IMG/VR virus record: IMGVR_UViG_3300035034_000461
Span: 1-64,000 of that record
DNA length: 64,000 nucleotides
Origin: a virus
Reading direction: 5' to 3' (one strand)
A program made the position numbers and the translations under genes. Below the pieces are notes generated by a model, which was not told where the DNA came from, did no database searches, and was given only the letters and a program-made list of their open reading frames with translations. This document shows, piece by piece, positions 1 to 64,000 of the stretch (position 1 is its first letter; every line of letters starts with the position of its first letter).

Positions 1-1190
1 ATATATTTGATCTATACACTACGGGTAGTATATCCATAGCTAATCCATACGATTACATTGAGGATGAATATCTATTGAGGGGGGATGGTAGGGATGAGTT
101 CTTAATTTCATTTGCACCCACCGACAGTCCCAAGGACAAGGTGGAATACACCTTCGTAATCCAAGACGATAGCAATGATGTGAATATTGAAGTTCGATCT
201 GAGAATATTAAGACATTCTCTTTGATTGAGAAGCATATAGTCCCATTCATGGATGAAATACCATACGGTAAGACATATTCTGGAAAGGTGGGGGAAATTG
301 TTAAAGAGATTTATAAAGAACTTCTTGGAGATGATGCAGTTAATGAGGGGAAATGGGAGGATGGTGATATGGAGATTTCATATACTCCTCCATTATCATT
401 CAGATATTTAGATCTCGTTCATTATCTCATGCGTTACTTCTATATGAAGGATGGAGATCTTCACGTAAAGGGTTTCATATCCAAAGATGATGAGGGTAAG
501 TTTCAGTTGCAGTCAATCGCCAAATTGTTTGAGGATAATAAAAAGAATCTCATGGAAGCCTTCGGTTTGGGAGATTTGACAGATGAAATTGAATTGAATA
601 ACCCCAATAACCCTCCACCCGATGGAGAAGTTGGGGAATATATAGGAAATCTCAAGAATTTATCATATTCAACTCCTCTATATGGATGGAATAACAATTA
701 TTTTATAAATTCCATGGTATATGGGTATGATTCCATTCTAGGGGAACATAAGATCAGGAAGTTACTTATTGATGATGTTCAGAAAAAATGGGAAAGTAAG
801 TTCGTGGAAGTGTTTAAGTCTAAAGGTGGTAAGCCGAAAGCGTTCCTAGTTAAAAATAAAACAACTTCTAAGAAATTTAAACATTACAAATCTCCATATC
901 CTGTGGAGGATACGTTGAAATTGGTGGAGGCTGAGATATATAACCAACTTACATTCTACAATTTACAATGCTCTTTTAATAATTTGGGAGACAGTCGGAG
1001 AATGTCGGGAAAGTTCATTGATATATTCAAGACGCAGGATGATATCACCAAATCCGACGAGAAGGTTCTCGGTAGATGGCTGGTAACTAAGATAAATCAT
1101 GTATTTTTGGGGGATGCTTACTATAACGAGTTCTACTGTTGTAAGACTTACGTTGGACCGAACTCTAATATCAAGAATGATGGCGATTAA
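1..1190 (+). CDS. Baseplate hub-like virion protein, 5' end cut by window
   Basis: The frame is open from base 3 with no start codon that has to be the real one, so the gene begins left of the window. About 395 residues are visible. A segment near 'FRYLDLVHYLMRYFYM', followed by 'GKFQLQSIAKLF', resembles the part of T4 gp27-type hub proteins in which a first-order domain ends in an 'f.f.Sl..Lf' strand. No enzyme motif is visible. It sits directly upstream of the GNAT-like gene, with a 8-nt gap. The hub assignment is inference from pattern only; another tail or structural protein is possible. Confidence 0.45.
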   Translation, partial: IFDLYTTGSISIANPYDYIEDEYLLRGDGRDEFLISFAPTDSPKDKVEYTFVIQDDSNDVNIEVRSENIKTFSLIEKHIVPFMDEIPYGKTYSGKVGEIVKEIYKELLGDDAVNEGKWEDGDMEISYTPPLSFRYLDLVHYLMRYFYMKDGDLHVKGFISKDDEGKFQLQSIAKLFEDNKKNLMEAFGLGDLTDEIELNNPNNPPPDGEVGEYIGNLKNLSYSTPLYGWNNNYFINSMVYGYDSILGEHKIRKLLIDDVQKKWESKFVEVFKSKGGKPKAFLVKNKTTSKKFKHYKSPYPVEDTLKLVEAEIYNQLTFYNLQCSFNNLGDSRRMSGKFIDIFKTQDDITKSDEKVLGRWLVTKINHVFLGDAYYNEFYCCKTYVGPNSNIKNDGD

Positions 1191-1198
1191 ATATAGAC

Positions 1199-1813
1199 AT
1201 GCAATCATTTATTAAATTTTTTTATGAAGATTTTAACGATCTAGGTAAATTGTCTCCCGAAAAATTGATCAGGGGTCAAAGGTTAGATCCCAGTGAGGTT
1301 GATAATTTTAAACAAGTCGATGGTCGTGTTTTCTATGATGCCCTAAAGCAAATCATCCAAAATGATAACTCTCGGGCTAATCCAGATCATATTTCTCACA
1401 AATTTTATAAAAACATAAAAGATAGTTTGTCGGTGTATGATATTTCTGATTATAAAAAAATGCGATGTTTTCTAGGTAAAAATAATTCCAGCGGGTTTGT
1501 TTTAAAAGATGGGGATGAGCTTATTTCTGTATTTTCTTCTTTAAATTCTTCTGGTAGTGCATTGGTCAAAGATGCGATGAAGGAAGGTGCTAGGAGACTA
1601 GATTGTTTTGCTACTCAGGATGAAAATGGTAATATTCAAAATGAAGGATTGGTTAAGTTGTATGGCCGACATGGGTTTCATATTGATGAAAATATGAATG
1701 ATGGAACTGCGGGGGAGGCTTATGCTATTCAAAATGGTATTTCATATTTTGTGGATGAGTCTGGTAACGTAGAACCCAAAAATCCTATGGTGGTGGTGTT
1801 CATGAAAATATAA
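1199..1813 (+). CDS. GNAT-like acetyltransferase fold protein
   Basis: 204 residues. The C-terminal half reads like a GNAT core: a strand with 'ELISVFSSLNS', a helix 'GSALVKDAMKEGARRLDC', then 'GLVKLYGRHGF' and a final strand 'MVVVFMKI'. The LY.rhGF motif is typical of GNAT C-terminal halves. The N-terminal 90 residues are not recognised. Substrate unknown; in phages such genes often lie among virion genes. The TAA stop is part of the phage promoter element that drives the next gene. Confidence 0.5.
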   Translation: MQSFIKFFYEDFNDLGKLSPEKLIRGQRLDPSEVDNFKQVDGRVFYDALKQIIQNDNSRANPDHISHKFYKNIKDSLSVYDISDYKKMRCFLGKNNSSGFVLKDGDELISVFSSLNSSGSALVKDAMKEGARRLDCFATQDENGNIQNEGLVKLYGRHGFHIDENMNDGTAGEAYAIQNGISYFVDESGNVEPKNPMVVVFMKI

Positions 1814-1834
1814 AAACTAGAGTATAATGGCTAT

Positions 1835-2122
1835 ATGACAATTTTTTACCCAAAAAAATACAAGGGGAATCAAATATTTAAAGATGATTTGAATGTATTA
1901 TATTATGATGACATATTGATTTTATACAATGATGGATTTATAGACACTTTCTCTTTGATAATATCTCACTGTGATAATTCAGAGAAGCTGAATTACGAAA
2001 TCTATTATGATGATAGTAAACATACGATGACTACTAATATAGATTGTAGATACCCATCGAACAACATTAAACAATTATTAAATTGGTTCTCTGGTATGGA
2101 GGAACATATTACAACTTCGTAA
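1835..2122 (+). CDS. Hypothetical protein, 95 aa
   Basis: Not recognised. Rich in Tyr, Asp and Ile, with no membrane segment. It follows the first copy of the phage promoter element in the window (hexamer TATAAT at 1823-1828, 6 nt before the ATG), so it is probably transcribed separately from the virion genes around it. Confidence 0.7.
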   Translation: MTIFYPKKYKGNQIFKDDLNVLYYDDILILYNDGFIDTFSLIISHCDNSEKLNYEIYYDDSKHTMTTNIDCRYPSNNIKQLLNWFSGMEEHITTS

Positions 2123-2156
2123 AAAGAAGAAATCGGTAAAATCTTTAAATATAAAT

Positions 2157-3074
2157 ATGAGAAATTCCGTAGAAACCCTCCGTGTTATTTGCTTCACCCG
2201 AGAAGATCTGGAGAATGTTACCAATTTGGGAGATGCATTCTCGGACATTGAGATTGATTTCATGGTGGAGTTTAAGAAGATTTATGAACTTGGATTGGGA
2301 CAGCTTGCGAAGTTTATCGATAAATTGGATGAGGAAGGTAAAGATCTAGATGTATACACCATTCAATATTATGTATACCTTCTATTGAATGGACCTTTGG
2401 GGTCACATACTAAAGAACTTTCAAAAGATAAGCAATATTTTTCCAGTATTCCGAATTCATTAGGATTTCCCGGCAACTTACAGAGCATATCAGCAAATAC
2501 CACATCCCTAGAGGGATATGCATACCCCCTAGGTTGTGAAGTTGGAATGTATAATAAATTGCCAGCATTCTTTCAGAAAAATATAAAAAATTCCACAGAT
2601 CAAACCGAGGAATTATTTCGATCCAGTGTTAGATCATCAACTCTTATAGATAATACCCTTCCTATAGCCGATAAAGCCCCTCAGAGTAGATATGATGAGG
2701 AGTATTTGGGGTTGTGGGTAACTAAGTCAAATGCTAGTTACATGGTCAAAGACTCTTATTTCTCTGCCGTGTTGAATAATGTGAGTTCTGATATATTCGA
2801 TGGAGTTGAAGAATTCTTAGGTGATGAAAATTTCAGAATTTATACAGATAGGAAAACATTCACTCAATTCTCGGATGAAAATGATTCAGTTGCTATTAAT
2901 AGTAAACAGGAGAAAAAAATCCAAGATGGGGAAGGGGAAGAGATAATCAATCTAGATCTTATGGGTGAGGTATTCGACAGCGTAGAACGTAGACAGAGTG
3001 TTCTCAAAGTATCCAACCCTGAGAAGGACAAGGAATACTTATTAAACAGCGTAGAGGGACAATTGGGTAGTTAG
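2157..3074 (+). CDS. Hypothetical protein, 305 aa, virion neighbourhood
   Basis: Not recognised. A soluble, acidic protein with no signal peptide or membrane segment. The first 100 residues look helical, and the last 60 are charged and Gln/Glu-rich. It ends 4 bases inside the convergent small terminase gene (shared bases 3071-3074). Its place between a hub-like gene and terminase suggests a structural or assembly role; that is inference only. Confidence 0.7.
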   Translation: MRNSVETLRVICFTREDLENVTNLGDAFSDIEIDFMVEFKKIYELGLGQLAKFIDKLDEEGKDLDVYTIQYYVYLLLNGPLGSHTKELSKDKQYFSSIPNSLGFPGNLQSISANTTSLEGYAYPLGCEVGMYNKLPAFFQKNIKNSTDQTEELFRSSVRSSTLIDNTLPIADKAPQSRYDEEYLGLWVTKSNASYMVKDSYFSAVLNNVSSDIFDGVEEFLGDENFRIYTDRKTFTQFSDENDSVAINSKQEKKIQDGEGEEIINLDLMGEVFDSVERRQSVLKVSNPEKDKEYLLNSVEGQLGS

Positions 3075-3556
3075 ATATCTACAGTTGGGGGGTCTATTGT
3101 GTCGTTTTTTTTATCATCGGTCTTATTCATCAAAGCTTTGATGACATCTTCGCGTGATACGAGGAATCCAGAATTATCTTTCTCATTTTTATTATTCGCT
3201 TGAGCATCAATATTCATCTGAGTGACTTCCTTTTGAGTTATATTTTTATTATCTGCGATTTTTTTCTTTTGTAGAAAATCCATGGCAGACTTAACTGCAT
3301 TAGTTAAAGTTGCAAAGCTTTGCATTTCTTGGGGGGTTTGGATAGTATCTTTTAGGTGAGTCATAGTATCTTGGGAGTCCACAATTAATTGAATAGCTCT
3401 TTCGCGTAGAAAGTCATCCAACCCATCTTCGGATATTTCAGGATACACTGATTTCGGCTTACTTAGCCCCTGTGATTGATTTTTGATCTGAGATATAATA
3501 CTTTCAATATCATCATCCACCCCACCATCTTCACTATAATAATCACTCATTTCCAT
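3071..3556 (-). CDS. Small terminase subunit, T4 gp16-like
   Basis: 161 residues with an acidic N-terminus. The central helical part 'RERAIQLIVDSQDTMTHLKD...PQEMQSFATLTNAVKSAMDFL' and the following 'VTQMNIDAQ' match the order of T4 gp16 (long helices with the 'Evfatl' stretch, then the 'QMNIQNA' box). This protein would recognise DNA and regulate the large terminase during packaging. It is the only minus-strand gene between 1 and 56 kb and converges tail to tail with the 305-residue gene. The start at 3556 is chosen; MSDYY two codons later is an alternative. Confidence 0.6.
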   Translation of the reverse strand: MEMSDYYSEDGGVDDDIESIISQIKNQSQGLSKPKSVYPEISEDGLDDFLRERAIQLIVDSQDTMTHLKDTIQTPQEMQSFATLTNAVKSAMDFLQKKKIADNKNITQKEVTQMNIDAQANNKNEKDNSGFLVSREDVIKALMNKTDDKKNDTIDPPTVDI

Positions 3557-3599
3557 TATTTAACTTGATTTTTGTTTATCACAAGGTAAGATAAGGGAA

Positions 3600-4595
3600 A
3601 TGACTAATCTAGATTCATCTAATATTTTAATCACGGGAGGCTCGGGGTTCATTGGAAGCAATTTCATCGAACTGATATCTTCAAAATATGGAAATATGCA
3701 TATTGTCAATATAGACAAGGAGGGAGTTGGATCTAGAGATTTAAGAGATTTAGATTTTGGGAGTAATCGGTATACGCACATTTCCACTGATATTAGATCG
3801 TTAGATTATATGTATTTGGGTAATTTAACTTTACCAGATGTGAAATACGATTATGTGTTTCACTTTGCGGCGGAGTCCCATGTGGATCGAAGTATTACAA
3901 GTCCGTCGGAATTTATTTCTAATAATGTTTTGGGTATGACCGCTCTATTAGATTATATCAAAGATCATCATCCAACTGCTAGAATTATTAACGTCTCAAC
4001 AGATGAGGTGTATGGCCATCTGGAGGTGGATGGTGATCCATTCACTGAAGAGTCCCCCATTGCCCCCAGAAGCCCGTATTCAGCGTCCAAGGCATCTGCC
4101 GACATAATTGCCAAGTCATATGTCGAAACATATGGAATGGACATCATAACGACAAGATGTTGTAATAATTATGGAGCGCATCAGTGTGATGAAAAGTTTA
4201 TTCCTACTGTCATTAGAAATCTGGTAAATGAAACTAAAGTTCCTTTATATGGAACGGGGGAGAATGTCAGAGAATGGATTCATGTCGATGATCATAATAA
4301 AAGTTTGTTAGAAATCTGTGAAGTGGGGGAATCCGGTGGAGTATATAATATCGGAAGTGGGGTGGAAAAGACCAATCATGATATTATCGGGGAAATTATT
4401 AGATATATATTCCCCTATTTGTGGGCATTTCGCTGTGATGATTATATTGAATATGTGGAAGATAGAAAGGGACATGATTTTCGATACGCAATTGAATCTT
4501 TATACTATAAAAGAAATTTTAAGTTGACTTCCTTCGATGATGGGTTACAATCAACTGTAGAACATTACAAATTGAAATATGGTAAAAATAACTAA
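3600..4595 (+). CDS. rmlB: dTDP-glucose 4,6-dehydratase (NAD-dependent SDR)
   Basis: 331 residues, normal for the family. The Rossmann motif GGSGFIG is at residues 13-19. The catalytic Thr-Asp-Glu lies in 'STDEVYG', and the Tyr-Lys pair in 'YSASK'. 'RCCNNYG' and 'HVDDH' are also typical of RmlB. The enzyme converts dTDP-glucose to dTDP-4-keto-6-deoxyglucose, a precursor of rhamnose and other deoxysugars. No other deoxysugar gene is in the window, so it would have to feed host or distant phage enzymes, for example for surface glycan change. An AAGGGAA ribosome site precedes the ATG. Its 3' end overlaps the next gene by 17 nt. Confidence 0.9.
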   Translation: MTNLDSSNILITGGSGFIGSNFIELISSKYGNMHIVNIDKEGVGSRDLRDLDFGSNRYTHISTDIRSLDYMYLGNLTLPDVKYDYVFHFAAESHVDRSITSPSEFISNNVLGMTALLDYIKDHHPTARIINVSTDEVYGHLEVDGDPFTEESPIAPRSPYSASKASADIIAKSYVETYGMDIITTRCCNNYGAHQCDEKFIPTVIRNLVNETKVPLYGTGENVREWIHVDDHNKSLLEICEVGESGGVYNIGSGVEKTNHDIIGEIIRYIFPYLWAFRCDDYIEYVEDRKGHDFRYAIESLYYKRNFKLTSFDDGLQSTVEHYKLKYGKNN

Positions 4596-4908
4596 AATTG
4601 AAATTCCCGAAGGCGCACTGGTTCAAAGTGCTGATTCCGTCGATGAATATAGGGAGTCTTTATTGGACTCACTCTTCACATATAGTGATGATCATCTATC
4701 CCCCAGTTTGGGGTATTGGGCGGCGGGTATTCTCATCGAAGACATTGAAGTCGGTAAGCCTTTACAAATGATGAGACATATTAGGAACGATGTAAATGTT
4801 TCTGGTCTATTTCAAACTTCTCCAATTGTCGAAATTGGAGATGGTTATTTCGCGACTAAAAACAGTATTTATAAAATTGAGGAATATGAAGAAACCGATG
4901 AACTTTAA
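4579..4908 (+). CDS. Hypothetical protein, 109 aa
   Basis: Not recognised. Acidic and soluble. Its start overlaps the end of rmlB by 17 nt and its end overlaps the next gene by 23 nt, so the three genes are probably translated from one message. Confidence 0.7.
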   Translation: MVKITKIEIPEGALVQSADSVDEYRESLLDSLFTYSDDHLSPSLGYWAAGILIEDIEVGKPLQMMRHIRNDVNVSGLFQTSPIVEIGDGYFATKNSIYKIEEYEETDEL

Positions 4909-5071
4909 AGTCTTTGACACGGATAGTGGTCACTACATTTCCCACACCTTCATAGGTGAAAATGGGAAGGTTTATGTCTTCGATGAAATGACGGGGGATC
5001 TGACTAAGGATAATACTGATAATTATATCATCGAATGGGAAGACTGTTCGGTAAATACAGGTGAAAAATAA
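4886..5071 (+). CDS. Hypothetical protein, 61 aa
   Basis: Starts 'MKKPMNFKVFDTDSGHYISH' and contains 'ENGKVYVFDE', a strand-turn pattern like that of small YopX-type phage proteins; this is only a resemblance. The open frame extends upstream to 4796, but that part lies inside the previous gene. The ATG at 4886 has a GAGG close in front and is preferred; ATG at 4898 is possible. Confidence 0.6.
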   Translation: MKKPMNFKVFDTDSGHYISHTFIGENGKVYVFDEMTGDLTKDNTDNYIIEWEDCSVNTGEK

Positions 5072-5075
5072 ATTT

Positions 5076-6143
5076 ATGACACATATAAAGCAACAAGTAA
5101 TAAAAGCTAGATTGGAAGACGGTTTGACCTATTCCAAGATTAAAGACATCTACGGTGTCGCAAAATCAACAGCACAAGATTGGGTTAATGCGTATCAAGA
5201 AGACGACGGCTCCAATTCTGGTGATGTCGTAGTTGGTTACGTGAATGAAAATATCCAGCGGACTAAACCTACTCGATTCAAGAGATCTGAGGAGGAAGTG
5301 TTGGAACTTATCAACAACCTAGCCCCAATCAAGTTACCTACTCCTGTTTTCGAGAATTCAAAATCCAAACTAGCGGACTATGCAGTAGTATTCTCAGATC
5401 TTCACTTCCCTCTGCAATGTGAGAAAACCGTGAATATTGTTTTGGAGACGATTCGCAGAATCCAACCTAATACAATTGTTATTAATGGTGATAGCTGTGA
5501 TATTCTAGCTCTTTCTAGATTTCCAAAGGATATCAACAAGAATTATAGTCTTCTAACTGAACGAGAAGAGTATCATAAGTTCCTGCATCGCTTAATCGAA
5601 GCTAGTAATGGTGCGAAGATATATGAAACAAATGCGAATCACTCATCTGGTGGTCCAGAATCTCGTTGGTTGCGTTACCTATCGGAACGTATTCCAGAAC
5701 TTGGATGTCTTCCTGAAGTGATGAAGCATCTAACATACGAAAATATATTTTTGGGGGATTTCCAGAAATACGTAGAAGTCGTAGATATGGTAGATCTTAA
5801 TGGTCTTCATATTCTACACGGAACTACTGTTCGTAAAAATGCGGGATCTTCTGTTATGGGAGAAATTGAAAAATATAAAGCATCTATTATGATGGGACAT
5901 GTTCACCGAGTTGGTAGTGTGTCGGTTCGTCTTCCCGGGATCGGTAAGCGAAAAGAGGCTCAATTGTTCGGCTATGAAATCGGATGCTGCTGTGATCTTC
6001 GTCCTGTGTATTGTTCTTACCCCAATTGGTCTAATGGATTCGCCATTGTCGCTTTGGGAGATGATGGGTTCGGAGTTGAACTCGTATCCGTAGTAGATGG
6101 TAAGGCAACAATATCCAGCCTAGGAGAAACCTTACATGGATAA
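5076..6143 (+). CDS. Metallophosphoesterase with N-terminal helix-turn-helix
   Basis: 355 residues from the ATG at 5076 (a GTG at 5061 would add 5). Residues 1-45 form a helix-turn-helix like those of resolvases and transposases ('YSKIKDIYGVAKSTAQDWV'). The rest is a calcineurin-like phosphoesterase: 'FSDLHF' (DxH), 'INGDSCD' (GDxxD), 'NANHS' in place of the usual GNH, 'LHGT' and 'MGHVHR' (GHxH). Several large phages carry this HTH-phosphoesterase arrangement. A DNA- or RNA-directed phosphodiesterase is likely; the substrate is unknown. Confidence 0.85.
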   Translation: MTHIKQQVIKARLEDGLTYSKIKDIYGVAKSTAQDWVNAYQEDDGSNSGDVVVGYVNENIQRTKPTRFKRSEEEVLELINNLAPIKLPTPVFENSKSKLADYAVVFSDLHFPLQCEKTVNIVLETIRRIQPNTIVINGDSCDILALSRFPKDINKNYSLLTEREEYHKFLHRLIEASNGAKIYETNANHSSGGPESRWLRYLSERIPELGCLPEVMKHLTYENIFLGDFQKYVEVVDMVDLNGLHILHGTTVRKNAGSSVMGEIEKYKASIMMGHVHRVGSVSVRLPGIGKRKEAQLFGYEIGCCCDLRPVYCSYPNWSNGFAIVALGDDGFGVELVSVVDGKATISSLGETLHG

Positions 6144-6184
6144 ATTCTGGATAATATGCTTCCTCGATATCGTTAAATAGGGTA

Positions 6185-6796
6185 ATGCTGATTAAAATAT
6201 TACTGATGTTCATAGCGATCCCCATATTTATATGTGAATCCGCGACAACTTTCAACGAAAACTTCGATACTTCGAATTCCTACCCTTCGGGGTGGGATAG
6301 GAGTGGGGATACCGCCGTTCTTGTTGATAGTTCTATAGCTAGAAGTGGGTCTAATTACATATCCATGGGAACTAGAGATTCTAACAGTGCGACGACTCCG
6401 ATGATTGACCTCACGGGGGCGACAACCTCGACAATCTCTTTCTATTGGACTACTACGGGAACTTACGTCTCTGCTCATGGTCGCTTTCCACAGATCCAAT
6501 ATAGTAACGATGGAAATACTTTCGCCACCATCGGGACTATCAGTGTGCCATCGTCTAACTCTTCTAACCCAAGACCTTATACATACTTCACTGAGACTAT
6601 TGAGTTAATTGGTGGTTATGCGTTTACCGCTAATAGTGTGTTTAGGGTTGTGGGAGATAATGACGTAGGTGGTGGAAATGCCCCCCTCATATTCGATGAC
6701 TTCTCAGTGACTTCAAATGCTATCGGCGTCCCAGAGCCTTCATCCACTGTCATGCTTATCATCGGTGGAATGATGTCAATGATTCGTCGTAGATAA
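6185..6796 (+). CDS. Exported PEP-CTERM protein
   Basis: 203 residues. An N-terminal signal peptide ('LIKILLMFIAIPIFICESA') is followed by a Ser/Thr/Asn-rich beta-type domain. The C-terminus has all three parts of a PEP-CTERM signal: 'VPEPSS', a hydrophobic helix 'TVMLIIGGMMSMI' and a final RRR. In bacteria this tail is cleaved by exosortase and the protein is sorted to the outer surface or matrix. The gene lies between the HTH phosphoesterase and an HExxH protein. It is likely a host-derived moron that alters the cell surface of the infected host. Confidence 0.85.
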   Translation: MLIKILLMFIAIPIFICESATTFNENFDTSNSYPSGWDRSGDTAVLVDSSIARSGSNYISMGTRDSNSATTPMIDLTGATTSTISFYWTTTGTYVSAHGRFPQIQYSNDGNTFATIGTISVPSSNSSNPRPYTYFTETIELIGGYAFTANSVFRVVGDNDVGGGNAPLIFDDFSVTSNAIGVPEPSSTVMLIIGGMMSMIRRR

Positions 6797-6801
6797 ATAA
6801 T

Positions 6802-7626
6802 ATGATGATAGACTTTAAGACATTTTTAGAACGCAGAGAAAGAAATCCTCTAAGAAAGCGAGAGCTGGAGGATTCCGATCGTGTCGATAATAAGGAATGG
6901 GTCGATGATTATATCGAGGGTAAATCTAAAGAAGAAATTGAACAAATAAAAGCTGATCACCTATCCCCCACAATTGGAGAAGAACATAAGCTTCTTTTTA
7001 ACCGATCAGGAGTTAGAGTATACACCGATAAATACGTGACAGTAGACCATGACGAAGGATCGGAAGTGTATCGTCTGATGCTGGAACATGTCAACATACT
7101 TCTCGGGCGAAAGAATACGACACACAACGATGGGTCATATAGTTTTAGAGATATTTTACCAAATAGAAAACCAAAGGTTGTTATAACCGACTTCGCCCGT
7201 AATCCAATTGCTAGTGGGGTTCGTGAGGCGGCTGGATTTTACTACCGTAAAATCATTTTCTTAGATCAGAATAGTCTCGATCACAAGCATTTATTGATCC
7301 ACGAATATGCCCATTTTCTCGCATTTTCCATACCAGCAAGGAGTAAAAAAATACTAGAACAAGCTTATAAAAATCTTCTAGATGAATATTATATTATGAT
7401 CAATAAGAAAAAGACTCGTAGAAAAGCATTGGAGGGGGATAGAAACGAGGGGGAGCGTGTGAAGGTTGCGAAATACTTGGGTCTTCCAAGTAGTTACGCA
7501 GCAACCAATTTTGATGAGTGGTTTGCTGAATTTATCTCACATTGGAGATCCTTCAAGCAGAAGCCTCAAACTAAGGAATGGTATCGGATGAAGCAACTGG
7601 TAAAAAAGGTCTTGTTTTCCTTATAA
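6802..7626 (+). CDS. Putative zinc metallopeptidase (HExxH)
   Basis: 274 residues. 'LLIHEYAHFL' gives the HEYAH zinc motif at residues 167-171, and 'NFDEWFAEFISHW' downstream could supply the third ligand, as in gluzincin-like phage proteins. The N-terminus is charged and helical (RRERNPLRKRELE). No signal peptide, so it acts in the cytoplasm or is packaged in the virion. ATGATG gives two adjacent possible starts, 6802 and 6805. Protein substrate unknown. Confidence 0.75.
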   Translation: MMIDFKTFLERRERNPLRKRELEDSDRVDNKEWVDDYIEGKSKEEIEQIKADHLSPTIGEEHKLLFNRSGVRVYTDKYVTVDHDEGSEVYRLMLEHVNILLGRKNTTHNDGSYSFRDILPNRKPKVVITDFARNPIASGVREAAGFYYRKIIFLDQNSLDHKHLLIHEYAHFLAFSIPARSKKILEQAYKNLLDEYYIMINKKKTRRKALEGDRNEGERVKVAKYLGLPSSYAATNFDEWFAEFISHWRSFKQKPQTKEWYRMKQLVKKVLFSL

Positions 7627-7684
7627 ACTTATAAAATATAATAGACATGGAATACAGTAAAAATAAAAAATATAAATTATAAAA

Positions 7685-7870
7685 ATGAAATACGAAGGAA
7701 CAATTGATGGTTATTCATTCATCTCAACGGATGAAGATGTGATCGAGGTTTGGGAGAATATGACGGAGGATCATCCATTCTCATACATCTACCTAAGAGA
7801 AGGTGGATTGAGGGATGAGAAGGATTTTCACTACGAAATTATGGATTGGGTTGCACATAATAAAAACTAG
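7685..7870 (+). CDS. Hypothetical protein, 61 aa
   Basis: Not recognised; acidic and aromatic-rich. It ends ...NKN with a TAG that is the TAG of the next promoter element (AAAAACTAG), so the last two codons are promoter sequence. The 58 bases upstream hold a degenerate TATAAT-like box and an 11-codon open frame at 7647, possibly the remnant of a displaced start. Confidence 0.65.
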   Translation: MKYEGTIDGYSFISTDEDVIEVWENMTEDHPFSYIYLREGGLRDEKDFHYEIMDWVAHNKN

Positions 7871-7884
7871 GATATACTGTGGAC

Positions 7885-8772
7885 ATGAAATACAAAATAC
7901 GCGGGATCGGTGGGGATTGTAATAATGGGTATTATATTACTGATAGTGAAAAATCTTCTACTCAATATATGCACAAAGATAGTGGACTATTCCACCCAAG
8001 TTGTGGGTCGGAAAATTTCTTCAAAACAAAAGAAGAAGCGGAAGAGTGTCTAATCAAATACGGATATATGACAAAAAATAAATTTGGATTTCCTGATGAC
8101 TACCCTCAACCTCCAGAACTTCCGAGAGGTAAGAAATATATTGATCGGGGATGGGGCTGGAGATGTGATAGGAGATGTGAAATCGTAATAGCATCAAAAA
8201 ATAAGAATGGTTGGGGTAATCCAGTCTCCCAGGCTGGAACCGCTGGACTTTCATTTATGTATTATCTAGAAGTCGTGGATGAACCAATTGAAAAAATGAA
8301 AGAAAAGACTATTGCACAACAACTAAACATCACTAAGTTTCCCTTTATCATCAAGGATGACAACGGATGGGAAACCTATTATGAATCCTCAAAGGGAAAT
8401 TGGTCGAGGCATGAATACGATACTAAAGGTAATATAACATACTACGAAAATTCTAGACCATATTGGGTAAAAACGGAATATGATGCTGAAGGTAAGCAAA
8501 CATACTACGAAAATTCGAGGGGGGATATTGTCGATGATCGTTCTCCGATCACTTCTAAAATGAATGATGATATTGAAGTAGTGAAGAAATTTATCAATGA
8601 ATCCACCAAAGCTCAGGAAGAGTGTTATAATACTCTTACGAAAGAGATTAACCTCACTGAACATGGTAATGATTGGCTGTTTGATTATATCTACAATGAT
8701 GGTTTATCATATGATTCTTGGGAAGGATATCTCAAAAATTATAACATGAAACCTGATAATTTATTCAAATGA
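7885..8772 (+). CDS. Hypothetical protein with embedded YD-like repeat domain, 295 aa
   Basis: The start is ATG 7885, 6 nt after hexamer TATACT; an in-frame GTG at 7879 is less likely. Residues 1-135 are an unrecognised domain with 'GWGWRCDRRCEIV'. Residues about 138-215 are clearly a copy of the repeat family found at 17-18 and 34-49 kb: 'KTIAQQLNI', 'FPFIIKDDNG', 'YYESSKGNW' and 'TYYENSRG'. The last 75 residues are unrelated. This is a fusion, and one of only two kinds of places where the repeat domain occurs outside free-standing small genes. Confidence 0.8.
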   Translation: MKYKIRGIGGDCNNGYYITDSEKSSTQYMHKDSGLFHPSCGSENFFKTKEEAEECLIKYGYMTKNKFGFPDDYPQPPELPRGKKYIDRGWGWRCDRRCEIVIASKNKNGWGNPVSQAGTAGLSFMYYLEVVDEPIEKMKEKTIAQQLNITKFPFIIKDDNGWETYYESSKGNWSRHEYDTKGNITYYENSRPYWVKTEYDAEGKQTYYENSRGDIVDDRSPITSKMNDDIEVVKKFINESTKAQEECYNTLTKEINLTEHGNDWLFDYIYNDGLSYDSWEGYLKNYNMKPDNLFK

Positions 8773-8794
8773 AAGACAGAATATCATAAACACT

Positions 8795-9115
8795 ATGAAA
8801 ACATTTTTACAATTTTTGACCGAGGATCTGTCTCCTGAAACTGTGGAAGCTCTTGGGGGTTATGAAAATTTTCCTCCAAATCAACCATCTCCAAATGAGG
8901 AGGAGTATTATGATAATATCGAATTTCTGGACTTTAAGCATTACATGTCAGAGCAGATTGCTACCGTATCAGAATACATTGCCTCTCAGGGCATCACAGA
9001 GCAAGATCATATCAAACAAGCACTTAATGACGCATTTATGAAACCCGAGATTCAGAGGGCATTCCGGCTTCATTATGCAACCCAATTCCCCGATAAAGTT
9101 AATGAAAAACGATAA
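8795..9115 (+). CDS. Hypothetical protein, 106 aa
   Basis: Not recognised. It begins 'MKTFLQFLTEDL', a short N-terminal helix also seen at the start of other genes here (for example 'MQSFIKFFYEDF' at 1199 and 'MIDFKTFLERRE' at 6802). In myoviruses such starts can be capsid-targeting or processing segments, but this is speculative. It overlaps the next gene by 14 nt. Confidence 0.7.
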   Translation: MKTFLQFLTEDLSPETVEALGGYENFPPNQPSPNEEEYYDNIEFLDFKHYMSEQIATVSEYIASQGITEQDHIKQALNDAFMKPEIQRAFRLHYATQFPDKVNEKR

Positions 9116-9608
9116 TAGACCGTTTGGAGAACTTCCCGAGAGTGACTTGTCATATGAGGAAAAGGGTGCTATAATGACTTTGTTAGAAATCCCGAAAATG
9201 TCACAAACCAATCAAGATAAATTTTCCCAATGTCGGAAGATGTCGGAGATTATTTTAGAACTGACTAATAGGGGGATAATCACAACTAAAAATAATGAAA
9301 TGACTATTAAGTTACCAGAAGAGAAAGATAAAGATTTTTGGGAAGTGGAAACCTACGACGATAATGATAATCCAATTTATACATCAAAATCTACATATGA
9401 ATTGGAGGAAGATGGAAGTGGTGCTTATCAGTGGAGGATTCATCCCAAACTTGTTGATATGAAAATCATTTGGGTTAATGAGAGTGATAAAGATATCAAT
9501 TTTGGAAATGAAGAGTGCTTTGATTCCATGGAAGATGCTGAAGAGTATTTCCGAGGATTAAATGCAGAAATGCTTGAGCAAATTCAAAAGGAATTATATT
9601 ATGAGTGA
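9102..9608 (+). CDS. Hypothetical protein, 168 aa
   Basis: Not recognised; strongly acidic and soluble. The ATG at 9102 (MKNDNRPFGEL) is preferred to one at 9075 that lies deep in the previous gene. It overlaps its downstream neighbour by 8 nt, so the genes from 8795 to 10632 form one run of overlapping frames. Confidence 0.7.
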   Translation: MKNDNRPFGELPESDLSYEEKGAIMTLLEIPKMSQTNQDKFSQCRKMSEIILELTNRGIITTKNNEMTIKLPEEKDKDFWEVETYDDNDNPIYTSKSTYELEEDGSGAYQWRIHPKLVDMKIIWVNESDKDINFGNEECFDSMEDAEEYFRGLNAEMLEQIQKELYYE

Positions 9609-9789
9609 GCAGTGGGAAGGCGGCAAGGGGGACAAAAATCGGGTCGCGGATCATAAAGCGTTCTGCGATAATTATGACTTGATTTTTAAAAAAGATATAT
9701 TACCATATGCGACGGAGATCTTGAATATTGATCCAAATCTGAAAAATATAGAAATATTAAAAGAAAAAGAAAAAGAAAATGACAATTAA
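9601..9789 (+). CDS. Conserved small phage protein (GGKGDKNR motif), 62 aa
   Basis: Starts 'MSEQWEGGKGDKNRVAD', and continues with 'CDNYDLIFKK'. A GGKGDxxR...YxxNyDxIF pattern is common in small phage proteins of unknown role. Overlaps both neighbours (8 and 11 nt). Confidence 0.7.
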   Translation: MSEQWEGGKGDKNRVADHKAFCDNYDLIFKKDILPYATEILNIDPNLKNIEILKEKEKENDN

Positions 9790-9967
9790 TCAAATTATAG
9801 AATTTGTGGAGTTTGATCAAAGTGTAGAAGGACTTCGAGAAACCTTGGAAGAATTTGCATCCGATTCGTATATCATGGGATATGATGATCGTAGGATTGA
9901 GGAAGAGGAAGAACGCGCCTATTATGCTGGATTTTCCGCATATGGTAAGAGGGAGGATTGGGAGTGA
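9779..9967 (+). CDS. Hypothetical protein, 62 aa, probably truncated by an in-frame TGA
   Basis: Starts 'MTINQIIEF' and contains 'YAGFSAYGKREDWE', then TGA at 9965-9967. The same frame stays open for 34 more codons (see the next entry) and ends exactly at the next gene's start. The 62-residue product is therefore probably a shortened form of a 97-residue protein. Confidence 0.65.
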   Translation: MTINQIIEFVEFDQSVEGLRETLEEFASDSYIMGYDDRRIEEEEERAYYAGFSAYGKREDWE

Positions 9968-10072
9968 TGCGGAGAATCACCATTTTTCCCAAACTGGCTA
10001 CCACAGGGTCAATGCTATTGTTGTGAATGCGCTTGTGAATATTGGATGGAGGAAGATGAAGAGGAGGAGTGA
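9968..10072 (+). other. In-frame Cys-rich continuation after TGA 9965
   Basis: Directly after the TGA the same frame encodes 'CGESPFFPNWLPQG' and then 'CYCCECACEYW' and an acidic tail, ending with TGA at 10070-10072 that overlaps the next ATG (TGATG). The Cys cluster looks like a metal-binding knuckle, and the overlap with the next start is what a true gene end looks like here. A TGG-to-TGA change at a Trp codon, or UGA read-through, would explain it. Confidence 0.5.
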
Positions 10073-10632
10073 TGGAAAAAGTTAAAAGATATTACGCTGG
10101 AATTGGATCGAGAAGCGTTCCGACTGTTATTACCAATCATATGACCGACATTGCAGGTCAGTTGGAGAAGGTGGGGCTTACCTTAAGGTCTGGAAATGCG
10201 GCGGGGAGTGATCAGGCTTTTGCGAAGGGAGTGGAGAAAGCTCAAATATGGCTACCCCACCATGAATTTAATTACGACGATAGGAACCCCAATCATGATT
10301 ATAAATTGGTTGGATATGATGATGAGGAAGCTATCGAATCAGTATCTAAGTTTCACCCTAAACCTTCGGCATTGGGAGACTTTGGATTATCGGCGATGGC
10401 ACGAAATTTCAGACAATTGATGGGATTAAATGAACCCGATTCGGAATTCGTTATATGTTGGACACCGGATGGTAAAGATTCGGGTGGGACGGGTCAAGCG
10501 ATTCGTATTGCCAATCATTATGATATCCCCGTGTTCAATTTATACAATACTGATGCAGAAGAGATCATGAATCAGATTTGTTTCATGGAAAGAATACGAG
10601 AAGGGGGAAATCCTTGGAGTAGTAAAAACTAG
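10072..10632 (+). CDS. SLOG/DprA-like Rossmann protein
   Basis: 186 residues. 'RYYAGIGSRSVP' is the nucleotide-binding start of SLOG/YspA-type proteins; 'LRSGNAAGSDQAFAKG' and 'DSGGTGQAIRIA' are its further signature loops. Related folds bind nucleotides or nucleotide-derived signals (DprA, LOG, TIR-SLOG groups). The function in phages is unknown. The ATG at 10072 overlaps the preceding TGA; a GTG at 10069 is the alternative. It ends ...SSKN using the promoter element's TAG. Confidence 0.75.
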   Translation: MEKVKRYYAGIGSRSVPTVITNHMTDIAGQLEKVGLTLRSGNAAGSDQAFAKGVEKAQIWLPHHEFNYDDRNPNHDYKLVGYDDEEAIESVSKFHPKPSALGDFGLSAMARNFRQLMGLNEPDSEFVICWTPDGKDSGGTGQAIRIANHYDIPVFNLYNTDAEEIMNQICFMERIREGGNPWSSKN

Positions 10633-10646
10633 GATACAATAAAAAC

Positions 10647-11330
10647 ATGAATTACGAAATTTTAAAAAATAGAGAGAAGTTCCAAGAATTTCTTGAGTGG
10701 CTACCGGACTGTAAAGAGAACGAGCAATTTTATATTGCACTTTTCTCCAGAAAAAAATATTGTCCCGAAGTCCCTTGGATCAAAAGTGATAAAGCGCAGC
10801 TTAAGCGAGGAACTTCAACCAAAGAGAGATTGGAGCAAAAGATCATGCAAATGGAATGTGCTTTTGGATCTTATAAGCATGGGGAAAATCCTGTTCCCCA
10901 AGAATCCTTGGCATTATACATCTCAACCAATCCAAGGGATCTATGGAAGGCTACAATACGCTCCATAGGAGCTTTGGCTAAGGTGGTGGAGTGCTATGGT
11001 CATAATTCCAACCCTCATCAGGAAGTGATGTCTGAGATTCAAAGAACGGCTGGAACTAGAAAATACATCACATTTGATATTGATGAGAAAAATGATAAGC
11101 TTCTGGAAGAAGTGATTGGTATCGTGGATGGTAAGTGTGACGTTCTGGAAACCCGTGGAGGTTATCATGTATTTGTTCACAAGGCACTTGTAGATGATAT
11201 CACGGATAAGAAGTGGTATAAGAGGATTACTGATATGCCAGCATGTGATCAAGCGGGAGATACTATGTCCCCCATTGCGGGGTGTTTACAGGGAATGTTT
11301 GTCCCCCACTTTATATATAGAATCAAATAA
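10647..11330 (+). CDS. Conserved phage protein, primase-like core suspected, 227 aa
   Basis: It contains 'FYIALFSRKKYCPE', 'AQLKRGTSTKERL', 'YISTNPRDLWKAT' and 'TFDIDEKND', then 'LETRGGYHVFVH'. A DxD-like 'FDID' followed by 'RGGYHV' is reminiscent of archaeo-eukaryotic primase-type active sites, and this domain is widespread in phages as a protein of unknown function. The nuclease or primase reading is inference. Promoter hexamer TACAAT lies upstream; ATATG spacing links it to the next gene (2-nt gap). Confidence 0.6.
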   Translation: MNYEILKNREKFQEFLEWLPDCKENEQFYIALFSRKKYCPEVPWIKSDKAQLKRGTSTKERLEQKIMQMECAFGSYKHGENPVPQESLALYISTNPRDLWKATIRSIGALAKVVECYGHNSNPHQEVMSEIQRTAGTRKYITFDIDEKNDKLLEEVIGIVDGKCDVLETRGGYHVFVHKALVDDITDKKWYKRITDMPACDQAGDTMSPIAGCLQGMFVPHFIYRIK

Positions 11331-11331
11331 T

Positions 11332-11580
11332 ATGACAGGATTAACTTGGAAAGACGAACAATTTTGGAAAAATGTTGTAGATGCAACATTAAGATCGGAC
11401 GTGGAAAATTGGATTAATGTTATTCATTCTGGTAACGCCATTGAGTTTGAGTGGATGGAAGATGTGCAGGTTCTACCTATTGTATGTTATATGGACGCCA
11501 GAACCCCCTGTCAAATTAGCATGTCAGAGCCTCCTCCGTGGTTGATGTTGCGAATGATACTAGCATTTGATAAAAACTAG
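11332..11580 (+). CDS. Hypothetical protein, 82 aa
   Basis: Starts 'MTGLTWKDEQFWKNV'; not recognised. Preferred start is ATG 11332, 1 nt after the stop of the primase-like gene. It ends 'AFDKN' with the promoter element's TAG. Confidence 0.65.
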   Translation: MTGLTWKDEQFWKNVVDATLRSDVENWINVIHSGNAIEFEWMEDVQVLPIVCYMDARTPCQISMSEPPPWLMLRMILAFDKN

Positions 11581-11594
11581 GATACAATCGAATT

Positions 11595-11993
11595 ATGGAA
11601 ACAAGTAAAAATGAGCTTAGGATGTATTTCTTCGTAATGGGCAATATTAGTGGCCGACAACAGGGCATACAAGCGGGACATGCCGCATTGGAATATTCCA
11701 TTTATCATGGGAACTCGGATGAATATAAAGATTTTGTGAATAATCATAAAACTTTCATTCTATTGGATGGTGGGGGATCTGAGGCTATGATTAAAAGGAT
11801 TGAGGAAATACACAACTTCAAAATTCCATGTGCATTGTTCACTGAGCCAGACCTCGGTAACTCCGTAAGTGCTATCGCGTTTATATTACCCGATACTGTT
11901 TATAATTACGATACCTCACCACCTGATTATGAATCTTCTGAGGAATTCAATATCAATGCATGGATTAAGGGTTTTAAATTAGCTAGTAATTAA
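11595..11993 (+). CDS. Peptidyl-tRNA hydrolase 2-like protein
   Basis: 132 residues. 'GRQQGIQAGHAALEYS' matches the N-terminal catalytic helix of PTH2 (gk.aaQ.gHa). 'FILLDGGGSEAMIKRI' and 'CALFTEPDLGNSVSAIAF' follow the strand order of PTH2 and related phage proteins. PTH2 frees tRNA from stalled peptidyl-tRNA. It has its own promoter element (TACAAT) and heads the run kinase - phosphatase - RNA ligase. Confidence 0.55.
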   Translation: METSKNELRMYFFVMGNISGRQQGIQAGHAALEYSIYHGNSDEYKDFVNNHKTFILLDGGGSEAMIKRIEEIHNFKIPCALFTEPDLGNSVSAIAFILPDTVYNYDTSPPDYESSEEFNINAWIKGFKLASN

Positions 11994-11996
11994 TAT

Positions 11997-12416
11997 ATGA
12001 AATTTGAAAACTCGGAAAGAACGGTTATCATAACTAGGGGGACAAGTGGTGCGGGTAAAACCACTTTTTGTGATATTATCGCAGAACCTAAAATTATATG
12101 TTGTGCGGATGATCATTTTTATAAGGATGGTGTTTATACATTCGTTCTTGAGGAACTTGGACATGCTCATAAGAAATGTCAAAATAAATTCAATGAAGCT
12201 CTTGATGATAACAGATTAAAAAATATCATTGTGGCCAATACAAATGTGTCCCCAAGAGACTTTGCATATTACGTCATGAGAGCGGAGCAAGAAAATATTA
12301 AGGTAACTTATGTTGTAATTGAGAAACGTCATGATAATATCAATTCCCACGCATGTCCTGAACACGTTTTGGAACTCCAAGAACGAAATCTTAGAAGTAG
12401 CCTGAAACTTAGATAA
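11997..12416 (+). CDS. P-loop kinase, polynucleotide kinase-like (AAA_33)
   Basis: 139 residues. Walker A 'GTSGAGKTT' begins at residue 15; 'CCADDHFY' matches the Walker-type substrate motif of the AAA_33/NEDD4BP2-like kinases, and 'IIVANTNVSP' is their typical NTN strand. T4 Pnkp has the same kind of kinase domain. A 5'-hydroxyl RNA or DNA kinase is the likely role, in line with the RNA ligase 1.4 kb downstream. Confidence 0.8.
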   Translation: MKFENSERTVIITRGTSGAGKTTFCDIIAEPKIICCADDHFYKDGVYTFVLEELGHAHKKCQNKFNEALDDNRLKNIIVANTNVSPRDFAYYVMRAEQENIKVTYVVIEKRHDNINSHACPEHVLELQERNLRSSLKLR

Positions 12417-12418
12417 TT

Positions 12419-12871
12419 ATGAAAGAATTTTTAATAGAATATGAAAATGAAATTTGTTCGGAGTTTGGAAACGAATCGTGGTTTAGGGAAAGGGAAGAAA
12501 GGAGCTTTGAAAAGGCTAGGAAAATTCCCGAATCGGAATATAACGGTCCGGTATTTGATGACGATACTTTTTATTACTCAGTTGAGGAGTTCTATGATAT
12601 GTGGGTGTGTGATGGGAATGATGAAGATGAAGACATGGAACTTCCCAAGTTTCTAACATCATCAGAAGAAAGACGAACCATACGTCCAGAAGATCTTGAT
12701 CATGCCATTGAAAATATTATGGAAAATGTCGAATTAGATGAATTGCCTGAGTATCACATTCCTCAATATCTAAGGGATGCGTGGGATAAGTTCTGCGAGG
12801 AAGAGAGTAGCACATATTATATGAGGGATGACGATGAGGTTGTTATTTTGGAGGGTTTGAAAAATGAGTAA
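12419..12871 (+). CDS. Hypothetical acidic protein, 150 aa
   Basis: Not recognised. Very acidic (runs such as 'GNDEDEDMEL' and 'MRDDDEVV'). Overlaps the phosphatase gene by 8 nt, which suggests translational coupling inside the kinase-phosphatase operon. Confidence 0.7.
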   Translation: MKEFLIEYENEICSEFGNESWFREREERSFEKARKIPESEYNGPVFDDDTFYYSVEEFYDMWVCDGNDEDEDMELPKFLTSSEERRTIRPEDLDHAIENIMENVELDELPEYHIPQYLRDAWDKFCEEESSTYYMRDDDEVVILEGLKNE

Positions 12872-13511
12872 ACTGATAGCCGTAGGTGACATTCATGGAG
12901 AACTATATCAATTGCAGAAAGTTTTCAACAAGCTTTCAATTGACAAAGGGGATAAGATTATTTTCCTTGGGGATTACATTGATCGTGGGAATCATAGTAA
13001 GCAGGTGATTGATTTTATCATAGATCTTAAAAATAGACATGATGTGATATGCCTTCAGGGTAATCATGAGATGATGGCTATGGATGTGAACGATGGAAAA
13101 GGGGGTTGGCAAATGTTCTCATCTTGGATGATGAATGGTGGTCGGACATGCCTAGATTCATATGGACAACATCTCAACCAGTTGGATGTGATGTTTGATA
13201 TTCATGGGGAATTTTTCAATTCTTTGAAACTCTACCACGAAGAGGAAAATTATATTTTTGTCCATGGTTATCTTGATTCTGATGAGGATTTAGATAAGCA
13301 GAGTGGGTGGTCAGTCCTCTGGAATAGGTTTGAGGATATCCACCCTCATAAATCGGGTAAGACTGTTGTGTGTGGTCATACAGTCCAAAAGGGAGGTATC
13401 ACTGATATGGGTTATAAAATATGTATTGATACGGGATCTTGTTTTCCGAGTGGTTATTTGACTGCCATGATAATTGATGGCGTTAAGGTGAGCTACGTGG
13501 ATAGTCGATAA
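12864..13511 (+). CDS. Ser/Thr-type protein phosphatase (lambda phosphatase family)
   Basis: 215 residues, close to lambda phosphatase (221). All metal-site motifs are present: 'VGDIHGE' at residue 7, 'LGDYIDRG', 'LQGNHE', 'FVHG' and 'VCGHTVQ'. It would hydrolyse phosphomonoesters from proteins, or 2',3'-cyclic phosphates as PNKP-type phosphatases of this family do. Its position between a P-loop kinase and RNA ligase makes an RNA-end role plausible (inference). Confidence 0.93.
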   Translation: MSKLIAVGDIHGELYQLQKVFNKLSIDKGDKIIFLGDYIDRGNHSKQVIDFIIDLKNRHDVICLQGNHEMMAMDVNDGKGGWQMFSSWMMNGGRTCLDSYGQHLNQLDVMFDIHGEFFNSLKLYHEEENYIFVHGYLDSDEDLDKQSGWSVLWNRFEDIHPHKSGKTVVCGHTVQKGGITDMGYKICIDTGSCFPSGYLTAMIIDGVKVSYVDSR

Positions 13512-13532
13512 AAACTAGGATACAATTTGGGG

Positions 13533-13763
13533 ATGAAACGAGAAAAAGTGAAGCAATCTATGACCATTCAAAAATTTAAACCCTCAACAAAGTTCACCAC
13601 CTATAGAAATGGTGGCGTCGCTGAAATTATATACGTGGATAGAAAGAACACCCTTTATTGCGTTTTGTCCCTTGACAATGAGGGTAATATGATTCATCAT
13701 CTTGCCAACGGAAGGGTAAATCTTAGCGAAGGGGCAGATTCCCCACGCGATCTCATTTTATAA
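13533..13763 (+). CDS. Hypothetical protein, 76 aa
   Basis: Starts 'MKREKVKQSMTIQKF'. ATG 13533 is placed by the promoter element (TACAAT ending 9 nt upstream); an in-frame TTG at 13527 is unlikely. Not recognised. Confidence 0.65.
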   Translation: MKREKVKQSMTIQKFKPSTKFTTYRNGGVAEIIYVDRKNTLYCVLSLDNEGNMIHHLANGRVNLSEGADSPRDLIL

Positions 13764-13774
13764 AAATAAACAAT

Positions 13775-14854
13775 ATGAAATTACCAGATCCAGAACAATT
13801 TAAACTTAAAGATTGCACCATTGGCGGTGATGATTGCTGGCTTATCACGCCTAACAATATCACGGCAAAGTGGGATGAGTATAACCTATGGTTCCGATCT
13901 ATCATCATTCGTAAGAGTGATAGTTACGTGGTGAACTGTTCGTTTGGAAAATTTTTCAACTTCGCAGAGAAGCCTGATTTATCACCATTTCCACTAGATC
14001 AACCATTTGAGATTTTGGAGAAACATGACGGATCTACATTAGTTGTCGGTTCTCATAATGGAGAACTCATTCACCGGACTCGGGGTAATACTAATGCTGA
14101 ACAATTAGATAATGGGCATGAAATTGAATTCTTGAAAAATAAATATCCCAAGGTATTCAACGCCGTATATGATCATCATGATTACACATTTTTATATGAA
14201 TGGGAAACTCCCAACAATGTGATAGTCATAAGGCGGGTATCTGAACCCACTCTTACATTAATTGGGTGCGTCGATAATCGAAACCTTAGATATATAAGTC
14301 AGGAGGACTTGGACGCAATGGGTGAGATACTTGGCGTTGATCGACCTAAGAGATTTGAATTTAATTCTATATCATCTTGTATTGAGGAGGTTGGAGAGTG
14401 GAAGGATAGCGAGGGCATCGTCATCTATTCAAAGGATGGACAATCACTTCGTAAGATTAAAGCTTCCCTATATCTAAAATTACATTCTCTCCTATCAGGA
14501 CTTAAAAATGTCAATAACGTATTGGATGTGTTTATGGAATCTCCGAAGTTCACCACATCAGAGGATTTTTACGACTATTTGAACATCACCATGGATTTTG
14601 AAATTGCGGAAAGATGTAAAGATTTCATCGAAGAAATTATTCCAGCGTATAATGAAGCTCTGATTAAAATTGGAAGAGTTGAGGATTTTTTGAAGACCAT
14701 CAAAACAGGATTCTCTCGTAAGGAACAAGCTATTGAAATTCAGAAACATTGGAGCGATTGGCGCGTATCCTTCAGTTTCCAAATTCTTGACAATAAGGAA
14801 CTGGACGATAAGATCTTGCGTAGGGCAATTGAAGCAGAACTTATTAAAAAGTAG
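13775..14854 (+). CDS. RNA ligase, T4 Rnl1 family
   Basis: 359 residues, similar to T4 Rnl1 (374). The nucleotidyl-lysine motif I is 'EKHDGS', with Lys83 as the expected nucleophile. It is preceded by 'FGKFFNFAE', conserved in Rnl1. 'YEWETPNN' (motif III-like), 'SEGIVIYS' (motif IV) and 'KIKASLYLKLH' (motif V) follow. It seals 5'-phosphate to 3'-hydroxyl RNA ends, classically tRNAs cut by host anticodon nucleases. Confidence 0.88.
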   Translation: MKLPDPEQFKLKDCTIGGDDCWLITPNNITAKWDEYNLWFRSIIIRKSDSYVVNCSFGKFFNFAEKPDLSPFPLDQPFEILEKHDGSTLVVGSHNGELIHRTRGNTNAEQLDNGHEIEFLKNKYPKVFNAVYDHHDYTFLYEWETPNNVIVIRRVSEPTLTLIGCVDNRNLRYISQEDLDAMGEILGVDRPKRFEFNSISSCIEEVGEWKDSEGIVIYSKDGQSLRKIKASLYLKLHSLLSGLKNVNNVLDVFMESPKFTTSEDFYDYLNITMDFEIAERCKDFIEEIIPAYNEALIKIGRVEDFLKTIKTGFSRKEQAIEIQKHWSDWRVSFSFQILDNKELDDKILRRAIEAELIKK

Positions 14855-14866
14855 AATACAATAATC

Positions 14867-15106
14867 ATGAAGAAAATAACATTACTAACTAGCAAAATCT
14901 GTGGTCCGAGTGTCATGCTTAGAAATAAACTTGAGGATGCTGATATAAAAATTGAGGCATTGGAAATTCTTGATAATATTGTCATTGCTAAGAAATATGG
15001 TATTAGATCTGTGCCACGTTTAATTGTGGAAGAAGAGTCTGGAGAATTTGAAGTAATTCAAGGGACGGATTATATAGTGCAAGCAATCAAAGATAACCAA
15101 TTATGA
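14867..15106 (+). CDS. Thioredoxin/glutaredoxin-like protein (CGPS)
   Basis: 79 residues. 'LTSKICGPSVMLRNKL' is a thioredoxin-fold active-site helix with C-x-x-S instead of CxxC, so it is monothiol. 'YGIRSVPRLIVEE' holds the cis-Pro loop. A phage redoxin that may serve ribonucleotide reductase, or a monothiol binder. Promoter variant AAAAAGTAGAATACAAT lies upstream. Confidence 0.75.
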   Translation: MKKITLLTSKICGPSVMLRNKLEDADIKIEALEILDNIVIAKKYGIRSVPRLIVEEESGEFEVIQGTDYIVQAIKDNQL

Positions 15107-15207
15107 AAATTACCAAAGAATACATATTAAAAATTTATAAAAGTTGGAATGATCGTGAACTTATTCTATGTAACTTAGAACGTGATCGCCTTGAAAAACA
15201 TGAATGA
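15103..15207 (+). CDS. Small hypothetical protein, 34 aa
   Basis: Starts 'MKITKEYILKIYKSWNDREL'. The ATG overlaps the redoxin stop (ATGA). Charged helix, not recognised. It overlaps the start of the methyltransferase fragment, so it may itself have been cut by that insertion. Confidence 0.45.
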   Translation: MKITKEYILKIYKSWNDRELILCNLERDRLEKHE

Positions 15208-15406
15208 AACGAAAGACATTATGAAGCCAAAAACTCCAGAGACTACCCGCCGTGGGAGGTTATCTACTGCGTGTTGTTCTCCTTTTTTGGATGGGGTGCA
15301 ACTAATGAAGGGCGATTGCCTAGAACGAATGAAGGAGATACCAGACGGGTCAGTAGATATGATCCTGACTGATCCACCGACATTTACCATTGACAACCGT
15401 ATATAG
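15200..15406 (+). pseudogene. 5' fragment of an adenine DNA methyltransferase
   Basis: 68 codons. The last third reads 'MKGDCLERMKEIPDGSVDMI' and then 'LTDPP', the N-terminal strand and motif IV start of beta-class N6-adenine methyltransferases. The frame then leaves the family ('TFTIDNRI' and stop) exactly where the catalytic Tyr of DPPY should be. The HNH gene begins 18 nt later. Base composition is richer in GC than neighbouring phage genes, which suggests transfer. Confidence 0.7.
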
Positions 15407-15424
15407 CTGGGGTATATTTCCTAT

Positions 15425-16051
15425 ATGAAAAATACAGAACAAAATATTATTGAAGGATATAGGCGCGGAGAAACAAGTCTGCGTGACGTAGCCCTCCTGT
15501 GCTGTACGGATCACCATAGAGTTAAACGAGTGTTAGAGGCTAATGGTATTGAGGTCATAAAGGCTAAGTGCAAGCCTTTCACTAAAGAGCATCGCAGGAA
15601 AATAGGCATGAAATCAAAAGGTAGACAATCAAATCTAGGCAAAAAAATGCCTAAAAGCTCTCTATATAAGAACATGGCCGCACACATCCGGTTCGACGTA
15701 ACAAGCAAATGGCTATCAGGCTTTAGTGATGTAGAGAAGTTAAAGTTCCTGAACTCCGCAATAACAAGGCGCGGTGGAAGGTTTGACCTAACAACTAATG
15801 ACTACGTTGGATATATTGAAAAATTCTATGACGACCGCCAATTTAACGATATTTATTTTGCGTGGATCACCTCTCAAAAGAATAAGTGGATCAGGCCGAC
15901 GATAGACCATATCAATCCAAGAGCGAACGGGGGAGAAAACGATTTAGACAACCTGCAATTCTTAACATGGTTCGAGAATAGAGCAAAGTGCGATATGACA
16001 CAGGCAGAATGGGATAACGTAAAATTAAACATGAAGGATTATCTAATATGA
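15425..16051 (+). CDS. HNH homing endonuclease
   Basis: 208 residues. An N-terminal helix-turn-helix region ('SLRDVALLCCTDHHRVKRVL') is followed by a NUMOD3-like box ('FTKEHRRKIGMKSKGRQSN'). The C-terminal HNH motif is 'IDHINPRANGGENDLDNLQF' with 'NRAK'. It is free-standing, not inside a recognisable intron. ATGA overlap with the next frame at 16048-16051. It likely targets the methyltransferase DPPY codons on either side of it (inference). Confidence 0.9.
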   Translation: MKNTEQNIIEGYRRGETSLRDVALLCCTDHHRVKRVLEANGIEVIKAKCKPFTKEHRRKIGMKSKGRQSNLGKKMPKSSLYKNMAAHIRFDVTSKWLSGFSDVEKLKFLNSAITRRGGRFDLTTNDYVGYIEKFYDDRQFNDIYFAWITSQKNKWIRPTIDHINPRANGGENDLDNLQFLTWFENRAKCDMTQAEWDNVKLNMKDYLI

Positions 16052-16836
16052 CAACCAATGGAGACTTGGGTTTGTCAGCATCTGATTTTCGTCTGTGGCA
16101 GGGTGACTGTCTGGAAGAAATGAAACGTATCCCCGATAACTCGGTGGATATGGTGCTGACAGACCCTCCTTAACTTTACGGAACGACCGCTTGCAAATGG
16201 GATTCGATTATTGACTTACCACTAATGTGGGAGCAGCTGAAGCGGATCATCAAGCCTAATGGGGCTATTGTGATGACTGCAAGCCAACCGTTCACCTCCG
16301 CACTTGTAATGAGCAACCCAAAGTGGTTCAAGCATGAATGGATATGGCATAAATCAAAATCAGGTAGCGCATTCACTGCTAAATTCCGCCCTATGGCGAA
16401 ACACGAAAGTATTCTCGTCTTTGGGAAAGGTCGAGTAGCCTACACTCCCCAAATGACGGCAGGAGAACCTTACTCTCGGACACGGAAACCCCCTCCGATC
16501 AATAACCATAAGCTAGGGCTTGGGTGTAAAGGTGAATCTACAACGGTAAATACAGGGACTCGCTACCCCGAAAGCGTCCAGTTCTTTCAGCAAAAATGGA
16601 GGAGGCAAGACCAAGTGCACCCAACACAAAAGCCCGTTGCACTCATGGAATACCTCATAAAAACCTATACCAATGAAGGCGAAACAGTCCTTGATTTTAC
16701 AATGGGAAGTGGGACGACTGGCGTTGCTTGTGTGAACCTAAACCGTGGCTTCATTGGTATTGAATTAGATGAAAAATATTTCCAGATAGCCTCTGAACGA
16801 ATCCATGGTGGGATCACAGCAGAAGATTGTTTCTAA
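16048..16836 (+). pseudogene. Adenine DNA methyltransferase interrupted by a stop in the DPPY motif
   Basis: The reading frame has 'WQGDCLEEMKRIPDNS' and 'LTDPP', then TAA at 16171-16173, then 'LYGTTACKWDS' and the rest of a beta-class methyltransferase, including 'HPTQKPVALMEYL' and 'DFTMGSGTTGVAC' (SAM-binding motif I). Removing the six bases TAACTT would restore DPPYGTTACKWD. As it stands the enzyme is dead unless the stop is bypassed; a frame from ATG 16225 lacks motif IV. Confidence 0.85.
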
Positions 16837-16881
16837 TAAAACCCATTGACAGATAACAAAATAACCAGTATAAATAACAAC

Positions 16882-17169
16882 ATGCCAAAAGAAACAATGA
16901 CACCAACAGGATCTAATCTTAAATTTGCTAAAGAAATGAAGGGGATATTCGGAGAATATAAGACAACATGGTTGTGCCCTATCATGTTGAGTATCAACAA
17001 GGTTTGCCTAGATGTGTGTGAACTTGATAAATACTTACAAAACAGGTTCAAATATGATGAGGGGACAGATATTTCGATGCGAGATTATGTCACAGAAAAA
17101 TATGGGGAACAAGCGATGGGAACAATTCAAAGGTGGGTAAAAGGGGAGCAAGCTTTCCAAAAGAAATAA
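16882..17169 (+). CDS. Hypothetical protein, 95 aa
   Basis: Starts 'MPKETMTPTGSNLKF'. ATG 16882 is preferred: a box TATAAAT lies 7 nt upstream, while the in-frame TTG at 16846 lies just behind the pseudogene. 'VTEKYGEQAMGTIQRWVKG' looks helix-turn-helix-like, so DNA binding is possible. Not otherwise recognised. Confidence 0.6.
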   Translation: MPKETMTPTGSNLKFAKEMKGIFGEYKTTWLCPIMLSINKVCLDVCELDKYLQNRFKYDEGTDISMRDYVTEKYGEQAMGTIQRWVKGEQAFQKK

Positions 17170-17193
17170 ATGAAGAAAAATCTCTTTATTGTG

Positions 17194-17221
17194 TTGACGA
17201 ATAGATAGGATGTGGTAATCT
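17194..17221 (+). promoter_or_regulatory. Sigma-70-type promoter candidate
   Basis: TTGACG, 16-nt spacer, TAATCT. This differs from the phage element used elsewhere and stands in front of the first four-gene run of the repeat family. A GGGAGG lies downstream but is too far from the ATG at 17263 to be its ribosome site. Confidence 0.4.
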
Positions 17222-17262
17222 TTAATTATCGAAAGGGAGGAAACGCCGAACGATAAACAACC

Positions 17263-17580
17263 ATGAAAACAATCGCCCAACAACTAAACATCACGGACTT
17301 CCCATTCATCATCAAGCATAATAACGGGAAACAAACTTACTACGAAGATTCGACAGGATATTGGGGCAAACGAGAATATGATTCAAACAGTAACCAAACT
17401 TACTTCGAAAATTCGACGGGGTATTGGAGCAAACTTGAATACGATTCGAACGGAAACAAAACTTACTACGAAAATTCAGAAGATGACATCATCGACGACA
17501 GACCAAAGACAACTTTCACCATGAAGGAAATCGCAGAAAAGCTTGGTGTTGCTGTAGAAACACTCCAAATCAAAGACTGA
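17263..17580 (+). CDS. YD-like repeat family protein, 2 repeats, 105 aa
   Basis: First free-standing member of a family with three parts. (a) A constant N-terminus 'MKTIAQQLN...FPFIIK'. (b) A variable number of 21-residue units of the type GYWxKxEYDSNGNxTYYEDS, resembling the YD/RHS repeat consensus. (c) A constant tail 'DDRPKTTFTMKEIAEKLGV' ending 'LQIKD', which has the look of a helix-turn-helix or small dimerising helix pair. No signal peptide, so intracellular. Function unknown. Confidence 0.85.
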   Translation: MKTIAQQLNITDFPFIIKHNNGKQTYYEDSTGYWGKREYDSNSNQTYFENSTGYWSKLEYDSNGNKTYYENSEDDIIDDRPKTTFTMKEIAEKLGVAVETLQIKD

Positions 17581-17583
17581 AAT

Positions 17584-17901
17584 ATGAAAACAATTGCACA
17601 ACAACTCAACATTAAGGATTTTCCGTTTACTATCAGAGATAAGAAAGGCCGCCAGATTTACTACGAAGCTTCGTATGGATACTGGATTAAATATGAATAC
17701 GATTCGAACGACAATCTAATTCACTGCGAATATTCCGACGGACATTGGGCAGAATACGAATACGATTCAAACGGCAATCAGACTTTCTCCGAAGATTCAA
17801 AAGGACACATCATCGATAATAGACCAAAGAATACTTTCACCATCAAGGAACTCGCCGAGAAGCTTGGAGTTCCTGTAGAAACCCTTCGTATCAAAGACTG
17901 A
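17584..17901 (+). CDS. YD-like repeat family protein, 2 repeats, 105 aa
   Basis: Same three-part layout; the units are 'GYWIKYEYDSNDN' and 'GHWAEYEYDSNGN'. It follows the previous copy by 3 nt and has no promoter element of its own, so it is co-transcribed. Confidence 0.85.
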   Translation: MKTIAQQLNIKDFPFTIRDKKGRQIYYEASYGYWIKYEYDSNDNLIHCEYSDGHWAEYEYDSNGNQTFSEDSKGHIIDNRPKNTFTIKELAEKLGVPVETLRIKD

Positions 17902-17905
17902 TATT

Positions 17906-18286
17906 ATGAAAACAATCGCACAGCAACTCAACGTCAAGGATTTTCCGTTTATCATCAAGGATAAGAACGGCAATCCGACTTACTTCGAATATTCCGTCGG
18001 AAATTGGTCAAAATACGAATACGATTCAAACGGCAATCAAATCTACTTCGAAAATTCAGACGGATTCTGGATCAAACGGAAATACGATTCAAACGGCAAT
18101 CAGACTTACTTCAAATATTCAGACGGATATTGGTCCAAATTCGAATATGATTCAAACGGCAAAGAAATCTACTGCGAAGATTCATATGGATATATCATCG
18201 ATAACAGACCAAAGACTACTTTCACCATGAAGGAACTCGCAGACAAGCTTGGAGTTGCTGTAGAAACCCTGCAAATCAAAGACTGA
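17906..18286 (+). CDS. YD-like repeat family protein, 3 repeats, 126 aa
   Basis: Units start GNWSKYEY, GFWIKRKY and GYWSKFEY. The length is exactly 21 residues more than the two-repeat copies. It is the third of the 17-18 kb run. Confidence 0.85.
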   Translation: MKTIAQQLNVKDFPFIIKDKNGNPTYFEYSVGNWSKYEYDSNGNQIYFENSDGFWIKRKYDSNGNQTYFKYSDGYWSKFEYDSNGKEIYCEDSYGYIIDNRPKTTFTMKELADKLGVAVETLQIKD

Positions 18287-18290
18287 TATT

Positions 18291-18329
18291 ATGAAAACAA
18301 TTGCACAACATCGAAACATTAAAGAATAA
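18291..18329 (+). pseudogene. Relic start of a YD-like family gene
   Basis: ATG then 'MKTIAQHRNIKE' and stop. It keeps the family's constant first six residues but nothing after residue 12. Left by deletion between neighbouring copies, most likely by recombination in the shared 5' sequence. Confidence 0.7.
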
Positions 18330-18333
18330 TATC

Positions 18334-18594
18334 ATGAAAACAATTGCACAGCAACTAAACGTTAAAGACTTTCCGTTTATCATCAACGATAAGAACGGGG
18401 ATACGATCTACTACGAATATTCAGACGGATTCTGGATCAAACGGGAATACGATTCAAACGGCAATCAGACTTACTTCGAATATTCAGACGGATTCGTCTA
18501 TAGCGTCGATAATAAACCAAAGAATACTTTCAGCATGAAGGAACTTGCAGACAAACTGGGAGTTCCAATCGAAACCCTCCGCATTAAAGACTGA
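18334..18594 (+). CDS. YD-like repeat family protein, 1 repeat, 86 aa
   Basis: Shortest type: N-terminal cap, one GFWIKREY unit and the tail 'FSMKELADKLGVPIETLRI'. An in-frame start at 18301 belongs to the relic; ATG 18334 matches the family. Confidence 0.85.
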   Translation: MKTIAQQLNVKDFPFIINDKNGDTIYYEYSDGFWIKREYDSNGNQTYFEYSDGFVYSVDNKPKNTFSMKELADKLGVPIETLRIKD

Positions 18595-18614
18595 AAACTA
18601 AAAGATAATAAATC

Positions 18615-18818
18615 ATGAAAATAAAATATTACAATGACGATAAGGAGAAAGATCAATCCCATGAGTTACATGTAGATGAGTTCCAAAGCGAGATTGAGGG
18701 AAATTGGGATGTATCTATTAGCGCGTATGGGAAAGATAGGGACGAGGCTGGAGTAAATCTATTGAAGTAGATTAGTTTGCTGAGAGATTATCTGGAAGAA
18801 CAATTAGAATATGTATAA
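18615..18818 (+). pseudogene. Small gene with in-frame TAG, 51 + 15 codons
   Basis: Starts 'MKIKYYNDDKEKDQSHELHV', runs 51 codons to TAG 18768-18770, then continues in frame with 'ISLLRDYLEEQLEYV' to TAA 18816, overlapping the next gene's ATG by 8 nt. A CAG-to-TAG change is the simplest explanation. The 51-residue product may still be made. Confidence 0.6.
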
Positions 18819-19470
18819 AATTATAAAACATAAATGGGATGATCGCAATAAGCTATTTTTCTCATCAGATTGGCACAACTTCCACGAAGCTATGGCTTGG
18901 GATGTCCCTATCTGGAAAGGAAGGGGGTATTCATCGCCTGAAGAATCTTGGCAGGATGTGATCAATAAAATTAACGCTAGGGTGGGAGAGCACGATACAA
19001 TTTATTATCTTGGTGATTCTTTTCTCAATGTGAAAGATGATCTTGATGTTGAAGATTGGTTTGCTAAGATCAAATGTCAGAACATTATGTATTTGATGGG
19101 AAATCATGAAAGCACTCCATATCGCATTTACAAGCAACAGGTTAAAGAACAATATGGATTGGATGATGTTGAGGTATATCCCCTAAAGTGGAAGAATGTG
19201 ACATTCCTTGGGAATCATCAGGAAATACTTGTCGGGAAAAAAGTGATTGTGCTAAACCATTTTCCGATCAGTTCCCATCACCACGCTGGGCGGGGTTCGT
19301 GGGGGCTATTTGGACACACACACGGAAACTATGAACAAACATTACCGCAGTATCCAATTGGTAAAAGGTTAGATATGTCTTGGGACGTTAAAAACGATAT
19401 TTGGTCTTTTGATGAAATATATGATGTTATGTCCACTAAGACAGTGGAGGTATTGGATCATGCAAGATGA
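18811..19470 (+). CDS. Calcineurin-like metallophosphoesterase
   Basis: 219 residues with a full metal site: 'FSSDWHNFHE' (DxH), 'YLGDSF' (GD), 'LMGNHES' (GNHE), 'LNHFP' and 'LFGHTHGN'. The closing 'LDMSWD' is typical of the phage and bacterial YfcE-like group. Likely a phosphodiesterase on nucleotides or nucleic-acid ends. Distinct from the HTH-linked enzyme at 5076. Confidence 0.9.
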   Translation: MYKIIKHKWDDRNKLFFSSDWHNFHEAMAWDVPIWKGRGYSSPEESWQDVINKINARVGEHDTIYYLGDSFLNVKDDLDVEDWFAKIKCQNIMYLMGNHESTPYRIYKQQVKEQYGLDDVEVYPLKWKNVTFLGNHQEILVGKKVIVLNHFPISSHHHAGRGSWGLFGHTHGNYEQTLPQYPIGKRLDMSWDVKNDIWSFDEIYDVMSTKTVEVLDHAR

Positions 19471-19627
19471 AATTAAAGATATTATAATGGCTGCTGAAGA
19501 TCTTATATATCTATACCCATTATATAGAGATCATCCAAGGGAAGAGGATTTAATTGCTTGGGAAAATTTACAAATAGCTATTTTTAATTTTAAAGAATAT
19601 GACAGAAGAAATGAAGTGGGAAGATAA
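19460..19627 (+). CDS. Hypothetical protein, 55 aa
   Basis: Starts 'MQDEIKDIIMAAEDLIYLYP'. ATG 19460 lies 11 nt inside the end of the phosphoesterase gene. Helical, acidic, not recognised. Confidence 0.65.
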   Translation: MQDEIKDIIMAAEDLIYLYPLYRDHPREEDLIAWENLQIAIFNFKEYDRRNEVGR

Positions 19628-19814
19628 AATAGAAGAAATTGAAGATGAATTGAATGATTTGAAATTTTCTGTGAAACATGAAACTGAGGACTTGCAAATT
19701 CTAAATGATAAGATACAATTACTCAAAGAGAAACACCAAGAGTTTATGGATGATCTTTTAATTGAACAGATACTAGAAAGGGTAACACGAGAACACTATG
19801 GAAAAGTTGACTAA
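19599..19814 (+). CDS. Coiled-coil protein, 71 aa
   Basis: Residues 5-55 show heptad-like spacing of Ile and Leu in an E/K-rich helix ('IEEIEDELNDLKFSV', 'ILNDKIQLLKEKH'). Overlaps the previous gene by 29 nt. Function unknown. Confidence 0.7.
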   Translation: MTEEMKWEDKIEEIEDELNDLKFSVKHETEDLQILNDKIQLLKEKHQEFMDDLLIEQILERVTREHYGKVD

Positions 19815-19832
19815 CATTTCGGGAAACATTAA

Positions 19833-19988
19833 ATGGAAAATTCTATAAAATTCAAATGTTCAATTTGTGGGAATCCATGTAAGGAGAGTGGGGAAATATT
19901 ACCATCTCTAGATCCTCAAACGATTGATCGGAGTGCTATAGAGGTTCCATGTGAATGTTGTTACACTATCCCAATTTTAAAAATATAA
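19833..19988 (+). CDS. Zinc-ribbon-like small protein, 51 aa
   Basis: 'FKCSICGNPCKESGE' and later 'PCECCY' give paired Cys knuckles consistent with one zinc site. Too short for many gene callers. It sits between two other tiny genes in the same direction. Confidence 0.6.
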   Translation: MENSIKFKCSICGNPCKESGEILPSLDPQTIDRSAIEVPCECCYTIPILKI

Positions 19989-19992
19989 ATTT

Positions 19993-20214
19993 ATGAACAA
20001 ACAAAATAAAAAAAATAAAGCATGGCTTCGTAATCCAGATCAAATCAAAAATCCTAAAATTTTTCGTGCTGAGTTTACGCAAAATAAGGATGGATCATTT
20101 CGAATGCTGGAGAGCAATGTTCTCACTAGGAGGAATCAGTATACTGGAGAGTGGACACGCATGAACACACGAGACTTTTCACGCGAGCTGAGACATAAAC
20201 TCGTATCCGAGTAA
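19993..20214 (+). CDS. Basic hypothetical protein, 73 aa
   Basis: Starts 'MNKQNKKNKAWLRNPDQIK'; rich in Arg and Lys, so nucleic-acid contact is possible. Not recognised. Its TAA is inside the promoter element at 20212. Confidence 0.65.
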   Translation: MNKQNKKNKAWLRNPDQIKNPKIFRAEFTQNKDGSFRMLESNVLTRRNQYTGEWTRMNTRDFSRELRHKLVSE

Positions 20215-20229
20215 AAACTAGGATAGAAT
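20212..20229 (+). promoter_or_regulatory. Phage promoter element with no gene start behind it
   Basis: TAAAAACTAGGATAGAAT with hexamer TAGAAT at 20224-20229. The nearest ATG of a real gene is more than 200 nt downstream, unlike every other copy apart from the one that drives the tRNA at 50453. Confidence 0.6.
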
Positions 20230-20235
20230 AAGCTT

Positions 20236-20400
20236 ACCGGACGACTGGACGTATCACGGGAATTTGCAACAAATAGATACAACCAGTGACAGCGGGAGAG
20301 AACTGCGCGGATTTATAAATTCTAGAAAAGTAAGCTTGAATATTCTGGGATATCAACAATAATTGAAGCTCGGTGAGGTGCAAAGCCTCTACCATTTTAA
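20236..20400 (+). ncRNA. Candidate structured non-coding RNA or long 5' leader
   Basis: About 165 bases with no plausible frame. A compound hairpin can be drawn by hand: 20244-20248 with 20283-20287 (ACTGG/CCAGT), 20251-20255 with 20276-20280 (GTATC/GATAC), and 20262-20266 with 20270-20274 (ATTTG/CAAAT, loop CAA). A second hairpin, GGTGAGG...CCTCTACC, lies near 20371-20393, followed by ATTTTAAAAT. AAGCTTAC at 20230-20237 is also the exact complement of GTAAGCTT at 20330-20337. The expected RNA start is near 20236. Confidence 0.4.
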
Positions 20401-20432
20401 AATCACAAAAACGTAAATCGAAGAATAACAAT

Positions 20433-20705
20433 ATGATAGACAACAAGTCCATTACTGATCCACATACCAAGCTTATTGGTAGAATGCAGAAAAAGATCGA
20501 TAGTCGCAATCGTAAGATCGAGGGCATGGCTCGGAAAATTGATACTCTGGAAGCTACCTTAGCTTGGAGAAATATCGATCTTGAATCAATATCAAGAAAT
20601 CTCAAACAGGAAGTAGAGAACGCTCTTTGCAATGTCAGGATGATTCCCGTGGGGGGTATGAGCAAAACTTCAAAAATTTTAGAGATTCGGACAGTTGATG
20701 AATAG
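20433..20705 (+). CDS. Coiled-coil hypothetical protein, 90 aa
   Basis: Starts 'MIDNKSITDPHTKLIG'. Residues 15-60 form a long basic-acidic helix ('KKIDSRNRKIEGMARKIDTL'). The ATG at 20433 follows the structured region; an upstream in-frame start at 20373 would run through the second hairpin and is not preferred. Confidence 0.65.
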   Translation: MIDNKSITDPHTKLIGRMQKKIDSRNRKIEGMARKIDTLEATLAWRNIDLESISRNLKQEVENALCNVRMIPVGGMSKTSKILEIRTVDE

Positions 20706-20729
20706 TAAAAACTAGGATATAATAACCCC

Positions 20730-21512
20730 ATGCGAGACAAACTAATCATAGGTTCCCATGCAATGCGCCACTGGTTTCCTGACTTTCCACGAGAACCAAA
20801 AGATATTGATTATATCTCTAAGGATGATATCATGAGTAGAGAGGAAGAGCATCACTGGATTTCCGAGTTCCAATATTTCTTAGATAACAACGAAGATGAT
20901 ACATATTTGGATGCTAAACATCTAATCACTTTGAAGGAAAGTCATGCTGGATGGAATATCAATTGGGAGAAGACAATGCACGACATCACATTCCTACAAC
21001 GTAAGGGATTGAAAGCTGATAGGACTGTATATAGTAAATTGGTCAAAGGTTGGATAAAAATTCACGGAGTTCGGTGGGTATCGATGAAGAATAAGGATTC
21101 CACCACATTCTTTGAGGATGCTGTAGATCGTAAGTATGTGCATGATGATATCCACGAAGCTATCAGTGTATATGATAAACCTCTATTTGAATCCCTCGTT
21201 GTCGAGGGTGTGACATGCTCCGAGGATGGCTTTAATAAGTTGTCATATGAGGATAAAATCCTTTTGGTGAAAGAAGAGGTATGGGTGACAGCGTTGGAAC
21301 GATGGCTGATTCCCGAGGACTTCAAGATGCATCATCAGGTAGCATACTCCCGAGCATTGAAAAAATTGGCAACAACTATGTCATCAGGATATTTCAAATT
21401 TTTCATACTTGATAATTGGAATGATCTAAGGTATGATAGCTCTAAAGAATATATTGAGAAATTTAAACAAGCAGAAAAAAATAACAAAATAAGAAAATAT
21501 GAAAAGCATTGA
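20730..21512 (+). CDS. Nucleotidyltransferase-fold phage protein, 260 aa
   Basis: 'IIGSHAMRHWFPDFPREPKD' followed by 'IDYIS' is the GS...W.(5-8).PkDiD pattern of the minimal nucleotidyltransferase-like proteins common in large phages. Later parts ('HDITFLQRKGL', 'YEDKILLVKEEVWVTALERW') fit a helical C-terminus. Function unknown; the catalytic state is not clear from sequence. Its own promoter (TATAAT). Confidence 0.6.
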   Translation: MRDKLIIGSHAMRHWFPDFPREPKDIDYISKDDIMSREEEHHWISEFQYFLDNNEDDTYLDAKHLITLKESHAGWNINWEKTMHDITFLQRKGLKADRTVYSKLVKGWIKIHGVRWVSMKNKDSTTFFEDAVDRKYVHDDIHEAISVYDKPLFESLVVEGVTCSEDGFNKLSYEDKILLVKEEVWVTALERWLIPEDFKMHHQVAYSRALKKLATTMSSGYFKFFILDNWNDLRYDSSKEYIEKFKQAEKNNKIRKYEKH

Positions 21513-21951
21513 AGAGCAAATAGTAGATAAGGAAGCCGAGTTGGAACAACTTCGACTCAAGGCATCATCAGTAAAGAACTTTGAACCAACTCTCCCAAAT
21601 ATTATTGAGATTGTGAAGCAAGTTTGTAATGAATGCCAAGGAGGAGGAGATTACCAAATTGAGAGAGGGGGGGACTATCTATCTTTTGATGATGATGGTA
21701 ACTTCTTCACCATCCTGGGGGGTAAATGGAGATTTGAGGTTGTGGAACGTCGTGGTGGATATGAAGGCTGTGGAGAAGAACACTGGATCGCGTTCAAAGT
21801 CTTTTCCTCCAATGATTTTAGTAATGATCTAACATATTGGGAAATCCCCGGATACTATGCATCTTATGAAGGTGGTAATCTTGAATATGATGATATCTTC
21901 CAAGTTAAACCTAAAGAAAAAACAATTACAGTATATGAAAAAATTAATTAA
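21499..21951 (+). CDS. Hypothetical protein, 150 aa
   Basis: An N-terminal coiled coil ('EEQIVDKEAELEQLRLKAS') is followed by a beta-rich part with many Gly and aromatic residues. Overlaps its upstream neighbour by 14 nt. Not recognised. Confidence 0.7.
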   Translation: MKSIEEQIVDKEAELEQLRLKASSVKNFEPTLPNIIEIVKQVCNECQGGGDYQIERGGDYLSFDDDGNFFTILGGKWRFEVVERRGGYEGCGEEHWIAFKVFSSNDFSNDLTYWEIPGYYASYEGGNLEYDDIFQVKPKEKTITVYEKIN

Positions 21952-22051
21952 TAAAATATATTTCTCCCTATATGCCACAGCCGTTTTGTTTTGGTGGCTC
22001 GTCGTGGAATTCTTTGAGTGGATCGGTGGAGTCGGTAAGAATAAAAACTAG
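21935..22051 (+). CDS. Single-span membrane peptide, 38 aa
   Basis: 'MKKLINKIYFSLYATAVLFW' continues hydrophobic to about residue 29. Starts 17 nt inside the previous gene and ends 'GKNKN' with the promoter TAG. Confidence 0.55.
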   Translation: MKKLINKIYFSLYATAVLFWWLVVEFFEWIGGVGKNKN

Positions 22052-22071
22052 AACATAATAATAATAACACT

Positions 22072-22377
22072 ATGAGACAAACAGCATTAATGGAATATAT
22101 TAGGAATGAATACAACAATCCATATGGAGTGTGTGTGGCCGTTCGGGTGGGAGATGAAATCAAATATGGGTATTCTCTCTGTAATGAGAAGGCCGATCAA
22201 TATGATAAGAAGTTGGGTATTCAAATTGCTACAAATCGGGCAATGAGTGATCATATTCTTCCAGAATCCCGTGAGAGGAAAAGTTTAATTTGGGAAAGTT
22301 ATGTATCTCTTCAGAACCGCGCCGTCAAATATTTCAAGGACGTTGAACACCCCGATATTCTTGGGGTGATATTATAA
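22072..22377 (+). CDS. Hypothetical protein, 101 aa
   Basis: Not recognised. 'VCVAVRVGDEIKYGYSLCNE' and 'IQIATNRA' suggest a small alpha/beta fold. ATAATG coupling (1 nt shared) to the following gene. Confidence 0.7.
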   Translation: MRQTALMEYIRNEYNNPYGVCVAVRVGDEIKYGYSLCNEKADQYDKKLGIQIATNRAMSDHILPESRERKSLIWESYVSLQNRAVKYFKDVEHPDILGVIL

Positions 22378-22607
22378 TGAGTGGTCATTTTTTTACATAT
22401 AGCGATGACGGTAAACTCATGACTCATATATCATTCTCTGATATATATGAGTATAAGGGATTCACCTTTGAATTCCATTCATATTGCGGACCGATTAAAT
22501 TAAACAAGGATTGGGAACCATCCAAAAGAACTGGAAGAAAATTCTATAAAATTTTGAGAGAATGGGATAAGCTATCTGAAGAAGCAAAAGAAGAAACGAG
22601 AATATAA
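22377..22607 (+). CDS. Hypothetical protein, 76 aa
   Basis: Starts 'MSGHFFTYSDDGKLMTH', aromatic-rich. The ATG shares its A with the previous TAA. Not recognised. Confidence 0.65.
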   Translation: MSGHFFTYSDDGKLMTHISFSDIYEYKGFTFEFHSYCGPIKLNKDWEPSKRTGRKFYKILREWDKLSEEAKEETRI

Positions 22608-22611
22608 CAAT

Positions 22612-23100
22612 ATGAAATTACTAGGAGTTAAAAGTAAAACAAGATGTATCGCGTCTATCAGTCGGCACGACTATAGAACTCATTACAAATTAATGGCAGA
22701 TGGTGGCCAACCCAATACATTTGGATTTTCTGGATATACCAGAGGGCGGGGAGAAAGTTGTTGGTTTGAAGTTCCTCAGACCTTCTCGGAGTTATATGAA
22801 GATTACACATTTTGTGGATTTCGTCATAAGAAGCGTAAGTATGGTGTTTGGAAATTAGAAGACGTAAAAATTTTAGATGAGTCCGAATGGCCAAAGGACG
22901 ATGATATGGATCTTCTGATTGAGAATACCATTTGGGGAACATATGGTAAGGATGGGGGTGAGGATTTACATTACATTCATTTGAAGGATGCCGATACAGA
23001 TCATCTCAACAATATTCTAACGCAGGGATTACCTTCCGATGAGTTGAAAAATATAATTGGAACTATCCTCGTTAGGAGAAATCAACTAAAATATCCATGA
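22612..23100 (+). CDS. Hypothetical protein, 162 aa
   Basis: Not recognised. The middle contains 'CGFRHKKRKYGVWKLEDV', basic, and the last 40 residues look like a helical dimerisation or metal-free hairpin ('DTDHLNNILTQGLP'). ATGA overlap with the next gene. Confidence 0.65.
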   Translation: MKLLGVKSKTRCIASISRHDYRTHYKLMADGGQPNTFGFSGYTRGRGESCWFEVPQTFSELYEDYTFCGFRHKKRKYGVWKLEDVKILDESEWPKDDDMDLLIENTIWGTYGKDGGEDLHYIHLKDADTDHLNNILTQGLPSDELKNIIGTILVRRNQLKYP

Positions 23101-23411
23101 AAATTGAAACACCGGAAGATATCAAGGAACTGAAAAAATATTCCAATCGGAGGGGATTTGTTGTAAGATTTAACCCCCCATCCAAAAAAGACGACTGTTC
23201 TCAAATTTGCAAATCCCTTATAGATGCGAAAATCATTGAAGAGAATCCTGATAAAGTATTTTCTTACCAAGGATTGTGGATATTTATATTCCAAGAGAAT
23301 AGTAAATTCGATGCCCCCGAATTCTATGGGAAATGCGAACATGTGGGAACAATGACTCAAATGTGGCAAGTTGATGATTTGGGTAGATTCATTGATGCTA
23401 TCCCTTTGTAA
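23097..23411 (+). CDS. Hypothetical protein, 104 aa
   Basis: Starts 'MKIETPEDIKELKKYSNRRG'; small alpha/beta protein, not recognised. Translationally coupled to the upstream gene (ATGA at 23097-23100). Confidence 0.65.
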   Translation: MKIETPEDIKELKKYSNRRGFVVRFNPPSKKDDCSQICKSLIDAKIIEENPDKVFSYQGLWIFIFQENSKFDAPEFYGKCEHVGTMTQMWQVDDLGRFIDAIPL

Positions 23412-23432
23412 AAACTAGAATATAATAAAAAT

Positions 23433-23624
23433 ATGACAGAACATGATGAGTGGAACTTTGGCCTAGGAGCTAAGTATGGAAAAATCGATAATCGTGGGGG
23501 GCTAAATCCTTATCGTGCATTGGATGAGGATTGGTCTAACTTCCGAAAAGCAGTTTGGGGGGTTATAGATTACGCACATTGGCTTGAATATCAAAGAGGT
23601 TATCTATCCAAAAATCCGAGATGA
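23433..23624 (+). CDS. Hypothetical protein, 63 aa
   Basis: 'NPYRALDEDWSNFRKAVWGV' dominates; Trp-rich. Promoter hexamer TATAAT upstream; ATGA overlap with the glycosylase-like gene. Confidence 0.65.
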   Translation: MTEHDEWNFGLGAKYGKIDNRGGLNPYRALDEDWSNFRKAVWGVIDYAHWLEYQRGYLSKNPR

Positions 23625-24103
23625 ATATCTTCGCAATTGATAATGATCCCGTTCAAGCTGCAAGGTGGCTTGTGGATAAGCATATGAAAATGATGTTGGA
23701 GGGATGTCAGATACTTTGCACACTATTCCACAAGCAGGGAATAGAAGCTCCATATCGTAAAACCCACGAGAATCATCCTTCAACTCTTTGGGCTGGTAGA
23801 ACAAATGATAATCTACAATGGACAATTGATCATGCCCATGAGATATCCAATGAATATACATCGAGATATGGCAAGATTCACAAAAGCCTCAAAGTTTTGA
23901 AATGGTGTGATACGAATAAGCACCGCCTAGGATTTGATCAAGATGGCTTACAGAAATTTTCTTTGGCTATCAATAGTGATTCGATTTGTAGGACATTGGA
24001 TGAATGGGATGAGAGTGATTCGGTGAATTGCTATCGCCTATTCTATAAACATGACAAAGCACATTTGCATCAGTGGAAGAGAAATAAACCAGAATGGATA
24101 TAA
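23621..24103 (+). CDS. Pyrimidine-dimer DNA glycosylase-like phage protein
   Basis: 160 residues. 'MNIFAIDNDPVQAARWLVDK' then 'HMKMMLEGCQILCT', 'PYRKTHENHPSTLWAGRT' and 'EYTSRYGKIHKS' match a widespread phage and bacterial family annotated as pyrimidine-dimer glycosylase-like. DNA repair or processing is the presumed role; direct evidence for this family is thin. Confidence 0.65.
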   Translation: MNIFAIDNDPVQAARWLVDKHMKMMLEGCQILCTLFHKQGIEAPYRKTHENHPSTLWAGRTNDNLQWTIDHAHEISNEYTSRYGKIHKSLKVLKWCDTNKHRLGFDQDGLQKFSLAINSDSICRTLDEWDESDSVNCYRLFYKHDKAHLHQWKRNKPEWI

Positions 24104-24107
24104 TAAT

Positions 24108-24707
24108 ATGAAATACGAACTAACAGAAAATAAAAAGACATATTTAGGAATAACATTATATCAAATCAAAGCTCTTAAAAACTTTGGGAGTGTTAAGAGG
24201 GGCGATCTTGGAGGTTGGATTGAAGGGGAATCCAACTTATCACAAGAAGGAAATTCTTATGTGTATGGAAATGCTTATGTGTATGGAAATGCTAGAGTGT
24301 ATGGAAATGCTTATGTGTGTGGAAATGCTTATGTGTGTGGAAATGCTCATGTGTCTGGAAATGCTCATGTGTCTGGAAATGCTCATGTGTATGAAAATGC
24401 TAGAGTGTATGAAAATGCTTATGTGTATGAAAATGCTAGAGTGTATGAAAATGCTTATGTGTATGGAAATGCTTATGTGTCTGGAAATGCTATTATAGAA
24501 AAATCCGAGGACTATATAAACATTCCAAACCTACGATATAATCTAACTATCACTCCTCAAAATGTTGTTGGAGGATGTAGAATCTTCACACACAAAGAGT
24601 TTCGAGATCTTACATTAGAACAATGTGAAGACAGGAGATGGAGTCAAAAGGAATTGGATGCTTACAAATCAGTATTGACTTTGTTCTTATCCATGCAAGA
24701 ATACTGA
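24108..24707 (+). CDS. Hexapeptide-repeat (left-handed beta-helix-like) protein, 199 aa
   Basis: Residues 51-128 are 13 consecutive six-residue units (YVYGNA, RVYGNA, YVCGNA, HVSGNA, HVYENA and variants), preceded by 'LGGWIEGESNLSQEGNS'. In phages this domain is found with 'gnA.V.gnA' coils and probably forms a beta-helix. The units are encoded by near-identical 18-bp repeats (24258-24491). Function unknown; no catalytic residues visible. ATG 24108 chosen over 24051, which lies in the previous gene. Confidence 0.8.
   Translation: MKYELTENKKTYLGITLYQIKALKNFGSVKRGDLGGWIEGESNLSQEGNSYVYGNAYVYGNARVYGNAYVCGNAYVCGNAHVSGNAHVSGNAHVYENARVYENAYVYENARVYENAYVYGNAYVSGNAIIEKSEDYINIPNLRYNLTITPQNVVGGCRIFTHKEFRDLTLEQCEDRRWSQKELDAYKSVLTLFLSMQEY
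24258..24491 (+). repeat. Tandem 18-bp repeat array, 13 units
   Basis: Units of the type TATGTGTATGGAAATGCT vary mainly in codons 1 and 3-4 (tat/aga/cat; tat/tgt/tct; gga/gaa). The high DNA identity, not just protein identity, points to recent slippage or unequal recombination. Confidence 0.9.
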
Positions 24708-24708
24708 T

Positions 24709-25077
24709 ATGAACGAAACATACTTAATAATTACGGGGATAGTGGCGGTGATATCAATCATCGGAATATACAATCGATGGTTTGATCAATTTGAATCTTT
24801 TACGAAATTTATAACAGTCATTCTATCAACTATGGCAGCAATTGTGATGTTAATGGGATCTTTTTTCGCGACCCTTGGGGATGATACCTCACATGATTAT
24901 AACGCAAAGACTGAAAGGATTGACGATGTTATTATTGTCAAATCTGGAGATTTTCCAATTCAAACAACTTCAGATATGAAATATATTGATAAGGAATTGT
25001 ATATTACAAGGACTCAAAAACATAACGCTTGGGGATTCCCCCTATTATATACATATGAAATCAAAATTAGACAATAA
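24709..25077 (+). CDS. Membrane protein, 2 predicted spans, 122 aa
   Basis: Spans at about residues 4-20 ('LIITGIVAVISIIGIY') and 34-55 ('FITVILSTMAAIVMLMGSFF'), then a soluble C-terminal part. Function unknown; an inner-membrane location with a small hairpin is likely. Starts 1 nt after the preceding gene. Confidence 0.7.
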   Translation: MNETYLIITGIVAVISIIGIYNRWFDQFESFTKFITVILSTMAAIVMLMGSFFATLGDDTSHDYNAKTERIDDVIIVKSGDFPIQTTSDMKYIDKELYITRTQKHNAWGFPLLYTYEIKIRQ

Positions 25078-25137
25078 TCGAAAGACCAAAAACATCCAAT
25101 GCAACCATTTGTATAAAAACTAGGATACACTTACCCC

Positions 25138-25581
25138 ATGCAGCTTTTAGAGTCATCAGGTAAAGTAGTCGTCAACAAATCAAAAGAGAGGATCGTTCTT
25201 GATACTTCTCCTGAGATTCTGGACTATTACCACTGGTTTATTAGGCGTAGATTCTGGATTGAATTGCAAAAACCTCTGCATGGCTCTCATATCACCATAT
25301 CTTTTCACAAATATAATAAAGATATTGACTGGCAACGTGCATCCTATTACGACGGAGAAACATTACCATTCAAATATGATGTAGAGGTCGTTAGAGGTGG
25401 TTATACGAAAGGATTTATCATGTTCTATCTGAAAGTGTATTCCGAGGAATTGGATGCGTTTAAGCGGGATGTGGGAATTATTGACGATTTTGGATATAAA
25501 GGACTTCATTTAACGCTGGGTAACACGAAATCAGGAGTTCGTCTTTGGTGGCCAGAAATGATCACGATTGATAAAAACTAG
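25138..25581 (+). CDS. acb1: 2H phosphodiesterase, anti-CBASS Acb1-like
   Basis: 147 residues, near the size of T4 Acb1 (gp57B, 152). It opens 'LLESSGKVVVN'. The two catalytic HxT motifs are 'HGSHITISFH' (His51, Thr53) and 'YKGLHLTLGN' (about residues 122-124), with 'FIMFYLKVYSEELD' between them. The layout agrees with what I recall of the T4 57B family. Acb1 cleaves cyclic oligonucleotides made by CBASS defence. It has its own promoter (TACACT) and is not linked to the other 2H gene at 62674. Assigned from memory of the family; a different 2H role is possible. Confidence 0.65.
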   Translation: MQLLESSGKVVVNKSKERIVLDTSPEILDYYHWFIRRRFWIELQKPLHGSHITISFHKYNKDIDWQRASYYDGETLPFKYDVEVVRGGYTKGFIMFYLKVYSEELDAFKRDVGIIDDFGYKGLHLTLGNTKSGVRLWWPEMITIDKN

Positions 25582-25595
25582 GATATAATAGAATT

Positions 25596-25634
25596 ATGAA
25601 AATTAAAAAAACACTAATTGGAGAAAAAGAATAA
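25596..25634 (+). pseudogene. Truncated phage gene start before the Dam cassette
   Basis: Phage promoter (TATAAT), then ATG and 'MKIKKTLIGEKE' and TAA. A promoter driving a 12-codon frame suggests that the original gene was interrupted here by the methyltransferase cassette. Confidence 0.45.
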
Positions 25635-25640
25635 TAGGAA

Positions 25641-26519
25641 ATGAGCATATATAAAACAGTTGTCCCGCCCATCAAGTGCCAAGGCATTAAAACCAAGCTT
25701 GTTCCCTGGGTTAGAGCGATCATTCCAACCGACTTTGATGGCACTTGGATTGAACCCTTTATGGGGTCCGGTGTGGTTGCTTTCAATATTCGCCCAAAGA
25801 AGGCGATTCTTGGCGACACCAATCCCCATTTGATCGCGTTTTACCAAGCGGTTAGTGATAAGAAAATTACGGCTGCATCGGTTCGTCAATTTCTTGAGAA
25901 AGAGGGGGCAGAGCTTCTCCGAACCGGAGGAGAGCATTACTACACCGTCCGAGAGCGATTCAACCTACACCATGATCCAATCGACTTTCTATTTCTTAAC
26001 CGCTCATGCTTCAACGGCATGATTCGATTTAACAAGAAAGGCGGCTTCAATGTTCCTTTCTGTCGAAAACCGAACAGATTCGCAAAGGCTTTGATTACCA
26101 AAATAGCGAATCAGGTTCAGGCCGTGTCTGATGCGATGAGCGTTGGTGATTACGAGTTTCATCTTCAGCCATTCAGTGAGACCATTGCCGTCGCTTCTGA
26201 GGGCGACTTTCTATATTGTGATCCCCCATATATTGATCGTCACGTTACCTACTTCAATGGTTGGGATGAGTCACACGAATTAGAGCTGGAGGAGGCTCTC
26301 GCATCCTCGCCGTGCCCATTCATCCTTTCGACATGGCACCACAATGATTACAGGCGCAATACATACATTGATTCTTTGTGGTCTAAATACAGCATTCTGA
26401 CGCGGGAGCATTTTTATCATGTTGGCGCGTCTGAAGCCAACCGGAACCCGATGATCGAAGCGTTGGTAACTAATTTCGATGCCACGATTGAAGATTCTCC
26501 TCTGGAATCATTTGAGTAG
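25641..26519 (+). CDS. dam: Dam-like N6-adenine DNA methyltransferase (D12 class)
   Basis: 292 residues. SAM-binding motif I 'EPFMGSG' at residues 38-44; '[16 protein letters not shown]' and the catalytic 'CDPPY' follow in the alpha-class order (I before IV). GATC is the usual target of this class, not provable here. The codon choice is clearly more GC-rich than in neighbouring genes, so it is a recent acquisition. Likely protects phage DNA against host restriction. Confidence 0.92.
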
Positions 26520-26684
26520 ATGCGTCTGCTCAAACCCGCTGCAAAATACAAGGGGATAACAAGTCGTGGCTGACCAACAGGCTACCCGTCGCGTGTCGAA
26601 AGGATCATGGAACAGAGAATTGGATACAGAAACTTATGATATCAAGGAAATATTTTTCACCTTATAATTTGAAATAATAAAAAT
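26520..26684 (+). other. Right junction of the Dam cassette
   Basis: Immediately after the dam stop there is a 17-codon frame (ATG 26520). A GTG frame follows at 26566-26667 beginning 'VADQQATRRVSKGSWNREL' and ending 'YDIKEIFFTL'. The first half is GC-rich like dam, the second AT-rich like the phage. It reads as the start of a second cassette gene fused to the tail of a phage gene. Neither part is recognised. Confidence 0.4.
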
Positions 26685-27089
26685 ATGAAAAGAGTAGTAA
26701 TTAATGAATGTTATGGGGGGTTTAGTCTTTCCCATGAGGCGGTGATGCGATACGCAGAACTGGTAGGGATGACGCTATATGCTGATAAAAAATATAGCCG
26801 GTATTCCTACTATAAAGTCCCTAAAGAGGAATATGACAAGGAAGCGAAAAAATCCTTGGAGGAATGTGGGAATTATAAAAATGTCAATAAGATGGGTATA
26901 TATTTTCACGACCGAGATATAGAACGTGACGATCCCAATCTGATTAAGGTTGTGGAAGAACTCGGAGAGGCTGCGAATGGGGAGTTCGCTGAACTTAAGA
27001 TTATTGAAATTCCCGATGACATTCAATGGGAAGTTTCGGAATATGATGGCATGGAGTCAATTCATGAAGTGCATAAGTCTTGGTCATAA
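26685..27089 (+). CDS. Conserved phage protein, 134 aa
   Basis: 'VVINECYGGFSLSHEAVMRY' at the start and 'RDDPNLIKVVEELGEAANGE' with 'EIPDDIQWEVSEYDGMESI' near the end form a pattern found in many phages and prophages as a protein of unknown function. No catalytic motif identified. Confidence 0.8.
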   Translation: MKRVVINECYGGFSLSHEAVMRYAELVGMTLYADKKYSRYSYYKVPKEEYDKEAKKSLEECGNYKNVNKMGIYFHDRDIERDDPNLIKVVEELGEAANGEFAELKIIEIPDDIQWEVSEYDGMESIHEVHKSWS

Positions 27090-27113
27090 AAACTAGAATA
27101 CAATAACGACACA

Positions 27114-27344
27114 ATGAAAGCAACAATATGGAAAGCTTACTATCGCATGACAATGGGTAGGGAAGTAGCAGACAAAGCAATGGCCAATGCGTCCCTAATG
27201 GTGATTAATTTAGAGGGTTCAACGGCTGGAAAAATATCCCATTTTTATAATAATAATACGGGAGAACAAATTAGGGGCTGGACTAAGAGGAAATACTCAT
27301 CTTCCACTACCAACCAACATCCTCTAATTACAAAATATAACTGA
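27114..27344 (+). CDS. Hypothetical protein, 76 aa
   Basis: Not recognised; basic (pI high) with 'WTKRKYSSSTTNQHP'. Promoter TACAAT, ATG 10 nt downstream because of the CACA insert before the ATG (as also at 27670, 27754, 37182 and 37495). Confidence 0.65.
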   Translation: MKATIWKAYYRMTMGREVADKAMANASLMVINLEGSTAGKISHFYNNNTGEQIRGWTKRKYSSSTTNQHPLITKYN

Positions 27345-27345
27345 T

Positions 27346-27642
27346 ATGAAATATATAACTTTAGTATTATTCGGAATCATCTCAACAATTTGGGAGGGAT
27401 ATGTCCTGAGTATCGTGTGGTCTTGGTTCATCGCTTCTAAATTTGATCTACCAGAATTGGGAGTCGTATCAGCAATTGGATTGATCATGGTTGCGAAGTT
27501 CGTAACCTTTGCATATATTCCGGCATATAAAAAGAGCGATGATCAGGCTACATTCCTACAAATTGTGGAATCAGTTACTTTCCGAGTTACGTATTCCACC
27601 ATAACTCTCGGAGTGGGATGGATAGTCCACCAATTCGCTTGA
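27346..27642 (+). CDS. Membrane protein, 98 aa
   Basis: Hydrophobic spans around residues 2-28, 40-57 and 80-95 ('ITLVLFGIISTIWEGYVL', 'VVSAIGLIMVAKFVTFAYI', 'YSTITLGVGWIVHQFA'). Its last codons are part of an 84-bp tandem duplication (27627-27794). Confidence 0.7.
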   Translation: MKYITLVLFGIISTIWEGYVLSIVWSWFIASKFDLPELGVVSAIGLIMVAKFVTFAYIPAYKKSDDQATFLQIVESVTFRVTYSTITLGVGWIVHQFA

Positions 27643-27794
27643 TAAAAACTAGAATACAATAACGACACAATGAATACGAAAACACAAACACTGACATCAG
27701 ATCAGATCATCCACCAATTCGCTTGATAAAAACTAGAATACAATAACGACACAATGAATACGAAAACACAAACACTGACATCAGATCAGATTAT
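27627..27794 (+). repeat. 84-bp perfect-register tandem duplication of a promoter and start
   Basis: 27627-27710 repeats as 27711-27794. Each copy contains the last codons of the membrane protein gene, its stop, the phage promoter element, an ATG and the first 14 codons of the following gene. One base differs near the 3' ends. Confidence 0.9.
27670..27726 (+). pseudogene. 18-codon hybrid frame created by the duplication
   Basis: 'MNTKTQTLTSDQIIHQFA' joins the start of the downstream gene to the end of the upstream one. It has a complete promoter and may be transcribed; it is a by-product of the duplication. Confidence 0.6.
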
Positions 27795-28239
27795 CAACAA
27801 TCTACTCAACTCGAAGGGGCAATTTGTCCGAGTCGTGTGGAAGAGTGATGTTAAACCCGCAGCAATTCACAAGGACAAGGTTCTTGAAAAACGGACAAGT
27901 GCCGTGGTTCGATCTGGAGTCAACTTCGCCAATCTTTCCGCTGTGAAAGAGGGCATTGCCAATGATGAGAGGGGGGAAGTTCAAGAATTACCTTGGGGTC
28001 AATGGTTATCATTCCCATATGTCATCGAGCATAAAGATACTCTATATCTCCGTATGTATCCAAGTGATACTAAATCTACCACCGTCTATTATGTCAATGG
28101 TGAGACAGTGGATAAGAGCGACTTTATCGCACTTCTTACTCCATCGGAATCTAAAAAAATCACGGAAGGCGTGGCTCCTCCATGCTTCAACGTGAAGCGT
28201 GATAATATCATCTCAACTGAAGATTTTAACGAGGAATAA
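27754..28239 (+). CDS. Conserved phage protein, 161 aa
   Basis: 'VRVVWKSDVKPAAIHKDKVL' and 'YLRMYPSDTKSTTVYYVNGE' suggest a beta-rich protein; similar sequences occur in other large phages, function unknown. Second copy of the duplicated promoter drives it. Confidence 0.7.
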   Translation: MNTKTQTLTSDQIINNLLNSKGQFVRVVWKSDVKPAAIHKDKVLEKRTSAVVRSGVNFANLSAVKEGIANDERGEVQELPWGQWLSFPYVIEHKDTLYLRMYPSDTKSTTVYYVNGETVDKSDFIALLTPSESKKITEGVAPPCFNVKRDNIISTEDFNEE

Positions 28240-28240
28240 T

Positions 28241-28471
28241 ATGATTAAATTTACACAAGAAGATGACATTAAACCAACCCCAACCTTTGGAGACGTTGTA
28301 ATAGATCAATTCTTCGTAGATGGTGGTCAACTATGGCAAAAAATAGATTCTACGTCTGCTAATCTAATAGCAGCTGCCAATGGAAATCCATTATCAAATC
28401 ACGACTCAAAATATCATACAGATGATCCCATTGATAGGATCATCTCAAAGGTAACTAAAATCGAATTTTAA
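28241..28471 (+). CDS. Hypothetical protein, 76 aa
   Basis: Starts 'MIKFTQEDDIKPTPTFGDVV'. ATG 28241 is 1 nt after the previous stop; the longer frame from 28199 lies inside that gene. 'GDVVIDQFFVDGGQLWQKI' resembles small phage beta-barrel proteins. Confidence 0.65.
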   Translation: MIKFTQEDDIKPTPTFGDVVIDQFFVDGGQLWQKIDSTSANLIAAANGNPLSNHDSKYHTDDPIDRIISKVTKIEF

Positions 28472-28491
28472 TAATCTCAACAAAACAACAT

Positions 28492-28902
28492 ATGACAAAA
28501 AACAAAAAAACAGTAAACTGTATCGCACATAACGTAAGTAAGCCACAACGGGGAGTTACATGTAACACACCATCTACTAAAGGAGCGTTCGCATGTCTTC
28601 ATGCTAATCGCGGTGGGGTTGCTAAACTTCGTAAGAGGGGATTCACAGACACACAAATTGCAGCAGTGTTCCAACGCGCTGGTATGCCAGTTAATAATAT
28701 CGCAGTTCACAACTGGTCGAATGTTAATATGACAAGCCGCCCTAAGATGAAGTTTAAGATGGGAGATCTCGTCAAGCGTGGTAAGGAACTTTTGATCGTG
28801 CAATCGTCAAATCCAAAGCTCAAAACTATGGTGCTTATGGACAAGGACAATAAGAATATGGAGGTTCCTATGAAGCTCTCCATGTTCCGCAAGGTTTTAT
28901 AA
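28492..28902 (+). CDS. Basic protein with C-terminal KOW-like part, 136 aa
   Basis: The N-terminal half has Cys/His residues ('NCIAHNV', 'VTCNTP', 'ACLHANRGG') and 'RGFTDTQIAAVFQRAG', a helix-turn-helix-like stretch. The C-terminal 'FKMGDLVKRGKELLIVQSS' resembles a KOW/SH3-type strand pair. Nucleic-acid binding is plausible, not shown. Confidence 0.65.
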   Translation: MTKNKKTVNCIAHNVSKPQRGVTCNTPSTKGAFACLHANRGGVAKLRKRGFTDTQIAAVFQRAGMPVNNIAVHNWSNVNMTSRPKMKFKMGDLVKRGKELLIVQSSNPKLKTMVLMDKDNKNMEVPMKLSMFRKVL

Positions 28903-28923
28903 AAACTAGGTTATACTCCACCC

Positions 28924-29109
28924 ATGACAGAAGATAAAAGATTGTTTGGGTGGAGTGTAAAAAACCTTCGGACAGGGGAGGTTGTGAGATATTCAGCTTC
29001 CTATAATTTTCCAGTAACTAAAGATCATGTTATCTAATCTCCGAGTATTAGCGATTGGGCTGGTGGTGATCCTTTCAGGGTATATCCTCCTGAAGATGGT
29101 GAGAAATAG
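28924..29109 (+). pseudogene. Small phage gene with in-frame TAA
   Basis: Starts 'MTEDKRLFGWSVKNLRTGEV'. TAA at 29035-29037 ends the frame after 37 codons, but the same frame goes on 'SPSISDWAGGDPFRVYPPED' to TAG 29107. Both halves look like one conserved protein. Promoter present (hexamer TATACT in a GTTATACT context). Confidence 0.6.
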
Positions 29110-29117
29110 GAAATAAT

Positions 29118-29393
29118 ATGACACTTGATAAACTAAAAATAGCAATGGATAAGTGGTTTAGTAATCCACAGAATCTAATTGATTTTGAAAAAAAGATGGA
29201 AGAAATGAGCAATAGCGATCTTGATCATCTTCCTTGGGAGATGCGTAAAGAATATTGTTATTGTAAGAAAGAGGAAGATCATTGTGGGACATGTTCATGT
29301 GGAAAATCGGGACATATGCGATCAATGGGGATGGGAACAGATACATGGTGTGATGAATGTTATCAAATCGATTCCAAACGAATTCTCTATTAA
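29118..29393 (+). CDS. Cys-rich putative zinc protein, 91 aa
   Basis: 'YCYCKKEEDHCGTCSCGKSG' followed by 'WCDECY' supplies seven Cys and a His. One or two zinc sites are likely. Helical, acidic N-terminus. No family recognised. Confidence 0.65.
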   Translation: MTLDKLKIAMDKWFSNPQNLIDFEKKMEEMSNSDLDHLPWEMRKEYCYCKKEEDHCGTCSCGKSGHMRSMGMGTDTWCDECYQIDSKRILY

Positions 29394-29417
29394 TAAAAAC
29401 TAGGATATTATGAAAAC

Positions 29418-29897
29418 ATGAAACTGGAAAGACTACAATTAGTTACTTCTAATCGTCCCTGTGATGTTATTAGATATTGGCATGAGGACAATCAGATGTT
29501 GTTAGATCCTCCATATCAAAGGGGGAATGTGTGGGGGGTGATTAGGCAACGCAATCTAATTCGTTCTCTCATTCAAAATATTCCAATTCCCTCAATCATT
29601 ATCAACGATAGATGGAAAGCAGGGTGGGATGATACATTATCATGTGTGGTCATTGATGGTAAACAGCGTATGACTACGTTCTTGCAATTCTTCTCAAGTG
29701 AATTGGAAATCCCCGGAGAGTGGTTGGGGATGGTCGGGATGGTAACATTTGATGATTTGGATCTTCCCACACAGAGATCTTTCAGACAAATGCCTTTGGC
29801 TTTTTCCGAAGGAACTTTGAAAAGTCTGGAAGATGAAAAGATGGTGTTTGATCTTGTCAATTTTGGAGGAGTTCCACAAGGGGAATCCGATTTATAA
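29418..29897 (+). CDS. DUF262 (ParB/Srx-fold) protein, 159 aa
   Basis: 'LLDPPYQRGNVWG', 'RQRNLIRSLIQNIPIPSIII' and 'VVIDGKQRMTTFLQFF' are the signature blocks of DUF262, the N-terminal domain of GmrS/GmrD and many defence-linked proteins. Here the domain is alone, with no DUF1524 nuclease part. A nucleotide-dependent regulatory or decoy role is possible. Confidence 0.85.
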   Translation: MKLERLQLVTSNRPCDVIRYWHEDNQMLLDPPYQRGNVWGVIRQRNLIRSLIQNIPIPSIIINDRWKAGWDDTLSCVVIDGKQRMTTFLQFFSSELEIPGEWLGMVGMVTFDDLDLPTQRSFRQMPLAFSEGTLKSLEDEKMVFDLVNFGGVPQGESDL

Positions 29898-29918
29898 AAA
29901 CTAGGATACAATAAGGAC

Positions 29919-30254
29919 ATGAAATTCAAATTCATTAGATCAGCAATCGGACTTCCTTTATTCTTCATCGGAGTCGCACTTCCATATGCAACTTCGGGAG
30001 TTTACTTCTTCTATTTTCTGGGATGTTTCCTAGCATTGGGGGGAGCATATCAATTATCTAAGTGTGTCAAGCACGATGCGGAGGGAATGGGGTGGATGTT
30101 TTTGGGATTACCAATTTTCTTCCTATCCATGCAATACAACGCATATTTCTTTCTTGCAGATCTTGGTATCACGGGATTCACGATTGCAATCACAAGGATG
30201 ATGTCATCTCTGATTGGTGGATTGATGATTATGATGAGCTTTGGAAGGGAATAA
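29919..30254 (+). CDS. Polytopic membrane protein, about 4 spans, 111 aa
   Basis: Hydrophobic stretches 'IGLPLFFIGVALPYA', 'GVYFFYFLGCFLALGGAYQL', 'MFLGLPIFFLSMQYNAYFF' and 'SSLIGGLMIMMSF'. Function unknown. Confidence 0.7.
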   Translation: MKFKFIRSAIGLPLFFIGVALPYATSGVYFFYFLGCFLALGGAYQLSKCVKHDAEGMGWMFLGLPIFFLSMQYNAYFFLADLGITGFTIAITRMMSSLIGGLMIMMSFGRE

Positions 30255-30255
30255 T

Positions 30256-30676
30256 ATGAAAAATATATAGAAGATGCTATTGAGATATCAATTGCGGATG
30301 ATGATGTTGAACTATTTGAAGATTTCTTAGACTTTGCAGATCGGGTTATTAATAATAGATATTTGCAACATAGGGGGGAAGCCTATAAGGGGAGTGCAAC
30401 TACTTTACCACTATTCGATTTTCGAATTAATCAAGTGAAGTATAAATTTGATCGATTTGAAGTATATTATGAGACTTCCAAAGTCATACATGATTTTGAA
30501 AAATTTGATGTAGATCCTAGATCCTTGTAGATAACTGGCAAGATCAAGTTGATGAGATGATTAATAATAGGGCTAAGGCGATGGTGGAAGAAAAATTTGA
30601 TAAAATCAGAGATAAAATTTCCGATTTTGAAAATACTCTTGATGAGTGGATTGTGGAAAGCTTTGGTAAAAACTAG
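30256..30676 (+). pseudogene. Gene with two frameshifts, about 138 codons
   Basis: ATG AAA AAT ATA TAG ends after four codons. The +1 frame from 30264 encodes 'YIEDAIEISIADDDVELFED' and on to 'FDVDPRSL' and TAG. Another frame picks up at about 30528 with 'VDNWQDQVDEMINNRAKAM' and ends '...ESFGKN' at the promoter TAG. One extra A in the run at 30259-30263 would restore the first junction. Confidence 0.55.
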
Positions 30677-30690
30677 AATACACTAGCAAC

Positions 30691-31467
30691 ATGAACGACA
30701 ACAAAATCAGGGAAAAGCTCGCTAAAATGCTCACTCTTGCTGGAGACAATACAGCAAGTCAGGGGGAGATTGACAATGCTCTTGCAATGGCAACTCAGAT
30801 GATGGTTAAGTATAACCTCACACGGGATGACATCGACATGTCTCAAGACGATCCTATCAAGAATATCAAATATTCATCTAATACCGCTTTTACACTATCG
30901 GGTAAAGTGTATGTGTGGGAACTTTCTTTAGCTCATTTCATCTCTGATTTTATGGGAACTGTGAATCATTATATCAATAGTGGGAGATATAACAAACGTC
31001 CCAATGGTTTGCAAGAATTTGACAGCAATGGGAATCCCGTTGCAACTCGTATGATCACATTCTATGGCGCGGAGGATGACTGTGAGATTGCAGTATCTTT
31101 ATATCATGAGCTTCAAAAAGCCATTCAAATGGCTGCGGTAGTTCGCTATGGTAAATGGGCTAAAGGGGATGGTGGAGTCTATTGTGAGGGATTTGTGCAA
31201 GGTCTTGTGGATAGTAATGTGAATGAGATTCAGAAACTTAAAGACTGCGATGCTCAAACCAATGCTCTTATTCTTGTATCGGAGCAAACACAACTAGCCA
31301 TTCGTTCGGGGGCGACATCGTGGTTGGCTAAGTCTAAGGGTATAAAGCTTCGTAAGACTCAGGGATCATCTGGTGCTTCGGGATCTGGTAATGCTAGGCG
31401 TGAGGGTCGCAATGATGGATCTAATTATGGGGTTGAAAAACAAGGCGCAACGTGTAAGATTGGATAG
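30691..31467 (+). CDS. DUF2786-containing protein, 258 aa
   Basis: 'IREKLAKMLTLAGDNTASQG' and 'EIDNALAMATQMMVKYNLTR' match the DUF2786 N-terminal helical pair; the middle part ('FYGAEDDCEIAVSLYHEL') fits the associated DUF7168-like region. A Ser/Gly-rich C-terminal tail follows. Common in phages and prophages, function unknown. Its last codons lie in a 75-bp duplication. Confidence 0.8.
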   Translation: MNDNKIREKLAKMLTLAGDNTASQGEIDNALAMATQMMVKYNLTRDDIDMSQDDPIKNIKYSSNTAFTLSGKVYVWELSLAHFISDFMGTVNHYINSGRYNKRPNGLQEFDSNGNPVATRMITFYGAEDDCEIAVSLYHELQKAIQMAAVVRYGKWAKGDGGVYCEGFVQGLVDSNVNEIQKLKDCDAQTNALILVSEQTQLAIRSGATSWLAKSKGIKLRKTQGSSGASGSGNARREGRNDGSNYGVEKQGATCKIG

Positions 31468-31575
31468 TATGAACGATATAAAAGATAAGATTGATCTAAG
31501 TATGGGGTTGAAAAACAAGGCGCAACGTGTAAGATTGGATAGTATGAGCGATATAAAAGATAAGATTGATAAGAT
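31426..31575 (+). repeat. 75-bp tandem duplication across a gene boundary
   Basis: 31426-31500 repeats at 31501-31575 with very few differences. The unit holds the end of the DUF2786 gene in one frame and the start of the next gene in another. Confidence 0.85.
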
Positions 31576-31690
31576 TAATAACTCATCTTTTAAAAAAGCT
31601 CAGAAGCTTATATACAAATGGGTGAAGACGAAACAGATTACATTCAGAGAATTTACAACTTTATGTGAGTGTAATAGAAATGCGATTTAA
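31469..31690 (+). CDS. Basic hypothetical protein, 73 aa, N-terminally extended by duplication
   Basis: 'MNDIKDKIDLS' is repeated as 'MSDIKDKIDKI' 25 residues later because of the 75-bp duplication. The original start is probably ATG 31544. The intervening 'MGLKNKAQRVRLDS' is the neighbour gene's tail read in another frame. Confidence 0.6.
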   Translation: MNDIKDKIDLSMGLKNKAQRVRLDSMSDIKDKIDKINNSSFKKAQKLIYKWVKTKQITFREFTTLCECNRNAI

Positions 31691-31717
31691 TTATAAAAAC
31701 TAGGATACAATAACGAC

Positions 31718-31807
31718 ATGCGAGATCAAAATTACATTAACAAATACATCGAAAGTATTCCGAGCTATGAACTTAGGAATGTCATGAAAAATTTAAAGAT
31801 GAATTAA
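31718..31807 (+). CDS. Very small protein, 29 aa
   Basis: 'MRDQNYINKYIESIPSYELR' with a complete promoter (TACAAT, ATG 6 nt downstream). Supported mainly by that promoter. Confidence 0.45.
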   Translation: MRDQNYINKYIESIPSYELRNVMKNLKMN

Positions 31808-31823
31808 TTAAACACTTACAAAT

Positions 31824-32045
31824 ATGACAACCGAAGATAGAGAAATAGTTAAGATGATGGAACAATATGGGGGGAGCTTTGTTAAGTCTCTTACTCGCGC
31901 AATCTATTGTGCAGACACTAATAATTTTCAAAAGATTAAGGATGCATTCCCCGAATTGTGGGTAAGATACAGAGAATTTGTGAAGGAAGACATTAGTGAA
32001 CTACCCACGGCACAAGGCCATGGGCGTTCACAAATGATGAATTAG
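31824..32045 (+). CDS. Hypothetical protein, 73 aa
   Basis: Mostly helical ('EIVKMMEQYGGSFVKSLTRA', 'KDAFPELWVRYREFVKED'). No promoter element of its own; likely read with the 29-codon gene. Similar small helical proteins are frequent in phages. Confidence 0.65.
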   Translation: MTTEDREIVKMMEQYGGSFVKSLTRAIYCADTNNFQKIKDAFPELWVRYREFVKEDISELPTAQGHGRSQMMN

Positions 32046-32069
32046 TAAAAACTAGGACATACTCACATC

Positions 32070-32270
32070 ATGCAATACAAACTTACACACGCTCAAACAC
32101 TTCCATTCTCTAAACGGAAAGGAGTAGATTCTGATGCAGTTTATAATTTCCTATGCACAAGACACTATGCGTCATACATTGACAACTTCGCCAATGTATC
32201 CATGGATGCTCTTTTGTATAAGTGGAATGAGGCGACCCTAAAGGCGATCCAAGATGGACTCAAAGTGTAA
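32070..32270 (+). CDS. Hypothetical protein, 66 aa
   Basis: 'MQYKLTHAQTLPFSKRKGVD' then 'YKWNEATLKAIQDGLKV'. Short alpha/beta protein, unrecognised. Promoter hexamer CATACT, slightly off consensus. Confidence 0.65.
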   Translation: MQYKLTHAQTLPFSKRKGVDSDAVYNFLCTRHYASYIDNFANVSMDALLYKWNEATLKAIQDGLKV

Positions 32271-32291
32271 AAACTAGAATATAATAACGAC

Positions 32292-33185
32292 ATGACAAAG
32301 ACAAGCGATCTTAGAAAAATGGTGGAAGCTGATAACGCAGAAAAGAATCTGACAGTTTCCAAAAACAAATTCAAATCCTTTGCGGATTCTCAATCATGGT
32401 CAAATGATCAAGTTATTGAATCTTATCGGAAAATTGGAGAGGCGACTACAGTAGCTGATGAAACTCATAAGAAGTTTATCAAGATCGGCCCAGCCAAACG
32501 TGATGCGGCAAAAGTTCTTCATAAGAAACTAGAGGATTATGGAATGTTCATTGCTTCTCAAGGTGGATACTATTCAGGATCAGTATCACAAACGGTATTC
32601 TTTCAAGATCGTCCATCTGCACATACTACGGTATCTTCTGGTGAACAATACTCAAGAGGTTGCACGTATCGCAAGAATGATGCAGATCATATCGTTGAAT
32701 TCAATATGGATAATGCAAAGACTTTAGACGCGAATTGGGATATTGTGGAACTCTCTAAGAAAGATAGTCTATATATCATTGATATCAAAAAGCTAAAAAG
32801 TGGAGCGTTTGAATGTGTTTGGGTGACAATTAAGAATAAACAAATTGTATCCGAAAGAGGATTTGTTGCTAAAATCGGAGACATGCTATATCATAGCACG
32901 AAATCTGAAAAACATGCTTTGGATGGTATCAAACGCAAACATACCATGAACAAGAAAAACAGTCGGGAGAATGTTTTAAGCCGCCTTAAAAACTCTTCGG
33001 AGATTACTATGGGGGATGTTCGTAAACTTACAGGATGGTGTTCTGCGGGATGTAAGGCATGGGTGGAACGTTACATGGATGGGAAGAGTAGAGCAAAGCG
33101 TGAAGAGGTTGTGGAAGCTGCTAAGAAAGCCAAAGATAACGGGGATACATATGCGCCTAGGTTACTGGATCTTCTTGGTGTGTAG
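32292..33185 (+). CDS. Hypothetical protein, 297 aa
   Basis: An N-terminal helical part (residues 1-85) is followed by a beta-rich middle and a basic C-terminal helical part with 'ITMGDVRKLTGWCSAGCKAW' that could be a small DNA-binding helix pair. No family recognised. Ends in TAG within GTAGAAACTAGG, a one-base variant of the promoter element. Confidence 0.65.
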   Translation: MTKTSDLRKMVEADNAEKNLTVSKNKFKSFADSQSWSNDQVIESYRKIGEATTVADETHKKFIKIGPAKRDAAKVLHKKLEDYGMFIASQGGYYSGSVSQTVFFQDRPSAHTTVSSGEQYSRGCTYRKNDADHIVEFNMDNAKTLDANWDIVELSKKDSLYIIDIKKLKSGAFECVWVTIKNKQIVSERGFVAKIGDMLYHSTKSEKHALDGIKRKHTMNKKNSRENVLSRLKNSSEITMGDVRKLTGWCSAGCKAWVERYMDGKSRAKREEVVEAAKKAKDNGDTYAPRLLDLLGV

Positions 33186-33206
33186 AAACTAGGATAATAT
33201 AAAGCT

Positions 33207-33370
33207 ATGAAATGTCCGAAATGTGATAATGCGAAAGACTGACATTTGGATCAGGAGAACTTGATTTTTATGGATATTGGGAATTCCCATGTGATTATCA
33301 TGCTAGGGAACATGAGAAGAAATATCCCGAAGATGGCGAACAATGGCCACCCCCAATTGGTAAAAACTAG
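33207..33370 (+). pseudogene. Frameshifted zinc-ribbon gene
   Basis: 'MKCPKCDNAKD' and TGA. A second frame from about 33243 reads 'FGSGELDFYGYWEFPCDYHA' and 'EDGEQWPPPIGKN', ending at the promoter TAG. CPKC plus C..H would make one zinc site if joined; a one- or two-base indel near 33240 separates them. Confidence 0.5.
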
Positions 33371-33384
33371 GATACAATAACACC

Positions 33385-34362
33385 ATGCTATTAAACACAC
33401 AAGAAACAGGATTCACCAAATGCTCAGAGGTTGCCATTCCCGATGGCTTCTACAATCGTATGTCCACGGGATGTGATGAAATTGATCTGATGTTTGGAAC
33501 TGAAGAGTTTCGGGGATTTCTTCCGGGATCTGCTATCACCATTACGGGAACTCCCGGGGCGGGAAAAACTACAATGCTTTGTCAAGTTCTCGAAATGCTT
33601 AACAAGAACGGTAAAAAAACCGGATATGCTTCGGGGGAAGAGGCTCAATTTCAAGTAGCCTATACCACCAAACGTCTCGGAGTTACTGATATCGATATCG
33701 CTCATATTAAAGATGTTGAAGTGATTGCAGAGGCCATGAAGTCATATGATGTTATGGTTATTGATAGCTTTCAAGCTCTCCGTTCCAATAACGAAAAACT
33801 TGGTAAGAAAGCCTTTCTACAATATGCTCAAGATACACTATTGAATGCAGCTAAGGATAATGAATGCACGTTGATTTTCGTTCTCCATATTACTACTGGT
33901 GGACTTCCTAAAGGTGGCACTGATATTATTCATGCGGTGGATGTCAATGTAAGTATCACAGTTGATAAAGATGATAAAACTATCCGAGTGATTAATATAT
34001 ATAAAAATCGCTTTGGAGCTACAAAACTTCATAAAGCGACTATGACGCATAAAGGCTTCGACTTCCAAGGTGAGTATGTTCCCCCTTCCGATGACGCAAA
34101 AGAGGATACTAAATCTCCTCGTAAGCCAATGAGCGAAGAGCGTGAAGAGGTCGTCATGGGTATCACAGAGCCTCCTCACATCACTCTGCCAAGGGTCATG
34201 CAAGACTTGGGGGTAGGTGGTCAAACGGCTGGTATCCTCCTACGTGAGATGGTAGGTAAGGGCAAGCTTAAAAAGTATGGGAGAGGTGCGGAAGCGATCT
34301 GGAAATTTTGCAAAGTTGGTCAAGACATTTATAACAATTATAAAGAAACACAAAAAGTTTAA
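33385..34362 (+). CDS. RadA/Sms-like RecA-fold ATPase
   Basis: 325 residues. Walker A 'GTPGAGKTT' at 55-63, 'YASGEE', Walker B 'VMVIDSFQAL' and the RadA-specific 'KNRFG'. The N-terminal C4 zinc finger and the C-terminal Lon-like domain of bacterial RadA are absent. In their place is a C-terminal winged-helix-like part ('LPRVMQDLGVGGQTAGILL'). RadA drives branch migration during recombination; phage versions may act as helicase or recombination mediator. Confidence 0.85.
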   Translation: MLLNTQETGFTKCSEVAIPDGFYNRMSTGCDEIDLMFGTEEFRGFLPGSAITITGTPGAGKTTMLCQVLEMLNKNGKKTGYASGEEAQFQVAYTTKRLGVTDIDIAHIKDVEVIAEAMKSYDVMVIDSFQALRSNNEKLGKKAFLQYAQDTLLNAAKDNECTLIFVLHITTGGLPKGGTDIIHAVDVNVSITVDKDDKTIRVINIYKNRFGATKLHKATMTHKGFDFQGEYVPPSDDAKEDTKSPRKPMSEEREEVVMGITEPPHITLPRVMQDLGVGGQTAGILLREMVGKGKLKKYGRGAEAIWKFCKVGQDIYNNYKETQKV

Positions 34363-34365
34363 GAT

Positions 34366-34578
34366 ATGAATCATACTGATAAATTCGATGGAAAAGCTCC
34401 TCCCACGGTGGAGAATGTTATTAAGATTCTTAATGAACTTCCCAAAGATTTGATATGTCACTTTAGACCAAAGTATCACGGTGATATGTCATGTTTCGAT
34501 GAGATACCTCTAAACATGCATGGAATTGCAATTCTTGAAGACGAGAATGGAGAAGATCGGGTGACATTTTTAACATAA
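34366..34578 (+). CDS. Hypothetical protein, 70 aa
   Basis: 'PTVENVIKILNELPKDLICH' is helical, followed by short strands. It starts 3 nt after the RadA-like gene. Not recognised. Confidence 0.65.
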   Translation: MNHTDKFDGKAPPTVENVIKILNELPKDLICHFRPKYHGDMSCFDEIPLNMHGIAILEDENGEDRVTFLT

Positions 34579-34599
34579 AAACTAGAATACAATAAGGAC

Positions 34600-34860
34600 A
34601 TGAAAACAATCGCACAACAACTAAACATTACGTACTTTCCGTTTACTATCAAAGATAAGAACGGCAATCAGACTTACTTCGAAAATTCCAACGGATATTG
34701 GTTCAAACGTGAATTCGATTCGAACGGCAAAGAAATTTACTTCGAAAATTCCGATGGCGATATCCTCGATAACAGACCGAAGAAGCATGTCACTCTCACC
34801 ATAAAGGAAATTGCCGACAAGCTCGGAGTCGATGTAAAAACCCTTCAAATCAAAGACTAA
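34600..34860 (+). CDS. YD-like repeat family protein, 1 repeat, 86 aa
   Basis: Single unit ('GYWFKREFDSNGKEIYFENS'). The tail has an extra 'KKHVTL' shared with the copy at 45487. Own promoter (TACAAT). Confidence 0.85.
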   Translation: MKTIAQQLNITYFPFTIKDKNGNQTYFENSNGYWFKREFDSNGKEIYFENSDGDILDNRPKKHVTLTIKEIADKLGVDVKTLQIKD

Positions 34861-34863
34861 TAT

Positions 34864-35310
34864 ATGAAAACAATCGCACAACAACTAAACGTTACGGACT
34901 TTCCGTGCATCATCAAAGATAATAACGGTAAAGAAACTTACTACGAAGTTTCAGGCGGATATTGGATTAAGCGTGAATACGATTCGAACGGCAATCAGAC
35001 TTACTACGAAGATTCGACGGGATATTGGGACAAACGTGAATTTAATAAAAACGGTAAAGAAACTTACCACGAAAATTCGACGGGATATTGGAACAAACGA
35101 GAATTCGATAAGAACGGTAAAGAAACTTACTACAAAGATTCGACGGGATATTGGGACAAACGAAAATTTAATAAGAACGGGAAAGAAATTTACCACGAAA
35201 ATTCGACATCTGGCGTTATCACCGGCAATAGACCAAAGGTAACTCTCACACTACAAGAAATCGCCGAAAAGCTCGGTATCGATGTAAAAACCCTTCAAAT
35301 CAAAGACTGA
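34864..35310 (+). CDS. YD-like repeat family protein, 4 repeats, 148 aa
   Basis: Four GYWxKRE units in a row. The linker 'STSGVITGNRP' and tail 'LTLQEIAEKLGIDVKTL' form a subtype also seen at 36046 and 47708. Read from the promoter of the preceding copy. Confidence 0.85.
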   Translation: MKTIAQQLNVTDFPCIIKDNNGKETYYEVSGGYWIKREYDSNGNQTYYEDSTGYWDKREFNKNGKETYHENSTGYWNKREFDKNGKETYYKDSTGYWDKRKFNKNGKEIYHENSTSGVITGNRPKVTLTLQEIAEKLGIDVKTLQIKD

Positions 35311-35314
35311 TATT

Positions 35315-35410
35315 ATGAAACTACTACTCCTTGCATCTTCTGCCGCTGTATCGTCAAGCGACGCGCATGGGAGCTTGAGCTTTGGAATCGCGGAAACACA
35401 CAAACAGTAA
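35315..35410 (+). CDS. Possible small exported peptide, 31 aa
   Basis: 'MKLLLLASSAAVSSSDAHGS' has a short signal-peptide look. It is GC-richer than its surroundings and precedes the equally GC-rich exonuclease gene, so both probably arrived together. Confidence 0.4.
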   Translation: MKLLLLASSAAVSSSDAHGSLSFGIAETHKQ

Positions 35411-35414
35411 AAAG

Positions 35415-35972
35415 ATGAAAGAACATCTAATGATTGATCTCGAGACGCTCGGGACGGTATCAAACACGGTCATCACCAGCATCGGTGCAGTGTTATTCGA
35501 TTCAAACGGGCGAGTAATCGATGAATTTCATTCAGACGTGTCGATGGCATCGTGCGTAGATCTTGGTATGAAGATCGATCCAGCCACGATGTCTTGGTGG
35601 ATGGGCCAAAGCAAGGTCGCTCAGGCTCACATCGTTCTACCAGACGAGACCAAACGCACACTCGGCGAAGCTCTATTACACCTTTCTGACTTTCTCCATG
35701 AGGTTGCGGCCGATCCGAGCGAAACCAGAGTATGGGGCAACGGAGCTTCGTTCGATAACTCGATGATGCAATATTCTTACAAATTGGTAGGTGAGGAGTT
35801 GCCGTGGAAGTTCTGGAATGATCGCTGTTTCCGCACGGTGAAGAATATATGTGGACATATTAAGCCCGATCCGCGCCTTGGAACTCACCACGACGCCTTA
35901 GACGACGCGAAGCATCAGGCTAGTCACCTCATCAAAATCTCTCGAGCGTACCCAAATGTCCTCGACACATAG
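35415..35972 (+). CDS. DnaQ-like 3'-5' exonuclease (DEDDh)
   Basis: 185 residues. ExoI 'MIDLETLGT' (Asp8, Glu10), ExoII 'VWGNGASFDN' and ExoIII 'HDALDDAKHQA' give the DEDDh set. Similar stand-alone exonucleases are common in phages of proteobacteria. Base composition differs from both flanks (more GC), and it lies between members of the repeat family, so lateral transfer is likely. Confidence 0.9.
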   Translation: MKEHLMIDLETLGTVSNTVITSIGAVLFDSNGRVIDEFHSDVSMASCVDLGMKIDPATMSWWMGQSKVAQAHIVLPDETKRTLGEALLHLSDFLHEVAADPSETRVWGNGASFDNSMMQYSYKLVGEELPWKFWNDRCFRTVKNICGHIKPDPRLGTHHDALDDAKHQASHLIKISRAYPNVLDT

Positions 35973-36045
35973 TTGAAAATAATGAAATTAGTGGTGTACA
36001 AACCGCTGAAAGTATGGTAGAATTATCTAGTAAGGAAACTATATT

Positions 36046-36426
36046 ATGAAAACAATCGCCCAACAACTAAACGTTAAGGATTTTCCATTTATCATCAAAG
36101 ATAAGAACGGTAAACGAACTTACTCTGAAGATTCGACGGGGTATTGGAGCAAACGAGAATATGATAAAAACGGTAAACAAACTTACTACGAAGATTCCAA
36201 CAGATATTGGTGCAAACGAGAATTCGATAAGATCGGGAATCAAACTTACTTCGAAGATTAGACGTATTGGAGCAAACGAGAATCTGATTCTAACGGCTGC
36301 GAAATTTACTTAGAAGATTCGACATCTGGCGTTATCACCGATGACAGACCGAAGGTAACTTTCACTATCAAAGAGATCGCCGAAAAGCTCGGTATCGATG
36401 TAAAAACCCTTCAAATTAAAAAATAA
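36046..36426 (+). pseudogene. YD-like repeat family gene with in-frame TAG
   Basis: The first 71 codons are normal. At 36259-36261 the usual GATTCGACG reads GATTAGACG, a TCG-to-TAG change, with one codon also lost. The rest ('YWSKRESDSNGCEIYLED' to the tail 'KTLQIKK') stays in frame to TAA 36424. An inactive copy by a single base change. Confidence 0.85.
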
Positions 36427-36452
36427 TTTCATAAGTTAAACACTTATATCAT

Positions 36453-36529
36453 TCTCCTATAGCTCAATCGGTTAGAGCGTCATTTTCATAAAGTGGGGGT
36501 TCTTGGTTCAAGTCCAAGTGGGAGAACCA
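36453..36529 (+). tRNA. tRNA with CAU anticodon (Met or Ile2)
   Basis: Cloverleaf drawn by hand: acceptor TCTCCTA/TGGGAGA, D stem GCTC/GAGC, anticodon stem TCATT/AGTGG with loop TTCATAA (CAT at 36487-36489), T stem CTTGG/CCAAG with TTCAAGT, and encoded CCA at 36527-36529. It lacks initiator-tRNA features. Because the gene 21 nt downstream encodes TilS, an Ile2 identity (lysidine-34, reading AUA) is attractive, but elongator Met is equally allowed by the loop. Confidence 0.93.
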
Positions 36530-36549
36530 ATTTTAATATATATATAAAC

Positions 36550-37164
36550 ATGATCAAAGTATTTCCAGACATCCCCAAAAAGTTTACCTTACTGGTATCT
36601 GGTGGCGTTGATAGTGTGGTGGCCTGCGTGTGGCTCAAAAAAGTATATAGAAAAGAATTTGAAGTTCTCCACTTCAATCATAATATACAAGAGTCAAATC
36701 GGTTCATGGAAAGTTCAGTATTGAGCCTATGTAAAGATTTGAATATCAACATTTCGGTGATATTCAAGCCAAAGGGGGGGGATGTATCGGAAAATAGTCT
36801 GAGAGCTTGGAGACTTTCAAATTTAAAATCCATCGGTGGAAACTTCATAACGGCTCATCACATGGGAGATGTAAAGGAAAACTATCTTTCGAATTGTATT
36901 AAGGGTCATGGTGGTCACGTTCCCATCGCAAAGCATACTGACCTCAATTCATACACAAAAGTATATCATCCATTTCTACTGACAAATAAAGACGACTTCG
37001 TTGAATACGCTAAAAATGAAAAATTGCGACGATACATTGTAGAAGATCCCACAAACACTTCCATGTGTCACACGAGAAACTGGATCAGAAAAATGATTGG
37101 AGAGATGGAAGATCGTGGACTTGGCATGGAGAAAATGATCAGGAGAAACTTTTATAAAAACTAG
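36550..37164 (+). CDS. tilS: tRNA(Ile)-lysidine synthase, minimal form
   Basis: 204 residues. PP-loop 'LLVSGGVDS' at residues 14-22, 'LHFNHNIQ', 'ITAHHMGDVKENYL' and 'VEDPTNTSMCHTRNWIRKMI' are the successive TilS motifs (SGGxDS, aHh.dD..E, eDp.N....y.RN.iR). Bacterial TilS is usually 300-450 residues; here only the catalytic N-terminal domain is kept. It converts C34 of tRNA-Ile2(CAU) to lysidine so it reads AUA. ATG 36550 is chosen over 36493, which lies in the tRNA. Confidence 0.88.
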   Translation: MIKVFPDIPKKFTLLVSGGVDSVVACVWLKKVYRKEFEVLHFNHNIQESNRFMESSVLSLCKDLNINISVIFKPKGGDVSENSLRAWRLSNLKSIGGNFITAHHMGDVKENYLSNCIKGHGGHVPIAKHTDLNSYTKVYHPFLLTNKDDFVEYAKNEKLRRYIVEDPTNTSMCHTRNWIRKMIGEMEDRGLGMEKMIRRNFYKN

Positions 37165-37181
37165 GATACACTAACGACACA

Positions 37182-37463
37182 ATGAACTACGACGAAATGA
37201 CATCAGATGAATTGTTTGAACTTGCGGAAAATAAAAAGCTGGAAGAATCAAATATCAAAACGGGGGAATTACAACTTTATGTGTGGGAGGAGTTTGAGCC
37301 TGATTACACAAGTGGACTAGCGTTTACTTTGGCTAGAAGCTTGAAAGATGCCAAGAGGCAAGTAATGGAAGAGCGAAACAGCTGTGATGTTTATGGTTGG
37401 GGGACTTTAACCGTTCATGGTCTAACCGATCCTATTACCTATCGGGTATCTGGGGGAGGCTAA
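37182..37463 (+). CDS. Hypothetical protein, 93 aa
   Basis: Acidic start, then 'LYVWEEFEPDYTSGLAFTLA' and 'SLKDAKRQVMEE', a pattern seen in small phage proteins of unknown role. Promoter TACACT. Confidence 0.7.
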   Translation: MNYDEMTSDELFELAENKKLEESNIKTGELQLYVWEEFEPDYTSGLAFTLARSLKDAKRQVMEERNSCDVYGWGTLTVHGLTDPITYRVSGGG

Positions 37464-37494
37464 CTGATAAAAACTAGGATACACTAACGACACA

Positions 37495-37827
37495 ATGAAA
37501 ACACTACAAAGTAACTGGATGGGTGGAGCAAGTCACGTTCCCACAAAATATCGCGCATCTTCCAAGGGTAAGATCTTCACTCGTAATGAGAGAATTTCTA
37601 TTATCCTCAACGAAGCTCACAGGGTGGAGGCCAAGATCAAACGCTTGGAACTTATCACCAAGGCTAAGGAAGAAGCTGCGAAGGAAAAGAACGCTCGCCA
37701 ATCTTTCTTCAAGGCTAATGCGGCAATGATGGAGAATCCTACTGCTAAGCTTCGCAAGAGTAAGGATGGATTCTTCCTACAAGGTCGTAATGAGCGGGGA
37801 TCTTTCCTTCCTAAGATCACTATCTAA
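37495..37827 (+). CDS. Basic hypothetical protein, 110 aa
   Basis: Arg/Lys-rich with a long central helix ('RVEAKIKRLELITKAKEEAA') and 'KDGFFLQGRNERGSFLPK'. Not recognised. Confidence 0.65.
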   Translation: MKTLQSNWMGGASHVPTKYRASSKGKIFTRNERISIILNEAHRVEAKIKRLELITKAKEEAAKEKNARQSFFKANAAMMENPTAKLRKSKDGFFLQGRNERGSFLPKITI

Positions 37828-37831
37828 TATC

Positions 37832-38008
37832 ATGGGCGCACATAGCACACTAAGATTCTCTAGGGGTAAAGCCATTGATTATATCAATCTAACGATGGCG
37901 AAAAATACCCTATCTGATAAGGACTTGGAACACCTTATGGATGTTCTACTAGAATCACAACTCTATAACTGTGCATCATCTCTGATTTTGATGATGATGG
38001 AAAAATAA
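37832..38008 (+). CDS. Conserved small phage protein, 58 aa
   Basis: Starts 'MGAHSTLRFSRGKAIDYI', a motif that recurs in short phage proteins. ATG 37832 is 4 nt after the upstream stop; the longer frame from 37766 lies in that gene. Confidence 0.65.
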   Translation: MGAHSTLRFSRGKAIDYINLTMAKNTLSDKDLEHLMDVLLESQLYNCASSLILMMMEK

Positions 38009-38040
38009 TTGAATAATAAAAACTAAAATACAATAACGAC

Positions 38041-38232
38041 ATGTGGAAACCATTTAAAAAGAACGTAGACAAGTTGGAAATCAAATTGGCGGGACTACTC
38101 GCATTGAAAACCAGTATGCGAGAAGTTATGAACGCCGCCAGGAAATCTACGTGGTATTATATTGAGGACTATGATAAGGTTGTCGTGAAAATTGCAGAAC
38201 TGGAAAAGGAAATCGAAATTCTTAAAAGATAA
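38041..38232 (+). CDS. Coiled-coil protein, 63 aa
   Basis: Two helices, 'VDKLEIKLAGLLALKTSM' and 'VKIAELEKEIEILKR', with heptad spacing. Promoter variant AAAAACTAAAATACAAT. Confidence 0.65.
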   Translation: MWKPFKKNVDKLEIKLAGLLALKTSMREVMNAARKSTWYYIEDYDKVVVKIAELEKEIEILKR

Positions 38233-38236
38233 TACT

Positions 38237-38503
38237 ATGAATAACAATTTATTAGCTGTGGCAATATATATCATTAGTTCACTTATATTCCTTATAATTG
38301 GATTTATTGGAGGTAGTCGTTATGAGTTTACGCGAGTTATGGGGGAAGCTCATAAACTTGGATATACACAACACCTCATTAATTCGAAACATGAATCAAC
38401 GTATATATGGCGCGACTTCCACGATGTTGAAAAACATTATTCAGGATTGGAGGAAGAATTCCTAGAGGATTTACCCGAGTTTGAAGTGGATAGTAAAAAC
38501 TAG
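38237..38503 (+). CDS. Single-span membrane protein, 88 aa
   Basis: N-terminal span 'AVAIYIISSLIFLIIGFIGG' with a charged cytoplasmic or periplasmic tail. ATG 38237 follows the previous stop by 4 nt. Confidence 0.65.
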   Translation: MNNNLLAVAIYIISSLIFLIIGFIGGSRYEFTRVMGEAHKLGYTQHLINSKHESTYIWRDFHDVEKHYSGLEEEFLEDLPEFEVDSKN

Positions 38504-38517
38504 GATATCATAGGCTC

Positions 38518-38814
38518 ATGGAAACGAGAACATTTGAAATCGAAATCGAAGAGGGGGAACTTGAAATTGTCAGCGGGGAAGTTAAGTCTCCACATGGAAT
38601 GTTAGAAGTGGAGGCGGTGATTAAATTCCATGCCGATTTGGTGACTGAACATCATGGGCAAAGCCTTTATGAATATTATCACACGGTGGAGGAAATCACA
38701 AGCATGGAACTATTCGATTGGGATGGCCAAGAGATTGATCTATCTGATGTTGAGGAAAAATTTCTATTTGAATATGTCAAAGAATCAATTGAAATCATGG
38801 ATATTGAGGAATAA
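38518..38814 (+). CDS. Acidic hypothetical protein, 98 aa
   Basis: Very acidic, alternating charged strands ('TFEIEIEEGELEIVSGEV'). Could be a DNA-mimic by composition alone, which is weak evidence. Promoter TATCAT. Confidence 0.65.
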   Translation: METRTFEIEIEEGELEIVSGEVKSPHGMLEVEAVIKFHADLVTEHHGQSLYEYYHTVEEITSMELFDWDGQEIDLSDVEEKFLFEYVKESIEIMDIEE

Positions 38815-38845
38815 TAACGAGTAAAAACTAGGATAAAATAACACC

Positions 38846-39067
38846 ATGATTGAATATACTAAAGTTCCCAAGGTTTCCGGTTCATCCATTCAAACGATTA
38901 ACATCTCAAAGGATGGTAAGTCATACGGTCAAATGTGGACATGGCCAAACACAAAAAATGAGACGCATCCATGGCATGTCAAATTGCTGAATAATACTCA
39001 CAATATTTCATATGCCATGCCAAAAGCCAAATCATTGAAGCAACTTAAAACATGGGTGGAAGCATAA
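38846..39067 (+). CDS. Hypothetical protein, 73 aa
   Basis: 'QMWTWPNTKNETHPWHVKLL' is Trp/His-rich; 'KSLKQLKTWVEA' ends it. TAATG overlap (1 nt) with the next gene. Confidence 0.65.
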   Translation: MIEYTKVPKVSGSSIQTINISKDGKSYGQMWTWPNTKNETHPWHVKLLNNTHNISYAMPKAKSLKQLKTWVEA

Positions 39068-39282
39068 TGACACAAGATCGAATCACACTAATAAAAATCA
39101 AAGCTGATGAATCTAGGTTACAATCATATCCAACATTGAGAGTGGGACAATCTCTGATGAATTCTTTATATACCATTGATAAGGAACTATATAAAGATGT
39201 TATGTTAGATGGATGTGATCCTTTTTACGATGATCGAAAGATTGAAGCATTTTGGAACTTTTTAAAAACTAGGATAAACTAA
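39067..39282 (+). CDS. Hypothetical protein, 71 aa
   Basis: 'GQSLMNSLYTIDKELYKDVM' and 'DPFYDDRKIEAFWNFL' are typical of small phage proteins that begin by shared size pattern; function unknown. Confidence 0.65.
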   Translation: MTQDRITLIKIKADESRLQSYPTLRVGQSLMNSLYTIDKELYKDVMLDGCDPFYDDRKIEAFWNFLKTRIN

Positions 39283-39286
39283 CACC

Positions 39287-39850
39287 ATGACGACAATCGA
39301 AACGACACTATTTAGTTATACAGAACTATCCGAAGATGCCAAGAAATTGGTAATCCAAAACAAAATCAAATCTGCGGAAACGGATGATATGTTCTTACAA
39401 TATTCATCGGATAGCATGATGGATTCTCTCAAATCTATTACAGAATCTTGCAGTCTCAAAATGGTGGACTGGTGCTTTGGCTCATACTCTAGGAATTATT
39501 GTGTAAAGGTTCGTAATGATTACTACGAAGATCTGGAAGGCAATCGTGCAATCGCATGGTTTCTAAGGGTTCTAATTGATAATGGTTATAGCCGCCCTAA
39601 GAAGTTTAAAGATATGAAATTCAATGGAGTGTGTGGATTCACTGGAATGGGATATGATGAAGATATCTTAGAAACCATTTACGGGGAATTGCTTAATGGG
39701 AAAACCGTAGCTAAGGCATTTGACTCGGTAGGTAAGAAACTATCAGATATGCTATATGATGAATATGTATATCTAACAAGTGAAGAGGGTATCATGGATC
39801 ATCTCGACGAAAAAGAGGAAATCTATACAGAAGATGGAGAGGAATATTAA
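39287..39850 (+). CDS. Conserved phage protein, 187 aa
   Basis: 'FSYTELSEDAKKLVIQNKIK' at the start and 'NGVCGFTGMGYDEDILETI' in the middle resemble a phage family of unknown function that opens with 'y.f.EL....k..a'. Acidic, soluble. Confidence 0.65.
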   Translation: MTTIETTLFSYTELSEDAKKLVIQNKIKSAETDDMFLQYSSDSMMDSLKSITESCSLKMVDWCFGSYSRNYCVKVRNDYYEDLEGNRAIAWFLRVLIDNGYSRPKKFKDMKFNGVCGFTGMGYDEDILETIYGELLNGKTVAKAFDSVGKKLSDMLYDEYVYLTSEEGIMDHLDEKEEIYTEDGEEY

Positions 39851-39877
39851 CTTTTAACAATAAACAAATATAATAAT

Positions 39878-40004
39878 ATGGGATTTTTTTTCATGGAAAG
39901 CAAGTATATATCCTTTCCAAACCCAAGGGGACGATCAGGGGGTGGAAATTGCTTTATCTATCAGTGTAGGTAATGCGAGTTTCGACGTAAGAGATTTTGA
40001 GTAA
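39878..40004 (+). pseudogene. Frameshifted gene with a T8 run
   Basis: From ATG 39878 the frame gives 'MGFFFMESKY...' and stops after 31 codons. With one T fewer in the run at 39884-39891 it becomes 'MGFFSWKASIYPFQTQGDDQ' and continues to 'GNASFDVRDFE' and the TAA in the next promoter. Either an indel, an assembly error or transcriptional slippage. Confidence 0.55.
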
Positions 40005-40025
40005 AAACTAGAATACAATAGCACT

Positions 40026-40283
40026 ATGAATATAAACGAAATGGAAGATGGTCAAGTGGGAATCGTGACTAAATGGGTTGATTTCACTCCGATGGTAGGA
40101 CAAATAGTCCAGAGGTATGGAAATAAGATAATCGTAATTGGAAAACACTCAGGAAAAACTTATACTAATATTTTGAGTTCTTCGAGTTCTTCGAATTTGG
40201 ATGGGTATACAGTAACTATTATCACGGAAATCAATGTCACTTACACGGAGACAATTACCAAAAATACAACAATCACTTTATAA
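40026..40283 (+). CDS. Hypothetical protein, 85 aa
   Basis: Beta-rich with Ser and Thr runs ('ILSSSSSSNL', 'VTYTETITKNTTITL'). Promoter TACAAT. Not recognised. Confidence 0.65.
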   Translation: MNINEMEDGQVGIVTKWVDFTPMVGQIVQRYGNKIIVIGKHSGKTYTNILSSSSSSNLDGYTVTIITEINVTYTETITKNTTITL

Positions 40284-40304
40284 AAACTAGAGTAAGATAT
40301 GGAC

Positions 40305-40685
40305 ATGATGAATATCCAATACGACAACACCGCAAAAGTCAAAGCTGAAGCAGATAGGAATGAAAATCTTATCAATCGTGTGGATGCCAAGGTGAAAGGG
40401 TTCGCTAAGTATAACACGCCTGAGTGTATTATCGGGAAGAATGCTTACAACGTCAACGGGTGCAAGGTTGGGAAAGTGGAAGCGGTATCCAGAGACTCTC
40501 TAGTTATCCGTGGTCAATGGCAACGGGTGGAAGAGTGGAAACCTACGCCATGGACTGCTGAAGAGAAGGAGGCGTATTGGAATCACCGCAAGGTGGAATC
40601 TGAAAGAATTCACAATCAAACGCAAATATTCTATTACAATCTAAGGGAAAAGGCAAAGCTTCGCAAGGAATTCACTGGCCGATAA
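40305..40685 (+). CDS. Hypothetical protein, 126 aa
   Basis: 'MMNIQYDNTAKVKAEADRNE' then a basic C-terminal part. The element's spacing favours ATG 40305 over 40299, which touches the hexamer TAAGAT itself. Not recognised. Confidence 0.65.
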   Translation: MMNIQYDNTAKVKAEADRNENLINRVDAKVKGFAKYNTPECIIGKNAYNVNGCKVGKVEAVSRDSLVIRGQWQRVEEWKPTPWTAEEKEAYWNHRKVESERIHNQTQIFYYNLREKAKLRKEFTGR

Positions 40686-40706
40686 AAAATAGGATATTAT
40701 AACGAC

Positions 40707-40847
40707 ATGTGGACAACTAAGAAATTTACAACCTCCAAAAAGCTCAAAGAGTGGACGGAAAATAATCATCACAAATACCAGATCGTGGAGATTGCAATTA
40801 ATAATGGATGGGCAGTTGATTACAAGATGCTGCGAATCATTGGGTAA
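40707..40847 (+). CDS. Small protein, 46 aa
   Basis: 'MWTTKKFTTSKKLKEWTENN' and 'NNGWAVDYKMLRIIG'. It shares the segment 'WTENN.HKYQ' and the underlying DNA with the end of the next gene, so the two arose by partial duplication. Confidence 0.55.
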   Translation: MWTTKKFTTSKKLKEWTENNHHKYQIVEIAINNGWAVDYKMLRIIG

Positions 40848-40868
40848 AAACTACAACACACTAGCAAC

Positions 40869-41102
40869 ATGACAACGGAAGAGGTTCACAACAGTCTATG
40901 TTCCTATGATACCAGAAATACTTTATATGCGGACAACCTCGTGTGCCACGACGCTGGAGATATCCCTACGGCGCGGGAAGGTTGCTATTGCGATAATTGT
41001 TTCTCTGGAAGAGACGCGCTGGCAGTGGAAGTCTTAAGGTATCGAGAAAAACTTGGAGAGTGGACGGAAAATAACACCCACAGATACCAAACGTGTAATT
41101 AA
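40869..41102 (+). CDS. Hypothetical protein, 77 aa
   Basis: Cys-containing ('VCHDAGD', 'GCYCDNCFSG') with a possible single zinc site. Its end 'LGEWTENNTHRYQ' duplicates part of the 46-codon gene. First copy with AAAAACTAC instead of AAAAACTAG. Confidence 0.65.
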   Translation: MTTEEVHNSLCSYDTRNTLYADNLVCHDAGDIPTAREGCYCDNCFSGRDALAVEVLRYREKLGEWTENNTHRYQTCN

Positions 41103-41162
41103 ATATTAGTATGTCCAGAAAAGTAAATCACTGGCCGATAAAAACTACAATAGACTGAGGAC

Positions 41163-41210
41163 ATGCAAGACAAACAATGTAACTGCTGTGAACCATTGGG
41201 TAAAAACTAG
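41163..41210 (+). CDS. Micro-gene, 15 aa
   Basis: 'MQDKQCNCCEPLGKN' between two promoter elements, ending on the TAG of the second. Starts MQDK like the genes at 43101 and 48050; probably a leftover of such a start. Little else supports it. Confidence 0.3.
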   Translation: MQDKQCNCCEPLGKN

Positions 41211-41224
41211 AATATAATAAGGAC

Positions 41225-41569
41225 ATGAAGATGACACTAAGCACACACGATATCGCACACGAACTTTATAACGATAATAATTCAGATTTTTCTTGGAACG
41301 GGGCAAACGCTCTCGCGGAATATCTGAGTCAACTGGAAGATGACATGGGGGAAACACTTGAATTTGATAAGGTCGGAATCAGTTGTGATTTCTCGGAATA
41401 TAATAGCCTTGTGGAATGGGCTAAGGATTACTTTTCAGACTGGAGAGAAGATCTTTATATTGAAGAAGATGCGGATGAAGATGATATTGATAGCGTTATC
41501 CAAGATTACATTTACGATCATGGCCAACTCATTGAATTTGACGGCGGAATCATCGTATCATCTTTCTAA
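41225..41569 (+). CDS. Conserved phage protein, 114 aa
   Basis: 'THDIAHELYNDNNSDFSWNG', 'ALAEYLSQLEDDMGE', 'EFDKVGISCDFSEYNSLVEW' and 'LIEFDGGIIVSSF' match a frequent phage and prophage protein of unknown function. Acidic. Confidence 0.8.
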   Translation: MKMTLSTHDIAHELYNDNNSDFSWNGANALAEYLSQLEDDMGETLEFDKVGISCDFSEYNSLVEWAKDYFSDWREDLYIEEDADEDDIDSVIQDYIYDHGQLIEFDGGIIVSSF

Positions 41570-41571
41570 GA

Positions 41572-41602
41572 TAACTCTCTGATTATCAAAGAGTTAATAA
41601 AA
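41572..41602 (+). terminator. Hairpin, terminator candidate
   Basis: TAACTCT (41572-41578) pairs with AGAGTTA (41590-41596), loop of 11, followed by ATAAAACG. Weak on T residues, but placed exactly between a stop codon and the next promoter. Confidence 0.35.
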
Positions 41603-41628
41603 CGTAAAAACTAGAATACAATAACGCC

Positions 41629-41919
41629 ATGACGAAAGAAGAACTTAGAGTAAAGTATCCTGACATTGCAATCGAAACCATTTGGGTGCAAGATCCATAT
41701 TTCAGTTGGGATGGAGATGGGGAAGATCCAAGGGGTAGTGGTTATTTTCCCTATGATGTGGAAGTAAGAGCTACGAGAATTACCAATGGGGAACTTGTGG
41801 AAGGATCTGCTCATATAGGAGGATCATATTCAAGGGAAGGTGAACATTGCCCTGATATTAATGGAAATTTCCGACAACTGGCACGGGAAGCAATTGAGAA
41901 TTGCCTTAAGGGAATTTAA
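41629..41919 (+). CDS. Hypothetical protein, 96 aa
   Basis: 'DPYFSWDGDGEDPRGSGYFP' and 'GSAHIGGSYSREGEHCPDIN' indicate a compact beta-rich protein with a possible metal site. Similar phage proteins exist, function unknown. Confidence 0.7.
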   Translation: MTKEELRVKYPDIAIETIWVQDPYFSWDGDGEDPRGSGYFPYDVEVRATRITNGELVEGSAHIGGSYSREGEHCPDINGNFRQLAREAIENCLKGI

Positions 41920-41922
41920 GTT

Positions 41923-42054
41923 ATGTTACACGGAAAAATAGATTTCATTCTAATCTTAACAGCCATAATTTTATTTCTTGTGGGAATGTGGCAATTCGCA
42001 CTACTAGCTCTCTTTATTATGTTTATCTTTTCATCATCTGATGATCGATCGTAA
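41923..42054 (+). CDS. Membrane peptide, 43 aa
   Basis: 'MLHGKIDFILILTAIILFLV' and 'FALLALFIMFIFSSS' give two short spans. Starts 3 nt after the upstream stop; its TAA lies in the next promoter. Confidence 0.55.
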   Translation: MLHGKIDFILILTAIILFLVGMWQFALLALFIMFIFSSSDDRS

Positions 42055-42075
42055 AAACTAGGATATACTAAGGAC

Positions 42076-42378
42076 ATGACAAACCAAGAAAAAGCACAAG
42101 AATTCAAATCAACCTGCGAAAAATACGGGTTCACTTATTCATTCACTCCTAGCGTGATCAGAGTATTTAAGACAATTCCAATTGGAGATCATATAGCCTT
42201 CCGTGAGTGTGATATGATGGTGGGAAGCGTTCTAAGTAAAGCTCCTCTAAGGGGTGGTAGTGAGTGGGGAACGGATGGAGGGAGTATCGGTGGAATGACT
42301 GCAATCAACACCGGAAAATTTCAAATGAATAAGTCCGGTTCTGGTAAGGCATTTATCAATGCACTAGCAAAGATCTAA
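42076..42378 (+). CDS. Hypothetical protein, 100 aa
   Basis: 'FKSTCEKYGFTYSFTPSVIR' and 'SEWGTDGGSIGGMTAINTGK' then a basic helix. Alpha/beta, similar to small phage proteins of unknown role. Promoter TATACT. Confidence 0.65.
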   Translation: MTNQEKAQEFKSTCEKYGFTYSFTPSVIRVFKTIPIGDHIAFRECDMMVGSVLSKAPLRGGSEWGTDGGSIGGMTAINTGKFQMNKSGSGKAFINALAKI

Positions 42379-42404
42379 TATAAAAACTAGGATAGAATGA
42401 CAAT

Positions 42405-43079
42405 ATGAAAACAATCGCACAACAACTAAACGTTAAAGACTTTCCGTATATCATCACAGATAAAGACGGTAATCAAACTTACTTCGAAGATACGTACGGA
42501 TTTTGGAACAAACGAGAATATGATAAAAACGGTAAAGAAACTTACTTCGAAAATACGACGGGATATTGGAGCAAACGAAAATTTAATAAGAACGGGAAAG
42601 AAATTTACCACGAAAATTCGACATCTGGCGTTATCACCGATGACAGACCAAAGACAAACTCAGAGTTCCTGCCAAACCCCTTCGCATCAAAGACTATTAT
42701 GAAAACAATCGCACAACAACTAAACGTTACGGACTTTCCGTTCATCATCAAAGATAATAACGGTAAAGAAACTTACTACGAAGATTCGAAGGGATATTGG
42801 CTCAAACGAGAACATGATAAGAACGGTGAACGAACTTACTACGAAGATTCGACGGGACATTGGGTCAAACGAAAATTTGATAAAAACGGTAAACAAACTT
42901 ACTACGAAGATTCGTACGGATATTGTTACAAAAGGGAATTTGATTCGAACGGTAAAGAAACTTACCACGAAAATCCGGATGGAAAGGTCATCGATAATAG
43001 GCCAAAGGTAACTTTCACTATCAAAGAGATCGCTGAAAAGCTTGGAGTTGCTGTAGAGACTCTAAGGATCAAAGAGTAA
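42405..43079 (+). CDS. Double YD-like repeat protein, 224 aa
   Basis: Two family domains in one frame. The first (2 repeats) lacks its tail and is joined by 'TNSEFLPNPFASK' to a complete second domain that begins again with 'MKTIAQQLNV' (ATG 42700) and has 3 repeats. The linker is shared with the gene at 43359 and in part with 48050. An internal start could also produce the second domain alone. Confidence 0.85.
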   Translation: MKTIAQQLNVKDFPYIITDKDGNQTYFEDTYGFWNKREYDKNGKETYFENTTGYWSKRKFNKNGKEIYHENSTSGVITDDRPKTNSEFLPNPFASKTIMKTIAQQLNVTDFPFIIKDNNGKETYYEDSKGYWLKREHDKNGERTYYEDSTGHWVKRKFDKNGKQTYYEDSYGYCYKREFDSNGKETYHENPDGKVIDNRPKVTFTIKEIAEKLGVAVETLRIKE

Positions 43080-43100
43080 AAACTAGGATATACTGAGGAC

Positions 43101-43337
43101 ATGCAAGACAAACCAAAGACATTCCGCAATTCTAAAGGTGAACAAGAAACCATCAAATGGCCAAAGGGTAAAGTCATTTCCAATGTGGGAGACGTTTATC
43201 TTATTCAACAAAGTAAGCACTTATTTGCCACCGTTTACGGATTGGAAGTGAAAGAAGGGTTTATATTAGACGACGCTATTTCATCCTTTGGATATTCCGC
43301 ATATCATCAAGCGGAATGCGAAGGACTCACTAAGTAA
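43101..43337 (+). CDS. Hypothetical protein, 78 aa
   Basis: 'MQDKPKTFRNSKGEQETIKW', then 'GKVISNVGDVYLIQQSKHLF' and 'YSAYHQAECEG'. It resembles the gene at 53684 ('GKLIFNDGDIYLF...HQAKCEA'), so the two are paralogues. Its first codons reappear at the start of the chimera at 48050. Confidence 0.7.
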   Translation: MQDKPKTFRNSKGEQETIKWPKGKVISNVGDVYLIQQSKHLFATVYGLEVKEGFILDDAISSFGYSAYHQAECEGLTK

Positions 43338-43358
43338 AAACTAGAATACAATAAGGAC

Positions 43359-43970
43359 ATGAAAACAATCACCCAACAACTAAACGCTAAAGACTTTCCG
43401 TATATCATCAAAGATAAAGACGGTAATCAAACTTACTACGAAGATACGTACGGATTTTGGAACAAACGAGAATTCGATAAAAACGGCAATCAGACTTACT
43501 ACGAAGATTCGACGGGATATTGGGACAAACGTGAATATGATTCGAACAGTAACCAAACTTACTTCAAAATTTCGACATCTGGCGTTATCATCGATAACAG
43601 ACCAAAGACAAACTCAGAGTTCCTGCCAAACCCCTTCGCATCAAAGAATATTATAAAAACAATCGCACAACAACTAAGCGTCACAGACTTTCCGTTTCGT
43701 ATCAGAGATAAGAACGGGAAAGAAACTTACCACGAAGATTCAGACGGATATTGGTTCAAACGAGAATTCGATAAAAACGGGAAACAGACTTACTACGAAA
43801 TTTCGACGGGATATTGGATTAAACGTGAATTTGATTCGAACGGCAATCAAATCTACTTCGAAGATTCCCACGGAGGTATCATCGATAACAGACAAAAGAA
43901 TACTTTCACCATCAAGGAATTCGCAGACAAGCTTGGAGTTGCCGTAGAAACCCTGCAAATCAAAGACTGA
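43359..43970 (+). CDS. Double YD-like repeat protein, 203 aa
   Basis: First domain 2 repeats, same 'TNSEFLPNPFASK' linker as 42405, second domain 2 repeats. Here the internal Met is replaced by Ile ('NIIKTIAQQ'), so only the fused protein can be made. Confidence 0.85.
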   Translation: MKTITQQLNAKDFPYIIKDKDGNQTYYEDTYGFWNKREFDKNGNQTYYEDSTGYWDKREYDSNSNQTYFKISTSGVIIDNRPKTNSEFLPNPFASKNIIKTIAQQLSVTDFPFRIRDKNGKETYHEDSDGYWFKREFDKNGKQTYYEISTGYWIKREFDSNGNQIYFEDSHGGIIDNRQKNTFTIKEFADKLGVAVETLQIKD

Positions 43971-43973
43971 TAT

Positions 43974-44354
43974 ATGAAAACAATTGCACAACAACTAAAC
44001 ATCAAAGACTTTCCATTCAAGATCAAGGATAAGAACGGTAAAGAAACTTACTACGAAGATTCTGACGGATATTGGAACAAACGTGAATATGATTCGAACG
44101 GGAAAGAAACTTACTTCGAAGATTCGACGGGATATTGGATTAAACGTGAATACGATTCGAACGGCAACATCAATTACTCCAAAAATTCCGGAGGGTATTG
44201 GGTAAAATACGAACACGATTCGAACGGCAATGAAATTTACTACGAAAATTCGACAGGACATATCATCGATAAAAGACCAAAGACAACTTTCACCATCAAG
44301 GAATTCGCAGACAAGCTTGGAGTTGCTGTAGAGAGTCTAAGGATCAAAGGGTAA
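43974..44354 (+). CDS. YD-like repeat family protein, 3 repeats, 126 aa
   Basis: Units GYWNKREY, GYWIKREY and GYWVKYEH. The tail ends 'ESLRIKG', and the GGGTAA that follows opens the next promoter element. Confidence 0.85.
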   Translation: MKTIAQQLNIKDFPFKIKDKNGKETYYEDSDGYWNKREYDSNGKETYFEDSTGYWIKREYDSNGNINYSKNSGGYWVKYEHDSNGNEIYYENSTGHIIDKRPKTTFTIKEFADKLGVAVESLRIKG

Positions 44355-44375
44355 AAACTAGGATATACTGAGGAC

Positions 44376-44651
44376 ATGAAAACAATCGCCCAACAACTAA
44401 ACATCACAAGCTTTCCGTTCATCATCAAGGATAAGAACGGGAAAGAAATTTACCACGAATATTCCGACGGACATTGGGCAAAATACAAATACGATTCAAA
44501 CGGCAATCAAACTTACCACGAAGATTCGACATTTGGCGTTATCACCGATGACAGACCAAAGACTACTTTCACCATCAAGGAGATCGCCGAGAAGCTTGAG
44601 AAGCTTGAGAAGCTAGTAGTTGCCTTAGAAACCCTGCAAATCAAAGACTGA
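44376..44651 (+). CDS. YD-like repeat family protein, 1 repeat, 91 aa
   Basis: One GHWAKYKY unit. The tail has a small slippage insertion 'EKLEKLEKL', encoded by repeated GAGAAGCTT-like triplets, lengthening it by six residues. Confidence 0.85.
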   Translation: MKTIAQQLNITSFPFIIKDKNGKEIYHEYSDGHWAKYKYDSNGNQTYHEDSTFGVITDDRPKTTFTIKEIAEKLEKLEKLVVALETLQIKD

Positions 44652-44654
44652 TAT

Positions 44655-45161
44655 ATGAAAACCATCGCACAACAACTAAACGTTACTGACTTCCCGTTCA
44701 TCATCAAAGATAAAAACGGCAATCGAATCTACTTCGAATATTCAGACGGATATTGGTTCAAATACGAATACGATTCGAACAGTAACCAAACTTACTACGA
44801 AATTTCGACGGGATATTGGAGCAAACGAAAATCTAATAAGAACGGGAAAGAAACATACTACGAAGATTCGACGGGGTATTGGCGTAAACGAGAATATGAT
44901 TCGAACAGTAACCAAACTTACTACGAAAATTTAGACGGATTCTGGATCAAACGGGAATACGATTCAAACGGCAATCAGACTTACTTCAAAAATTCAGACG
45001 GATATTGGGCAAAATACGAATACGATAAGGACGGTAATCAAGTTTACTCCGAAGATTCCGATGGAATCATCGTCGATAGAAGACCAAAGGTCACTTTCAC
45101 CATGAAGGAAATCGCCGAGAAGCTTGGAGTTGCCGTAGAAACCCTGCAAATCAAAGACTGA
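44655..45161 (+). CDS. YD-like repeat family protein, 5 repeats, 168 aa
   Basis: Longest single-domain member: five units (GYW, GYW, GYW, GFW, GYW). Length 168 is exactly 63 + 5 x 21. Confidence 0.85.
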   Translation: MKTIAQQLNVTDFPFIIKDKNGNRIYFEYSDGYWFKYEYDSNSNQTYYEISTGYWSKRKSNKNGKETYYEDSTGYWRKREYDSNSNQTYYENLDGFWIKREYDSNGNQTYFKNSDGYWAKYEYDKDGNQVYSEDSDGIIVDRRPKVTFTMKEIAEKLGVAVETLQIKD

Positions 45162-45164
45162 TAT

Positions 45165-45482
45165 ATGAAAACAATTGCACAACAACTAAGCATTAAAGAC
45201 TTTCCGTTTATCATCAAGGATAAGAACGGCAATCGAATCTACTTCGAATGTTCCGACGGGTATTGGGTAAAACGGGAATACGATTCAAAGGGCAAAGTAA
45301 TTTACTGCGAAGATTCCGAAGGATATTGGGTAAAACGCGAATACGATTCTAACGGTAATAAGACTTACTTCGAAAATTCACATAAAACCATTATCAACAA
45401 CAGACCAAAGACTACTTTCACCATGAAAGAAATCGCCCAGAAGCTTGGCGTTGCTATAGAAGCCCTTCAAATCAAAGACTAA
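45165..45482 (+). CDS. YD-like repeat family protein, 2 repeats, 105 aa
   Basis: Begins 'MKTIAQQLSIKDF' (Ser for Asn at residue 9, a subtype shared by 45487, 45941, 46343 and 46664). Unit 1 contains 'EYDSKGKVIYCEDS', also present at 46664. Confidence 0.85.
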   Translation: MKTIAQQLSIKDFPFIIKDKNGNRIYFECSDGYWVKREYDSKGKVIYCEDSEGYWVKREYDSNGNKTYFENSHKTIINNRPKTTFTMKEIAQKLGVAIEALQIKD

Positions 45483-45486
45483 TATT

Positions 45487-45936
45487 ATGAAAACAATTGC
45501 ACAACAACTAAGCATTAAAGACTTTCCATTTATTATCACAGATAAAGACGGCAATCAGACTTACTCTGAAGATACTTACGGATTTTGGAACAAACGAGAA
45601 TATGATGAAAACGGTAAAGAAACTTACTTCGAAAATACGACGGGATATTGGAGCAAACGAGAATACGATAAAAACGGTAAACAAACTTACTCCGAAAATT
45701 CCAAAGGACTTTGGATCAAACGAGAATATGATTCAAAGGGCAAAGAAACTTACTCCGAAGATTCCAACGGATTTTGGATCAAACGAGAATACGATAAAAA
45801 CGGTAAAGAATCTTACTACGAAAATTCCGATAGAGGAATCATCGACAACAGACCAAAGAAGCATGTCACTCTCACCATGAAAGAAATCGCCCAGAAGCTT
45901 GGCGTTGCTATAGAAACCCTGCAAATCAAAGACTAA
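45487..45936 (+). CDS. YD-like repeat family protein, 4 repeats, 149 aa
   Basis: Units GFW, GYW, GLW and GFW. The tail carries 'KKHVTLTMKEIAQKL' as at 34600, showing exchange of tails between distant copies. Confidence 0.85.
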   Translation: MKTIAQQLSIKDFPFIITDKDGNQTYSEDTYGFWNKREYDENGKETYFENTTGYWSKREYDKNGKQTYSENSKGLWIKREYDSKGKETYSEDSNGFWIKREYDKNGKESYYENSDRGIIDNRPKKHVTLTMKEIAQKLGVAIETLQIKD

Positions 45937-45940
45937 TATT

Positions 45941-46321
45941 ATGAAAACAATTGCACAACAACTAAGCATTAAAGACTTTCCGTTTATCATCAAGGATAAG
46001 AACGGTAAACGAACTTACTCTGAAGATTCATACGGATATTGGTTCAAACGAGAATATGATAAAAACGGTAAACAAACTTACTCCGAAGATTCCAACGGAT
46101 TTTGGAGCAAACGAGAATACGATTCGAACGGAGGTCTAAGCTACTTCGAAAATTCCAACGGATATTGGTCAAAATACGAATACGATTCGAACGGCAATGA
46201 AATCTACTGCGAAGATTCATATGGATATATCATCGATAACAGACCAAAGAATACTTTCACCATCAAGGAGATCGCCGAGAAGCTTGGAGTTGCCGTAGAG
46301 AGTCTAAGGATCAAAGGGTAA
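45941..46321 (+). CDS. YD-like repeat family protein, 3 repeats, 126 aa
   Basis: Units GYWFKREY, GFWSKREY and GYWSKYEY. Tail 'ESLRIKG' and promoter element at its end, as at 43974. Confidence 0.85.
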   Translation: MKTIAQQLSIKDFPFIIKDKNGKRTYSEDSYGYWFKREYDKNGKQTYSEDSNGFWSKREYDSNGGLSYFENSNGYWSKYEYDSNGNEIYCEDSYGYIIDNRPKNTFTIKEIAEKLGVAVESLRIKG

Positions 46322-46342
46322 AAACTAGGATATACTGAGGAC

Positions 46343-46660
46343 ATGAAAACAATTGCACAACAACTAAGCGTCACAGACTTTCCGTTTCGTATCAACGATA
46401 AGAACGGCAATACGATCTACTTCGAAAATTCAGACGGATTTTGGGTAAAATACGAATTTGATAAAAACAGCAATCAGACTTACCACGAAAATTCAGACGG
46501 ATATTGGTCCAAATTCGAATATGATAAGAACGGGAAAGAAACTTACCACGAAAATTCATATGGATATATCATCGATAATAGGCCAAAGGTCACTTTCACC
46601 ATGAAGGAACTCGCAGACAAGCTTGGAGTTGCTGTAGAAACCCTGCAAATCAAAGACTGA
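46343..46660 (+). CDS. YD-like repeat family protein, 2 repeats, 105 aa
   Basis: Units GFWVKYEF and GYWSKFEY. Own promoter (TATACT). Confidence 0.85.
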   Translation: MKTIAQQLSVTDFPFRINDKNGNTIYFENSDGFWVKYEFDKNSNQTYHENSDGYWSKFEYDKNGKETYHENSYGYIIDNRPKVTFTMKELADKLGVAVETLQIKD

Positions 46661-46663
46661 TAT

Positions 46664-47044
46664 ATGAAAACCATCGCCCAACAACTAAGCATTAAAGACT
46701 TTCCGTTTATCATCAAAGATAAAAACGGGAAACAAACTTACTTCGAAAATTCCGACGGATATTGGGTAAAACGGGAATACGATTCAAAGGGCAAAGTAAT
46801 TTACTGCGAAGATTCCGAAGGATATTGTTACAAATTCGAATACGATTCGAACGGCAAAGAAATTTACTCCGAAGATTCCGATGGATTCTGGTCCAAATAC
46901 GAATACGATTCGAACGGCAATCAGACTTACTACGAAGATTCAGACGGATATATCATCGATAACAGACCAAAGAATACTTTCACCATCAAGGAGATCGCAG
47001 ACAAGCTTGGAGTTGCCGTAGAGAGTCTAAGGATCAAAGAGTAA
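46664..47044 (+). CDS. YD-like repeat family protein, 3 repeats, 126 aa
   Basis: Units GYWVKREY, GYCYKFEY and GFWSKYEY; one unit has Cys in place of the usual Trp. Tail 'ESLRIKE'. Confidence 0.85.
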   Translation: MKTIAQQLSIKDFPFIIKDKNGKQTYFENSDGYWVKREYDSKGKVIYCEDSEGYCYKFEYDSNGKEIYSEDSDGFWSKYEYDSNGNQTYYEDSDGYIIDNRPKNTFTIKEIADKLGVAVESLRIKE

Positions 47045-47065
47045 AAACTAGGATATACTGAGGAC

Positions 47066-47383
47066 ATGAAAACAATCGCCCAACAACTAAACATTAAAGA
47101 CTTTCCGTTCATCATCAAGGATAAGAATGGCAATCTAATTCACTCCGAATATTCAGGCGGATATTGGGTAAAATTCGAATACGATTCAAAGGGCGATCAG
47201 ACTTACTGCGAAGATTCAGACGGATTCTGGATTAAATGGGAATACGATTCGAACGGCAATCAAATCTACTACGAAAATTCCGATGGATATATCATCGATA
47301 ACAGACCAAAGAATACTTTCACCATCAAGGAGATCGCAGACAAGCTTGGAGTTGCCGTAGAAACCCTTCAAATCAAAGACTGA
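47066..47383 (+). CDS. YD-like repeat family protein, 2 repeats, 105 aa
   Basis: Units GYWVKFEY and GFWIKWEY. Own promoter (TATACT). Last of the uninterrupted run that began at 43359. Confidence 0.85.
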   Translation: MKTIAQQLNIKDFPFIIKDKNGNLIHSEYSGGYWVKFEYDSKGDQTYCEDSDGFWIKWEYDSNGNQIYYENSDGYIIDNRPKNTFTIKEIADKLGVAVETLQIKD

Positions 47384-47387
47384 TATT

Positions 47388-47639
47388 ATGAAAACAATTA
47401 CACAAGACATTCTCAAAGCTTCTCGTATCCAAACCATCTACGAAGATGTGGATGGTAAGATTACAATCGAAGATATGGACGCCGTGGTCGGAGGGGGATT
47501 GGATGAATTTTATATTATCGTATCCGGTGAGTATCTAACCATTGACATCTACCCTAGCGACATCGCAAGAGTGTTGGGGGATATGATCATCTTTGATAAA
47601 GTATCTGATTATACTAATATCGTATTGCGTCTATATTAA
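47388..47639 (+). CDS. Hypothetical protein with family-like start, 83 aa
   Basis: Begins 'MKTITQDILKASRIQTIYED', echoing the family's first residues, but the rest ('GGGLDEFYIIVSGEYLTIDI') has no repeats and no family tail. It may have captured the family's translation start. Confidence 0.65.
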   Translation: MKTITQDILKASRIQTIYEDVDGKITIEDMDAVVGGGLDEFYIIVSGEYLTIDIYPSDIARVLGDMIIFDKVSDYTNIVLRLY

Positions 47640-47707
47640 ACGAAAGACTTGATACTTCGATTCCAGTCGGATATATCACTTTATAAAAACTAGAATACAA
47701 TAAGGAC

Positions 47708-48028
47708 ATGAAAACAATCGCACAACAACTAAACATCAAAGACTTTCCGTTTATTATCACAGACAAAGACGGTAATCAAACTTACTCCGAAAATTCCAAC
47801 GGATTTTGGAGCAAACGTGAATATGATTCGAACAGTAACCAAACTTACCACGAAAATTCGACGGGATATTGGCACAAACGAGAATTCGATAAAAACGGTA
47901 AAGAAACTTACTTAGAAATTTCAACATCTGGCGTTATCATCGACAAAAGACCAAAGGTAACTCTCACACTACAAGAAATCGCTGAAAAGCTTGGAGTTGC
48001 TGTAGAGAGTCTAAGGATCAAAGAGTAA
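47708..48028 (+). CDS. YD-like repeat family protein, 2 repeats, 106 aa
   Basis: Units GFWSKREY and GYWHKREF, with the 'STSGVIIDKRP' linker and 'LTLQEIAEKLG' tail of the 34864 subtype. Confidence 0.85.
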   Translation: MKTIAQQLNIKDFPFIITDKDGNQTYSENSNGFWSKREYDSNSNQTYHENSTGYWHKREFDKNGKETYLEISTSGVIIDKRPKVTLTLQEIAEKLGVAVESLRIKE

Positions 48029-48049
48029 AAACTAGAATAGACTAAGGAC

Positions 48050-48403
48050 ATGCAAGACAAACCAAAGACAACTCAGAACCCCTTCGCATCAAAGACTATT
48101 ATGAAAACAATCACACAACAGCTAAACGTCAAAGATTTTCCGCTTATCATTAAAGATAATAAAAAAACTCACTCCGAAGATTCAGATAGATCTTGGATCA
48201 AACGAGAATATAATTCGGAAGGATACCTAACTTTCTCCGAAGACCGAACAGGATACTGGATCAAACGAGAATATAATTCGGAAGGTTTCGAGACCTTCAC
48301 GATAGATTCAAATACGTCTTGGATCAAACGAGAATATGATTCGGAAGGTAAGGAAATCTACTCCAGAAATTCAGCCGACGAGATCATCGACAACAGACCA
48401 TAG
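48050..48403 (+). CDS. Chimeric, 3'-truncated YD-like family protein, 117 aa
   Basis: Starts 'MQDKPKTTQNPFASKTIM' (start of the 43101-type gene joined to the 42405 linker), then the family cap and three diverged units (SWIKREYNSEG type). TAG falls right after 'DNRP', and 48404-48446 still encodes a decayed tail (LGVDIKTLRIKD in another frame). Confidence 0.75.
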   Translation: MQDKPKTTQNPFASKTIMKTITQQLNVKDFPLIIKDNKKTHSEDSDRSWIKREYNSEGYLTFSEDRTGYWIKREYNSEGFETFTIDSNTSWIKREYDSEGKEIYSRNSADEIIDNRP

Positions 48404-48446
48404 ACAACTTGGAGTTGATATTAAAACCCTCCGCATTAAAGACTAA
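48404..48446 (+). pseudogene. Relic family tail
   Basis: 'LGVDIKTLRIKD' and TAA remain after the stop of the chimeric gene, out of frame with it by a small deletion. Confidence 0.6.
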
Positions 48447-48450
48447 TAAT

Positions 48451-48894
48451 ATGAAAACAATCGCGCAACAACTAAACATTAAGGACTTTCCGTTTATCAT
48501 CAAGGATAAGAACAGTAAACAAACTTACTTCGAAGCTTCGTACGGATATTGGGTTAAGCGTGAATACGATAAGATCGGTAACCAAACTTACCACGAAGAT
48601 TCGAAGGGATATTGGAGCAAACGAGAATTTGATTCGAACGGTAAACGAACTTACTACGAAGATTCCAACGGATATTGGAGCAAACGTGAATATGATTCGA
48701 ACAGTAACCAAACTTACTACGAAAATTCGAAGGGATATTGGAGCAAACAAAAATTTGATAAAAACGGTTTCGAAACTTACTACGAAAATTCAGACGGCGT
48801 TATCATCGACAACAGGCCAAAGGTAACTTTCACTATCAAAGAGATCGCAGACAAGCTTGGAGTTGCTGTAGAGAGTCTAAGGATCAAGGAGTAA
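48451..48894 (+). CDS. YD-like repeat family protein, 4 repeats, 147 aa
   Basis: Units GYWVKREY, GYWSKREF, GYWSKREY and GYWSKQKF. ATG 48451 matches the family start; the in-frame TTG at 48409 lies in the relic tail. Last member of the array. Confidence 0.85.
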   Translation: MKTIAQQLNIKDFPFIIKDKNSKQTYFEASYGYWVKREYDKIGNQTYHEDSKGYWSKREFDSNGKRTYYEDSNGYWSKREYDSNSNQTYYENSKGYWSKQKFDKNGFETYYENSDGVIIDNRPKVTFTIKEIADKLGVAVESLRIKE

Positions 48895-48924
48895 ATCTAG
48901 GATAGACTATATAATTTTGAAGTT

Positions 48925-49005
48925 ATGCCAAGATTTGAATCATACTCACAAGGTCACCATAGAATCAAAGAGGGCTTTGCAGTTGAAGGCATTTTCGAAC
49001 GGTAA
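48925..49005 (+). CDS. Very small protein, 26 aa
   Basis: 'MPRFESYSQGHHRIKEGFAV'. The promoter element upstream is altered (AAATCTAGGATAGACT) and 19 nt lie between hexamer and ATG. Weak support. Confidence 0.3.
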   Translation: MPRFESYSQGHHRIKEGFAVEGIFER

Positions 49006-49026
49006 AAACTAGGATATACTGAGGAC

Positions 49027-49467
49027 ATGACAGCAACCGACATTAAAAATTTACTCGCGGACATTGTTCCAAACGCTCATGTAATTATCAAGGAGAAACA
49101 ATGCCTCGGTAGTTCATATATCGCAATACACATTGCAGCAAGTGATTATCTTATTAACGATGTAAGGGGACAATTCCCCGCGCATGTTTCTCTATCCTTT
49201 GACCCAAAGACTCTGGAACTTGGGGTGCAAATCTTTGGAGGGATGGGAGGGCAATCAATTTATCGCAATATTGACCCTACAATCGACAAGGAACGTCATA
49301 ATGTTCTGGGACGCATCAGGCTACCTTTCCGCCGTCCTATGGCCAATCCTGAGGCAATCAAACGGGCAATCTCCAAGTTTGCAGAGAATTGGAAGAAAGC
49401 AATTAAAGACAATATGGAACTTATGCGGTTTATTGATAAAGTGGATTACGAGAAAGCCATTTCGTAA
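49027..49467 (+). CDS. Hypothetical protein, 146 aa
   Basis: 'MTATDIKNLLADIVPNAHVI' and 'LGSSYIAIHIAASDYLINDV' with 'LGVQIFGGMGGQSIYRNI' suggest an alpha/beta protein, similar in plan to small phage proteins of unknown role. Promoter TATACT. Confidence 0.7.
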   Translation: MTATDIKNLLADIVPNAHVIIKEKQCLGSSYIAIHIAASDYLINDVRGQFPAHVSLSFDPKTLELGVQIFGGMGGQSIYRNIDPTIDKERHNVLGRIRLPFRRPMANPEAIKRAISKFAENWKKAIKDNMELMRFIDKVDYEKAIS

Positions 49468-49488
49468 AAACTAGGATAGAATAGGGAC

Positions 49489-49719
49489 ATGACAAAGCAA
49501 TACACCGTTTCAACCAAATTACAAAGCAACGACAAGCTTTTCCCTTTCGCGGGGATGATTAATAACGTTAAAGTTGTATCGTGTCAAACCGATCAAAACG
49601 CTATGGAAGGCGCGGAAAGAATCTTAAAAGTCTTACAAGATTGCAAAGCTGGCTTAAGAGACTCAAGCGGCAGTGGAATCGACATTGATAAACTTGACAA
49701 AGCACTTGGCAATCGGTAA
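49489..49719 (+). CDS. Hypothetical protein, 76 aa
   Basis: 'KVVSCQTDQNAMEGAERILK' then a Ser/Gly-rich stretch and 'IDKLDKALGNR'. Not recognised. Promoter TAGAAT. Confidence 0.65.
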   Translation: MTKQYTVSTKLQSNDKLFPFAGMINNVKVVSCQTDQNAMEGAERILKVLQDCKAGLRDSSGSGIDIDKLDKALGNR

Positions 49720-49740
49720 AAACTAGCGTAAACTGAACCT

Positions 49741-49971
49741 ATGCAAGACATGATCATTACCCTTCCCAAAGAATTGAAGAAATCCATGGACAAAGGATAT
49801 CTGGAAGTGGAATCTTTGGTGGTTTTCCTTTTTGTGGAAAAAGGATTCTCCAATCCATTGGGTAAGAAATTCAGAGATACCGCATTGCGAGACTTAACCA
49901 AAGATGGGCGTCATATTCGTAGTTGCTCAATCGATGCAGAAACGGGAGATATGCACATAAAGTTTGCGTAA
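49741..49971 (+). CDS. Hypothetical protein, 76 aa
   Basis: 'MQDMIITLPKELKKSMDKGY' and 'LRDLTKDGRHIRSCSIDAET'. Not recognised. Promoter with AAAAACTAGCGTAAACT. Confidence 0.65.
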   Translation: MQDMIITLPKELKKSMDKGYLEVESLVVFLFVEKGFSNPLGKKFRDTALRDLTKDGRHIRSCSIDAETGDMHIKFA

Positions 49972-49995
49972 AAACTAGGATACAATAACACTATC

Positions 49996-50286
49996 ATGAA
50001 AAACAAGACATTCTACATGTTTATCGGAGATAACGATAACCAATTGAAAAATAAGAGTAAGCGATTTGTCGTCTTAGCTGATACTATCAAGGATACTAAT
50101 CAAGCACAATTCATTGGAGTGGTGGTTGCAACTAATAAGAAAGCCGCGCATTCAATTGGAGAGGAAAGTTACAATTGGGGAAACCCTTTGTATGACATGG
50201 CGCGTGGGAGTTATCCGCCCTTTGTTCCTGTTTCCTCTGAGTTCATTCTAGCCAACTTTGATAAGAGCAATCTTAGTAAAAACTAG
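49996..50286 (+). CDS. Hypothetical protein, 96 aa
   Basis: 'YMFIGDNDNQLKNKSKRFVV' and 'FIGVVVATNKKAAHSIGEES' fit a small beta-alpha protein. Ends 'NLSKN' with the promoter TAG. Confidence 0.65.
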   Translation: MKNKTFYMFIGDNDNQLKNKSKRFVVLADTIKDTNQAQFIGVVVATNKKAAHSIGEESYNWGNPLYDMARGSYPPFVPVSSEFILANFDKSNLSKN

Positions 50287-50300
50287 AATAGACTAAGGAC

Positions 50301-50402
50301 ATGCTAATCAAATACACATACACAGTAGAAGTGAAAGATTCCATGAAATTGTGGATAGCGTGTTGAGGGTGGGATAGAGGAATATGGGGGGATAAAAACT
50401 AG
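50301..50402 (+). pseudogene. Small gene with in-frame TGA
   Basis: 'MLIKYTYTVEVKDSMKLWIA' then Cys and TGA at 50364-50366. The same frame continues 'GWDRGIWGDKN' to the TAG of the next promoter element, the usual end for genes here. Confidence 0.4.
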
Positions 50403-50410
50403 GATAGAAT
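50393..50410 (+). promoter_or_regulatory. Phage promoter element in front of a tRNA
   Basis: AAAAACTAGGATAGAAT, hexamer TAGAAT at 50405-50410. An ATG at 50417 opens only 4 codons (MTTI), so the product is the tRNA transcript. The element plus ATGACAACG recurs after the tRNA (50534-50565). Confidence 0.65.
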
Positions 50411-50452
50411 AATATCATGACAACGATCTGAATACTGAAATATAACACTTTC

Positions 50453-50527
50453 GCGCTTGTAGCTCAAGGGTAGAGCAAACGACTCATAATCGTTAGGTTA
50501 CTGGTTCGAATCCAGTCGGGCGCACCA
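50453..50527 (+). tRNA. tRNA with CAU anticodon (Ile2 candidate)
   Basis: Acceptor GCGCTTG/CGGGCGC (two G-T pairs), D stem GCTC/GAGC, anticodon stem AACGA/TCGTT with loop CTCATAA (CAT at 50485-50487), T stem ACTGG/CCAGT with TTCGAAT, discriminator A and encoded CCA. The core CGACTCATAATCG equals that of E. coli tRNA-Ile2 as I recall it. Together with the phage TilS this suggests AUA decoding; Met cannot be excluded. Confidence 0.93.
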
Positions 50528-50556
50528 CTTTATAAAAACTAGGATAGAATAATATC

Positions 50557-50736
50557 ATGACAACGCAACAATACATCACGCCAACGCAACAATACCTACT
50601 AGATCTTTATCATGAATATTGTAATGACTTCCTCACAATCGCTTTCATGGCGGAAAAAAAGGAAATCAGTCCTGAAACTCTCAAATCAATGGTGGATGAA
50701 GGGCGTAAAATTTCCTTGGAAATCAGTGCGCTTTAA
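50557..50736 (+). CDS. Small helical protein, 59 aa
   Basis: 'MTTQQYITPTQQYLLDLYHE' then 'LTIAFMAEKKEISPETLKSM'. The second of two copies of the element plus ATGACAACG that bracket the tRNA. Looks like a complete gene. Confidence 0.6.
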   Translation: MTTQQYITPTQQYLLDLYHEYCNDFLTIAFMAEKKEISPETLKSMVDEGRKISLEISAL

Positions 50737-50739
50737 ATT

Positions 50740-50815
50740 GACTCTGACTCTAGGGAGAAAAAGCTTGTAGCCCTTTGAATATAAGGGTTTGTAAAAATAG
50801 ACAATCGGCTATAAA
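50740..50815 (+). ncRNA. Structured intergenic element A
   Basis: Holds CTAGGGAGAAAAAGCTTGTAG followed by the hairpin CCCTT-TGAATAT-AAGGG, with ATTG and CAAT at its ends. It matches element B at 51590 in order of motifs (ctAGGGAGA..., then CCCTTT...GGG...). Could be a regulatory RNA or a terminator; the T-run is missing. Confidence 0.35.
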
Positions 50816-50847
50816 TATTATAAAAACTAGGATAGACTGATATCACC

Positions 50848-51096
50848 ATGAAGCCACCTAGAAATATCCCACGGACTGGGTGGAAGCTCCCATCTCATTG
50901 CTTGGGTTGTAATGCTGCTGATAGTTTTTATATACAATTAGTAAAAAGCTCTCAAATGATCCATGGAGAAGAAACTTCATACCAAACTAAGAAGTATGTA
51001 TGCCACCATTGTGGAGCCTCCGTCCTTTCCCCCGATCAGATTAGTCAAGGCGTGAAAGATGCGGTCTTAGCATACCAGCGAAGTGTAGGATTATAA
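50848..51096 (+). CDS. Zinc-finger protein, MqsA/YgiT-like, 82 aa
   Basis: 'CLGCNAADSF' and 'YVCHHCGASVLSPDQISQGV' give a CxxC...CxxC zinc site followed by the helix found at the junction of MqsA-type antitoxin fingers. The HTH half is absent. A small zinc protein; no toxin partner is visible. Confidence 0.65.
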   Translation: MKPPRNIPRTGWKLPSHCLGCNAADSFYIQLVKSSQMIHGEETSYQTKKYVCHHCGASVLSPDQISQGVKDAVLAYQRSVGL

Positions 51097-51120
51097 AAAC
51101 TAGGATATACTGATATCACC

Positions 51121-51588
51121 ATGAACGACATCACTTCGACCATAACATCTGAGAAGATTAAAATATCCATTGGAACTCATACCAGTATCCTTAATGAGAC
51201 TACTCTCAATAAGATTAATAAGGATGATATTATCAAATCACTTAGATCTTTGAAAGATAAGTGCAAAGCATCCAATGTAACCTTGCGAGGATATAACAAA
51301 ACGCTTGCATTTATTAAAGATAATTATTCAGCTTATCTCAGTGAATATAGACATAGACAATTCTTATTCGATGAAGTACGCGTAAAGGCTCAAAACATGC
51401 TAGAATCATCAGAGGATGGCGTTCTAGACGCTGAAATGCAAAAGGAATGCACGACTACTAGAAATGAGATGCTAAGCTTAAATTGGCGTTCTACGCTCCT
51501 TTCTAAGTTTAATGGTCTTTCTTATAAACTTGAAGGATATGAAAACAAAAACCTATCAGACTTCACCATGATATATATCGGACAATAA
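51121..51588 (+). CDS. Hypothetical helical protein, 155 aa
   Basis: Long helices ('DIIKSLRSLKDKCKASNVTL', 'HRQFLFDEVRVKAQNMLES'). Not recognised. Promoter TATACT with 9 nt to the ATG. Confidence 0.65.
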   Translation: MNDITSTITSEKIKISIGTHTSILNETTLNKINKDDIIKSLRSLKDKCKASNVTLRGYNKTLAFIKDNYSAYLSEYRHRQFLFDEVRVKAQNMLESSEDGVLDAEMQKECTTTRNEMLSLNWRSTLLSKFNGLSYKLEGYENKNLSDFTMIYIGQ

Positions 51589-51589
51589 A

Positions 51590-51690
51590 CCATTCTCAAT
51601 AAGCCTTTCTAGCCCTAGGGAGAGAGAGGCTGCATCCCTTTAACTACGGGGAAACGTGAAAATACTCTTATTGAGACTGATCTATTAGGA
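51590..51690 (+). ncRNA. Structured intergenic element B
   Basis: CTCAATAAG (51595-51603) is perfectly complementary to CTTATTGAG (51667-51675) and closes a domain that contains CTAGGGAGAGAGAGGCTGC and CCCTTTAACTACGGGG. The inside resembles element A at 50740. Both lie just before a promoter element. Confidence 0.4.
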
Positions 51691-51719
51691 CATTATAAAA
51701 ACTAGAGTAAGATAATACC

Positions 51720-51842
51720 ATGACCATAAAGGAAATACTAGCGACAATCGGACTAATCGTGCTTATCCTATTCACAATTTGGGTGGACAACCAATGGGAA
51801 GTTAAGCCAACCGAAGTTCATTCCCCTATTCATAAAAACTAG
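51720..51842 (+). CDS. Single-span membrane peptide, 40 aa
   Basis: 'KEILATIGLIVLILFTIWVD' is one span; ends 'SPIHKN' with the promoter TAG. Promoter hexamer TAAGAT. Confidence 0.6.
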   Translation: MTIKEILATIGLIVLILFTIWVDNQWEVKPTEVHSPIHKN

Positions 51843-51859
51843 GATAAGATATTACTACC

Positions 51860-52225
51860 ATGAAACACTCATTATTCACTCAATCATACAAAGGTTTATA
51901 TATTCATTCACATTGCAACGGGGAAAATTCAATCGTTCAATGCACCATGCCTTTCAAGAATCTACGTGGTAAGTCCGTGGAGAATATGAAACGCCGTATT
52001 AGAAATGAGATCAAGAGAACGATGGAATTCGTCACAGAAGAAAGCTTTTTAAGACTTCCAAACGACTTGAATGGCAATCCTCGCTACTATCTTTCATCTC
52101 AGGATACTACTGAAAAGCTTGCAAGGGAAGCTGGCGGGACTATGTATCGCGGGAACAGATATGGCGCGGGATGGGTATTCTCGACGTATAACCTTCGCGG
52201 GACAGTTACAACTCTAAACGCATAA
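51860..52225 (+). CDS. Hypothetical protein, 121 aa
   Basis: 'GKSVENMKRRIRNEIKRTME' is a basic helix; 'GNPRYYLSSQDTTEKLAREA' and 'GTMYRGNRYGAGWVFS' follow. Not recognised. Confidence 0.65.
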   Translation: MKHSLFTQSYKGLYIHSHCNGENSIVQCTMPFKNLRGKSVENMKRRIRNEIKRTMEFVTEESFLRLPNDLNGNPRYYLSSQDTTEKLAREAGGTMYRGNRYGAGWVFSTYNLRGTVTTLNA

Positions 52226-52228
52226 CCC

Positions 52229-52324
52229 TTGGACATTACACTAATTTTAGCGATTATCGTTCTGGGATGCGTCGGGCTGTATGTCATTGCTGGGATTATC
52301 CTACTGATATTCATCTTTAAGTAA
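52229..52324 (+). CDS. Membrane peptide with TTG start, 31 aa
   Basis: 'LDITLILAIIVLGCVGLYVI' and 'AGIILLIFIFK' form one long or two short spans. It starts 4 nt after the previous stop and ends in the next promoter's TAA, which supports it; no ATG is available. Confidence 0.45.
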   Translation: MDITLILAIIVLGCVGLYVIAGIILLIFIFK

Positions 52325-52345
52325 AAACTAGAGTAAACTGGTAAC

Positions 52346-52615
52346 ATGACCAAGACAATGAAACACGACATGAGCCTAAGATTCCGCGCTAAGGAAAAGC
52401 AACTTAGGCGCAATGCTAAGATTCTCTTGAAGGATATTTTCGGATTTGCTACCCTCAAGGAAGCTCGTCAATGGCTCATTGATCATTCTAAAGATGGGTA
52501 TTGCATACTAAAAAAGGATGGCGTGGAAGTCTTCTATGCGTCCAATTGTCGCCCCGGTTATAAGTTTCAAATGGGAGGAAATCACAAGGGAATTTTCGTA
52601 TCGACACCTTTTTAA
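52346..52615 (+). CDS. Basic hypothetical protein, 89 aa
   Basis: Starts 'MTKTMKHDMSLRFRAKEKQL' with many Arg/Lys. First of a set of genes sharing the 5' cassette promoter plus ATGACCAAGACAATGAAA. Possibly nucleic-acid binding. Confidence 0.65.
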   Translation: MTKTMKHDMSLRFRAKEKQLRRNAKILLKDIFGFATLKEARQWLIDHSKDGYCILKKDGVEVFYASNCRPGYKFQMGGNHKGIFVSTPF

Positions 52616-52636
52616 AAACTAGAGTAAACTGGTAAC

Positions 52637-52819
52637 ATGACCAACGCCATGAAATACTCCATCAGAATCACGCACAACGATCCGTCATTAGGCGAACAAG
52701 TCTTTTTCTTGTTATATAACAATCGCACCTCTTGGGGTATTGTCACGGCTGGGAAACATCTCAGAAGCTACCTCGCAGTATGCGGAAACGACTACACTGC
52801 CGTGATTGAAGAAGCCTAA
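52637..52819 (+). CDS. Hypothetical protein, 60 aa, paralogue of 55068
   Basis: 'MTNAMKYSIRITHNDPSLGE' to 'VCGNDYTAVIEEA'. Nearly the same protein is encoded at 55068-55244. Confidence 0.65.
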   Translation: MTNAMKYSIRITHNDPSLGEQVFFLLYNNRTSWGIVTAGKHLRSYLAVCGNDYTAVIEEA

Positions 52820-52850
52820 GACTTTTTAAAAACTAGAGTAAACTGGTAAC

Positions 52851-53069
52851 ATGACCAAGACAATGAAATACTATATCGCAGCATACACACTCCGCAAAGA
52901 TGGGGAAGAGGAGGAAGTCATCCTTTTTGAAGACGCAAATTGGTCTGATGTCCTAGTTAAAAAATGGAACGAGTTATACGAAAATTTCAAGTTCGGAGAT
53001 AAGACAATTCGAGGATGGTATTCCGATGAACATCAGACCCGCCTGATTTGTAGCCATCGATCCGAATAA
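52851..53069 (+). CDS. Hypothetical protein, 72 aa
   Basis: 'MTKTMKYYIAAYTLRKDGEE' then 'WYSDEHQTRLICSHRSE'. Same 5' cassette as at 52346; body unrelated. Confidence 0.65.
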   Translation: MTKTMKYYIAAYTLRKDGEEEEVILFEDANWSDVLVKKWNELYENFKFGDKTIRGWYSDEHQTRLICSHRSE

Positions 53070-53102
53070 GACTTTTTAAAAACTACAACATACTACCCAT
53101 AT

Positions 53103-53285
53103 ATGAAACTTAAAATGGACATTAACGGCAACAAGACTCTTTACATTCTTCGTGGTGACAAGACTCTCCGCATTCAAACCAATGGCAACCTTCCTAAGAC
53201 TCACAGAGACGGGATTGGATCATGGACTGAAGCAGAGGTCGATGCGTATCACAGGAGCATCTTTCTAAGCCTTTATAAAAACTAA
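53103..53285 (+). CDS. Hypothetical protein, 60 aa
   Basis: 'MKLKMDINGNKTLYILRGDK' and 'GIGSWTEAEVDAYHRSIF'. Short beta-rich protein. Ends 'LYKN' at the TAA of AAAAACTAAG. Confidence 0.65.
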   Translation: MKLKMDINGNKTLYILRGDKTLRIQTNGNLPKTHRDGIGSWTEAEVDAYHRSIFLSLYKN

Positions 53286-53302
53286 GCTAAACTGATACTG
53301 CC

Positions 53303-53596
53303 ATGAGAAAAGTAACACAACAAGCAGCAGCCGCCTTTCACGGCTCCCGCAAATTCAAAAGCGGAGCAACGCAAGTCAATCCCCGCCTAGGAGGAGTCGA
53401 GCTAGTCCTTCACGGTAGCGTGATTGCCCGTGAGATCGATGGAGGGGGGCTTTCAGTCAATCTCTGCGGCTATCCCACCAAAGTCACCCGCGAACGTCTC
53501 AATAGCCTTCACGGCGTCTCAATCTCTCAAGATAAAGGCATTCAATATCTCAATGGAGAGGTAATGCCCGAAAATGGCTGGGTGAAAATTTCATAG
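53303..53596 (+). CDS. Hypothetical protein, 97 aa
   Basis: 'MRKVTQQAAAAFHGSRKFKS' and 'YLNGEVMPENGWVKIS'. GC-rich relative to genes before 50 kb. Similar short phage proteins begin with 'v.q.i..AF..g'. Function unknown. Confidence 0.65.
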   Translation: MRKVTQQAAAAFHGSRKFKSGATQVNPRLGGVELVLHGSVIAREIDGGGLSVNLCGYPTKVTRERLNSLHGVSISQDKGIQYLNGEVMPENGWVKIS

Positions 53597-53598
53597 GT

Positions 53599-53656
53599 GC
53601 GTCATGGCAAAGTCCCCTCTCTTGGGTGGTTCTAAGAGAGGGGCGACCATGTCACT
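53599..53656 (+). terminator. Strong intergenic hairpin
   Basis: CCCCTCTCTT (53614-53623) pairs with AAGAGAGGGG (53634-53643), loop of 10. Outer bases GTG...CATGG and CCATG...CAC can extend it. The 3' flank GGGGCGACCATGTCACTTT is repeated at 54715 and 55021. A terminator or processing site before the next promoter. Confidence 0.5.
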
Positions 53657-53683
53657 TTATAAAAACTACAATATACTGATACC

Positions 53684-53968
53684 ATGACTAAGACCATGAA
53701 CCCACTAGAAACATTCATCCTACCAGAAACATTCATCGATTACAGCGGCAATCCACGCGCTACGGATTTCCCTAAAGGGAAGCTTATATTCAACGATGGC
53801 GATATTTACTTGTTCGGTATGGCAAACGATTACACGATCGTATATACTTCAACCATTCAAGAAACGTTCACGCGCCTATCTTATGCCATGGCAAGGGCAA
53901 AGGTGGTAACTCTGCAAGATCATCAGGCCAAGTGCGAAGCAAGCATGAAGTTGAGCGGCTTTCGCTAA
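53684..53968 (+). CDS. Hypothetical protein, 94 aa, paralogue of 43101
   Basis: 'MTKTMNPLETFILPETFIDY', 'FPKGKLIFNDGDIYLFGMAN' and 'DHQAKCEAS'. Matches the plan of the 43101 protein. Carries the MTKTM-type 5' cassette. Confidence 0.65.
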   Translation: MTKTMNPLETFILPETFIDYSGNPRATDFPKGKLIFNDGDIYLFGMANDYTIVYTSTIQETFTRLSYAMARAKVVTLQDHQAKCEASMKLSGFR

Positions 53969-54011
53969 GGAGAATGACACGTTATAAAAACTACAATATA
54001 CTGATACCACT

Positions 54012-54239
54012 TTGAAAACTGTAAACTTAAAAAAGCACGTATGGGAAGGCTGGACTGTTCAATGTTTCGTTGACGAGCTAGAACCTCAACTTGATCAAGC
54101 TAGAATTGGGAACTCAATTCTTCGTTTTCCTAAAAGCAAGGATGATTTGAGAAAGTTTCTTAAAGAGAATCAGCCCTATTACAAGAAGGAAATAAAAGAT
54201 CTCGTCGCCTATTTTAGCATAAGATACGGATTGAAATAA
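54012..54239 (+). CDS. Hypothetical protein with TTG start, 75 aa
   Basis: 'MKTVNLKKHVWEGWTVQCFV' (TTG at 54012) and 'SKDDLRKFLKENQPYYKKEI'. Phage proteins with this W.V...ve.L.p plan are known, function unknown. Promoter TATACT with 13 nt to the TTG. Confidence 0.65.
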   Translation: MKTVNLKKHVWEGWTVQCFVDELEPQLDQARIGNSILRFPKSKDDLRKFLKENQPYYKKEIKDLVAYFSIRYGLK

Positions 54240-54258
54240 AACCAAGCTCTTAATAATC

Positions 54259-54290
54259 GCTCGCTCATTAAATTGAGCGAGCCTTTCCGG
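54259..54290 (+). terminator. Intergenic hairpin, terminator candidate
   Basis: GCTCGCTCA (54259-54267) and TGAGCGAGC (54274-54282), perfect 9-bp stem, loop TTAAAT, then CTTTCC. Lies between a stop and the next promoter. Confidence 0.55.
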
Positions 54291-54326
54291 TGCAACCTGT
54301 AAAAACTAGGATAGACTGATACTGCC

Positions 54327-54677
54327 ATGAAGAACATCACAACCCCTGCACAAGACATCGCACGCCACGCACGCCTTTACGCTGCGTATCAAGATACCAT
54401 TCGCAATGAGGATGCGGATCAAAACGACTATGACTCAAGAGAGAGCAAGCACTTCGATTTCTGCCTAAGGGGAAGTTCTAAGAACGACGGGAAGGAATAC
54501 TTCACCCGCTCTCCCTACGCTACCGTGCAAGCTTGTGGCGGTGGCTTCATCGTTCACAACGTGCCAACGGGTAAGAATTGGCCTTTCGCTACGTGGGAGG
54601 GCGCAATGTCCATGCGTGGTGGCGTGTCCGCACGATATAAACATATTGAGACATCAGGAGAGTTCAAGGTTTCCTAA
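54327..54677 (+). CDS. Hypothetical protein, 116 aa
   Basis: 'DIARHARLYAAYQDTIRNED' and 'GGGFIVHNVPTGKNWPFATW'. Not recognised. GC-rich for this genome. Confidence 0.65.
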   Translation: MKNITTPAQDIARHARLYAAYQDTIRNEDADQNDYDSRESKHFDFCLRGSSKNDGKEYFTRSPYATVQACGGGFIVHNVPTGKNWPFATWEGAMSMRGGVSARYKHIETSGEFKVS

Positions 54678-54683
54678 GCTTCT

Positions 54684-54767
54684 AAGGTTTCCTAACTTGG
54701 GCAGTTCCGAGAGAGGGGCGACCATGTCACTTTTTAAAAACTACAGTAAACTGTAACTACCATGAAA
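54684..54767 (+). repeat. Duplicated intergenic promoter cassette, copy 1
   Basis: From AAGGTTTCCTAACTTGGGCA through GAGAGAGGGGCGACCATGTC to the promoter and the ATG of the next gene. Repeated almost exactly at 54990-55073. Confidence 0.85.
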
Positions 54768-54986
54768 CGATTCAATTTCACCGCTAAGGATACCGCCGTA
54801 ATCAATGAACACATGTCTGCAATCACCAGACGTATTGAGGAGGCGACTAATGATTCTCTCGTGGCTATGACTCGGTCTTCCGATCCATCTCAAAGTGATA
54901 TTTATGAGAAAATTATTGCTATGAACATGAAGCAAGCGAAAAAGGAAATAAAAATGCTATGCTTTGAAGTTCAATCTTATAAGTAA
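54762..54986 (+). CDS. Hypothetical helical protein, 74 aa
   Basis: 'MKRFNFTAKDTAVINEHMSA' and 'EKIIAMNMKQAKKEIKMLCF'. Not recognised. Confidence 0.65.
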   Translation: MKRFNFTAKDTAVINEHMSAITRRIEEATNDSLVAMTRSSDPSQSDIYEKIIAMNMKQAKKEIKMLCFEVQSYK

Positions 54987-54989
54987 AAT

Positions 54990-55073
54990 AAGGTTTCCTA
55001 ACTTGGGCAGTTCCGAGAGAGGGGCGACCATGTCACTTTTTAAAAACTACAGTAAACTGTAACTACCATGAAA
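54990..55073 (+). repeat. Duplicated intergenic promoter cassette, copy 2
   Basis: Second copy of the 54684 cassette, 306 bp downstream, driving the paralogue of the 52637 gene. Confidence 0.85.
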
Positions 55074-55244
55074 ATGAAATACTCCATCAGAATCACGCAC
55101 AACGATCCTTCACTAGGCGAACAAGTCTTTTTCTTATCTCACAACAATCGCACCGCTTGGGTCATTGCCACGGCTAGGAAACATCTCAGTAGCTATCTAG
55201 AAGTATGTGGAAACGATTACACTGCCGTGATTGAAGAAGCCTAA
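55068..55244 (+). CDS. Hypothetical protein, 58 aa, paralogue of 52637
   Basis: 'MKMKYSIRITHNDPSLGEQV' to 'VCGNDYTAVIEEA'; about 9 of 58 residues differ from the 52637 protein, mostly in the middle. ATG set by the duplicated promoter cassette. Confidence 0.6.
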   Translation: MKMKYSIRITHNDPSLGEQVFFLSHNNRTAWVIATARKHLSSYLEVCGNDYTAVIEEA

Positions 55245-55328
55245 GACATTTATAGACTAAACTCACAGACTTTATGAAATAACACCCACCGATTGTAAAA
55301 ACTAGGATAGACTAAACTCACAGACTTT

Positions 55329-55643
55329 ATGAAATACATCAACACCACCCCACACTCCATCTTCGAAGTAGAAACTGGCAGAACATTCCCATCTAGCGAG
55401 CATCTTACCCGTGTCAGCGTGTCTAATGAGTTTGTTTCCGTAAGCGGCGGCGTTCGCCTCTTTAGCACCACATACGGCGTCGTGACTGGTTTGCCAGCAA
55501 GCGAGGATGGGGTGCTTTTCATAGTTTCCGCGCTTGTCAAGCTTGCAGCAAACAAGGAGAAGCGTTTCGACGTGGTTTCTCCCGGCGAGCTTCTACGTGA
55601 CGAAAATGGCAATCCAGTCGGGTGCAGGGGATTCTCCCTCTAA
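55329..55643 (+). CDS. Hypothetical protein, 104 aa
   Basis: 'MKYINTTPHSIFEVETGRTF' and 'FDVVSPGELLRDENGNPVGC'. Beta-rich; unrecognised. The start region TAGACTAAACTCACAGACTT through ATGAAATA also occurs 73 nt upstream, a small duplication. Confidence 0.65.
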   Translation: MKYINTTPHSIFEVETGRTFPSSEHLTRVSVSNEFVSVSGGVRLFSTTYGVVTGLPASEDGVLFIVSALVKLAANKEKRFDVVSPGELLRDENGNPVGCRGFSL

Positions 55644-55677
55644 GACTTTATAAAAACTACACTAAACTGATACTACC

Positions 55678-55830
55678 ATGAGCAATACCACACCAGCCAC
55701 ACTCCACACTCTGATTCACTCCTGCGGATCGGTGCAACATGTAATGTTGACACCCGAGGATGTTCAATATCTCGTCGGTCTTCAGATCAAAAATGACGAG
55801 TTTGCCCCTCAAGAAGTTTACCCTGTATAA
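55678..55830 (+). CDS. Hypothetical protein, 50 aa
   Basis: 'MSNTTPATLHTLIHSCGSVQ' and 'LTPEDVQYLVGLQIKNDEFA'. Complete promoter (TAAACT). Not recognised. Confidence 0.55.
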   Translation: MSNTTPATLHTLIHSCGSVQHVMLTPEDVQYLVGLQIKNDEFAPQEVYPV

Positions 55831-55854
55831 AAACTACAGTAAAATAATACTACC

Positions 55855-56115
55855 ATGACCACTGAAATTGAAGCATATCAAGATATTAAGAACCGCCGCA
55901 GATCCATTACAGCGCGCAACGCCGGCTTGCGTATGGCAGGAAAAGCAGATCAGCAAAGTGCTTTGCCAGATCTTCCTGCCAAGCCTATGAAGTATCTGTT
56001 GACTGATTCAGAGGGCGGTTACTTCGGCATGGAATATGACAAAGAGACGGCTCATGAGTATGCCGAAGAGCGTGGTTATCTTGTCATAGCTTTGCCTTTC
56101 GATAAAGCTATGTAA
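55855..56115 (+). CDS. Hypothetical protein, 86 aa
   Basis: 'MTTEIEAYQDIKNRRRSITA' and 'MEYDKETAHEYAEERGYLVI'. Last gene driven by the repeated promoter element; followed by the strong terminator. Confidence 0.65.
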   Translation: MTTEIEAYQDIKNRRRSITARNAGLRMAGKADQQSALPDLPAKPMKYLLTDSEGGYFGMEYDKETAHEYAEERGYLVIALPFDKAM

Positions 56116-56126
56116 ATTCTTTATAT

Positions 56127-56166
56127 AAAAACCACATCTTTCCTATTAGGAAAGATGTGGTTTTTT
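56127..56166 (+). terminator. Strong intrinsic terminator, usable on both strands
   Basis: A 17-bp stem (56127-56143 with 56149-56165) of the type AAAACCACATCTTTCC/GGAAAGATGTGG, loop TATTA, followed by TTTTTT and preceded by AAAAA. It closes the plus-strand gene block and can also stop minus-strand transcription coming from 57.7 kb. Confidence 0.9.
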
Positions 56167-56169
56167 GTT

Positions 56170-56585
56170 GTTAGGTATATATATATATATATATATACAT
56201 AGGGGGAGACATACAATATACTGTTAGGCATACATATGTATGTATATACATATGGGGGGTGGAGTTAGGTATTGCTTATACATATGCCGGGGGTGGAGTT
56301 AGGTATTGCTTATATGTATGCCGGGGGGAGATATGCCTTCGATGCCATGGTATATATATGCATATATATGTATATACATACATATGGGGGGGTGGAGTTA
56401 GGTATTGCTTATATATAGGGGAGGGGGGAGGTATGCCTTTGATGCCATGGCAAAAATTTTTTTGGTAAATTCCCGATAAATTCCAATTGGCAAAAATTTT
56501 TTTGCCGAAATTTTTACAGATTTTACCCCAAATTTTTATATAAATCTTTACCTCTATACATATCTATATTTTTGGAGTTCATTGG
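56170..56585. repeat. AT-rich repeat tract between convergent gene blocks
   Basis: Contains a TA dinucleotide run (about 12 units from 56176), three copies of GGGTGGAGTTAGGTATTGCT (about 56258, 56292 and 56391), two copies of TATGCCTT(C/T)GATGCCATGG, and CAAAAATTTTTTTG palindrome-like boxes near 56451 and 56493. No plausible gene. A replication origin, packaging or recombination site is possible but unproven. Confidence 0.55.
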
Positions 56586-56825
56586 TTATTTGGAGATGTC
56601 TCGATCAAGATCGGACTGATGCCAGTTGAGGGATAGCAGGGCAAACTCAAGAGCCTCTAGTGCGACCCTCTTAGCCCCCGAGTTGGATCTAGCCCCTTTG
56701 ATCGTAATAGTGTTGCCCGATGGTGTATGTTCTATTGTGACCGCTGGCAACTGAACTCCTACGTGCTGCCCACCAAATGGTCTTGCATTCGGAGTTGAGA
56801 TTATAAGTTGAGATTCGTGTATCAT
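56586..56825 (-). CDS. Release-factor-like GGQ protein, 79 aa
   Basis: 'RPFGGQHVGVQLPAVTIEHT' followed by 'PSG' and 'GARSNSGAKRVALEALEFAL' follow the order of the catalytic domain of class I release factors and ArfB (GGQ, then a.r.tH.ptG, then rSq.kN...A...L). GGQ is at residues 18-20. The codon-recognition domain is missing, so peptidyl-tRNA hydrolysis on stalled ribosomes would be a fitting role. A C-terminal basic tail as in ArfB is not obvious. Confidence 0.6.
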   Translation of the reverse strand: MIHESQLIISTPNARPFGGQHVGVQLPAVTIEHTPSGNTITIKGARSNSGAKRVALEALEFALLSLNWHQSDLDRDISK

Positions 56826-57328
56826 TTATCAATAAGTTCGATGTAAAAGTAATGGTTTATACCGATAGTATTTCCACTTGTCCCATCATATGTCCAATAC
56901 CAATCGTCCTTTTTCGCCAAGCCATAAATCATATTACTTCTCCGATAAGCAAATCCTCTTCCCACCCATTTCTTGCCATCTGGGGCTTCGGGTAGGGATG
57001 GCCACCCCTCGGGAATTGGGATACCATTATCTTCGGGTAGCGTTGGGGGAAGAGTGGTCAAGATTTCTCGGACACGCACTACTTTCCACGAATCCCCCTT
57101 CTCAGGAGGACGATCATACTTATGATGTTCACCAACTACAATACCTTCTTTAAACGATGAATTCCCTTTGGTGCTAACAATGACATCCCACTCCCTTGAC
57201 TCCACAGGGATTTCTACGAGGTCTTCCAGTGCAGCGGCATAGTAATCTCTTCCATTCAATATCAAGGACTTCCCGTTATGTTCCCCGACGATTTCGACAG
57301 GCTTTCCATTATGTGTGTATTTTTTCAT
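56822..57328 (-). CDS. Hypothetical protein, 168 aa
   Basis: 'VEIVGEHNGKSLILNGRDYY' and 'APDGKKWVGRGFAYRRSNMI' with 'WYWTYDGTSG'. Beta-rich. The middle resembles parts of the protein at 7885 ('GKKYIDRGWGWRCDR'), so the two may share a domain. ATGA overlap with the GGQ gene. Confidence 0.7.
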   Translation of the reverse strand: MKKYTHNGKPVEIVGEHNGKSLILNGRDYYAAALEDLVEIPVESREWDVIVSTKGNSSFKEGIVVGEHHKYDRPPEKGDSWKVVRVREILTTLPPTLPEDNGIPIPEGWPSLPEAPDGKKWVGRGFAYRRSNMIYGLAKKDDWYWTYDGTSGNTIGINHYFYIELIDK

Positions 57329-57342
57329 AATTTATTATATAT

Positions 57343-57678
57343 CTATTTTGAGATTATTGTTCCGATGGGTTGCCATGTAGAAGCATGGTAAGTCGTTGGA
57401 TCGGACGCTTCTTGTGACAGGCGTTCCGCCTTTTTATTTGGGTAATTTTCGGAATTCTTATAATTCTCATATTCTATACCACTTAGTTCCGAATCATAAC
57501 ACTCAACTTCCCATGACCTTCTTTTTGGCTTTACCCCTATATATCCGCCGTCAATATATGTAATAGTCCCCCATTGTTTATATGATAATTTTACAGTAAG
57601 ATGATCATCATGTTGTAATCTCCTTGGTTGTAGTAATGTTATGGGTGTCATTATTTCAACCCTATCTCCCTCTTTCAT
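57343..57678 (-). CDS. Hypothetical protein, 111 aa
   Basis: 'KEGDRVEIMTPITLLQPRRL' and 'WGTITYIDGGYIGVKPKRRS' suggest an SH3- or KOW-like barrel. The ATG at 57678 coincides with the expected transcription start of the minus-strand half of the palindromic promoter, so its mRNA would be leaderless too. Confidence 0.65.
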   Translation of the reverse strand: MKEGDRVEIMTPITLLQPRRLQHDDHLTVKLSYKQWGTITYIDGGYIGVKPKRRSWEVECYDSELSGIEYENYKNSENYPNKKAERLSQEASDPTTYHASTWQPIGTIISK

Positions 57679-57716
57679 AAGTTGACTTTACCACGACAAT
57701 ATGATAAAGTCAACTT
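57679..57716. promoter_or_regulatory. Palindromic divergent promoter or operator
   Basis: AAGTTGACTTTA (57679-57690) and TAAAGTCAACTT (57705-57716) are perfect inverted repeats. On both strands this gives TTGACT, a 17-nt spacer and TAAAGT, i.e. a symmetric sigma-70-type promoter pair for the genes at 57678 (minus) and 57727 (plus). The same symmetry would suit a dimeric repressor. Confidence 0.65.
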
Positions 57717-57726
57717 AAATAAGAAA

Positions 57727-59238
57727 ATGCAGCACTTCAAGATGTTTTATGAAAATATGGAAGATAACTTTTCCGGTAAGTGGGAGGATGCTTTGCGCTC
57801 TTCTGAGGAGCTTTCCGTAGCAGTTGATCTCATGGGTAATATGAAGTCCAAGATCTCGGGAGAGATTTATATAGTGGGGGGAGTTCCCCGCGATCTTTTG
57901 ATGGGAGGAGAGATTGATGATGTGGATCTGGCAACCAACATGCCCTTTGAAGAGATTGCCAAACATTTCAAAATTGCCAATATATCTAAGAACGATTCCC
58001 AACCTGTGTATGCAATCAAGTGGAAAGATTACACTTACGATCTTGCCAAGTTCCGTGAGGATTCCGGTGATCTAGGAAGGCAGAATAATGTTTCAAAAGA
58101 AACGGACTCCTTTGAATCGGATACATCCAGAAGAGACATATCGATCAATGCTTTTGGTATGGATGAAAATGGAACTCTTGTGGATTACCAAGGAGGTATT
58201 CAGGATTTGGAAAATAAGATCATCCGTGCTGTGGGAGATGCTAAACAGAGATTCAAGGAAGATGCCACTCGTATTCTTCGGGTGTTTCGGTTTGCTGCTA
58301 AGATGGACTTTGATATTGAGGAAAAAACCAAAGCTGCTGCCATCGAACTTAAAGATCTTCTCAGCGACCCCTCTGCGATCTCCATGGAATCCATATCCAA
58401 AGAGTTTTATAAATCAGCTAAGTCTGGAAGAACTCTTTCTAACTTTTTAAAGAAGCTTCAAGACACGGGAATCCTACATGACATTCTACCCGAGTTCACA
58501 AGCATGGAAGGATTTGACCACAATCCCGAACACCACCCCGAGGGGGATTCTCAAGTTCTGGGACATATATATGAATGTCTCAATGTATCTCCCTACAATG
58601 ATCCTGTGATAAATCTGGCAGTCCTTTTCCACGATTTCGGAAAGGCTACTACCCGTGGAACAAGCGATTCAGGACATTCCAATTATCATGGACATGAAGG
58701 GGCAGGGGTTCCTATTGTTGAAGATATTTTCAACCGTCTTCGATTCGCTGAATTATCGGCAAATGATAAGAAAAATATATTATTCGCGGTGGATCGTCAT
58801 ATGCTTATTCATAAGTTGGATGATCTTACCATGAAGACCCTAGTCAAGCTTATCCAAAATCCGGCGTGGGAAGTTGTCAAGGCTGTGGGGTATTGTGATG
58901 AAGCTTCGCGTGGATCGGGACATTTTGACGCAAAAGCATTTGAAGAGAAGATTCAAAGAGCGGAAGAGCGGGTTGCTAAAGTTGGGGGAAATGATCCCAA
59001 TGCTGGTAGAGAAGTTATCAAAAAATACGTGGATGGTAACAAACTCATGCAGTGGTTCCCCGCCCTTAAAACCGATAAGAGTAAGTTCAAGGATATTATG
59101 TCTGGAATGCAGGAGTATATTATGAACTCTCTGGAACAAGGAACGGAACCCAACGAAGAAGAGCTTAAAAATATCGGCAATGGGATTTTATCAGAATCGC
59201 GGTTTGATATTTTATATAGACGAATCCTTTCTAAATAA
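57727..59238 (+). CDS. cca: CCA-adding tRNA nucleotidyltransferase with HD domain
   Basis: 503 residues. 'IYIVGGVPRDLLMGGEIDDV' followed by D gives the GG..RD...G...DxD active site (Asp65, Asp67). 'YQGGIQDLENKIIRAVGDAK' and 'EDATRILRVFRFAAKM' are the class II CCA/poly(A) polymerase blocks. The C-terminal part has an HD motif ('LAVLFHDFGKA'). It repairs or adds 3'-CCA on tRNAs. ATG 57727 is taken because the TTG at 57682 lies in the promoter. Confidence 0.93.
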   Translation: MQHFKMFYENMEDNFSGKWEDALRSSEELSVAVDLMGNMKSKISGEIYIVGGVPRDLLMGGEIDDVDLATNMPFEEIAKHFKIANISKNDSQPVYAIKWKDYTYDLAKFREDSGDLGRQNNVSKETDSFESDTSRRDISINAFGMDENGTLVDYQGGIQDLENKIIRAVGDAKQRFKEDATRILRVFRFAAKMDFDIEEKTKAAAIELKDLLSDPSAISMESISKEFYKSAKSGRTLSNFLKKLQDTGILHDILPEFTSMEGFDHNPEHHPEGDSQVLGHIYECLNVSPYNDPVINLAVLFHDFGKATTRGTSDSGHSNYHGHEGAGVPIVEDIFNRLRFAELSANDKKNILFAVDRHMLIHKLDDLTMKTLVKLIQNPAWEVVKAVGYCDEASRGSGHFDAKAFEEKIQRAEERVAKVGGNDPNAGREVIKKYVDGNKLMQWFPALKTDKSKFKDIMSGMQEYIMNSLEQGTEPNEEELKNIGNGILSESRFDILYRRILSK

Positions 59239-59242
59239 CACC

Positions 59243-61270
59243 ATGCACGAAAATCTTTCTCTTTTATATGAATCTATTCTGATCTCAGAAATGACCGAAA
59301 AGGTTGTGAATTACGTTCAAAAACATACAGAGGATCTACCATTTGATTCCATATTTGGAGACAAGTTGCGTATTATAATTCCCGTGAAAACATCATCCAT
59401 TGTTGGGGACATCTTGAATGATCTGAAGAAGATAAATGGGTTCTCATCAATTGATCCGATGAAAGGGGAAATCCTTCGGAAAATAAAAATTGATCCTAAG
59501 TATGGACAAGGGGAAGAGAAAATCCAAACGGTTAATATCGGAAAGGCTATTCAATCCCTTAAAATTGATCCTGAGAAGAAAAAGGAATATATGTCTTGGT
59601 ATGCCAAATATAAGGACTCCTTACCGCAGGAGATGAAGAAGACATCCGACCATTCCATTATTTTAACCCGCGCTCCCGTCGATGTTGTGCGTATGAGTGA
59701 TCACCGGAATATATCCTCATGTCATTCCCAAGGTGATAGTCACTTTCAATGCGCTGTCCAAGAAGCACTCACAGGAGGAGCGGTTGCATACTTGGTAAAT
59801 TCCGATACTTTAGAATCATATATCGATAGCGACGATTTCCAAATGGATGATCTCTTTGATGATAGAGAAAGGGGTAGGAGAGGCTTGGAACCACCCGTGG
59901 CTAGGTTGAGGATTCGTAGATATATTATAGACGGGGTGGAATATGCACTACCAGAAAAACAAATATATGGAAATTTAAAAATCCCCGGATTCTTCAAGTC
60001 TGTCAGAGACTTTCTGGATGGAAAGCAGGATCTAGGCTCAATCGATTTTAATGAAAAAGATATTGAAATTAGAGGAGGTTCATATGAAGATAATGATTCT
60101 CAATATCTCATAAACGCTTACTTCGGCAGAGATTCAGAACGGGGGGATAATCTGGGGGATATTGATATGGTCGATCAATATGAAGAGGATGATCGTGACA
60201 TCGATGGGATATATGGATGGGAAGAAGAGATGCATGAGCTTGTAAGTAATTATGAAAGCAGATTAAACTATGCCTCCGTCGGGGCTGATTACGATAATCA
60301 TCCTGATGGTGGTGGTGCATATGTAATGGCATGGGGGGAGATAACCTTCGATATGTCAGGACACGATCTTCCAGAAGACATTGAGGAATTGGAACAAGCT
60401 GAGGCTTATGATATTTATAGGGTTAAAAAATATGATAATGGTGTTATGTGGTGGTCTTCTTTTATATCGTCAGTGGATAGTGATTTAACCTCCTTGGGGG
60501 ATGCAGAATATACTATAAATTTCAATGATCAATATCAACTTACCTTTTTATATAAAGAAGTTTTATACGATGAAGATTCTTTGGATACTTTTTTCAATAA
60601 TATAAGATATCTAGATATTTCTTATCAGAAATATGAAGATGATATATACCAATCCATGTTACAATCTCTTCCCGATATGGAAGAGGTTGAGGAAGACGGC
60701 ATCGAACTGGAAGAGGTTGAGGAAGACGGCATCGAACTGGAAAAATTTGATATTGAAGTCGGTTATTCTGCCAGTAAAGCAGAATGCAACATTACGTGTT
60801 ATACGAAGTCGGAAGATTACGATTTTATGAGAGATTTAGAAAAACATTTCAAATCAATCCCTCCTTATTATGTAAATCGATGTTTTCATAAATTTGTATC
60901 TGATATACATAAACCTATTCAAAAATCAGGAGAACAGATGGAATTCAAAAAATTCTTTGAGTCATTTAATAATTCCTTCGATTTAAATGAATATGTGAGG
61001 AGCTTTACCTTATTAAATATAGATTTGAGAGCGGGTTACTTCACGGTAAAGTTGGAAGTGGTATCACGGTCAAATGATAAGATGTTCATGGAAATATTAC
61101 AATCCATGGAAGGTAATTTCAAATACGTTGAACTCTTTATATTTTATATAATCATGTCCAAATTTTGGGGAGATGTGGATATGAAATCAACATACTCCGA
61201 TCTTCATAATCAAATGTCACCAGATATGCTAAAGCTTCAAAGGATATTCCTAAAATATAGAAAGTTTTAA
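59243..61270 (+). CDS. Conserved large phage protein, 675 aa
   Basis: 'VVRMSDHRNISSCHSQGDSH' then 'FQCAVQEALTGGAVAYLV' is a motif recurring in large phage proteins of unknown function; Cys/His spacing suggests a metal or catalytic thiol. Long acidic middle, with a 10-residue duplication (see repeat entry). The start at 59243 follows the cca stop by 4 nt. Its 3' end overlaps the convergent minus-strand gene by 21 nt. Confidence 0.7.
   Translation: MHENLSLLYESILISEMTEKVVNYVQKHTEDLPFDSIFGDKLRIIIPVKTSSIVGDILNDLKKINGFSSIDPMKGEILRKIKIDPKYGQGEEKIQTVNIGKAIQSLKIDPEKKKEYMSWYAKYKDSLPQEMKKTSDHSIILTRAPVDVVRMSDHRNISSCHSQGDSHFQCAVQEALTGGAVAYLVNSDTLESYIDSDDFQMDDLFDDRERGRRGLEPPVARLRIRRYIIDGVEYALPEKQIYGNLKIPGFFKSVRDFLDGKQDLGSIDFNEKDIEIRGGSYEDNDSQYLINAYFGRDSERGDNLGDIDMVDQYEEDDRDIDGIYGWEEEMHELVSNYESRLNYASVGADYDNHPDGGGAYVMAWGEITFDMSGHDLPEDIEELEQAEAYDIYRVKKYDNGVMWWSSFISSVDSDLTSLGDAEYTINFNDQYQLTFLYKEVLYDEDSLDTFFNNIRYLDISYQKYEDDIYQSMLQSLPDMEEVEEDGIELEEVEEDGIELEKFDIEVGYSASKAECNITCYTKSEDYDFMRDLEKHFKSIPPYYVNRCFHKFVSDIHKPIQKSGEQMEFKKFFESFNNSFDLNEYVRSFTLLNIDLRAGYFTVKLEVVSRSNDKMFMEILQSMEGNFKYVELFIFYIIMSKFWGDVDMKSTYSDLHNQMSPDMLKLQRIFLKYRKF
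60680..60739 (+). repeat. 30-bp exact in-frame tandem duplication
   Basis: 60680-60709 is repeated at 60710-60739, giving EEVEEDGIEL twice in the 675-residue protein. No base differs between copies, so it is recent. Confidence 0.95.
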
Positions 61271-61603
61271 CCATTCCCCGAATCTCAAATCAGTATCACA
61301 ATCCAGATATTTCTTATATCTTAATTGTGAACGAGTTAGCTTAGGAGGGTCGGGAGATTGTTCTTGAACTTCCCACATACCATCTTTCGTCACCATATAG
61401 TATTTCATATCACCATCCTTATCCCAAGATCTATCCCCACGGAACATCATCCCCATATCAACTAACTTTTCACAAATGATCCCATCTGGACTTTTTGGAT
61501 CAGTGTAGAAATTATTCCTATATTGATTACCTTGTCCATATTGATCAACTCCCAAAGAATGTTGGAGGATGTGTAACTCTTCTTTTGTCATTGATCTATT
61601 CAT
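61250..61603 (-). CDS. Conserved phage protein, 117 aa
   Basis: 'MTKEELHILQHSLGVDQYGQ' followed by 'GNQYRNNFYTDPKSPDGIIC' is typical of a small protein family found in many phages and prophages; function unknown. 'YKKYLDCDTDLRFGEWLK' closes it. Overlaps the previous minus gene by 8 nt. Confidence 0.85.
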   Translation of the reverse strand: MNRSMTKEELHILQHSLGVDQYGQGNQYRNNFYTDPKSPDGIICEKLVDMGMMFRGDRSWDKDGDMKYYMVTKDGMWEVQEQSPDPPKLTRSQLRYKKYLDCDTDLRFGEWLKLSIF

Positions 61604-61835
61604 AATTATTCTTCTTAAGATTTTCTATATATACAGGAGTTCCCATCCAAGCTTCTTTTAAAGCATCAGTCGTGTGATACGAAAAAAGATCCTTCAACAT
61701 ACAACACGCTTCAGGAATTCCATCTTTCAAAGAAAACCAAATTAGTTGAAGTGGTAGTGTTACTACAAATATAAGAAAGAGTAATATCACCATACCTTTA
61801 CGAATCCATCCATTTTCCATTTTACAAATTTTCAT
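61596..61835 (-). CDS. Single-span membrane protein, 79 aa
   Basis: 'MKICKMENGWIRKGMVILLF' leads into 'LIFVVTLPLQLIWFSL'. Start at 61835 is set by the gene upstream ending at 61838; a longer frame to 61865 overlaps it. Confidence 0.65.
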   Translation of the reverse strand: MKICKMENGWIRKGMVILLFLIFVVTLPLQLIWFSLKDGIPEACCMLKDLFSYHTTDALKEAWMGTPVYIENLKKNNYE

Positions 61836-61837
61836 AA

Positions 61838-62011
61838 TCACGCTCCAAACATTCCAACAATCCACTCATGGACATCATCATCCTCCAGTTCTCGATAATC
61901 AAATAAAGTGTCTTCAATCGCAATTAAAAAATTAGGATTGATGTGTTCATATTCTTCCTTCGATCTACGTCTGAGAACATTCATCATTTCGTCGTATATG
62001 GATTCTTTCAT
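61838..62011 (-). CDS. Small hypothetical protein, 57 aa
   Basis: 'MKESIYDEMMNVLRRRSKEE' and 'LEDDDVHEWIVGMFGA'. ATGA overlap with the upstream gene's stop (62008-62011) supports it, though it is short. Acidic, helical. Confidence 0.65.
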   Translation of the reverse strand: MKESIYDEMMNVLRRRSKEEYEHINPNFLIAIEDTLFDYRELEDDDVHEWIVGMFGA

Positions 62012-62265
62012 TTCTTCTCTTGAAAAATTATTGGTCGATCTTGGTCATGCTGCGATGCGAATTCAAAATCGTGTCCGTTAAGCATGAGGTGGTTGACCAT
62101 AGTTATCGCCAGTATTTTCATGGCAGATGCAGGAATATCTGAGATAGACAAATCTCCAATTTGGATTCCATACTCATCCCATTCAATATCTCGATCAGTA
62201 TATTCCCCCCCGTAAGTAGATATATAATGATCGAGTTCGATGTTGGTGTCTAATGATATGTTCAT
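62008..62265 (-). CDS. Hypothetical protein, 85 aa
   Basis: 'MNISLDTNIELDHYISTYGG' and 'ISDIPASAMKILAITMVNHL'. Not recognised. Part of the minus-strand operon 63857-61250. Confidence 0.65.
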   Translation of the reverse strand: MNISLDTNIELDHYISTYGGEYTDRDIEWDEYGIQIGDLSISDIPASAMKILAITMVNHLMLNGHDFEFASQHDQDRPIIFQEKK

Positions 62266-62282
62266 GGTAGTCTTTTGATGAT

Positions 62283-62681
62283 TTAAACGAGTCTATTGGA
62301 AATCATAATGGTTCCGTCAGATTTTTCTGCCATTTTCTTTATATGTCTAGCTTCTTTTAAAGAATCTGCGTATTTAAACCCCCAATCGTTTATATAATCA
62401 CGATACATCCAAATTGAATGTGACCTATTGAAGGTATGTGGATATTCCCCATTATTCAAATAGTCCCAAATAGAGTCATCTGACATTTTTTTAAACCTTT
62501 TTGGGATACACCACAACCACTTTTCTTCTTTCGCAGCAGCGATCAGAATAGCCTTACATTCTTCCGCCCTTTTTTTATAATCCTTCCTCGATACTTTGAC
62601 CTCTTCTTCATATTTTTCCACGGCTTGGATTACATCTCCACAATCCACCCACATCATTGCACCAATCATATTATCATTCAT
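62283..62681 (-). CDS. Hypothetical protein, 132 aa
   Basis: 'DVIQAVEKYEEEVKVSRKDY' helix, then 'WCIPKRFKKMSDDSIWDYLN'. Not recognised. Overlaps the 2H gene by 8 nt. Confidence 0.65.
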   Translation of the reverse strand: MNDNMIGAMMWVDCGDVIQAVEKYEEEVKVSRKDYKKRAEECKAILIAAAKEEKWLWCIPKRFKKMSDDSIWDYLNNGEYPHTFNRSHSIWMYRDYINDWGFKYADSLKEARHIKKMAEKSDGTIMISNRLV

Positions 62682-63216
62682 CGTTTAATTGTAGTCTAGT
62701 TTTTATCTCGTCGGGAGATGAATAGACAATCTCATTTGGAATCACTTCATACTCCAAACCTTTCATCTTCTCCACGTATTTTTTACCCATCCCTTTAACC
62801 AAATATCCAATCGTAACATGGGGGTGGTAATCTGGATAATCACTCTCGTATGGGAAATTATCCATGAGGCGTTCATTCATATCCTGAATGGTTTTTGAGT
62901 CATCCTTCACATCAAATTTGAGAACATCATACTTTTCATTTTCAAATAGAGAGGCATTCGCAAGTATGAGAGGTGGAACTTTGAAATCTTCCAATTCCCC
63001 CAAAACATCATACCCCTTAACATCAGGATCGAATCCATAGAGCAACGTGCAATGTGTTTCATCCTCCAATCCATAGTCATCATCCTCTATGTAAATATCT
63101 TCATCATCAATCATATCATGAATCTCCTGCATTTGAGGAAGATTGAAATACAACATTGCACATCCTTTAGATACGTTTGATCTTTCTAGGAAGAACTTTA
63201 AGAATTTTTTCATCAC
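62674..63216 (-). CDS. 2H phosphoesterase (LigT-like)
   Basis: 180 residues. Two HxT motifs, 'DETHCTLLYGF' and 'DYHPHVTIGYLV', about 80 residues apart, as in LigT/2H enzymes that act on 2',3'-cyclic phosphates or 2'-5' links. It would fit RNA-end processing with the kinase and ligase at 12-15 kb. Unlike the 25138 protein it shows no Acb1-type start. Confidence 0.85.
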   Translation of the reverse strand: MMKKFLKFFLERSNVSKGCAMLYFNLPQMQEIHDMIDDEDIYIEDDDYGLEDETHCTLLYGFDPDVKGYDVLGELEDFKVPPLILANASLFENEKYDVLKFDVKDDSKTIQDMNERLMDNFPYESDYPDYHPHVTIGYLVKGMGKKYVEKMKGLEYEVIPNEIVYSSPDEIKTRLQLNDE

Positions 63217-63244
63217 GTTATTTTAACACTACAATAGTAGAAAA

Positions 63245-63544
63245 TCAACCAAATAATCTCTCAATTTTTCTATCAATGTTTAACCATTTGATATAATTAT
63301 CACCATGGCAGGTTTCATTCTCTTTACAGAAACATGCAATGGTCTTATCTCTTAGATCTTCCACCGCTTCCTGTAGCTCCCGATTGCTGATCAAATATTC
63401 CCAATGTTTTTGAATTGCTTCCCTTTTTGTGGAAACTTTAAACGTGGCTAGAGTGTTATCCTTATATGAGAAAGGATTGCCGTATATACTCGGGCGGCAT
63501 ATACACACATCATGATTCTGTGATATATGAACTCTTTTCGTCAT
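63245..63544 (-). CDS. DUF4326 protein, 99 aa
   Basis: 'CRPSIYGNPFS' followed by 'LRDKTIACFCKENETCHGDN' is the DUF4326 signature (RPs.wGNPF ... L.gk.L.CwC.p..CHgd). Common in phages; function unknown, a Cys-based metal site is likely. Confidence 0.9.
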   Translation of the reverse strand: MTKRVHISQNHDVCICRPSIYGNPFSYKDNTLATFKVSTKREAIQKHWEYLISNRELQEAVEDLRDKTIACFCKENETCHGDNYIKWLNIDRKIERLFG

Positions 63545-63857
63545 CCCCTTTAAAATCTACAGTAATTGTCACATGTGCATCCCAATCTTTAATGGGGTGA
63601 GGATTACCCTTGATCGTTTTATGTAATTGTTCTAGCACTTGACGAGTGATTGCATTCTTTTTATTTTCCCCACAGATCTCATATACGATTGATTTAGCTT
63701 CTAAATCATCCAGATCAGAGTATTCATAATACTGGTGAAATTTATCCATCCTAGCACTTTTAAATTTTAGCGTGATGTATTGTTTACCGAAATAACCCTC
63801 CCATGGTTCTTTGGTAAATTTCCACCCCAACTTTTCATATTTTTCTTTATCAATCAT
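63510..63857 (-). CDS. Hypothetical protein, 115 aa
   Basis: 'WEGYFGKQYITLKFKSARMD' and 'DWDAHVTITVDFKGD', beta-rich. Overlaps DUF4326 by 35 nt and the next upstream frame by 4. Not recognised. Confidence 0.65.
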   Translation of the reverse strand: MIDKEKYEKLGWKFTKEPWEGYFGKQYITLKFKSARMDKFHQYYEYSDLDDLEAKSIVYEICGENKKNAITRQVLEQLHKTIKGNPHPIKDWDAHVTITVDFKGDDEKSSYITES

Positions 63858-64000
63858 TTTATATCGTATGTGTATGTATATTTTCCTTTAGTTTTCATAT
63901 AAAAAGCTTCACCTGATTCTAAGGCATCTTTAACTCTCTTAGCGAACGGCTTTAGAACTCCTTTATATTTCGTTCTTATGGTTTTGTCGTGATATGTTCT
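63854..64000 (-). CDS. 3' part of a hypothetical gene, cut by the window edge
   Basis: Frame open from 64000 to TGA at 63854-63856: 'RTYHDKTIRTKYKGVLKPFA', then 'KDALESGEAFYMKTKG'. ATGA overlap with the gene that follows. Start lies outside the window. Confidence 0.6.
   Translation of the reverse strand, partial: RTYHDKTIRTKYKGVLKPFAKRVKDALESGEAFYMKTKGKYTYTYDIK

Follow-up and report, generated by a model that had tools for sequence, protein, structure and literature searches.

A CTD-less TilS-like gene beside a CAU tRNA in a phage genome: a likely AUA-decoding cassette

Nearly all bacteria depend on lysidine synthesis, which sets the meaning of a CAU tRNA, methionine or isoleucine, and is for that reason essential. 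TilS, which nearly all bacteria possess, adenylates C34 and attaches lysine to it, so that a tRNA for Met and AUG becomes one for Ile and AUA. Type I enzymes carry two C-terminal domains, CTD1 and CTD2, and type II enzymes carry CTD1 alone. In the TilS enzymes that have been studied, the C-terminal domains make contacts with the stems of the tRNA and serve to distinguish tRNA-Ile2 from tRNA-Met; type I enzymes require them for activity (PMC12514573). A phage TilS was published in 2019 for MIJ3 and stated there to be unreported in phages before; a term search of that paper found no discussion of tRNA pairing or of missing C-terminal domains (PMC6892783). A lysidine-type tRNA-Ile (CAU) was published for T4-like phages in 2006 (PMC1524935). 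We found no description in the open-access literature of a tilS–tRNA-Ile2 pairing in phages or of the loss of the C-terminal domains, and we treat novelty as provisional.

The locus described here lies in a 64,000-nt stretch (the window) of a 72,745-bp virus record. Set beside bacterial TilS of types I and II (E. coli MesJ, 1ni5; Aquifex, 1wy5/2e21/2e89; Geobacillus, 3a2k), its protein is similar in PP-loop domain, catalytic residues, and predicted fold, and its presumed substrate is likewise a CAU tRNA-Ile2 with C4-G69. Unlike the bacterial enzymes, it has only 204 residues, lacks CTD1 and CTD2, belongs to a separate phage clade, and scores 10 bits under the cut-off of the TIGR02432 model. 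The TilS proteins of the Pseudomonas jumbo phages MIJ3 and PA5oct are about 203 aa long, fall in the same clade, and are 34% identical to the window protein, and a genome of this type also carries CAU tRNAs, one of which scores as Ile2 (+14.3). In contrast to the window, the 10.5-kb stretches around tilS in MIJ3 and PA5oct contain no tRNA, the CAU tRNAs lying about 7–10 kb off. The CAU tRNA of T4-like phages, annotated as tRNA-Ile, resembles the one beside tilS in the window in having both C4-G69 and C5-G68, but it has no tilS neighbor in the T4 stretch examined and is presumed to rely on host TilS. What appears to be new is the recurrence of the cassette, together with the question of how a TilS without C-terminal domains tells tRNA-Ile2 from tRNA-Met.

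Ancestry and domain content of the TilS-like protein

The tilS-like gene runs from an ATG at 36550 to a stop at 37164 (36550..37164, + strand) and begins 20 nt 3′ of a tRNA(CAU) at 36453..36529 (+), on which ARAGORN and Rfam agree (60.9 bits); both members of the pair proposed in the first-pass annotation are thus present. The 204-aa product matches PF01171 at 79.9 bits (cut-off 27), and its best NCBIfam model is TIGR02432, lysidine_TilS_N, at 83.8 bits. Because the latter falls below the curated cut-off of 93.6 bits, we label the protein a CTD-less TilS-like form and not a standard TilS. No TtcA model was among its profile matches, and Aquifex TilS was the best match in a PDB sequence search. 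In a tree of 17 bacterial TilS, 7 TtcA, and 19 sampled phage proteins, the branch dividing TilS and the phage proteins from TtcA received support of 100/100, and a single clade united all 19 phage proteins (99/99). The window protein has the SGGxDS motif and residues H44, E110, D166, N169, R176, N177, and R180, as well as R88 and D107, none of which varies within the phage set. TilS conserves the motif and the first seven of these residues, which TtcA either lacks or does not conserve, and the window protein is without the cysteines that TtcA sequences share in their alignment. An AlphaFold2 model (pLDDT 89.4, pTM 0.87) had as its top PDB matches Aquifex TilS bound to AMPPNP (2e21) or to ATP and lysine (2e89) and E. 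coli TilS (1ni5), with TtuA close behind. By sequence, the window protein is of TilS ancestry. We rejected TtcA or another PP-loop identity on the basis of tree placement and residues, and the earlier assignment to TilS, which would have given way had the protein grouped with TtcA, holds.

The protein stops directly after the catalytic domain, and the length of its open reading frame bears out the earlier description of a minimal, 204-aa TilS. This small size is not an accident of the window contig, because 193 of the 195 complete phage tilS frames, from 196 loci, encode 190–229 aa; the open frames of 17 intact bacterial TilS matches span 326–672 aa. A C-terminal domain encoded separately just 3′ of the gene was also considered and rejected, the next frame (37182-37463) having no Pfam match. 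Within the phage clade, either the catalytic domain alone selects tRNA-Ile2 or selectivity is relaxed. The latter is worth considering because CAU tRNAs whose variable arm is long, and which are thus of class II shape, occur near tilS in several phages: 36 nt 3′ of the gene in L308, in L057/L265 (426 nt 3′ of the gene in L057, at 11060-11152), 823 nt 5′ in L260, and at 15334-15425 in L065. It is conceivable, although we think it improbable, that the phage proteins constitute a class of their own, able to select tRNA with no C-terminal domain at all, and that, beside a long-variable-arm CAU tRNA, lysidine may be placed on a non-isoleucine type of tRNA, so that AUA or AUG would be read outside the normal Ile/Met partition.

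Identity of the two CAU tRNAs

The second tRNA(CAU) reported in the first pass, at 50453..50527 (+), was likewise found by both ARAGORN and Rfam (71.1 bits). For classification of the two, a generic CAU pattern was applied to 116 bacterial stretches and yielded 128 CAU tRNAs, 119 of them parsable non-initiators; a seeded mixture model that treats positions as independent split these references, themselves picked by sequence pattern, into 65 Ile2 and 54 elongator Met. Loci holding both kinds of tRNA split as expected, and leave-one-out misplaced 1 of the 119 references, with scores ranging from 6.5 to 42.8 bits for Ile2 and from −54.6 to 0.5 bits for Met. The C4-G69 pair is present in 57 of the 65 Ile2-class references and in none of the 54 Met-class references.

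On this scale, the tRNA at 50453 scores +22.2 bits in favor of Ile2 and retains +13.0 bits without pairs 4-69 and 5-68, and the tRNA at 36453 scores +9.5 bits (bootstrap 5–95%, 5.6–15.9) and drops to −1.4 bits without them. Neither value is low for a phage tRNA, since T4 tRNA-Ile, run as a control, scores +1.5 bits in the same classifier. Both tRNAs have the CAU anticodon, A37, A38, and A73. The tRNA at 50453 adds C4-G69, a U5-G68 wobble, C29-G41, and the loop CUCAUAA, and its sequence makes it a clear Ile2. The acceptor stem of the tRNA at 36453 reads U1-A72, C2-G71, U3-A70, C4-G69, and C5-G68, with the loop UUCAUAA and an encoded CCA; its U32 and G26 point towards Met, and A29-U41 takes the place of C29-G41. 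C4-G69 and C5-G68 are the dominant determinants for E. coli TilS (PMC12514573), and C4-G69, A73, U12-A23, and C29-G41 are bacterial isoleucine identity elements (PMC9976931). The tRNA beside tilS is probably Ile2 as well, a weaker call because the score depends on C4-G69 and C5-G68, the remainder of the molecule being neutral or slightly Met-like. It is 84% identical to the tilS-adjacent CAU tRNA of phage contig L052 and 72% identical to its best bacterial reference. Elongator Met, the alternative that the first-pass annotation had left to an identity-aware comparison, is supported for neither tRNA. Elsewhere among tilS phages, L059–L064 carry initiator-like CAU tRNAs with a C1xA72 mismatch.

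Linkage of tilS and tRNA across phages

A wide scan of viral contigs with an alignment of phage TilS returned at least 570 relatives, and neighborhoods were surveyed at 196 tilS loci, which form 48 clusters at 70% identity and come in many cases from fragmentary records. In the stretches examined, a tRNA of any kind lies within 60 nt of tilS in 11 of the 48 clusters, which rejects adjacency as a universal rule. The adjacent tRNA is CAU in 10 of those 11 clusters, compared with 15 of 125 cluster-anticodon pairs further from tilS (Fisher p = 2e-5), and the adjacency is therefore more than chance. The adjacent CAU tRNAs are always on the tilS strand, 7–51 nt away, and lie 5′ of the gene in the window, L292, and L293 and 3′ of it in L288, L289, L300, L324, L362, and others; the occurrence of both gene orders suggests that the pair may have been assembled or rearranged more than once. 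Of the 10 clusters, 9 hold at least one adjacent CAU tRNA with a positive Ile2 score, at least +9.5 except in L289 (+1.4), and the adjacent CAU tRNAs of the L285 cluster score −7.0 and +9.9.

Beyond immediate adjacency, 38 of the 196 contigs have a tRNA within 300 nt of tilS, and most of the 48 clusters have none in the stretches examined. When 2.9 million viral contigs were searched with a tight pattern of the linked tRNA, four matched; each of the four carries tilS and none is tilS-free, a partly circular result in that the pattern was built on the window and two other loci and two pattern loci are among the four matches. Several tilS phages without adjacency have an Ile2-like tRNA elsewhere, and in two long contigs with related tilS genes (41–42% identity), G002 (144 kb) and G003 (81 kb) (L046 and L047), no tRNA was found. 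The earlier remark that the pairing is not known as a standard phage feature stands insofar as the open-access literature is concerned, but the pairing does recur across phages. TilS matches were also seen in Listeria and Enterococcus "phage" records, which are unannotated and often only 1.5–26 kb long, and these are possibly host DNA within the records.

The proposed cassette and its alternatives

We consider it likely that a phage TilS-like enzyme and its tRNA-Ile2 substrate make up a self-contained cassette for decoding AUA at this locus, and this core of the first-pass reading is supported by the tree and the tRNA scores. Counting against it are the sub-threshold TIGR02432 score, the missing C-terminal domains, the dependence of the 36453 call on two base pairs, the under-use of AUA, and the majority of clusters in which no tRNA lies within 300 nt of tilS in the stretches examined. 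The tRNA at 36453 and the tilS-like gene lie close together in the same orientation, which would allow a single transcript to carry both, and the two are probably co-transcribed. The enzyme would then use ATP and lysine to convert C34 of this tRNA to lysidine, and probably also that of the tRNA at 50453. Both lysidine-bearing tRNAs would be charged with isoleucine by IleRS and would read AUA and not AUG, and AUA translation in the infected cell could be kept up independently of how much TilS the host has or whether it accepts the phage tRNAs. A phage might need its own TilS where that of the host is limiting, where it rejects the phage tRNAs, or where host tRNA-Ile2 is attacked. The acceptor stems of the phage tRNAs are not typical (U1-A72 at 36453, U5-G68 at 50453), and rejection by host TilS is plausible because B. 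cenocepacia TilS rejects E. coli tRNA-Ile2, a precedent for species specificity (PMC12514573). Its recurrence in many unrelated phages means that the pair is probably their own kit for reading AUA, a sign that what phages carry may be whole decoding units, tRNA together with modifying enzyme, beyond tRNA genes alone. A large phage clade has dispensed with the C-terminal domains and is repeatedly found beside its likely substrate, a minimal enzyme–tRNA pair for asking how a lysidine synthetase recognizes tRNA.

Codon demand alone does not explain the window phage because AUA is under-used: ATA makes up 0.195 of isoleucine codons, about half of the 0.39 expected from third-position A. The first-pass statement that the genome uses ATA often is therefore right only in part; the frequency is 14.6 per 1000 codons. 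Heavy AUA use as a motive, not supported here, holds for MIJ3-like phages, the MIJ3 region examined having ATA at 0.52 of isoleucine codons and 57 per 1000 codons.

Plain codon supply being a weak motive where AUA is not over-used, the cassette might instead serve mainly to replace host tRNA-Ile2 hit by an anti-phage tRNA nuclease, in which case a cleavage-resistant phage tRNA would need its own TilS because modification by the host is slow or the tRNA has diverged. The genome encodes about a dozen tRNAs, and three of its proteins would fit tRNA repair or upkeep: a T4 Rnl1-type RNA ligase at 13775..14854 (+; phrog_562, 135 bits; PF09511, 54.6 bits, cut-off 28.3), a tRNA nucleotidyltransferase, or CCA-adding enzyme, at 57682..59238 (+; phrog_2244, 204 bits; PF01743, 89 bits), and a 2H phosphoesterase at 62674-63216 (−), which has a weak match, under the cut-off, to the anti-CBASS protein Acb1. 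However, neither the ligase nor the CCA enzyme is encoded near tilS, PADLOC gave no model that ties the neighbors specifically to defense, and the frequent AUA of MIJ3-like phages fits codon supply. Nor is a nuclease that targets tRNA-Ile2 identified for the host; when the 696-aa ORF was used in a protein search for host assignment, it gave no match. On balance this explanation seems unlikely, and the ligase and CCA enzyme lend no more than circumstantial backing to the first-pass suggestion that the phage evades host tRNA cleavage.

We also weighed whether the small TilS mainly modifies or boosts host tRNA-Ile2, the adjacent CAU tRNA being a passenger in tRNA-rich phage DNA. The majority of tilS loci with no tRNA within 300 nt in the stretches examined, and G002 and G003, in which no tRNA was found, would be expected on this account, which is nevertheless quite unlikely given that the abutting tRNA is so consistently CAU and that all four contigs with the tight tRNA pattern carry tilS; moreover, some of the phages without adjacency have their Ile2-like tRNA elsewhere, and many records are fragments. 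That the PP-loop protein is some other tRNA-modifying or nucleotide-activating ATPase (TtcA, TtuA/NcsA, or QueC-like) and no lysidine synthase is very improbable. PP-loop proteins do resemble one another in fold, the model matching TtuA and NcsA structures as well, with TM about 0.75, and the TIGR02432 score is under its cut-off, but the TtcA cysteines are missing, the TilS-type D166, N169, R176, N177, and R180 are invariant, the tree groups the protein with TilS, TilS tops both sequence and structure matches, and the gene is linked with Ile2-type CAU tRNAs.

Several further observations concern the record itself, which is possibly a fragment because it lacks end repeats. Nine additional tRNAs are predicted outside the window at record positions 70212-71123 (−), for Trp, Gln, Thr, Lys, Pro, Asn, Glu, and Gly and with an aberrant CAU; the last, at 71046-71123 (−) (L011 11046-11123), has U37 and scores 24.9 bits, under the Rfam cut-off. 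Just upstream of the linked tRNA, a repeat-containing frame at 36046-36426 has an in-frame TAG where sibling repeats read TCG, which may reflect a nonsense mutation, a pseudogene, or read-through. Across the whole record, the sequence AAAACTAGGAT has 33 exact copies on the + strand and 0 on the − strand, for example at 37157, 37470, 50395, and 50535 (+), and most copies take the form TAAAAACTAGGATANANT, followed a few nucleotides on by a start codon. Shine–Dalgarno-like sequences 5′ of starts are not enriched (5 versus 6.7 in shuffles), and the arrangement of the AAAACTAGGAT copies suggests −10-type promoters that would give rise to leaderless mRNAs.
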